A stretch of DNA of 64,000 bases from Tubiluchus corallicola (Eukaryota > Priapulida > Priapulimorpha > Priapulimorphida > Tubiluchidae): assembly GCA_030141605.1 (NCBI GenBank), contig JAQGDQ010000104.1, positions 472,001 through 536,000 on the forward strand, given 5' to 3'. Shown piece after piece: positions 1 to 64,000 of this stretch. A program made the position numbers and the translations under genes. The notes under the pieces were generated by a model. That model saw only the letters and a list, made by a program, of their open reading frames with translations. It ran no database searches and was not told the origin of the DNA. Within the stretch, counting starts at the first letter, position 1, and the number at the start of each line of letters is the position of its first letter.

Positions 1-839
1 AAAGCTAGAACTTGGAAATCGCAACTGCAATATATGCATGGCGTTTTGTTAGGTGCTAGGGGAAGGATAAAAGAGATGTGCAGTGAAAAGAGATGACATG
101 GCGGTAAAATAAGGGTGTAAGTAAGTAATGGGAGTAGAAGAGAAGAAAAAAGCTGACAATTATAAAAACAAATGAAGAAATGATTAAAATGCGATATGCA
201 CTTTATGCTACGCAGGACATTTTTAAAACTTCGTTCATTTATATTGCATAATTTATTACACACGGTCATTCATAATCATGCTGCAGCCGTTAAATTGTGA
301 AAGTGAATATTTTAAGTTCCTACAACTTTTTGCAAATACGAGATTTTTTCTCTGTGACGTAAGTGGCTTGTGTATAAACCACAAAAAAAGTCGTGAATTT
401 TGTAGGAAGAGATTTCTTATTTCATCATCACCACTCGTGATGCATTCCATGCAAAGATGAGTTATGCTGATGTAAGAAATTGTAAGGCTATGGCAGTCTC
501 TGTAAAAAACAGTTGGAGTGCACTGGTGCATAAAAGCTTCTTAGCTGGAATGACTCAAGGCCCCCTTTGAATTGCGGTGACCGGGCGTGTTCGCTTAGAC
601 GCAGGCATGCTGTCTGCGATTGTGCTTACGAAATCGGAGATGAACGTAGTTACCCGAACCACGTCTGCGTCGGAGCTTCATTTTCTCTGTCTGTTTACAT
701 TTTCGTGACCCTGAGATACATGAGGGTGTGTGCGCTGTTGTCGTTTTTTTGTGTAATTTAACGCCCAGGTGAATTTGTTTGATTAGTGAACGTTCAGTTT
801 TAGTGATGGTGTGAATTAATTTATCTCTTGCTTTGATTA
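1..839. other. Gene-free stretch with a GC-richer patch
   Basis: No coding exon could be supported here. Short open frames on both strands lack splice sites or recognisable protein. About 565-760 is richer in GC and CpG than its surroundings. It could be a promoter or non-coding first exon of the gene at 2,687, but no direct signal proves this. Confidence 0.4.
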
Positions 840-1055
840 TTGCATAAGGGCAAGTAAGTAAGTAAGTATCTTTATTTATCACTCTCTTTACAAGAAAAAC
901 ACAGTATGAAACGATAAATTGATGATATGATATAAAGTGACAAGATTATTAAATCTATAAATTATCTGAGTTAATGATGTTTATCTGATTGGTGAAAGGG
1001 TGGCGAAAAACTAAAAGTTACCAAAGTCAACCACCACATAGGCAGTTTCGTACAA
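840..1055 (-). mobile_element. LINE-like 3' tail (copy 1)
   Basis: A four-base microsatellite (GTAA repeated) is followed by a T-rich stretch, then by a block reading GGGTGGCGAAAAACTAAAAG. The same order occurs at 55,335-55,490. Simple-repeat tails next to a shared unique block are typical of 3' ends of 5'-truncated LINEs inserted on the minus strand. No reverse transcriptase remains in this copy. Confidence 0.55.
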
Positions 1056-2640
1056 CGGATAACTTATTAATCCAAAACAGTCACAGAGGAGGCGATGTCG
1101 CAAATTTGTCTTTTTTTGTTCATGTTTAATTAATTTTAACAGCAGTTCATGATATTATTATCATCGAAATCTGATATCTTGAATGCTGACTTTGTTGCTA
1201 TGGTAACAGAACTCGGAGTTGAACTGAAGGTGTGTGAGGTCGATGGTTATACTAGTGTACGGCTGTACGCTGTCTGTTCTTTTCAATAAATACGAATTTC
1301 ATTTTGCAAGCCATAATTAATGAGAGACGTTATTCACGTACCAATTTATTTTTTGCCTTATTTCAACGTTTGCATTTGTAATTGGATTAACACTTACGAG
1401 CATCAGCCGTAATTTATTTGTGCCACGTACTTTATGTACTAGGCACACGGCACACCAGAAAGCACTCAAAGTCAGTGCCCATTCAACTAGATGTTTTTAT
1501 ATGACTGGAGCCTGACTCATCATCAAGGATAAATCAGGTTTTCAAGGTAATATACTTCAATATCCCAATATATAGATAAACCTGATTCTCAGTTCTATTA
1601 TTTACATGATAATTTATTTTTGACTGTCTAAGAATTATGCTTGTGTATATTTCAGTTGCCATTGTTCTTATATTTTTGTTGTCAGATTTTTATTTTCAGT
1701 TCTTGTTTGATTTTTTTTATTATGCACTTATTATTACTGTGTATGAATTGTATTAACACGTTATAAGCATATCAATTTAATGTCATTCGTAACGATTAAA
1801 TCTTTATTATAAGCAGTGCAACACTAATACACTGTTGCATAGCGCTTATAAAAATGTTCATGACTAGACAAAGGGCAGCTGACTAGATCTTTCGCTGCCC
1901 TTTCTTCACATATTTTGTTTCCAAATTAATTGTATTATAACTGTGCATGTGTTGCAAGATAAATAAAAAAGATTATAGATTATTATAGATTGTAAACCAC
2001 TGAACCAACAGAAGTGTTTCAGCTATGTTCGAATGAATGCCATTCAATGCAATATTAACATTGCATACTTGATTTTAACATTGCATATTTGGATATCACA
2101 GTCACCATGTGTCCCAGGAGATGCAATACCTGTTATTGCCTTCCCATTACTGTATCTTCTACATACAAACTTCGTTTTTAACCGAATGGTACCTGAACTA
2201 TTGACTATTTTGTTCAAATTAATTAAATCAAAGATGTCACAGTGTTGGAACTTACTGATGAACTGCATAAAGTACATCTTTACTTGTATATAATAATGGC
2301 AAACTACAAATAACACACACACTAGGCAAATCTTTTCAAGCATGGAGACTTCTTTCCAGACTTCTTATCAATATTAAGAAGTTTATAATTACTATAAAAG
2401 TGTATAAAATGCAATTTCTAGTCGCAAATGTAATATTTCACTCATGTTATACAACATGTATGCAGTAAATTTTACTCAACAAATTTCTCCTGGAACCATT
2501 TAATATATAAGTGCTTGCACTAGATTAGAGCTAACTATTTGTGCAATGTATGTACAATAACATGAAAACATTTCGCTAGACTTCTAGTATGTAATGTAGT
2601 TGTAATTTGGAGTGATAATTATGAAATGTTTTGTTTTTTA
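1056..2640. other. No coding gene; probable 5' intron of the b561 gene
   Basis: I see no exon with protein similarity. The stretch ends in a good splice acceptor (T-run then AG at 2,639-2,640), 46 bases before the start codon of the next gene, so much of it is probably an intron in that gene's 5' UTR. This is inference; the upstream non-coding exon was not identified. Confidence 0.4.
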
Positions 2641-2686
2641 GGCTTGGTATCCATAAAAGAAGCCGTCAGTGCGGTCATTACTGAAA

Positions 2687-4033
2687 ATGGAGGTGATGAT
2701 ACGTGTTTTGCTTGTTGTGCCTCTGCTTGACATTATTTGTCTGCTGGCACAACCAATAAACTGGAATGAGTGTGGAAAGACTAAGGGGTGTTTTTTTAGC
2801 CCAAAAACCTGTAATTCCGAAACCTCCTGCAAATACCTACTCACCTATCAAGAGATTGGATCTCGCATCAGCTTTGAGATGAGTGGCATTGTTGATTTTC
2901 CATTACAAAGCACTTATGTTGCCGTTGCCTTCTCGGACGACAAACTAATGGACAAGGACAGTGTCATTGAATGTGTTCACAACATTAGTACTGGTAAAGT
3001 GAATGTATTTCCATCGTACGATACACTGAACAAAGAAAACAGTCGCATTAATATATCGCTGGTAGATGCAGGGCTTATTCTGCTGAACTCAGTTTACAGT
3101 AACAGCATTATCCGCTGCCGTTTCACTCGCGAGAAAGTAGTTGATCATGAGCTTATCTATGATCTTAACAAGGAATGGTATCTGCAAATGGCCAATGGCC
3201 TTGCATCATCATCAAATATAGGCATACATTTGCTTGACCCTTTGCCAGTTGTGTCAGATGACCGCGTCAGCGTTTTGGGTTTTGGAATTAGCGAAGCGAC
3301 AACTAGCTCTCGTGCAATGGCTGTCACACACGGTTGTCTGATGGTTATTGCTTGGGTATTCTTTGTGTCGCTTGGAACATTTACAGCACTATACTACAAG
3401 GAGGGCTGGGAAGAGAAAGCGCTTGACTTAGCAGTAAGACTTCAGGTTCACCGCAGATGTATGGAAATTGCTTGGACGTGTTCCCTTTGTGCAACCATTC
3501 TCATCATTATCAAAGTTTCTGGGTGGGTGACTATACAAGGCGATTCATTCTCTCACTCTGTTGTAGGCATAATTGCCAGCTGTTTGGGCTTTTTACAGCC
3601 ATTCATTGTCTGCCGGTGTCGGCCTGGTTCTGAAGATCACCCCTGGTTTAATTGGATACACAGGAGTATTGGTGCCATGGCTCATATTTTTGCTGTTACA
3701 GCCATCTTTCTAGCTTTTGGGTTCATGTACAATAGGAATGCGTTGCCTTTTTACATGTTTTACATCATGGGTGCTTATGTTGTATGGCAGTTGTTGAGTG
3801 AAATCGTCCGAGACACTCATGCATACTGCATCGCCAAGAAATGTAACAGATCAGCAAATATTACTTTGCAACCAGCGAACCAAGAAGCATTTACCGTAGC
3901 CGAAGATACGCCAAGATATTCAAAGGATTTTGGATTTCAGACACTTCTGCTGCTGTTCTACGCAATTGTTCTTCTTGCACTTACCATTGCCATCATTGTT
4001 CTACTTATTTTGAAGTGGGGAAAAACTTACTAG
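2687..4033 (+). CDS. DOMON / cytochrome b561 ferric-chelate reductase-like protein (FRRS1-like)
   Basis: Predicted membrane oxidoreductase of 448 aa passing electrons across a membrane through two b-type haems; the FRRS1 family reduces ferric iron. Seen: signal peptide (residues 1-22, hydrophobic, ending before QPINW), a DOMON-like ectodomain (about 40-190), then a b561 core with the four expected haem-ligand histidines at 215, 255, 290 and 325, one per helix, a fifth helix, and a sixth C-terminal helix just before the stop. I chose the ATG at 2,687 (context GAAAATGG); the open frame extends 18 bases upstream but begins with GTG. The CDS has no intron, although a splice acceptor lies at 2,640 in the 5' UTR. 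There is no reelin domain, unlike vertebrate FRRS1. The family call is firm; substrate and compartment are inferred. Confidence 0.9.
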   Translation: MEVMIRVLLVVPLLDIICLLAQPINWNECGKTKGCFFSPKTCNSETSCKYLLTYQEIGSRISFEMSGIVDFPLQSTYVAVAFSDDKLMDKDSVIECVHNISTGKVNVFPSYDTLNKENSRINISLVDAGLILLNSVYSNSIIRCRFTREKVVDHELIYDLNKEWYLQMANGLASSSNIGIHLLDPLPVVSDDRVSVLGFGISEATTSSRAMAVTHGCLMVIAWVFFVSLGTFTALYYKEGWEEKALDLAVRLQVHRRCMEIAWTCSLCATILIIIKVSGWVTIQGDSFSHSVVGIIASCLGFLQPFIVCRCRPGSEDHPWFNWIHRSIGAMAHIFAVTAIFLAFGFMYNRNALPFYMFYIMGAYVVWQLLSEIVRDTHAYCIAKKCNRSANITLQPANQEAFTVAEDTPRYSKDFGFQTLLLLFYAIVLLALTIAIIVLLILKWGKTY

Positions 4034-4131
4034 TCTACAAGTAGATGTTGGTTATCTAGTTAGAATGTATCATGTATCATTGTGATTTAAATAAGCATTG
4101 TTTAATTTGATTTTATAAGAATATGTATGTT

Positions 4132-4700
4132 AGGTGGTAAGCCTTATAAGTGCAACAGATGTTGTATATACGAAAGAAATGACTTCTAATGAGTGCTGTA
4201 CCATTTTGTCTGGCATGCAAAAACTTGCGTAGCAGAGAGGTCTTATAGAAGTGACGAATATAATAAAAGTCTAGGCTGTCTTGTCACATATACAATGAAA
4301 GAAGCTCGTAAATACTAAGTGTAGCACTTAACTGGTTTTATTGTACATTGTCAATGCAAAAAAGGAACCATGTAAGTCTGATAAATTTTCTAATAATGTT
4401 TCATTACCTCAGATACACTTGTCAAACATGAGGGGATATATACAAACAAAAACCTTTGAACTCACTACAAATTTGATATAATATGTAATAGATGTTTTGC
4501 CACTTCATGCTTTCTTGTTATGCATTTAAAAACTTACACAGGTGCAAAACCTTTTGAATGTAACGTGTATAAGAAATACTTTGTATTTTAAGCTATGTTA
4601 CACATGGATCAAAAACTCTTCACCTGATTACTATCAGAATTACAAGTAGAAAAATGTGAGGCATGTAGCGATTAATATTATGCAGTTTCTGTGTAAAAAC
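4132..4700 (+). pseudogene. Decayed C2H2 zinc-finger array
   Basis: Several frames contain broken zinc-finger pieces in the right order: a linker-plus-finger start GGKPYKCNRCC (4,135), YRSDEYNKS (about 4,245), CKSDKFSNN (about 4,375) and the best finger CNRCFATSCFLVMHLKTYTG, directly followed by AKPFEC (4,485-4,565). A last KCEAC piece is near 4,651. Stops and frameshifts separate them and several Cys/His ligands are lost. This is a dead polydactyl C2H2 gene fragment, on the same strand as the b561 gene and 100 bases after its stop. No intact parent is in the window. Confidence 0.75.
4262..4267 (+). terminator. Candidate polyadenylation signal of the b561 gene
   Basis: AATAAA occurs 229 bases after the stop codon. 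It lies inside the zinc-finger pseudogene, so transcripts of the b561 gene may carry part of that relic in their 3' UTR. A second AATAAA sits near 4,815. Confidence 0.4.
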
Positions 4701-5059
4701 ATCTCAAAGAAAGGCCACCGCCTTTTACCTGTCAAGTTCTTGGTTATTTCTCTGGTTTTTGGCAGTCTCATCACACCTGATTAGGTGGTGGAATATAACA
4801 ATTCAGATCAATTCAGAATAAAGGCTGTTAATAAAGATGTGCCCAGCTCGAACTAGCTGTGATTCGAATCTGATGTTTACTGCAGTGACAAAATGCGCAT
4901 TATTTGAATATCTTGCTTCTTGTCCAATAAGAAATTTTTTAAATTTATTTGTTATGGAGATGAATGGAATTACTGCTGTCGAATGTGTCTTGACGTCCTG
5001 TCTTGAAAAAAGGTGGAAAAGGGCTTATCGTGAGTGGGAAATTTTTTTATGTGAATGGG

Positions 5060-5600
5060 TGTTTTTCAAGCCAGAGGTCGTAAATTGGGCAGACAAATGG
5101 CAACTGAAAATCATCACACACAAGTGCGCAGTAATTATTGGTCATCAAAACCCACATTACCAGTATCTTTTATGCAATAGTAGATTAGCAGAAAATGTTG
5201 ACTGTCGTGAATTGGGTGTTACAATTTATTTTAATTTGAAGTTCGGAAAGTACTGCAGCGAACATTATAAAATTATAAACTTGTTTTTTTTATGTTTTTA
5301 AACTAAAAATACCTTAGCTTTGATCACGGCCTGTAAGTCGTATGTCCGACTATTGCTTGAATATAATACGCCTGTATAAAATCCTCATGAAAAAACTTTA
5401 ATTGATGTTATTAAACAAATTCAAAAATATTTAAATTGAATAAAAATTATTGTAGGTTGAATATAGTTAAGCTTTTCTTTTCTGATACAGTTGTTTAAAT
5501 TTGGAACTCTACCACAAGAAATTGTAGATGATAACTCTGTAAAAGTATTTCATTCAAACTAAAAAAATTAAAATGAACTATTGCAAATTTAGTTGCAACT
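5060..5600 (+). mobile_element. Degenerate LINE reverse-transcriptase C-terminal fragment
   Basis: The end of a 154-codon open frame (to 5,301) reads as the palm/thumb region of a non-LTR reverse transcriptase: WADKWQLKI, then ELGVTIYFNLKF. After one stop the similarity goes on with SYVRLLLEYNTPV (about 5,340) and GTLPQEIVDDNSVKVFH (about 5,505). The catalytic part is missing. Not a host gene. Confidence 0.75.
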
Positions 5601-6239
5601 AATAGTTTTAAGGCGCCTGTAAGAGCTTCTAGCCTTGCCGCTCCATTCAACTATCTGTTAATTTACATATACGATTACGATTTTATTTTTGTGCAGTGTT
5701 TTTTCTGTAATTTTATTTTTGTGTTGAAGGAATAAATACAAAATACTTTTAAGCGTATTTGCTGCTAAATGAAGAGAGACCATATTGTACGCGTGTGTAA
5801 CTCCTAAGCGCGATTTAATCATCGAATTGATAGGGACTTTTTGGTAGCCGGTAAATACACATTCACAACTCAAATATATATATATATATTTAGATTGTGT
5901 ACGATGACCGTTTCCGTTGCAATTCGTCATCCTCCATTAAAATTAGTTGTGCTTGGTAGTAAATGTTACTTTACTGTTTGTGAATTGTAAAGCGCTCTCA
6001 GACCTGCCAACCGTTTCATGCAAAAGTGAGAGTGAAATGTTGGAAAATAATAAAGTTAGATGACACCTAAATCTAAACAAAACAATACAATTAATCAGTA
6101 ATTATGATTATTATATATATTTTCAAATAGGGGCCTTATTGACAGGGGAATTTGACCAAGGTTAGTGAGTAAAGTTAAAAAAAACTGAGAGTATGGAGAG
6201 ATAAATAAGTATCAAAAAAGTGTAATATAGAAAATTTAA
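5601..6239. other. No gene seen
   Basis: AT-rich sequence with a short TA microsatellite near 5,875-5,890. No exon, RNA gene or clear transposon end found. The right part may be the 3' UTR of the LINE on the minus strand. Confidence 0.4.
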
Positions 6240-7893
6240 GAGAAAAAGTAAGTATAAGAAAGAGCAACAATTACTTAGGAGATGAGAAGAAAAAAAAAAC
6301 TTGCTAGCTTGCTTATTAGTCTTACAAGTTATGTATTACAGGTATATTCATTTAGTAAGAATTTTGTGTATTTTTTGGAAGCAGAAAATAAGCTACCTCC
6401 AAAGGTATCTTTTGGCAACGAGTTCCATAATTTAACTCCTCGTGATTTTAAGCTATTGAAACCATGTCGGGTAAAAAATCTCTCCACAAAATACTGTTCA
6501 TTAGAAGCAGCTCTTGTGGAGTAGGAATGTATATCAGAAACATTAGTGAAATATTCACTAAAAAGTTCGGGTAATAAACCAGCATTGAATTTATACATAA
6601 ATTTGAACAACTCAAGATTGTAAATATCTCTTACTTTTAAAATTTGTAATTTTGCGAACGATGGTGTAGCATGATCATATTTGCGAGCAAAAGTTATTAA
6701 TTTTACTATTTTGTTTTGTTGTGTCTGTATTAATTTTTGAATTGATGCAAAAGCCGTACCCCATGTTAAGATGGAATATTGTAAATAAGGGAAAACTAAC
6801 GAATTATATAGAAGTTTCAGAATATATTGGTCAACGTGGTGCCTTACTTTTAAAATTATTCCGGTAATTCGACTTAATTTGTATGTTATGTGTTTTATAT
6901 GTGGTTCCCATGTTAATTTATTATCAATGAGTAGGCCCAAGTATTTGATGTTGTCTGTTTCTTCAATTTTGTGTTTGTTTATTATAATATGAAATTTTGG
7001 ATTATTAGCATTGTTAATTTGCTTATTGTTGATTATCATAAATTTGGTTTTTTTGTAGTTAATTGATAGCTGGTTTGCCCTCATCCACAGGTCTATTTTT
7101 TTCATTTCGTCATTAACAGATTTTTGCAGATTATTTATATTGGAGTCAGACATGAACAAATTAGTGTCATCGGCAAATATTCGGGTTCGAAAGTTGCTGC
7201 ATGTGGGAAGATCGTTAATATAAATTAAGAATAGAAGAGGTCCTAAATTAGAGCCTTGTGGCACTCCACACGATATGTGTTTATAGTCTGATGATACATT
7301 GTTAATAGATATGAATTGTTTTCTGTTAGTTAGATATGACTGAATTAGTTGCAAAGGTAGACCTCTGATGCCATAATGGTTTAATTTGGCTATTAGTATA
7401 CTATGCTGTACGGTATCAAAAGCTTTTGATAAGTCTAAAAATATTCCGCAATTCAGTAATTTTTTGTCAGTATCTAGAGAGATCGTGTCTATTAATTCGG
7501 ATACAGCAAGGGCAGTTGAATAATTTTTTCTGAAACCAAACTGGTATTTACTTAGGATATTACTTTTCACAACAAACTGGTATAATCTCTTGTAAATTAG
7601 CCTCTCAAAAACTTTTGATACTGGTGATAAGAGAGATATTGGTCTGTAATTGCCAGGTTCATGTGGAGAGCCAGTTTTATATAAAGGAATAACTTTTGCT
7701 ATTTTTAATATATTTGGAAAAGTTCCAGCATTAACCGATTTATTAAACAGTAATGTGAGTATTGGTGAAATAATTTGACTTGCAGATTTAAAAAAAGATA
7801 TTGGTATATTTTGTGGTCCTGGTGATTTGTTTGAATTAAGTGTGTTTAAAAGTGTGCATGTTTCATTTTCAGTAATAGGATTAATGAAAAAAG
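6240..7893 (-). mobile_element. 5'-truncated non-LTR retrotransposon (LINE, jockey/CR1-like) with open reverse transcriptase
   Basis: An uninterrupted minus-strand frame runs from about 7,890 to the stop at 6,329 (over 510 codons). In order: fingers motif SPGPQNIPI, then PGNYRPISLL, YQFGFRKNYST, FLDLSKAFDTV, GVPQGSNLGPLLFLIYINDL, the catalytic FADD box (about 7,170), and a long thumb ending in LWNSLPK. The endonuclease and ORF1 are absent, so the copy is 5'-truncated, as usual for target-primed reverse transcription. The lack of stops in what remains suggests a fairly recent insertion. Listed as a mobile element, not a host gene. Confidence 0.93.
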
Positions 7894-8949
7894 AATTTCA
7901 GTTCACTTTGTCATTATGTGTCATATATATATATATATGTCATAGAAATACGTTCTTTTGTATACAGGAAACAGCTCAATAGCAGCTAAAAATATTTTTC
8001 ATCAAGGAATGCTATTGAGTAATGTTCAAAATGCAGTAATGCACAAAAAGCTATTAATTGTGTCTTGATTGGTGATGATGGCATAGGAAGTCGGGTGGTT
8101 TTACAAACTTGAGTGTGAAGTTGTGGAGTGTGCGACACTTGGAATTTGACATGTGTTTGCTGTACATGTGAAAGACTTAAAATGCACATGCCTAATTCCT
8201 GAGAGTTTGGCAAGTCTGTGCTCTGTGACATGGTGGTGTACTGCACAATACATAGATAAAATAGTTCTAAGCTTAATTGCAAGTAAAATAAAGACATTAT
8301 CAATAAGAGGATTTCTTGAAGTAGCAGGAGTAAACTGATTGTGCCGTCTATACCTTCAACAGCTGCGGTGGTAAAGTACTGGTAAAGAACTGATAATTTT
8401 AGTTCAGCTAAATCCACTTTAATCATTTCGTGACACTACGTGTGCCCTCTCTATGCCCAAACTTTGCCATATTCCGCCTCGTGGTACATGGTGCTGCTGC
8501 AATGACAAGGTTCTATTGGCACTAGAGCACATGGTGAGGCAATGCAGTGGAGGAGTACATAAGACGAAGCCAGAACTATCGAGTTGAGGTTTGCCTGTAT
8601 GGGAACAAGGAGGCAGTACATAGCACCGCAGTACACAGGGATGTAAAGCAAGTGCGAACATTCCACGTAGTATTTCATTTCGAAGACTGATGAATAATAA
8701 GTGTTCATTATGTAGCCCTGACTTGCAAATTTTAACAGCGAGTGAAAACAGTTGCTAAAAGAGGACACAAACTGCAAAAAAAATTGAAGAGGCTAACGAG
8801 CAGGTGTTGAAAAAACTGAATTGCGGTGTGAAAATTTTAACTTTTATCTGCAAAATTGGCTGGTGGCAGCAAGTTGTTTTACTTGCTGTTCATTTCTCTC
8901 TACTTTGACGCAAGGTGCTAGTCTGACGTGCCAGAATTAAAGGACAATC
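7894..8949. other. No confident gene; possible fossil coding block at 8,450-8,690
   Basis: A TA microsatellite lies at 7,926-7,938. The plus strand at about 8,545-8,685 has a short amino-acid-rich stretch (NAVEEYIRRSQNYRVEV) after two stops, without splice sites. It could be a relic of a transposon or gene. Nothing else is recognised. Confidence 0.3.
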
Positions 8950-9677
8950 TTAACCCTTAGCCGACCAATGGATTTTTATATTACAATACAGACCAAGAAG
9001 GTTAAAAAACTACCCAAGAAAATTTTGCTTAATATGTGTTACTAACTGGACAGAATGACCAACTGGTAATTGAGGTGCACCTATTAGTGTACAAAACCAA
9101 GTTCTGTGGCAAGTTGGCATAGATATATGAGGGCACCAGCAATAAGAAGTGGCTTTGACTTCACTTGCTGGATCTAATAAAGCTTTATCTTCATCAGGTT
9201 CAAGCTTAGTTACCTGTACAGCTAAAGTTCCCGCTATATTACTAAATAAAGAATGTTCACAAACTTTAATATGAAATTTCCTTTGCCGATCATTAGAAAA
9301 ATCTCTTTGTAAAACTGTAGGCCGAATTGGAGTTTGCAGTACTTCTCGGTTTTAAAAGTAAACACATGGTGCTGCCAGAAAGAAAAATACTGCAAAGTAA
9401 ATTCCAAAATTTTGCCTACATAAAAGACCAAGTGGGTAATAAGCTACCCACATAAGGTACTATCTGGCACTCGTGCTTTGTAAAAAAGTGTGAATAATAC
9501 TTTTCAACAAAACCAAAGTATGAATAATACTTTTCAACAAAACCAAGGCATAACAAATCGAAAAATATTTAATCACTACTAGTTTGAAAAATTTTCATTG
9601 TGTGCTTCAATATAAAAAAATGTGAGCAAACATTCCGAGTGTAATTTTTTACCCCGCCTTGGTCTGCTAAGGGTTAA
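8950..9677. mobile_element. Non-autonomous piggyBac-like element flanked by TTAA
   Basis: The left end reads TTAA then CCCTTAGCCGACCAATGG (from 8,950). The right end reads CCTTGGTCTGCTAAGGG then TTAA (to 9,677). The termini are inverted repeats inside a TTAA target duplication, the hallmark of piggyBac superfamily insertions. The 720-bp interior has no transposase. It contains a two-copy 30-bp direct repeat at about 9,490-9,550 (GAATAATACTTTTCAACAAA). Confidence 0.75.
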
Positions 9678-9939
9678 ACCTGATGCAACAGGTTTAATTT
9701 TTTCCGCTTATATTTGGTCTTTTTCATTATTTTCAGACATTTTATAGTTTTCTCCTAGTGACATTTTGACTGATTGTCTGTTGAGTTGATTGTTCAAAAA
9801 TATTTATTGCAAAGGAGCATGGGCCATCTTTCACAATTTTCAAAATAAGTAATTTTGCTCGTTTATAAAACTTTTATTTAGTAATACCGCGAGGGATATA
9901 TTATATCTAATTTGTCCCATCAAATTTACCTGATAAATA

Positions 9940-10262
9940 TATATGAAAAGACACTAAATTAGAAAGTCTAAAAAATTTTCTACACTTCTTTTGGGATTTG
10001 AACCCAGTCCTTCTGCTTTCCGGATCACTAACCTAACCGCTACACCACAGAGACACTCTTACTTGAGAATTTACTGTACAAGCTACTAGTGATCTATCAG
10101 TGTGGAATCACAGTCGTCACTGTATCGAGACATTACATAATCAATCCTTAAATACACGAAAGTAATACTAAATTGGAAAGACTAAAAATTGTTTGCACTT
10201 CTGCTCGGATTTTAACCCAGTCCTTCTGCTTTTCGGGCAGCTATGCTAAAGGACAATCTTGA
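9940..10262 (-). mobile_element. tRNA-derived SINE, two copies in tandem
   Basis: On the minus strand 10,054-9,985 is a tRNA-like head: A box TGGTGTAGCGG, B box GGTTCAAATCC. The ends cannot form an acceptor stem, so it is not a working tRNA. A second, more worn head is at about 10,240-10,197 (B-box region GGGTTAAAATCC). Both heads are followed by the same tail block (AGACTTTCTAATTTAGT-like on the minus strand), which makes them SINE copies, not isolated pseudo-tRNAs. Confidence 0.65.
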
Positions 10263-10394
10263 AGGGCATATGGTAATTGGTCTTTTATATATCTTTAGTT
10301 TTGTAAAAAAATAATGTATTATTATTATTCTAGCCATACAGATCATGTCACGCTGTTATATTGTTGACGGATTTGGCTGTTAAGAACAGTAAGC

Positions 10395-30348
<19,954 letters not shown>

Positions 30349-30743
30349 TATTAGTACAATATTTAATTCAATTTAATAGATAAATTGTTATAAATTAATT
30401 TCACTTTTCTGTACAGAAGTACTGATGCAAGAAGATAACATACAAAATAATTCGATATACATACAGGTATGTGGTGGTGTCGGTTGCAGGTATAACCGTG
30501 GTGTGTTCAGACCTCTTGTAACAGCAAAATGTCTGAGAAAACGACCCGTGTAGTACATCAATGCATATTCGTGAGTTCCACATTATGTGGCTGTTTGGGA
30601 AACCAGGAACGTTTCTTTAACAGGAAAGACTGTCATCAAATAGCTTGAATTATGACAGAGGTGAATTAACTTAGAATTGCAGACGTTTTCATGTTGAAGG
30701 TGAAGATGTGTTAGTGGTTTGGTGTATATTTCTTATTGTTTAA

Positions 30744-30749
30744 AATAAA
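30744..30749 (+). terminator. Candidate RECQL polyadenylation signal
   Basis: AATAAA about 400 bases after the RECQL stop. The convergent gene ends at 31,118 on the other strand, leaving about 370 bases between. Confidence 0.5.
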
Positions 30750-31117
30750 TACCATCGAAATGTCTAAGCAAGCAGTTTGTATAATTATTACAGATAACAA
30801 TAGAACACTGACATCATTCGTAGTTCAGTAAAAATATAAGCTGTTAATTGAGGAAATGGAGGAATACGGTTCAGCTTTCAACGAAACTCCTGGTACTATG
30901 TTCGTTTTCAAAAACCCTGGTCAATCGTTTGGTAAATAACCTGTTGGTATTATGAAATTCACTTGATGATGTACACTGTATCAAAAAGTTTAAGAAACCA
31001 CCTCTATTTTGATCAAGTGCTTCTAATATGTTGGTTAGACTGGTTCAGTGTCATATTTCACATTTGATTCCAACGTAGGTCATATAAATCTGATCTCGGG
31101 GTTTTTATAGTCTGTTC

Positions 31118-34100
31118 TTATTCTGCTTGTGCGCACAGTTTCTCAGTCATCGTGTTGAAGACGCCGGTCAACAGTTTCTGGAAGTGTTCACAAGATGGAG
31201 CCACCAGGCTGCGAAGAATGCTCGACACTGCGTCCGAAAACACACTGGAACAAAAGTAAAAATCTTTGTACTGTAAAGCATTTGCTACTGTTGTCTCTAT
31301 TTGTGTGAAAAAGTATTTTTTATATAGATTTACACTCAGCAACAGCAAGTCGGAATTTGCCACTTAGTGACAGGGACTATTTAAGATACATCATTTGTGG
31401 TATGGCCTGAACCTGATAGGGCATCTTAGCCTCGTTTCCATGTATGTACCACGTCTCGAAGAGAGAAATGGTGGTGGTAGCATGCTGGAACTGTTCAGAA
31501 AATGTTTTCCAGCAGGGCCACAGTTAAGTTGTTAAGACAACTCAGTGACAAAAGACAGTTATGTAAAAAATAAACCTATTTCTATTTGATAAGTTAATTT
31601 TTTTTGCTTTTGCTGATGTTTTAAGGAAAATGTTCTTTTATTGCTCAAAAACATAAAGACATTAAAAATATAATACATTGCTCATAACTTAAAAACATTA
31701 AAGATATAAGACATTGCTCAAAAACATAAAAACATTAAAGATATAAAACCATTAAAGATATAAGACATTGCTCAAACATTAAAGATATAAGACATTGCGC
31801 AAAAAAAAATTAAAGCATTAAAGATATAAGACATTGCTTAAAAACAAAAACATTAAAGATATAAGACATTGCTTAAAACATAAAGACGTTAAAGATATAA
31901 GGCATGGCTCAAAACATAGAAACATTAAAGATATAAGATATGGCTCAAAATATAAAAACATTAAAGAATAAGACATTGCTCAAAACGTAGGAACAATAAA
32001 GATATAAGACATTGCTCAAAAAAAGAAACTTTAAAGATATAAGACATTATCTACTATATTTGAAAATACTTCCTAACTAGTTAATTTTTTTATCAATGTG
32101 AGTCTGTTAACTGTTAATGATTGGAGTTTATCGACTAGTAACAAAATCTAAACATTTGATTTAAACGTGATTAATAATCACACATATCTCTATAAACACC
32201 TCCAGATTATAGCTTAACAGATGTGCAACACAACGTTCCTAATAACCGTTGTAAATTATAGTTTGTAAATATTCCTTGTAAATTATTATAACTTAGGAAA
32301 CTCCATGCTGATTTGCAGCAATTTCGATGAAATCGATGGAATAATAATTAAAATGGCTTTTAAAAAGTGCATTAAACAAAAATGGTAAGAAATAGCTTTG
32401 AAATTAACCGGAAGATGTATTGTAAATCTGAGTGTTTGTGGCCATACCGATATAGAAATAATAGTAATAAATGTAATCAGAATTAATTATTTTTACCTTG
32501 GTCTTAGTTTAAACATATTTTTATTGAAAGTATGGCTTGAACAGACAAAATATCTTGACCAGATATCTTGATCAAATAACAGATATCTTGATTTTCATGA
32601 CTATCTTGAATTTTTCATCTTTCACCATTTTTCCAATTGTCTGGTTCACGAAGAATTCCTTTACACATTCAATGACATTGCCAAATTTTAAAGTTGTGCA
32701 CATGTTAACAATGTCTCTGTTATAATCGCTGGTCTGCTTACCTGCAAGAGGTCGTAGATAAAGGCTGGCCATTATTAAACCACTTGACAGCTATAAGCGT
32801 TGTTAGTTCATACTGGAGTCTCGCCATAGCAATTGACGTCACTGGTCCCTGAAACATTGAACGTAGATCGAAGTTTGCAGAAAGAATGGTGGACATAGGA
32901 TTGCTGACCCTGAATGTCTTTGTAATGCACTGGGAAGTATCTTTCCCTGAAAAACGAAATTGTTAGTAACTGTTGAGCACTGAGCTAATTAGTTATACTA
33001 GCAGATGGAGACTGTAGTTTCAATACAGTAGCAGGAAACAATGAAATAACACAAATTTAATTTTTACAAGTATGTCTTTATTAAACAGCATAGTTTATAT
33101 GTTGTGTAGCCTAGTGAAATTCGACATATACATACTCATACAATTGTAGTATTACTCATATAGTGTCATTCGAGCAGATATATATAGTATGCAAAAGTAT
33201 ATATATATATTCCAATAATTTAAAATAGTTTGTAGGCATTCTAAGTATAAAGTTCTAAATTTCTAAGTTTAAAGTACTACGTCATTAAACTTTTTTACTA
33301 TATTGCAGTAATTATTTTATTTATTTTTTATTTTTTTTATTTATTATTATTATCACATTCAGTACAATATAATGACATTAAGCACACAGTGACATCAAAA
33401 TTATTACATCATACTGTATTAAATTGTTATGTTTCATACACTATCGTTATCATAAAAGAATAATTGTACTGCAGTGGGCTAGAGAAGCAAAGGCTTGTAT
33501 AAGCCCACTATCATGTGAACCCGATAAAAAAAGAATGAATGAGTGAACAAAAAAAAGAACTGGGAGAAAGGTTAGATCACACAGGATGGGTAGAAGGATG
33601 TGTTAGTGGAAGTGGTAGGAAGAAAGATAATAGATTGCGCTATGTTGACATCAGCTCTAAAGATTTATCAATGATGCTTTGTTTTGAATAATCTGTACCA
33701 GGATTGTGGTATTTCTCTACACTGTACAACTGCAGTATATTAAGAAGTTATTATTATTATTATTATATTAGAATAAGGGCAACATGCACAGGACTAATGG
33801 TCGTATGTTGTCCTTGTATTTGACATTCTTCTGTTGTATCTTGATGTAATTCCAATACTGTCCATGTGTGTAAGACAAGAAATGGTTCTTATTCTTATTC
33901 TTACACATGTTACCCTGCCTGGCATCTAATAAGGGCTTAACAGGCTAATGTAGTTGCCATGGTTGCATCCTAAAGGGATCAATAACAAAACGATCGCCCA
34001 ATCAGTTTTGTCATTGACGGTAAAATACTTTTGGCAAGTTTGGTTGTCTGTTAAATTTCAAAAGTCAATTCAATTCTACAAAACTTAACAAATGATTATC

Positions 34101-36712
34101 ATCATCATCTTGATCAACATTGTCGTTATTAGTATCAGCATTTTTTATAATCATTACTGTAAAATTGCAGCAGATAAATGGTTAATAATGAATATTGTGA
34201 TTGAAGCCACTAATAGAATATCCACTAAAACTAATGCACGGATATTTGATAGGTGTGAACTATGCTTTACCAGCTAAAGTTCACAGTTCCCCACGCACAA
34301 ATAATTAGTTCGTGAAGTGGGTTAGAGTTAGAGCATTGAAATTGTGTGGGAAATTGTAAAATCCTTGCCCTTTACGTTTTCTCAGATTTAGCAAACTAAT
34401 ACTGACATATCTTTTCCAATAACCAAATAACACTTTTTTAAAATCAGGGCTTTCTAAATCAATAGATCAATCAATCAATCAATTTATTTCACTCCAGCAA
34501 TACATATATAATACATCAACATACAATATTATTGAAACAAAAAGAAACAGTATAGGTAAAAAAACGTTGATGAAGTCAAATTAACTAAATAAAAGAGTTG
34601 CTGTATGACACCTTGAAAGCTTGGCTTGTTAAGGTGGCACAAATGAGTGAATGAAAGAATGGTTAAGGTTTGTAGACATGATGGAATGGAAAAAAATAGT
34701 AAGATTAGGGATAGGAAGAAGGAAAAGAAGAGAAGAAACGACTACAGTGTATGTTTAATTTACATAGAGGTATATAAAATAGCATTATAATTGATTAGAG
34801 GCCAAATATTGCGACTGCATGAGACATGGAACCATTAAAATTGTATTATGAGTATGTATTAAAAATGGTCCTTTTCAAGTACTTTTTGAAACTATAAATA
34901 GTTTTGTGTATTTTTACTTGGGTACTTTATTCCAGTTATTGGGGGCTGTGAATTTAATAAAGTGCCTGGCACTATTAGTACGACAGCAAGGGATATGATA
35001 TTCGTTGAACCTTGTAAAGTAATGTTTAGGATTTGCTGTAATACTCGCACCTTTCCAATATGCTAGTTATTTGTTTTATTGATTTTAAATTTTGGAACTT
35101 TTGGGGAATGTGACAGTTTGTGAAGAAGAAGTGAGTAGTGTACATTTATTTTATTCAGCTAATTCAATAAACTTACATCCCTTGGCAGTTGAAATTGCAG
35201 TCCACGACTGCTCGTTTTTGCAGATGCTTTGCAGTAGTTCTGACACCAAACCCACGTAGCGCTTTGCGTCGGATACTGTCGCATTTCCGATCATTGGCAG
35301 GAAAGTTGCAGGCAGAATTTTTTGCAGTGATTGCAGCAGCTGTGCGTTGAGGATAGCGATGGGGAAGATTATTGTGTCATCGCAGTTCTCGGCTTTAGTC
35401 AAATTGTCAATGCATCGTGGTGCAGATTCCGGTAGATCCCTGTATTAAAGGAAAACAGTGTGGGCAAGGAAATAAGGGGGAGAGCTGGTACCGAATTAAA
35501 GTTTGCCCACAATTATTAAGCCTGTTAGCTTTTACAATAAAAAAATCAAACAACACAATCATTAACATGTCATGAAGAATTATATTATAATAACTATACT
35601 AGCAGGTACAATCACAGAATCAAATAACATAATTATTATCAATACTGAAATACCACCATACTAAAACACAGTGGAACAATTAACCTGGCTAGCCCACAGG
35701 TCTAAATGCTCAACGTAGACCTGTCTTACACAGCTTAAATACAGAAAACTAGAACACTATTAATGTAAAAGCCTAAAAGGTCACTGTATTTAAACACTTT
35801 CACTTCCTTATGTTTTAAGTAGTGGACTGAAACATCAAAATCAAATACCTCATTTCTAGTAGTTGACCATTAGCCTGGTTAACTGCTTTTTGGAAGGGCA
35901 GTTTTGCCGTTGTTGTTAAATCTGACATTCTTCTGTGTGGACAACAACTCTTATTTGTTATTGTGCATTTAGACTAGCAAGTTTTCTCTCTGACAGCAAA
36001 CTTGCAAGTGTGAACTGCCTTGTGAGTTACTGTTGACAAGTTAAACTTGCTAATGTGAACTGCCTTGTGAGTTACTGTTGACACGTTAAACTTGCAAGTG
36101 TGAACTGCCTTGTGAGTTACTGTTGACAAGTTAAACTTGCAAGTGTGAACTGCCTTAAGAGTTACTGTTGACAAGTTAAACTTGCAAGTGTGAACTGCCT
36201 AGTGAGTTACTGTTGACAAGTTATTACAAACTGTTCCAATAGTTGCTACGAGTTGATTTCCTGTGAGTTACTGTCTAATGTGAGTGCTTAGGCAACTTAC
36301 TCTCACCACTTCTTGCATCGAGTAAAGAAGTGAGTGTCAGCTAGCACTTACTGTCAGAAAGTAACTCGCAGAAATTTTTGATTTCCAGTCTGAACGCGCT
36401 TGCGAGTGACCACGCCAGTAGTTTTAACCATTAAGCCATTACTTACATACAAATGTTGCCCCATTTACGTTTGAAGAAATTGGCAAAACCTTCGGGTGAT
36501 TTAGTTATGGCCTGGTCGCTCTTGAAGTCCTCGCGCAATGTCGTCCATTGTCCATAGAAGTCACTACACACTTTGTCCATGTTATGAGTTATATCCTTCA
36601 TGAACGTCTGCCACCAATAGTCGCACCTCGTCATGCTGCTAGAATACGAGGTCAGGCAGCAGCAAACTAAAAAAACATGGAAGATATGAAATAAACCGAG
36701 TCTAATCATCAT
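31118..36712 (-). CDS. Small secreted cysteine-rich protein of unknown family, four exons
   Basis: I do not recognise this protein. Exons on the minus strand: 36712-36447, 35439-35177, 32946-32742, 31244-31118. Phases 2, 1 and 2 agree at all three junctions, introns are GT-AG, and the joined frame gives 286 aa. An in-frame TAA immediately precedes the ATG, fixing the start. Seen: hydrophobic signal peptide (about 1-22), then a mature chain with ten cysteines (for example RCDYW, VCSDFY, ICMDL, RCIDN, NCDD, ICKN, QCITK, SCR, SCEHF, LCAQ), predicted mostly helical, with two N-glycosylation sites (NLT, NAT) and no membrane segment or ER-retention end. It lies between RECQL (convergent) and GBA (same strand). 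Probable extracellular or luminal protein; function unknown. Confidence 0.8.
31640..32050. repeat. Minisatellite, approximately 36-bp unit
   Basis: About a dozen imperfect copies of CATTAAAGATATAAGACATT plus an A-rich spacer (GCTCAAAAACATAAAAA). It lies in the last intron of the secreted-protein gene. Confidence 0.8.
33290..34090. other. AT-rich intron sequence with simple repeats
   Basis: T/A-rich tract at 33,310-33,355 and an ATT microsatellite at about 33,748-33,768, with no exon. The tract could be a LINE 3' tail, but I see no linked coding remnant. Confidence 0.35.
34460..35060 (-). mobile_element. LINE 3'-terminal fragment with (TCAA)n tail
   Basis: Minus strand from about 35,050 reads as the LINE C-terminus: HYFTRFNEYHIPCCRTN, then RHFIKFTAPNNWN. 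An untranslated part follows and ends in a GATT/ATCA tetranucleotide run at 34,462-34,482. It lies in an intron of the secreted-protein gene, same strand. Confidence 0.65.
35930..36415. mobile_element. MITE expanded by an internal 45-bp tandem array
   Basis: Five copies of a 45-bp unit (AACTGCCTTGTGAGTTACTG, then TTGACAAGTT...) span about 36,005-36,225. The flanks carry TCTCTCTGACAG (left) and, further right, CTGTCAGAAAGTAACTCGC and CAGTCTGAACGCG. The unit resembles the interior of the MITE at 38,223-38,444. First intron of the secreted-protein gene, ending about 30 bases after exon 1. Confidence 0.55.
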
Positions 36713-36828
36713 TTATTTGTACTGTAAACTTCGCATAACTCAAATCCAACCGGACCGAAAAAACTTTGTGTTAGGCGATGCTGACCATTTTCATATCCTG
36801 CTCTAGAATCTTATGAACCATTCCTTAT

Positions 36829-37100
36829 TGATCAACAATATGCAGATGATATTGGCTGGACTAGTGTATCAAATTTTCAAACTAACATAATAAAAAAGAA
36901 TTTTCCAAAAAAAACTAGAGAAAAGAAATCTTCAAGTAAACCAGTCAATTGTTATTGGGAAGACTATTGTCGGAAAGAGTCAGGTCTTTTGACAAGGTTA
37001 AATTATCAGATCCAGTTAACGTCTGCGATTGCAAGGGTACAAACTGATAAAAAATACATTGAAGAAAGTGAGACAACCGATACGGACAAACTATAAGCAA
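36829..37100 (+). mobile_element. LINE reverse-transcriptase fragment
   Basis: Opens with DQQYADDIGWTSVSNF, a reverse-transcriptase catalytic box and its typical followers, then about 70 further codons without stop. It lies about 100 bases upstream of the secreted-protein start codon, on the other strand. Confidence 0.6.
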
Positions 37101-37529
37101 GTGTATCAGTTTCAACAATGTTAGATAAGCACATAAACCAGAGAAAATTCAGTAATAACCTGAATTGACGCTGTTACATTATATTGCTGTTATTACCTGC
37201 AATAACAGCTTGCAGCAATAATCTCTCCATCTACAGTTTAGGTGAACTTCAAACCAAATGAGCTTCTTTATTCTGAAGAAGTGCCAACCTGTAAATTATA
37301 ATTATCCTAGTAAATTATACCAAGATTACAATTTTAAACTGTCTATTTACTGTTTAACTAAGTAGTTAGAGTAAATATGTCTATCATTTGGAAAGCTTTC
37401 AAAGGAGTAAAATAATTTTAACAGCCTCTGAAAATATCATCCCTCTGTAACATATATATATATATATATCACATACATCACATATACATATATCATATAT
37501 GTATCCTCAGCAAAAATGTGTAAGTATAT

Positions 37530-38185
37530 GCCAAACTATCCAACTATGCCAACAATGCCAAAATATCCAAACTGATTCCTACTAGAATGTGCTTGTGTGA
37601 AATCAGGTTATCAGTAGTTGTTGTGAGTATCTTACTTCTCTTTAGAAGTTATTATTCTCTTTATTATTAAAGCTAATATAGTTTTAGTAATAGTGACAGC
37701 AGAATAAACACCAAAATTCATATCCCATCTGATCGTTGGTCATGCATGGCATACAAAGAATCCTTTGTTCATTTGACTGGAAACTGTTCAAAGTGCATTG
37801 TGACATCACAAACAAAAGCAGAATTCAATTCAAAGCTGCCACTGCAGCTGAAAGCATGATCCTTTTATGTAGATAAATACCTACTTATTTCTGTCTAAGA
37901 ATGGCATCAAAACAACGGCAAAATATCCAAACTCATTTCTATTAGAATGTGCTAGTGTACATTAAAAAGATCAAGTTTGTCGGTGACTGTTGTGGGTATT
38001 TCATTTCTCTTAACAACTATAATACTAGTGACAGCAGAATAAATACCCTAACTGATCCTCGGTCGTGCACGGAGTAGAAAGAATCTCTTGTTCAGAATCT
38101 CAAATGATTGGAACCTGTTCAAACGCAGTGTGATGGCACAAACAAACAGAGCATGTACAATTTAAAGCTGTCCATTCACTTTCGA
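37530..38185 (+). repeat. Tandem duplication of about 360 bp
   Basis: 37,555-37,850 and 37,915-38,180 align along most of their length: AAAATATCCAAACT, AGAATGTGC, GTGACAGCAGAATAAA, AGAATC and AAAGCTGCC/TCC in the same order. No coding content. Confidence 0.65.
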
Positions 38186-38222
38186 TTGCTTGTTCAGCTA
38201 CAAAGGGCATGAAGGTAACTAA

Positions 38223-38444
38223 TGGCACATTCAGATGCAGAAATTTTTCTCTGAGAGTAAAGTCGCACGTATGAATAGCTTGGCAACTTACTCGCAACTT
38301 ATTGTCAACTCAGCAAAAGTTGCTGAGGGTTAACAAGTTGTGAGAGAAGTCGTCAAGCCGTTCACACATGCGACTTTAATCTCAGAGAGAAGTTTGTACA
38401 ACAAGTTGCAAAAGAAGTCTATACATCTGAACGTGCCATAATAA
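38223..38444. mobile_element. MITE with long inverted repeats
   Basis: Left end TGGCACATTCAGATGCAGAA, right end reversed TGGCACGTTCAGATGTATAG. Further in, both arms share TCTCTGAGA-TAAAGTCGCA. The centre has CAACTTACTCGCAACTTATTG. No coding capacity. Confidence 0.65.
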
Positions 38445-39734
38445 ATCTCATGATGATGCTTTTATTGTGAAACTACAACATTGTCACACCATTGTTTTCA
38501 TTTTTCAGACAACAGCAGCTGTTGTTAGTGTGCATTCCAAATACCATTTTCAGGCCTCATTGTTATTATTACAACGTTATTATTATTAGGCCTCATTGTT
38601 ATTGTGACTTATTACAGGGACATTTGTGTCCAATGTGTGCCATAGTTGCAAAATTTTACCATTGCCAATGACCAAGTTTCTTTTCTTAACAAATTCTGGA
38701 ATAAAATGCATTTTTTAAAACTTATCTAGCAAAGTCCACGGGGAAATGTCATTATTCCATTTAGCTTTTTTTACCACTGGATCACGTTATGTGCAACATG
38801 GCTTCCTTACATGTTGCAAATTGCAAATTTATCATTCCATTATAAGCAAGTTGTAGGGCAGCAGTACGTACTGGGTTCTGTAGTTCGTACTGGGACTTTC
38901 AGCCATCAAATGGAAGCTGATAGAGAACTGCTGGAGATATAAATTCACTATGACAGATAAGCTGACTTGGTTGACAGCTCACTCAAAATGACAATTATAT
39001 CTATTAATATTAGTATATCTATTATTATTATTCTACCTATGAAAATATTTACCAACAAGAACTACATAAAAACTGTACATCACATCAGTTATAAAAGAAT
39101 ATATTGGGTATCATTCTCTTCTTTCACATTAAGTTACAAAATCGAAATTTGTAATCAAAAAATAAAATCAAAATTTTTGTGATATATTCTCTTTTACAAA
39201 ATTGTTTTCACAAAAATGTAAACTGACAACTGTTGCAAAATGAATTTTATGGAGTATGGTTATTGATGGTGAAGGTTTAAAACACAGTCTGCTCAAAGCT
39301 CATAATCCACTCAAAAATCATAATACACTCATAATATTAAATCATAAAAATCATAATATACAGCTTAACTGGTATTAGGGGAAAAAAATTCTCTGAATTA
39401 AATGTTACAGCTTTTGACCTTTCGTTTTGGAACTAATCTTACAATCAAGGAAGATCGAATCATTATTTGAAGTTGCTCGTTTGATGAAGAAATTTGTGAC
39501 ACAGAACAGCAAATCATGATGTATTGTGTCAAAAAAAATTTACATTACTGTTACAACTTATATTATTATCACAGTCAGAAGGATGTCGAGTACCGCACGT
39601 GTGTCAACCGCATTCTGGTCACACCAGTTTTGCTTCAATATGACAGAATTATTTTGTACGTTTTTATTCTCGTGATGACCACACCAGCGTCTGTAGAGTG
39701 TGCGACATAGCAAAGATGTTGGCATAGCCCCTGT

Positions 39735-39830
39735 CATTGTCTTTTATGCTGACGACATAGTCTTCATCATTCCTGCAATGTATATAGAAAAATTAATAAA
39801 GAAAACAATGTCAATGAATTCAGGGACATG
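39735..39830 (+). mobile_element. Possible LINE catalytic-box relic
   Basis: Reads VIVFYADDIVFII before frame breaks. The YADD box in this setting suggests reverse transcriptase, but the match is short. Confidence 0.35.
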
Positions 39831-39910
39831 TTTTAGTCAGGCCTAACCAAAGTGTACTACAAATTCCAGTATTTCTAAAAAGTTCAAAGGCTATCTTATG
39901 TTTTGTTTTA

Positions 39911-39995
39911 AAGATGCAACAGCATATAATGCCTCATTTTCTTGCCAATAGATGTCACCACGCAAGAAAATTAGGCATTATAAGCTGATGCATCC
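39911..39995. repeat. Strong hairpin (approximately 35-bp arms, 16-base loop)
   Basis: Left arm GATGCAACAGCATATAATGC then CTCATTTTCTTGC; the right arm is its reverse complement with about three changes. It could be a tiny palindromic MITE or a small-RNA precursor. No further evidence for either. Confidence 0.6.
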
Positions 39996-40019
39996 TTAGA
40001 ACCAACAGATGGCACCACC

Positions 40020-41115
40020 TTTCTGAGAAAAATAGCTCGGGGCAGCCACCCATTTGAAATAGATTTGCAAACAGACACCTCTTCACTTACTAATGAGGGT
40101 TGACACTTGCTCAACTTTCATAACTTCACACTGTAACCACCCACTGTGTAATCCTAGTACTAATATTTTTATGCATTGGTGTTGCCATCTAATAACTGAA
40201 CTAATATAACATAGTGTACCTTTGAAAACCCAGGATTGGCACCTCATCTCTATAGCAAGATTGTAATTACTCTAGAAAGAACTGATTGATGCAGTAGAAG
40301 CAGGTCATTCCTAATTGGCGAAAAGTTTTCAACTTTGTTTATGCTAGCAGTGCACCAGTTATGCCAAAAAACTTTCCCTGGTCACCCATGTAAATTCTAA
40401 CCAGCAGTGGTATCACTTAACTAGTTCTCTGACCTGCAAAACTACGATATCGACAGTCAAAAGAAATGTTAATTTCTCACTGATGCATGTGACCATAGAA
40501 CTGAAAACAAAATAGTCTTGAATGCTGATCACGGAATGTACTTTGAAAAAAAAGTACTTCAAACATTTTTTATTCTTGTAAAGTTGTCTACGTACCTGTT
40601 GAGCACCGTAATGACAACCAAATTCTCAGGTGTGATGAATCCAGAGACTTCTACACATTTTGTTTTACTAACTGATAACCCAATTCGCTTCGATCCAGGT
40701 CGAACAAACTTGCTGAAACGGTAAAATGATACGACCAGTTAGAGAGCTGACTGCGACGATTCTTGTCGTTATTACACCAGAACAGCAAGAACAGCATGAA
40801 AAAGTTTTTCAATGTAAGACTGTAGCACATTGTTAGTGGATTGTGGAATATTTGGTGTACATTGAGCAGAATGTGGATACATTCTCATACTTGGATGCAT
40901 TTAAAATTCTTTACTGAGAGAAATAGCTCAAGGCAATTTGGCAGATGAAATCACCCATCTGAAATCAGTTTTTCAAACAGTCACCTGTTCACTTACTAAT
41001 GAGGGTTGACATTGCTCAACTGTCGTGACTTCACACTATGACCTACAGTCACCTATCCACTTTCTAACAAGGATCGACACTGCTCAACTTTCATGACTTC
41101 ACACTATACAGCCAA
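40020..41115. repeat. Local repeat of an approximately 60-bp block
   Basis: The block CACTTACTAATGAGGGTTGA plus CAACTTTCATAACTTCACAC occurs at about 40,085-40,135, 40,988-41,040 and, more worn, 41,055-41,105. It flanks GBA exon 9 on both sides in the same orientation. Confidence 0.5.
40413..40500 (-). CDS. Candidate last exon of GBA (doubtful)
   Basis: A good acceptor (TTTTCAG) at 40,503-40,501 precedes a phase-compatible frame of 28 codons (SSMVTCISEKLTF...) ending in TGA at 40,415-40,413. It starts NRSS like the human junction but lacks the usual SI-T-x-x-W ending of GBA, so it may be a chance frame. Confidence 0.2.
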
Positions 41116-44100
41116 TACCCGACAGTGGGTGAGACCACTTTCTCTTAGCTTGGAGAAATTCATCAAACCTAGGCTAGTGCCATCCCCTCACACACTATGA
41201 ACATGGATTGAGGTTCCAAAGTATGCTGTTCGCTTGTTATGTAAATCGTAGATAACTGACTGTGGTGAAGTTTTTTCAGCTTGGACAGCCACAAGCCACT
41301 GAGTTGTACCATTAACTTGGACTTTACAAAAATTCTCACCTAAAGTGACCCATTGCATAGAACATTGGCTGTTTATAAAACTCGTCAGTTTCGTAATTTA
41401 CGATCACTGGACTGTCTACGAAATTCTTATCCCAGTTTGGTCCGCCTTTCATATCTAATGCCATGTTCCAATCGGTCCAACCTATAGCCCAGTTGTTAAT
41501 ATCCTGGAATGAAATTGAAGCTGATGTCATTTTAAATTTTCCTTTAAAGATTTACGTCACTTTTTCAATGACTCCTGTATGAAGCAATTACATCATTGAG
41601 CTGTAGCGAGAATGCAGTTCTCAAAGCTACTCATAGTAATTCAGTAGAATAGAACAGTTCAGCATTTACATTCTTTGAAATGCAATATGTTTGTACCGTA
41701 AAATTGTCTGCTTCACAACTTGTCTGTCCATGCGATAAGCCTTCTGCAGTTCCAGAGATTGATGATAATTGTGAAAAGATCAAAGGTTAAGTGTATCAGA
41801 CAATGCATTTGTGTACGCTTGACAACACCTCACAGCCCATGCTATTGTAATAGTAACAGTTTTAACATGTTTTAACAGCTAGCTAGAAACTTACCTAGTT
41901 TATTTTTTCTTGTTCCCAAGCAAGAACCTGCTAGTAAACTAGCTAGGCACATTCTACGCGCAGACTAATGCACAATTAAATAACGTCCACATAAAACAAA
42001 TGAAGTTACTGAATTGATGGAGAAGACGGTTTTGCTTTACCAACAAGTCATGTGACAGCTGTAGTTAAGACACATTGTTGTGGTACACTTAACCATTGAC
42101 CTACATGTGCACAAAGAAACTATGAAAAGGTTCATTGCAAGAGATCAAAGAAAACGTCAGAGAACCATTTTGCTCAATTTGCACAAGTGTTTTTATATTT
42201 TACAAGTATTTTATATTTGCATTTCATTGTGATAAGATATATTTTTATTATTTATTATATACAATAATTTATCACAATTTTTTCCTCACATCTTCCTCAC
42301 AATTTTTATCACAAATAGTGCTGAATACGGGTTACTGGCTCGTGGAGTTTTTCTCCTTAACGCCTTGATATATCATTTAGAACAACATTTATCACTGCCG
42401 TGGAATCCGTTTTTTTTGCTAAAAAATGGAGTAATTCTACGGTGGTGTCAAAATTTTTAAAAGCTGATAAAAACTTGATGCACGAACAAAGACAACATCA
42501 CAGTGAAACAGATTGTCAGGAAGAAACTGACTTAAGTCATAAGTCATTTATTTCACATTACACATTTACAATAGTTTCATGTACAATATATAGTGAAAGG
42601 GCCTACAATGAACATAATACAAATAAACTTTTATTGTTTCTACACAAGAAAAGCCTCACACACTGTTTACCTGTATACAAATGTATATGTGTTGCGGGCA
42701 ATCAAAAAGCAGGGCTTGTTAGATTGTACCACACAGTGAAAGAAAAAAGTAATGGAAATAATCTGAAAATTTAAAGTGAATGGTATGATAAAAAAATTTA
42801 GTGCTTAAAATGGAATGATGTAATGAATGAAGCTCATATATGAGATGATATAAAAGATGGAAAGACTATTATTTGTTAATAGTATGTAAAATTAAGATAA
42901 CTTGATTAAGATAACACCACTGTTTTGCCACTACTGTGAGGATGGATACTGATAGAAATTTTGATTACTCACTGATACTTACTTAAAATTTGATTTTTAG
43001 CATTTTTTTAAAACTAGTAATAGATCCGCTATTTTTTGCGGATTGACAAATCTCATTTCAGGCTTTTGGTCCTTTAAATATTATAAAATGTTTAGCTATG
43101 TTGGTTCTACAGAAAGGCACAATTTATTGATTATTTCTTGTATTATGTCTCTTAGGTGTCAATTTGACAGCAACTTACTTTGGAGTAACACTCAGTAAAC
43201 ATTACACTCAGTAACTTTGCAAGCAACTAACTCAGAAACTTTATTTAACCTCTACTGGAACTCGTAATCTGTTTAACTCATGTTTACTACCTTCAATTTC
43301 ATTTTACAGTTCTAAACCGCTATGGATTTCCACGGATACAAAATTTTTGTAACTCTTGATAACTTTTTTGTGCACAAAAAATTCACTGCACTACGTTGTA
43401 AACTAGGCAAGTCTGTGTTAGTACTGGTTTCCTCCTCATAACTACAAACATGTTTAAAACAAAATTAAATCACTTTTGTGAGTAAATATTTGCTTTTTTA
43501 AATATCTAGCAAGGAACTTGAGCAGTCAATTAACTTTGAAAAAAATTAAAGTTTTAAAGTAAGTTCAAAAGTTTAATAATTTAACTAACAAATGCTTACT
43601 TTATACCTGTATGATGCTGTGAGCATAGTCCTCTCCTCTGCTCCAGCTTCCAAGAGTAACACTCTCATCCCAAGGATTCTGTCCTCTACAAGCCTCCGTG
43701 GCAAGTATGAATCTGCCGGGGTATCGCTCGTGGGTTATTGACAATATTTTTGAAGGCACAAGAAAGTCCAAGTACCAGTGGACAGCAATGCCCGACACGT
43801 ACTGAGCCGCCTTGGGGTTTGACAAAATCTGAAAGTTTAGAACACACTCTTGAAGTTTTGCTGTTTCGATGCAAATTACTTTATGGATAAAATCTATGCA
43901 TGAGGAAAAAGAAATGCAAGAAATATTGTTGGATAAAGAATTTTAATTCCACTTTGGCATATTGAGACCAGCTTTCTATTGTTTTTGAACATTTATGCCT
44001 CTTCAGCCAGCATTTAGAATTTCAAATATAACAGGCCCAAATGAAATTGGAAGGAGTTTCCAATTCTCCACACAATTTAAATGTCGTACCCCCAACCCTA

Positions 44101-44742
44101 TACAAACCTTAACAGTAAACCTAACTCTAACCCTGATGCTAATCCCAACCCAAACCTTAATCCTAATCCTAATCCAGTACACGAACAAATTTCTTGAGGT
44201 GAATTCTAAACTTCAGCCAAAACTCTTTATAAGCAGCTGTCCATTTTTTCACCGGGTCTCTTGTCTGCAATGTTCTTTGCTCAGAAAACCATTTCCTTGT
44301 TAAATGCACCTCAGATAAGATCTCTTCAATTCACCTTATTTACTGACTACTGTAGGTTTAACAGCAACTGCCTTCCACTCTTCCTACCCTTTTGAACATT
44401 CTTTTATCCATCACTCTATCCTTGCTTTGCACAACTTTTTTTTAAGTTGCCTAAAACCCTGGTCTTTTTTGTTCTTTTTTCTGAATTATTATTTGGATGT
44501 GTTTACAATGTTGCAAGCACCTAGCAAGTTTTACTTCAGTTTCTTGCCATTTATTATATGCAAGCTGTCATATCAAAATTAAATCATTATTAGTAATGTC
44601 TATTTTTCTAAGTGTTTCTAGGTGTAACATACTGTTTATTTTCCCACGCTGTCATATAATCATTAATCATTATTGTTAATGTCTATTTTTGTAAGTGTTT
44701 CTAGATATTGTATTTGCATTTCCAAATAAACTTGTTATTATT

Positions 44743-44780
<38 letters not shown>

Positions 44781-47700
44781 TATTATAGAACTAACTAAGT
44801 AGATCTCTTACAATGAGAAATTTGTGTTTTGAGGATGTCTCATCTATTTGTAAATTTTGTATAATAATCTAATTGATAAGTGTTTAGATGATAAGCCTCT
44901 TCATGGTTTAGTTGTGTGCACTCGCAGTTGCTGTAGGTCAAAAGTTAAGTGTACCACAGTAATGCGTCTTAAATACAACTGTTATACATGACGTGTGTAT
45001 AAAGTAAAGCCGTTTGCCACATCAGTTCAGTAACCTCAGCAGTTTTACAAGGACTTTGCTTAATTATTCATTAAGGTCTGTGCATAAAGTGATTTACTAG
45101 TAGGATCTTGCTTGGAAACAAGAAAAATGAACTAGATAACGTTTTAGCTAGCTGTTAAAACTGTTACTAGCACAATAGCACAAGCTGTGAGGCGTTGTCA
45201 AGTGTATACAAATGCGTTGTCTGGCGCACTTAACCTTTCACCTTTTCACGATCATCATCAATCGATGGAACTGTGAAAAAGCTTACTGTGCAGCTCTCAA
45301 GATATATGTACATGTGTTCCAAGAATCTTACCACATCTGCCCACTGTGTCAACATCAACCGGTTGTCGTCCAGTATCATCAGCTTTATCCTATCATAACT
45401 TGCTGAATGCAGAGCTGGTCCTAGATCCGTGGCGATGAAGTCTCTCTGTTGTTCTGCAGTGAAGCCCATGGCATTGAACGGGAAGTCGTACAACATGCCG
45501 TCCGTGGGTTCATTCTGAACAGTCAAACCCCAGAAGCTGATGTTGTGCTTCTCGTATTCCCCTAGGAAGCTGCGAAAATGCAAATGAAAATTTGACATCA
45601 TCCATGATGATGAGGAATGGCACTCGTTGAAAATGTTATTAAAATGTAATTACAAGAACACAGAACATTTTATTTTCTTCAATCTTGTTTACAACAATAC
45701 AACATTTATTTACTACCGGGTGGCGTAGCTCAATGGTAGCATGCTCACTTACCACTCGAGAAGTTGTGGGTTCGACTCTCAACCGAGTCATACCAGAGAC
45801 TTGACAAATGATACCGCTGGTTCTTTGACCAAGCATGCGGGTTTATCGAAGTAATCAGAACCACTTTGGAAATAAGTATTAAGCTACTTGAGGTGTTATC
45901 CTTGGACTATGTCATAAACGAAATTATTATTATTATTATCGTTAATCAACAAATCACCATTTCCCTTTGTTTATTCTTAGCTTGGAGCTTCCTTGTTTAT
46001 TATCCAGGACCTTTTCCAGTTCCTCTTATTATATCTTGTTTTATACCTCCTTTGCTGACCTAAGAACTTTGGAAACAACACTGAATTGTGTCCAGTTGAT
46101 AATTACAAAAAAAAGCAAAATCGGAGTAAAGCAGATGCGTTTACTTTTTTTTACTAAAATCAAATGTGCAAAAATAACCAAAGCACATCAAAATGCATAC
46201 CGAACAAAATATTTTGCCCAAGCTTTATAGTACTTTCCTCCCGGCTCTCCGATCAGTTGCCCCATACCAGCCATGTCATTGTTCGTCTTCATCCAGGCTG
46301 GTGCGCTCCATGGACTGGCGAACAATGTGATTTTACTTTTGCTCATTTTCTTTGCTGCTCGGACAAGTGGAATCTAGAAAGAAAGGTAAATGGAATGGCT
46401 ATTGTCAAAGTTAGCGCATCTTGTTACTAAAATTTCTGTTGACAATGATGTGGATTACGGTGTGTACTGAGTGACCAAAGTAGAGTAGCGTTGACCCTGG
46501 CTTGTAACTGAGTGGGTAATTGAAGAAAATACATTGTTTTACGTACTCTACTGCCCGACAATTACTGTTTTTGGGGGAGACTACATACACATCTGAATGT
46601 CACTAAATCACCTTCGCCTGTCGATTATCTCATTTCAGATATTATTCTCGATTATGACCTAGGTTCTGATCCTGTCGGAGCCATTAAAGGAAAGAACAAG
46701 TCAATTACCAAGTCAAGTCAACTAGGTTGAGTTTATTTCACTGTTATCACTTAAACTTAGAAAAATATAACAAAGATATTTGCAAAAAACTACTAGTGCA
46801 GTATAGAAATTTTCAGAAATTTGAAAATTATGGCGTAACTGGTGAGCTTTCTGACTTTTCGTAACTGCATCTTGGCTTTCCGTAAGAGCGTGCTGCTTAA
46901 ACTAATTCAAACTTTTACAATTACCTAATTTTCATGTGAAAATATTACAAACTTAGGTATCTAATTTTTATAAAAAAATTATTATACTTTTGACGCGAAT
47001 TGACAGTGGACTGTTTTCTTGAGCCAATAAACGATGTCATTGGTGGAAAGATGGGTGTTCAAAATTGGAGCACCCAAGCACGAAAGTATTGTGACTTTAA
47101 AGTAATTTTACTAATTACACAACTTGTCACACTTTTGTTGCTAAATCCTCCTAAATTTTTCGCAGAAAAAGTTCCCGGAAGATTTCACCTTTCCTTTAGC
47201 GTTAAGTATACCTAGCCGTTCAGTGTCGAATCACAGTTTTTTCAGTTACTTAAAGTCAAATCTGACCCCACGAGTTCAGCTTGTTTATCATAGAAAAATG
47301 TCATTGCAGCAAAATGTGCCGAGAGCATACTGACAATAAACAAAGAATTTATTTGTCAAGCAAAATGTTATGCAATTAATAAGCAACTACCTGCAGCTGA
47401 GGTGAAAATCAAGACTTGAAGAATTCAACTGCAGTATGAGATGAACTGCTAGATGTTAGAGTAAGATAAGAAGTGATGACGGGCTATAAAATAAGAGGTG
47501 GAAACAAGTAAAGAGCCTTCGGCAAATAGCTTTTAAGTAAAGGTAAAGATATATGTGCAAAAGGCAATAGGTAATGAACAAAATTTCAGTCATTTCTCCA
47601 AAAAATATTAGAATCACATTCACGAACTTTGTATTTGATGTCTTCATTTGCCAGAGAGAAATTACTCAGTTCCAGGTCACCAGGCGTGTCATCGTACGAG

Positions 47701-50700
47701 TACTTGTGCGTCGAGAAATCTGTTCCTGCCATGGGTATCCTTCCCAATGTATATTCGATACCTAAAGCAAAATGAAGCTTTTTATAATGCAAACATGATC
47801 TATGAATAAACATGTCAAGTGTGACTGTTATTCACCTTTTAATGGTGACGCCCATTTCACAGTGATGACACAAGGAAATTAGCACATGGAACAGCGGAAA
47901 AAATCAAAAATTTTCAGAAAATGTTTGATATTTTTTCGAAATCTTATGATTTAATTTTGATTTAATATTTTATTTCAAACTTCACAAAGTTCATATACAC
48001 ATCACAAATTAATACAAATAATACAATAAATCAAGACACACAACAATAACACAAATAACAATTAACTTTATAACAAACTACGCCAATGACATCTAATTAC
48101 AGAAGTAAAGTTTACATCACTGTTTAAAATGTTCTTGAATATAAAATTTATACTGTTATTCAGCCTGACGTATAAACTGTATGCACATTTTCTGTGAACC
48201 ACATCAAAATAAATAATATTAAGTTTAGTAGAAATATATCTAGCGCTCGTATCATATGAAAAGTTAAACAGCTTCTGTGTTGATACATTATATGCAACCT
48301 TGAGTTTGCTAAGATTGTAAGAATAAAAATGTCTCCAAGTGGGCATACAATAAAAAGTTGTGCAGTAAGCATTAAACAATTGTCTCTTCACATTAACTGA
48401 ACAGTGAGTAAATTTCATGAGTAATTTGTTTGCTCTACCATAGTAAATTGAACATTGTCGTAATATATCTAAATCATCTCTATTGTCATCTGATAAAATA
48501 TGACCCAATGCAACAAGAAAGTTTGATTCACAGTCAAACTTAACTGCAGCTACCTTCGAGTTGCAGGTTTGTAGCTATTGCTCGTCAACATGGACAATGA
48601 AAACGACGTCTTGTTTTTACTAAGTGTTTACTATTATTACTATAGTATTAATTACTGTCCTTATTGAGTGCAACCAAATAATGGATAAAGACAGCAGCAC
48701 CATGGGGTGGTTGTATGGACAATAGATAAACTATTGGGAGAAATTTTACAGTAACACTAGAATATAGCCGTGGCTGTTGCGTGAATAAAATATAAAATCG
48801 TCTGTATTTTACACCATAAAAAGGCTAAATCTACTCATTTTTACTGAAATGTTTTAATTGTTGTTCGTTAAACAAGAACGAAGTAACCAAGCAGTTAAAT
48901 TTTCATCCGAATTGTGCTAGGATTTCTCGTGAAAATGCAACATTTAGTATTTCTACCATGCTGCAATTTTCCTCCTGAGGAGAATGCACAGCTTCTAGCT
49001 GGTAGCAGAATTCCTCACAAAGAATTGTACGAGGAAACTTCCTCATGAGGCGTTAATTTTAATGTGCAGTGCGCCATAGACCACAATGTGTTCCATTTTC
49101 GGGAGGATTTTGATGTGTATCCTCACTGCGAAATGGACCTTAGGCATCAATTACTTGAATCAAGTCACCTAGACCAAGCAGAAGCTATTGTATTACTATT
49201 TAAGAATACATCTGTGATGTTATGACTCACAATCGATTAGCAATATTTCATAGGTTACAAACACGCATTTCAAAGACATAATGACTCCCAAAATTTTGCA
49301 TGTTGCTAAGTTAAGAAAGGCAAGAATTCCTCACAAAGGTGCTAAGTTAAGAAGAAAAGGAAGAAAAGGCAATTTTAAAGTATGTCCGGAAAAAATTTCA
49401 TGCAAAGCTTTATTATTCAGCGTTATGCTTACCTGCTTAAAAGACTTATGAAACTGACTTATGTAACTAGAAAAGAAAATTCTTAGTAATTTAAATGTTT
49501 GTGCCAACAGGTCAAATGTTACTGACTTATCTCCTCAGTGTGCACCGCTAACTCACAAAAGTGTATTTTTAATCTTATTGACAATATACAGTGTTTTATA
49601 GTTTTGTTTAGTTAGTGAAGTGTGCACTACGAATCCTCTGATTATTTTTTCATACTTTAGGCAATGTTATCTAAACTTGTTTCAAACTAGTTCCCATCAA
49701 AATGGCTGCGCGTAATGGTCATCGTGGGAGTTTAAATTTTCACGTTTTAAACAGAATTTCTTTTTTTGGAATAATTTCTTTTGTTTGCCTTCCAACTAAA
49801 TACAAAAAACTATATAGCAGTAATCAACAATATTTAAAGAAGGGCGGAATGGCAAAAGACCAAGCACTGTTTACAGCATTACTGCTAACACAAACCATGT
49901 ATGCAATAAGACAGTAAGCAGGTAATATAAAATTTCAAATAAAAATTTTTTAGTTTGATGTAAGTAAACTGTTTTCTTGTGCTTTAAGCATCATTCAACA
50001 CTGTAAAAGATATATGAGTGCCATAAATTAGCACAGTGGAGGACTTGGTGAAATGAAAACTACAAAAGACTATAAGTCAAAGTTCACAGCATGTCAAATT
50101 GGTTCAGCATTAACATGACATGAATAAAGAGTGATAAAATGACATGACTAGTAAAGAAACTAAAGGGATTATTGTAAAGATCGTGTCAAAGGTCATAAGG
50201 TCATGTCAAAGGTCATAAAAGATTTGGGCAAAGGCTAACTGTGTTATTTTGCAGAGGTCATGCTGAGCAGCCAAAGACTGAAAAATATTAAGAAAAGGTC
50301 GACTTTCTTTTATTGTGAAAATCATGTAAAAAGTCAAAAAGCATTTAGGTTACTTCACCTTTCTTATATTACAAAAGTTATACCAAAAGTCAAAAAGTAT
50401 TTAGGTTACGTTACCTTTCTTATATTACAAAAGTTATACCAAAAGTCAAAAAGCATTTAGGTTACGTTACCTTTCTTATATTACAAAAGTTATACCAAAA
50501 GTCAAAAAGTATTTAGGTTACGTTACCTTTCTTATATTACAAAAGTTATACCAAAAGTCAAAAAGTATTTAGGTTACGTTACCTTTCTTATATTACAAAA
50601 GTTATACCAAAAGTCAAAAACATTTAGGTTACGTTACCTTTCTTATATTACAAAAGTTATACCAAAAGTCAAAAAGTATTTAGGTTACATTACCTTTCTT

Positions 50701-51605
50701 ATATTACAAAAGTTATACCAAAAGTCAAAAACATTTAGGTTACGTTACCTTTCTTATATTACAAAAGTTATACCAAAAGTCAAAAAGTAAACTTACCTTC
50801 TTATATTACAAAAGTTATACCAAAAGTCAAAAAGTATTTAGGTTACTTACCTTTCTTATATTACAAAAGTTATACCAAAAGTCAAAAAATTTAGGTTACG
50901 TTACCTTTCTTATATTACAAAAGTTATACCAAAAGTCAAAAAGTATTTAGGTTACGTTACCTTTCTTATATTACAAAAGTTATACCAAAAGTCAAAAAGT
51001 ATTTAGGTTACGTTACCTTTCTTATATTACAAAAGTTATACCAAAACTCAAAGACATTTAGCCAAAGGTCCTTGTTCTTATATTTACAGAAAAGGAGAAT
51101 GTCAGCAGCATTATTTAATGTTTTGGCAAATGTGGCTTGTTGGGGTCAAATAAATGCAGGATTAAGATTACGATTAATATTGTTTATTCATATGGAAGGG
51201 TGGCAAAAGACCACAGAGTCAACTAAGTCAGCCACTTTTATTTACAGATTTAATACCTTTTGTACATGGCTGGATAAGAGTTCATTTATAACACTACCGA
51301 CTTTAGAAATTCCTTCGATGAAGTTTATTTTGGCGTAAGAAAGTAAAATAATGCAAATGTCACCCATATATGTCACCTAAAGTTAACTTTGAGCCTTCCA
51401 AATTTTCTTACCTGTCTGATGAAAATATGACTTCAATAGGTTTTCCTGGGCAACAGAGGTCAGTTTGAGGACGTTGATTCCCGTTGCGTCGGTGAAGGCA
51501 CCGCCAAATCCAAGAATGGTTTGATATGTTACGTTCTTGTCCAAGTTTATAACAACATCGGGTTCTACAAGTGAGACGAAACTGTTTATGACAAAAAATA
51601 CTTGG

Positions 51606-51659
<54 letters not shown>

Positions 51660-54600
51660 TGTTACTATTATTTTCTTTTTTATTAATTATATAGATTACA
51701 TATACATACAATTCCCATACACATGCAAGATAGCTAAGATAGATAGATAGACAAACACATAGAATGGACAGACAAAACAATATTTATTTATTATAAAAGT
51801 TTTTAATGTTTTTGCATAGTGCTTCTGTAGGTAAAGAACATTTAGTTATCTTAATTAGTTTGTTCTTACATATCATTAATTACTTTAACTGTTTAATTAT
51901 TAGAGATGCACAAAACTGCCCCAAAATGTATAACTGTATTCTTGACCATTATGCTCCAAAAAACAAACTAAATAAAAATGAAAAAACCTGCAAAAAAATC
52001 GTGTTCATAAGACACAGTTCAATAAAAATTAAGCTGAAGTTTAGAATGATTGCACCAAAACTGAATTTATGGAAAAAATGTGCAAGTTGAATGCAATAGA
52101 AATAATCACACAAACAAGGTATCAGCCGCATTTTATGTATAAAAGTGCATCATTTCTTAAATATCAATTTCTTCGCTGTCTCATCTCAATTAATATAAAA
52201 GCTTCTTTTTAAGCACGTATAAGCATCATATTTAACTGTTTGTAGTGGGATAGCAAATTTGTAAAACAACGTTGAAGAACAGAATGAAATAGTGTGAAGC
52301 AAAGAACAGGAAGGGCTTAGAGAGAATAGTAGTGGGATAAGACAGAACACTTCATTCTAGCCAGACAGGATAGAAAAGGATATGACACGGTTTTGTTTTC
52401 ACCGTAAATGCATAATTACATTAGGGCATTGGTTACAGCAGCATTTGGTCATCAAGTAATTCATTCACATGTCTTGACCATCGCATGACGTTACTGTGTA
52501 TTGAACCAGAGCACGAGATGAAATCCCTCTGTGGTCAGTGTCTTTGCTCAATTATTCTAAGTTCGGATTTTTATTTAAAAAGCGGAAGAGCAAAACAAGT
52601 CAGCATTACAGAAACAATGCGATATCCAAGGAAGATATTGCTGGGACCGTTGGTCTAGTCTATGATTTTCCAAAGTTTCACAAGCATAATTGAACATTAT
52701 GCAGTCAACCCTCGTTAAACCAGACTAATTGGGGGGGGGGTCCGTTTTAGCCGATTGTCTGATTTATCCGATATGCCTATATATGGCCTATATTATACAG
52801 GAATAATCACCTTAATAAGGCATATATACTGTGCACTATATACTATACTGTATATTACTTTAAAATAGTTAACCTGTGAGGATAAAGAAATTATTGTACA
52901 GTTGGTAGGCCGCGTTGTGTTTAGCGCTCCGGCTCGGACGGAAATCGGTCAGTTTCCTTTACCACAAATGACGTCCGTCTTATCTGATATCCGGGCTAAC
53001 GGGGTCCGGTTTAACGAGGGTCGACTGTGTTTTGGGGGGATGCAAATTTGACACCCGATTTCATTAGGAAGGAAAACATGAAATTTAATAAAAATAGTTA
53101 AATTTTAAGGTACAGCTAGCTCTTTTTTAAGGAAATTTGGCCGTTAGGAAAAGATGTTCTCATCCTAATTAATATTGAAGCTTCTTTTTAAATGCATACA
53201 GCATTGTAATTAACTGTTTGTAGTGGGTTAGTGTATTTGTAACACAGTATCATAGAACCGAACGAAACAGTGGGGAAAAAAGAACAGGAAGCACTTAAGT
53301 AGAACAGAACAGAATAGAAAAGAGTAGGATAAGACGGAACACCTTATCCTAACCAAAACAAGAGAGGATAAAAAAAGCTGTGTCATGACTTTATGTTCGT
53401 AATACAGTATATGCATAATCATGTCCAATGTCTTAATTATTGCAGTAACACTTGTAATAACAGAACATTGCTGTTTAAAGGACAAGAAAAGGGACACTTG
53501 AAGCAAGTTTCAGAAAATTCGTCTTAAAACATTATTTATGTAAGACTTATGTAACTAGAAAAAGAAATTTTTAATTATTTAAAATGTTTTCACCAATTGG
53601 TAAAATGTCGCTGGCTCACCCTCCAGGGTGCACCACTCAGTAACCAAAAACGTATTTTTAATCTTATTGACAAGGTACAGTAACCTAAAATTTTACTCAG
53701 TTAGTGATGTGTGTGCTACGAATGCTCTGATTATTTTTTCAAACTTTACAAAATGTTATCTAAACTTGTTTCAAATGACCTGTCGTGAAAATGGCTGCGT
53801 CTAATGGTCATCACGGGAGTTTAAATTTACATGTTTTATGCATCGTGACTGCCGATTGAAGTCTTACATGCAAAAAGTCAGTATGCGAGCGATATAAAAT
53901 TTCGAAACAAATTTTTTAAACTTTATGTTCATGAAGGGTTTTCTTGTGCTTCAAAACCATAAACTGTATAAAGGCTAAACAGTTTAAGTTTTGCACTAAT
54001 ATATTTCTAAAAAGTTCATGAAACTAGCGTGTTACTGTAGAGGACAGAATAACGGGTAAATAAGCGTGCAAGTAATGATCAAACCAACCTGAAGCTGATG
54101 GTCCAGATTTGAAAGAATGTACGGTTTTATTGAGACGGTGACCAACTTTTGACGACAAGTAGATGGCATAAGACCCAGATGGTATCGGCAAGAGTGGTTC
54201 CACGGTGTCACAGTAGGTGGCATTGCAGACGCATACGGCGGATCCGTAGCCGAAGTCGGCTTTGATGCATGGTAAGGCTTTCTGCGTACCTGAAACTACT
54301 ATAGAACTACTTTACAGCTTACTTAATGGTAATCACCTGCATTCTTTTTCCACAGAGAGGATAGCGGTCGACAGCTATTAATTCATAAGAATTTAGCTCT
54401 CGCGTTTTTCTGGTCTACAGTTTTGGTTTCTGTATATTTAGCACCTTCTGAAGAAAAAAGACCTAGTTTTCAGAATAGAGGATAGAGTTCAGAAAAGTGG
54501 CAGTCACAACAAGCAGTAGTTTCTTCTTAAAAGCTCATTTACATTAGAGAAATATGCTATATGTCAGACAGCTGAGCCCCAGGGGTTCGGTGAGTCAGTT

Positions 54601-55056
54601 TCAGGGGTTTGGCAGAGGTGTGTGTCTGTGTCCATTCAGTTCACCAGGGTTGCCAGGTGCATTAATGTACGTTTGGCATTCACACAATACTTTTATGGCA
54701 TTTTCGATGTTTCACCATAAGAAACTGAAGGATATTGACGAATATTTATGGCAAATTCTAAAATCTGTTGCATAATTTATGTCAAAACACTTCATTGTTA
54801 TGCAGTTGTATTTTTCCAACTATGAAGGGTTCTGTGAAAGCACGTATGAAACTTGTGGGATTCAGTATCTCCAACAAGGTTAAGAACCACTAGTTTAGGC
54901 AATTAACACCTCAATACAAAAATTAGACCTACGTAGGAATGACATGCCATTAGAATAGAATGCTTCCTTACCTGTGGCTGAGCTAAAATAGGCAGCAACG
55001 ATGACAGCAACGAGATTCGCAACGGTGACGGCAACTACAGCTTGTACGACAAACAT
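40596..55056 (-). CDS. GBA: Lysosomal glucosylceramidase (acid beta-glucosidase, GH30)
   Basis: Cleaves glucosylceramide to glucose and ceramide in the lysosome. Minus-strand exons: 55056-54972, 54289-54089, 51564-51412, 47761-47628, 46373-46201, 45569-45332, 43828-43607, 41503-41340, 40712-40596; phases agree throughout, giving 495 aa before the final exon. Seen: signal peptide (1-28), [42 protein letters not shown], acid/base Glu269 in [12 protein letters not shown], nucleophile Glu373 in ATEACRG, GWTDWN, FVDSP, YAMGHFSKF. Exon ends match those I recall for vertebrate GBA. The last exon (about 30 residues of the beta-sandwich end) was not found with confidence; one frame-compatible candidate is 40,500-40,413. 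The introns carry many repeats. Identity is secure; the 3' end is open. Confidence 0.96.
41785..42094. mobile_element. MITE, copy A, in GBA intron 7
   Basis: Ends GGTTAAGTGTATCAGACAAT and, reversed, GGTTAAGTGTACCACAACAA form terminal inverted repeats. About 300 bp, no coding capacity. A second copy in opposite orientation lies at 44,944-45,235, on the other side of GBA exon 7. Confidence 0.7.
44085..44180. repeat. Degenerate telomere-like CTAACC/CTAATCC tract
   Basis: Mixture of CTAACCCT, CTAATCC and CAACCC units resembling worn TTAGGG-type repeats. Internal position inside a GBA intron, so an interstitial array. Confidence 0.5.
44730..44788. repeat. ATT/ATC microsatellite
   Basis: About 12 consecutive ATC units flanked by ATT units. 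GBA intron 6. Confidence 0.95.
44944..45235. mobile_element. MITE, copy B, in GBA intron 6, inverted relative to copy A
   Basis: Reverse complement matches copy A along most of its length (for example CAGCTAGCTA, CTTGACAAC-CCTCACAG, CAAGCAAGA-CCT). It ends about 100 bases after GBA exon 6. Confidence 0.7.
45714..45940 (+). mobile_element. tRNA-derived SINE with (ATT)n tail
   Basis: Head with A box TAGCTCAATGG (about 45,726) and B box GGTTCGACTC (about 45,768), then about 120 bp of body and a tail of ATT repeats ending near 45,940. The acceptor arms do not pair, so it is not a tRNA gene. It is the only full-length SINE of this type in the window. GBA intron 5. Confidence 0.72.
47950..48510 (-). 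mobile_element. LINE 3' end with C-terminal reverse-transcriptase region
   Basis: A 146-codon minus-strand frame (48,508-48,068) begins [19 protein letters not shown] and continues with [13 protein letters not shown], the well-conserved C-terminal block of a non-LTR family. About 110 bp of 3' UTR follow. Lies in GBA intron 4, just downstream of exon 4. 5'-truncated. Confidence 0.8.
48511..49429. other. GBA intron sequence, nothing identified
   Basis: No exon, RNA gene or clear transposon terminus. A short inverted pair around 48,970-49,050 (CCTCCTGAGGAGAAT and CTTCCTCATGAGGC) may be a worn palindrome. Confidence 0.35.
49430..49998. repeat. Dispersed repeat (family of 21.0 and 53.5 kb)
   Basis: Shares TTATGTAACTAGAAAA, GTGCACC-CT, AAAATGGCTGCG and TTTTCTTGTGCTTTAAG with the copy at 53,472-53,957 in the same order. 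The left terminus is changed. GBA intron 3. Confidence 0.6.
50325..51060. repeat. Minisatellite with 56-bp unit, about 13 copies
   Basis: Unit built on TTAGGTTACGTTACCTTTCT then TATATTACAAAAGTTATACC and an AAAAGTCAAAAAGT linker; consecutive copies at 50,371 and 50,427. Copies are very similar and a few lack some bases. The TTACGTTACC core suggests dinucleotide-level palindromes inside the unit. GBA intron 3. Confidence 0.95.
51606..51660. repeat. ATT microsatellite
   Basis: About 16 uninterrupted ATT units just upstream (minus direction) of GBA exon 3, within 45 bases of its acceptor. Confidence 0.95.
52145..52450. repeat. Direct repeat, copy 1 (GBA intron 2)
   Basis: Aligns with 53,155-53,460: AAGCTTCTTTTTAA, TAACTGTTTGTAGTGGG, AAAGAACAGGAAG, GGATAAGAC-GAACAC, ATGCATAAT. 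Family unknown; about 1 kb apart. Confidence 0.6.
52702..53027. mobile_element. Pogo/Tigger-like MITE
   Basis: Left end CAGTCAACCCTCGTTAAACC, right end reversed CAGTCGACCCTCGTTAAACC, almost identical 20-bp inverted termini. About 326 bp, no transposase. A run of nine to ten G lies near 52,731. Confidence 0.75.
53155..53460. repeat. Direct repeat, copy 2 (GBA intron 2)
   Basis: Partner of 52,145-52,450 in the same orientation. The pogo-like MITE at 52,702-53,027 lies between the copies. Confidence 0.6.
53472..53957. mobile_element. TTAAAGGACAAG-type MITE
   Basis: Starts TTTAAAGGACAAGAAAAGGG and ends TTTTCTTGTGCTTC, so it has short inverted ends like the element at 21,781. The interior is shared with 49,430-49,998 and 21,010-21,365. 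Best-preserved copy of the family here. Confidence 0.6.
54575..54892. mobile_element. hAT-type non-autonomous fragment
   Basis: Contains CCCAGGGGTTCGGTGAG and CAGGGGTTTGGCAGAGGTGT at one end, and ends, reversed, CTAGTGGTTCTTAACCTTG, the common CAGTGGTTCTCAACC terminus of animal hAT elements. Lies in GBA intron 1. Confidence 0.5.
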
Positions 55057-55334
55057 TGTTTCCAGCTCTCAAAGAACATGCAGTTTGACCTTTAAACAAG
55101 AAACAATCATAACCTAAATTAAAATGCATAAAAATAGTTGAAATGTGGATCTTTAATGACATAGTAGCCAGTTAACAGTCAGACTAGCTGTACTGTACTT
55201 GAAAAACAAAGCCAAAAACCAAATTAGAAAAGTAAATAATGCTTGCCAGCAATTCCATTTATATAACTTGGTGGAAAATAAACACGTAAACAAACAAACT
55301 ACATGCATAAATCACAAAAAAACATTATTCACAG

Positions 55335-55495
55335 TCAAGTAAGTAAGTAAGTAATTTTTTATTTTTCTCCGTAACTTTACATTAATTTAGCAATAAAATA
55401 TACAAAAATACAAATGAACATGGGAGAAAGGGTGGCGAAAAACCAAAAGTTAGCGAGTCAACCACCCTTCTCAGAAAGGCAAGTAAACAAAAAGA
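55335..55495 (-). mobile_element. LINE-like 3' tail (copy 2)
   Basis: GTAA microsatellite, T-rich stretch and GGGTGGCGAAAAACCAAAAG in the same order and orientation as 840-1,055. Upstream of GBA exon 1. Confidence 0.55.
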
Positions 55496-56676
55496 CGCTA
55501 ATGACAGCAGAACACGACATTAAGAAAAACATAAACGTCCATAAATACAAAAAATAAAAATACAACAACAGCAAAAAAAGAACAAAAACCAGTCGTTCCT
55601 AAATATAGTCAAATAGTAAACATAATTTTATATGGTCCAAAACACAAAAGAGAATAGAGAATATTTTAATGTTCAGAAAAACAACATTTGCAAGATAAAG
55701 TTTAACTTTAATCGTAGTTATCAGATATGCATAGGTGCCAAGTACAAAGATAAAGTAATTGCAGTACAGTAAAAATCACAAATACATGTTTTTTACATTA
55801 ATTCCACAATTGAGGAGAAAAGACTTTATTACAAACAAATTTGCAGAATCATCAGTATATTACCAAACAAACAAGCTTATCAAGTCCTGTTTGTATCACA
55901 CACACGCAGTTTATTAATACTTAGTACAGCACAGAGTATAAAATGTAATTACCTTTAATGTTCCTAAATCCACACACACTGTCACATTTTAGAAGATAGG
56001 ATCAGTTATAAACCCAACAGTGTCAGCAGGGAATATCAACTACCTCAACTGCTTAAACCAACAGCAAAGTTTTTAGCAAAAAACAGCTAAATATTCAACA
56101 GTTCTAGAGACTCCACAATGCCTCAATAGTTTATTTCTCACAACAAACTTTGAACCATTTGGTGGCAAGTTTGTTATCATGTGCTCACCTGATGAGCTTG
56201 CTGTATGAAAGATCAGGTGATACAAAACAAACAAAACAGCAGAAACTACTTTGTCATACAGTAAACAGTAAAAACAAGAATTTATTAAAGCCAACGAACA
56301 ATTGAAACTATAAAAAGCTTTAAATTAGACTAAAAACAATAATAGAAATACAATATGATCGAATGTATGTCCAAAAATTTAAAAATACTTGTATAATTTT
56401 TCTGTACTACATGGCACTCTGTAACCTTACTACATGGAGCTTACTATCTATGCAGAATGATTGTGGCTAGACTGGAATCTGGCTCACTACCAAGAGCTAT
56501 CCTTTAAGATGAGGCACTGAACCAAAGGGGGTATCACAGCCGTGTAAGTTATGGATTATCGCCTGCAGTTCAACAAACGGTATACGAAAAGAACTCTGAA
56601 AACTCCACCAGGTATAGTGTTGCTTCATCATCATCATCATTATTATTATTATTACTAATATCATTATTTATTATCA

Positions 56677-56707
<31 letters not shown>

Positions 56708-57205
56708 TATTTAATTTAGAAACAAATGTATACAAGTAAATGTCCCTCAATTGCTTCCAAAGGCTGACATTCTGTGATCAAAATGTTATCAAGAAAATCT
56801 AAAAGCAAGTAATTCAATCACGAAAATCCATAAACCAGGCAAAATTAAGTGTCACAACAGTAATTAAATGAATTAATAATTACAATGAAAGTTCGCTTTA
56901 AAAAATTACTATACTTTTTCACAAGGCTTTTTCAATATTGTTTCAATACTTTTAACACAGTTTTTATACCGCTTTGGACAATTATAACCAAAGTTTATAT
57001 ATACATAAGCAAAGTTAAAAAATATGTATATAGTGGCTTAAAGTACACGTAGTGACGCCTACTGGACTACTGGACGCCTACTGGAGCAAAGATGGTGAAC
57101 AAAAGGACCAAAGGAAAATACTGGTCAAATCGCTACAATTTAAATATAAAAGCAATGTACTCCAAGTACATAAACTCCAGCAATGGTAACAATTCACAGT
57201 TTCCA
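55496..57205. other. Intergenic, no gene seen
   Basis: Between the GBA start and the 3' end of the next minus-strand gene. It holds an ATT/ATC microsatellite (about 56,628-56,712) and otherwise AT-rich DNA; the GBA promoter must lie in its left part or just before. A possible minus-strand AATAAA near 56,284 could serve the gene ending at 57,206. Confidence 0.4.
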
Positions 57206-60200
57206 CTACGAGTAAGAGAAGTTGATATTACGTCTCAGTGGTCTTCTGTCGCTGTTGCCGGACTTAAAGTCACTTCCAGATCTCATTTCGTTCATCAGCC
57301 TCCTGACGTCTGCTATCTCACGCCGTGTACCCATTACGAGTTTGCTAAAAACATAAGAAAAGAAGTGTTAATGTTCAGTGTTAGTGTTAGTTTTAGAGTT
57401 AATAACAATTCAACGAATCTAAACTCAGTGAATAAAAAAACATGAATTTACTTAATATTCCGAAGCTCTTCAATGAGTTTGTTAATTGAAGGCGTTTCGT
57501 CTCTAGCCAAAGAAAATGCCGGCACTGCACTAGGCACAGAGTCGTCTTTAAATTTAGAAAGTCTGTCTACTTCCGCCATCTTTACAGGCAGAGGCTCCCA
57601 GATAGTATCAATGGCTTCGCACAGCTGAGAGTCTGAAACATCATTAAATCTGGCTTCCTCGTCGTTTATATCTGAAAAGCACGAAGATAATTAGCACCTA
57701 AACAGCCTTGTCTGAGTCAACCAATTTAACCAAAAATTGTGCAATTTTTGAATGATACCTCCAGTGATATACCTCAAGGAAACCATATAAACGAGAACAA
57801 AATTAAAATAATGGGCAGCACACACTTAAGCAAAGACATGGCTTTTATTCAGATGCAATATCTGCAACGTTTCGACACAGTTAAGGTCGTGTTCACGCAA
57901 CAATCCATTATGGCTGTTATTTTTATTTTAAGAATTTGTTTTCCCCATCATCAATCAGTTTTTCATAAAAACAAAATTCTAGATTGGGCGAAATTTTCAC
58001 TTATCATCCTTTGTTTTTCATTCAGTTGCTTAAACAACTCTGCATACGTCATTCAGAACGAAGAGGCACAACAGCAAAATTGCATCAAAGTTTATTACAT
58101 GTACAACTATTCATCCATGACGGCCTGTCTGGTATTTAACTTAAGCTGTTGATCTTCAACAAGTGAGAAAAATGATTTTCTGCATAACTTTTGAAATCAA
58201 TAATCCTAGAATGGATTAATGGCTGATAGCAGCGGGTGATAAAACAACCTGATGGACTGAAGAGCTAGATTAGCCAACCCCAGCCTCGATGCCATTCTGC
58301 TGTTCTGGTGAAAACATGTAAATTGTTAAATGTTCTTTCGCATGTAAGCAGACCCTCAGGCTTCATATTGCAGGTGTTTCAAAATTGCATTAAAACATAT
58401 CAGTGCATGTCTCATTAGAAATATTTTAAAAAGTTTATTTACCGCTGTCTATATTTTCAGCAATGATGTTCACATCACCTGTCACTCCAATTGAGAGTTC
58501 CTTACCAACATCATCTTCCAGTAGCTCGTGCTTCAACGGAGAAGTGCACTGCCTACAATCTACCACTTCTAGAGGAAACCCAGATGATTTACTTAATTGG
58601 TTTATGGAGACAACATCATCTTCCAGTAACTCGTGCTTCACTGGAGAAGTGCACTGCCTACAATCTACCACTTCTAGAGGAAACACAGATGATTTACTTA
58701 ATTGGTTTATGGAGACAACATTATCTTCCAGCAGCTCGTGCTTCACTGGAGAAGTGCACTGCCTACAATCTACCACTTCTAGAGGAAACCCAGATGATTT
58801 ACTTAATTGGTTTATGGAGACAGTGTCGTTGACATCTCTGCCATCTCTAACTTCTGGAAGTAATGTTGGCAATACACATGCAGCTTCAGGCTGAGATGCT
58901 ACTTGTTCAACATCTGGGTGGCTAATCATCATTGAAACCTGATCATTGAATTTTGCCTCAGTGCTTATGAATGGTACGGATGAATATTGCCCTAAATGGT
59001 CAGTAAGCTGATGGCATACTTCAATATTCTGTGGGGTTACATCCATCATTGGTGACTCCTGCTTTTTAATATCAACCTCCATTTCCATTTCTTCCACACC
59101 AACAATTTGCTGCATTTGAACGTCTGAATGGAGACACTTGATTATGGACAATGATTCAAGATCCATGTCAGAAACGTCTTGCAAAGTTTTCGTTGGTGTG
59201 GCTTCTGCATGAATTTGTGCGACAGTGACAATTGTGTGTGGTTCTGCTTGCACATCAGAAATTGCTGACTGTTGTGCCGCATTAGGATAGAATGGGGGCA
59301 TCAGTTTATCAGGTGTGTTTGGCGGGGTCGGCCCACCTGATGTAGGACTGTTAAGTGGCGCATCGCCCAGTGAGACCACATGGTCCTCAGTGAGTTGATA
59401 GTCCATATCAGTGGCATCTGGTGACCGAACTTGGTCAATCAAGGGCATATTAGCATCTGCATGATATCCCAGATGGATTTGTGAGTAACTCACGGGTGAA
59501 TTTGCATACGGCACACTGTGTATTGTTGTATCAGTATGTTGTGATTTAACTGCAAGGACAGAAGATTGTGGGAGTAGCTCTGTGATATCTTCTTGAGCAT
59601 TTGCTGCATTGATATGTACTTGATCACCACCATCTTGCTCATCCATTTTGACAATTTCTTTTCGTGGAAAACACGCTACACTGGCGATACAGTCTCGCTC
59701 AGAATTGTGGTCATTCAGGTGACTGACTTCTAACGGACACTGTGTAGAGTTCACGGCTGCTTCTTTGCCAGTGTATGGTAATTTAAAATTTTCGATGTTC
59801 TGGGACATTTGTTGTTTGCTGGGTTCTCTATTGCTACAGACTAACCCATTCTGCGTTACCTGACTACATGTTACCAGCGCCTGCATGTTAACTTGAGCTG
59901 CCAAATGCTGTTTGTAATTATTATCCAATAAGTGTTCGATGTTACTTATGTTTTGAGATATATCAACAGTTTTCAATTGTAAACATTGTTCATTATGCTC
60001 TTCTTTGCCATTGAGTGAACCATTCTGTGCATTAACTGTATCGATAACATGTGCATCTATGTTATCGGGAATTCCTGAAAGCCGCTTATTATTGTTGTCA
60101 AATTTTTGTGTTTGTATTGGACCACAGACATTCTGAGAAGGAACAGTGCCCACAGATTGACAGATTTGAGACTGCAACAAAGAGTCAAACAACACTTTAT

Positions 60201-63200
60201 CACTTGGTCCCTGACTGGAAACATTTCCTGTTAATGACTTGTTGCCAGACACATTATCATTATCAATGTTTGTGGTTTCTGTGAGTGAGACGTTTGGCAA
60301 TGTGGTGACAATGTATTCCTCAGCATTAATATCAGTATTACTAACATTTTTGTCTTGGTAATACGTTTCGCAACCTCGTGGATTTCCGAGACGCTGTGAT
60401 TCGTTTCCGCTACCTGGTGTGATATCCGGTTGAGGAGGGTCACTAATCATTTCATCATTGGAAAGGGGTGAATACGAAGGGGTGGAGCCCATAGAGTGTA
60501 AATCACTATTTTCTGCCACGTCAGCATAAGCACAAGGTGAAACAAAAGCACCACCCACTTTTTGAGAAGATGGTGAGTTTGGTAACACAAAGCATGGTGT
60601 ATGAACAGCACTGGTGTCATTTGGTTTTTCTCGAAGATTGGAAGAACTTGCATTTATCAAATTAGCACCTTCTTCTAAAGTGCAAGCCTTGGATGCAATA
60701 TCTGTCAAGACTGCAGCACAACTCCTATCAATTTCCAATGTGAACAATTCATGTTCTTCCAAAGTCTGCTTCTGGTGCTTGTTGGCAGAACATTCGCTTT
60801 CAATGGTAATTTCTCTACGGTCATGCACCTCTTCAGCGATTTCACTTGGTTCACTTGAGATCTTTTCAACCACTGAATTGCTTGCATGTCCACTTCCCAG
60901 AATTTCGACTTTCTTTACTTTTTGATCAGTCTTATGATCATCATGTTCAGTTGCTTTCTTTCTTTTTCCAAAAGTAGGCAAAAACTTTCCAGTAACCTGC
61001 AACACCAATTTTAAAAACATAAACAATGTTAACACTTGCAACAGTCACACTGCAGTTCCTGTGCTATCAATTTGATTTTGCCATAGAATCTCGCAAGGAG
61101 TACTCCTGTTAAACCTAGCAGCTTGAGACAACACATTGTTACAGGCATACTGAAAAGCTGCTAAAATTTAATGATGTTGACTAATGTTGCTTTACGATAT
61201 TATGTAAATGAGATAAATACAACAAATACAATGATGAGCTTATGGAACAGATGACCATTAAGATGAAAACAGTTAATCAGAGAACAGTTAGTTAGCTCTT
61301 CTTGTAAATAATAATCTTTGCTGAATTGCAAGCATAGCAATTTGCACACACCTGTATTTAAAAGCCAAATTTTCATACCTGTGAGCAAGGCAGCTGAATC
61401 ACAGGTTGTTCTTTGTCTTCGATTTTGGATGATTCACTAAAAATACTTGAAAATTTGAGTAAATTAGGTAAAACGGTGATTCTAGAAACTTATTATAAAT
61501 CTAATTCTATTAGGATTGGAAATCACATAAACAAGTTGAACTAATATGATGTGACAACATGCCTATTTCAAGTCGTTTTAGAAGTCTCCTACATTTCAGG
61601 TGTAAGTCATCACTCACTCTACCTCCAGAATAACCACTCCCTCTGCCTCCAGAATCACCACTCACTCTACTTCTAGAATCACCCTCCCTCTACTTGCAGA
61701 ATCACTCTACTCCAGAACTACCACTCATACTACCTCCAGGATCACCACTCACTCTACTCCAGGAACTACCATTCATACTACCTCCAGAATGACTACTTCC
61801 TCTACTCCAGAACTACCACTCACTCTATGCCAGAATTACCACTCACCTTACATCCAGGATCACCACTCATTCTACCTCCAAAATACCTCCAGGATGACCA
61901 CTCACTCTATGCCAGAATTACCACTCACCTTACGTCCAGGATCGCCACTCACTCTACCTCTAGAATACCTCCAGAATCACCACTCACGCTATGCCAGAAT
62001 TACCACTCACCTTACGTCCAGGATCACCACTCACTCTACCTCCAGAATCACCACCCACACTACCTCTAGAATCACTGTGACAAAAATGTCACTCACGATA
62101 TTTTAAAATGGTGAAAATTCATCATACGGTGCAGACTTTGCAGTTTTGTCACCACTCCATAAATATTTTACAAAATCACAAGATAATAATCTAACTGCAA
62201 CAAAAGTTCCGTCATGTTTAAAACTTGTACCAGTTATGATACATGTATGTATGTACCAGGCATATATTTATTAGGCTGGTTCATATATACCTCTTGTCAT
62301 TTACACTACAATTTTTTAACTTCTTCTGGAGTTTCCTTTCTTCACTTCCTTCTAGTTTTGATCCATCATGATTTGAAGGTATTGGCTCTTTGCGTTTTTT
62401 CCCGCCTGATATAAAAAAACAACACGTAACAAAACAGTGACTGCCTCCTTTTTCCCAAAATTGATCAACTCGCAAGGTTTTTCGTCATTGTCAAGAACGA
62501 ACCAAAAACTAAAGGTAATTGCAGCCAGCATATTACTGAGCACTGAATTCAGCTATTGTAGGATACGATACATGCATAATTACAAAAAAAGATTATGATA
62601 ATAAAAGGACAATAAAGATTAATCATAATTATTACAAACAAATAATAATTATTTAAGATGATAATGAATGCACGTCTGCTCAATGGTCTGCTTGAGCAGC
62701 AGAATGATGATGCCATTTCATCGGTTTTTAATCATTTATTACTTCATAAATCTTGCTATTATTGGGAGGGATTTCTAATGGTAATATATATGCTATGGCA
62801 TGAAAAGTCAGTAGATTCTATTACGAAATTTTGATGAGTAGATTTACATTAATACACGTTTTGTTGTGAACATTTATCAAGTTCATTTCTTTGATGATGC
62901 CCAGTGCACAGCAAAGAAAAATTTACTATAAAATATTGATTAATAGTGTAATGACGGCAAAATGCCATTTGTTTCCACCTCCACCCCTGCATGGTTCAGT
63001 CCATTCCAAAGCCATTGCATACCGGTATCTTATAAATACCATGAGATGTCATGGTTTTGGCGGTCCATAGTGTTTTACCATCTCAGCAGTCGCCACTTGT
63101 TCCACTAGCATGGAGGACACAAGGAGAGCAACCTGACAGTTATCAAATAAATTTTGCTGTTCTACACGCGTTTACATAACAATTTTCTGTCTAATGAAAT

Positions 63201-63558
63201 TACAATATTTTTCTTGCACGACTTATGTACACTTATTTCGTCGCCGTTGCTAAAATCGTTAAGTTTATTTTCGAAAATTTTCTCATACAAAACAAATGAC
63301 ATTATGGCCCAATAGGGCCAAGTACTCCAAGGAATGGTAAGTCCCACCAACGTAGACTTTGGACAGTCACAAGTAATAACGTATCCACCTCCAAAATTAC
63401 CAAAACAGCACTGACTAAAAACTCTGGGATCAGCAGCAAATTACCTCTGCACTAACTTACTAATTCGATCAGCTGATTTAAATGATTTTGACTAAATCTT
63501 CATTGACGAAATTGAAATGTCTGCAAAATATCAATTTACCTTGCGCGTTCTTTGTCAT
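57206..63558 (-). CDS. Unrecognised large, mostly disordered, probably nuclear protein, six exons
   Basis: I do not recognise this family. Minus-strand exons: 63558-63540, 62405-62291, 61436-61379, 60996-58443, 57671-57452, 57344-57206; phases 1, 2, 0, 1 and 2 agree at every junction and the joined frame is 1,034 aa. The first exon has only six full codons (MTKNAQ). Seen: basic N-terminus with nuclear-localisation-like GGKKRKEP (7-14) and GKRKKA (near 75), then about 830 residues of low-complexity Ser/Asn/Gln/Asp-rich chain encoded by one 2.55-kb exon, with proline-directed sites (TPSYSPLS, SPTSGGPTPPNTPDK), three 35-aa repeats (about 785-892) and an ordered helical C-terminus (DSQLCEAIDTIWEPLP, then IEELRNINKL and EIADVRRLMNEM, likely coiled coil). 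No enzyme motif. Nuclear scaffold or regulator is inference. Confidence 0.8.
58515..58832 (-). repeat. In-frame 105-bp triplication inside the disordered-protein gene
   Basis: Three near-identical tandem units of exactly 105 bp, each coding for 35 residues built on VSINQLSKSSGFPLEVVDCR then QCTSP(V/L)KHELLED. The period keeps the frame. Very low divergence between units, including silent sites, suggests recent expansion or gene conversion. Confidence 0.95.
61600..62085. repeat. Minisatellite, 24-27 bp unit
   Basis: Roughly 18 imperfect copies of ACCACTCACTCTACCTCCAG plus AATC, with variants GCCAGAATT and ACGTCCAGGATC arranged in a higher-order pattern. Lies in intron 2 of the disordered-protein gene. 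The open frames through it are artefacts. Confidence 0.9.
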
Positions 63559-64000
63559 GAGTATGGCAGTTTAGAAGAATGACGTTTAGTTTACAAACTA
63601 CCTAAAAGCTTATTACCGTTCCAGTAATTCAAACCTTCAAAAAACAGGCCATATATTTTCACGTATTTCTTAGTGAATCAAGAACAATTTCTGGCTTTCA
63701 ACTTTGCAGAAGGAGGAAATACCATGACAGTACGGGATGCTTCGCCCTCTTGTGAGCGTGATTTGCACTAGTTACTGTTTCGGTCGTGCCTGCGAGTGCG
63801 TTACTTGCTTTCAGATCCAGAATCCAGGGATGTGAATAATGTTATTTTATCACTCATGCTTCAATTGTTTTATAGCAATCATACATGTTGCAGATATTAA
63901 TTTTATTTGTCAGACTTAAAAATCTACTTATTCAAATTATAAAGATGATTTTCTTCTGTCTTTTTCGATTTGTAATGGTTTTATTTAGTAAGCCTTGTAC
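63559..64000. other. Upstream region of the minus-strand gene
   Basis: Probable 5' UTR and promoter of the gene starting at 63,558. The stretch 63,715-63,805 is GC-richer (for example GTGCCTGCGAGTGCG). No TATA box or other exon was identified. Confidence 0.35.

Follow-up and report, generated by a model that had tools for sequence, protein, structure and literature searches.

A pair of paralogues in Tubiluchus corallicola predicted to encode ten-cysteine secreted proteins outside the families searched

In a stretch of 64,000 nucleotides from Tubiluchus corallicola, here called the window, four minus-strand open frames between positions 31118 and 36712 join into a protein of 286 residues, and a paralogue of this protein is encoded ~36 kb away on the same contig, just outside the window. 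Our main reading, to which we assign a probability of about 0.55, is that these frames form a genuine protein-coding gene, that it and its paralogue probably arose by local duplication, and that the product would be secreted or luminal and N-glycosylated, with a mass of ~29 kDa and five intramolecular disulphides. This reading was drawn from DNA sequence and comparisons of predicted proteins.

To build the gene model, we listed the GT or GC donors and the AG acceptors near the ends of the four open frames and joined every combination. This splice-site enumeration recovered the in-phase four-exon join of the preliminary description, with all introns of the GT-AG type. Exon 1 (36447..36712, minus strand, like all that follow) contains an ATG-ATG start, the signal-peptide-like residues 1 to ~25 and Cys30, Cys49 and Cys88, and ends in phase 2. 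Exon 2 (35177..35439) encodes Cys98, Cys108 and Cys162 together with sequons at N101 and N141 and ends in phase 1, and exon 3 (32742..32946) encodes Cys183 and Cys244 as well as the most strongly conserved block of the protein, VKWFN-x-GQPLS, and ends in phase 2. Exon 4 (31118..31244) carries Cys263, Cys282 and the TAA stop. Intron 1 (35440..36446), intron 2 (32947..35176) and intron 3 (31245..32741) have strong sites throughout, with donors GTAAGTA, GTAAGTT and GTAAGCA and acceptors TTAATACAG, GTTTTTCAG and TTGTTCCAG. An alternative AG six bases downstream at exon 3 yields a 284-residue variant, and joins of 289 and 291 residues were set aside because their GC-type donor (GCAGGTA) and their acceptor were both poorer. 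An in-frame stop just ahead of the ATG had also been claimed and was found as a TAA codon; since it directly precedes ATG-ATG, the open frame begins at 36712. None of the four exons has a frame break. Two of the introns contain tandem repeats, with five copies of a 45-base unit (93% alike) at 35998-36223 in intron 1 and 11 copies of a 36-base unit at 31640-32048 in intron 3.

The protein begins with MMIRLGLFHIFHVFLVCCCLTSYSSS, which reads by inspection as a signal peptide, in agreement with the preliminary description. Cleavage would occur after about residue 24-26 and leave a mature protein of ~29 kDa without glycans. The ten mature-chain cysteines and two N-glycosylation sites reported before were both counted in the 286-residue product: the cysteines lie at positions 30, 49, 88, 98, 108, 162, 183, 244, 263 and 282, which gives the framework C-18-C-38-C-9-C-9-C-53-C-20-C-60-C-18-C-18-C, and the sequons are N101-L-T and N141-A-T. 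The chain ends straight after the last cysteine and has no tail. AlphaFold models of exons 2 and 3, each alone, consisted mainly of helix, but their mean pLDDT values of 52 and 45 were too low to support a search for similar folds; these low-confidence models did not confirm the all-helical pattern of the preliminary description, but suggest that the fold may be rich in helix.

We searched the genome from which the window comes (343.5 Mb in 2344 contigs) and recovered the gene itself as well as three exon-wise matches on contig C2085 at 461989-464210. From the contig DNA, we built a paralogue with minus-strand exons at 465473-465239, 464202-463949, 463211-462992 and 462109-461827. The first of these opens at a phase-1 acceptor, and a candidate exon farther upstream, near 467266, which reads MKNISLVLIAT followed by a single base and has a good donor in the right phase, would complete a signal-peptide-like start, MKNISLVLIATAALFSGSLA. 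With this putative exon added, the paralogue would have one more intron and 341 residues, and it would span C2085:461827-467266, or about -10173 to -4734 in window coordinates.

The two proteins share 90 of 257 aligned residues (35%), and their alignment scores 371, whereas shuffled sequences average 7.9 (sd 4.6). The ten mature cysteines all coincide (10/10), as do the sequon at 141, five tryptophans (W33, W84, W168, W177 and W232) and three introns, which lie at homologous codons in phases 2, 1 and 2. No invariant histidine was found in the columns conserved between the two paralogues. Differences between the coding sequences fall 115/106/158 on the three codon positions and thus fit selection at the protein level, and a blastn comparison of the two gene regions yielded nothing long: its best match was 35 bases, and most others were near chance. 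As many residues, the ten cysteines, a sequon and the intron positions and phases are common to both, the gene and its paralogue are, on this comparison of sequences, a real, selected two-gene family. The preliminary inference of a secreted or luminal protein with five disulphides is well supported, because the ten cysteines are invariant across diverged paralogues, both N-termini are signal-peptide-like and one sequon is shared.

The paralogue differs from the 286-residue protein in the extra intron, predicted within its signal peptide, in its longer loops and in a basic C-terminal tail of 51 residues (pI 11.7, compared with 4.6 for the paralogue core) that contains several dibasic sites. A rough, exon-wise search of the genome with the paralogue and an exon 3 consensus found no third family member. 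Weak matches on C11, C1056, C2250 and C197 (E 3.6-8.3) lie inside long open frames and were not counted as relatives. C11:41443-41703 (L011) lies on a 52-kb contig with an intronless, bacterial- or phage-like frame of 363 residues, possibly an assembly contaminant. Two long plus-strand exons adjoining the paralogue (L010, 4581-5438 and 7194-7871) are possibly FANCB-like, but no match in Pfam or the PDB supported this.

Within the window, RECQL (DEAD-box and RecQ1 matches) flanks the gene on one side, on the plus strand and in convergent orientation; GBA (GH30), with exons at about 41.3-51.6 kb, lies on the other side, directly upstream and on the same strand as the gene. The gene had been described as sitting alone between RECQL and GBA: both flanking genes are supported, but a sister gene lies outside the window. 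A full-length 5S rRNA-like copy (23812-23930, minus strand, 104.5 bits) is found inside the RECQL region and differs by substitutions from the best copies in the genome. A search of the genome for 5S listed 47 copies with scores, along with 12,979 candidates from a rough first look, so that elements resembling or derived from 5S may be numerous. Elsewhere in the window are a minus-strand open reverse transcriptase frame of 522 residues at 6332-7897 (RVT_1, 2.6e-35), a LINE-like remnant or copy; a plus-strand single-exon frame of 458 residues at 2657-4030 that contains a DOMON domain as well as several hydrophobic segments and resembles a ferric-chelate reductase, by inspection of the FRRS1 type; and a minus-strand open frame of 869 residues at 58438-61044 without a clear family, near whose end lie three tandem copies of a ~33-residue unit, SINQLSKSSGFPLEVVDCRQCTSPVKHELLEDD.

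The earlier statement that no family could be named for the protein held for Pfam, the PDB and viral and prokaryotic DNA: neither paralogue had a Pfam-A match, no PDB entry matched by sequence or profile, and collections of viral and prokaryotic contigs contained no relatives of the pair. The order of the cysteines is reminiscent of that of the 27-kDa haemolymph glycoprotein of insects (DUF1397, PF07165) and of nematode DUF19 (PF01579, T20D4.11-like), a cysteine-rich secreted domain. DUF1397 proteins are, like the 286-residue protein, secreted, cysteine-rich and of similar size, with a C-8..9-C-9..10-C block; the representative that we compared, a sequence checked against Pfam, which assigns it to DUF1397 at 2.6e-74, has 12 cysteines, compared with the ten found here, and its middle cysteines follow an order of about C-8-C-10-C-23-C-16-C. 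Among the closest described proteins is the cysteine-rich atrial secretory protein (CRASP) from the snail Achatina achatina. It is a ten-cysteine, N-glycosylated, secreted, all-alpha protein without a known family, in which the pairing of five disulphides was measured (PMC4596865). Like CRASP, the 286-residue protein is predicted to be secreted and, from its sequons, N-glycosylated, has exactly ten mature cysteines and matches none of the families searched, and the middle cysteines of the two follow a similar order, C-9-C-6-C-28-C-11-C in CRASP and C-9-C-9-C-53-C-20-C here. CRASP is smaller, with 158 mature residues against ~262, and its spacings are much shorter; its helicity and disulphides were measured, whereas those of the 286-residue protein are predicted.

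These resemblances would be explained if the protein belonged to a known family of helical, cysteine-rich secreted proteins, whether DUF1397, DUF19 or CRASP, and had evolved too fast for its kinship to be recognised from sequence. We consider this unlikely. In its favour, the middle cysteines have a similar order and roughly similar spacings in CRASP and in the DUF1397 representative, but PF07165 matched the proteins neither at its 25.7-bit cut-off nor anywhere up to E = 10, PF01579 matched neither paralogue, and the DUF1397 and DUF19 models matched no exon of the genome in searches run without a positive control. Kinship with DUF1397 was unsupported by hhalign (E 0.45; score 12.7 against a mean of 13.6 for shuffles with fixed cysteines) and by pairwise scores (p 0.12-0.29), and DUF19, with no model match in the proteins or the genome, was likewise unsupported as the family. 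For CRASP, whose mature sequence was assembled from peptides tabulated in the paper and includes 16 unknown residues, 37 of 120 cysteine-fixed shuffles scored equally high and pairwise p values were 0.80 and 0.44. Because the similarity to CRASP does not exceed chance, its disulphide order (I-II, III-VI, IV-V, VII-X, VIII-IX) could be transferred to the 286-residue protein purely by analogy.

The paralogue, which retains the ten cysteines, the reading frame and the intron phases, speaks against a decayed pseudogene or a fortuitous joining of open frames, as do exons free of frame breaks; we strongly disfavour such an origin, even though no canonical poly-A signal was found in the 700 bases past the stop codon. 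A role as a lysosomal partner of glucocerebrosidase would fit the position of GBA and a secreted or luminal product. Gene order rarely tracks function in animals, and Pfam revealed no saposin similarity; the paralogue is far from GBA, so we see no functional link between GBA and the gene, and regard such a partnership as very improbable. It is also improbable, to a lesser degree, that the pair encodes secreted signalling molecules of a helical cytokine- or hormone-like kind, with the tail of the paralogue serving in matrix retention or as a cleavable peptide. Secretion, N-glycosylation, C-termini that differ between the two products and dibasic sites in one tail would suit that role, but neither Pfam nor the PDB gave a match to a hormone or cytokine family and the 286-residue protein is tailless.

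We favor instead the reading of two paralogous secreted or luminal proteins stapled by disulphides. The ten invariant cysteines, the conserved tryptophans and the lack of an invariant histidine point to a stable binding scaffold rather than to catalysis; with less confidence, we suggest that the 286-residue protein may be an extracellular binding or carrier protein of a body fluid or of the secretory lumen, and not an enzyme. The basic tail of the paralogue could anchor it to anionic surfaces or matrix, and the 286-residue protein would be soluble.

Among invertebrates, secreted proteins that are rich in cysteine and restricted to a lineage are common and rarely understood, and the 286-residue protein looks like one more of them, half of a mildly interesting orphan pair whose orthologues may well be labelled "uncharacterized" in animal databases. 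We tentatively raise the possibility, which we hold at somewhat less than even odds, that the pair represents an undescribed animal family whose secreted, disulphide-stapled members have a new cysteine framework and possibly a new fold, with soluble and basic-tailed forms encoded near each other. Given the clean gene structure, the fixed cysteine framework and the natural experiment of a protein with and without a tail, its fold and role are directly testable. If animal databases hold no relatives, the pair would constitute a new family, perhaps with a new disulphide fold; otherwise, it would be a routine gain in annotation.
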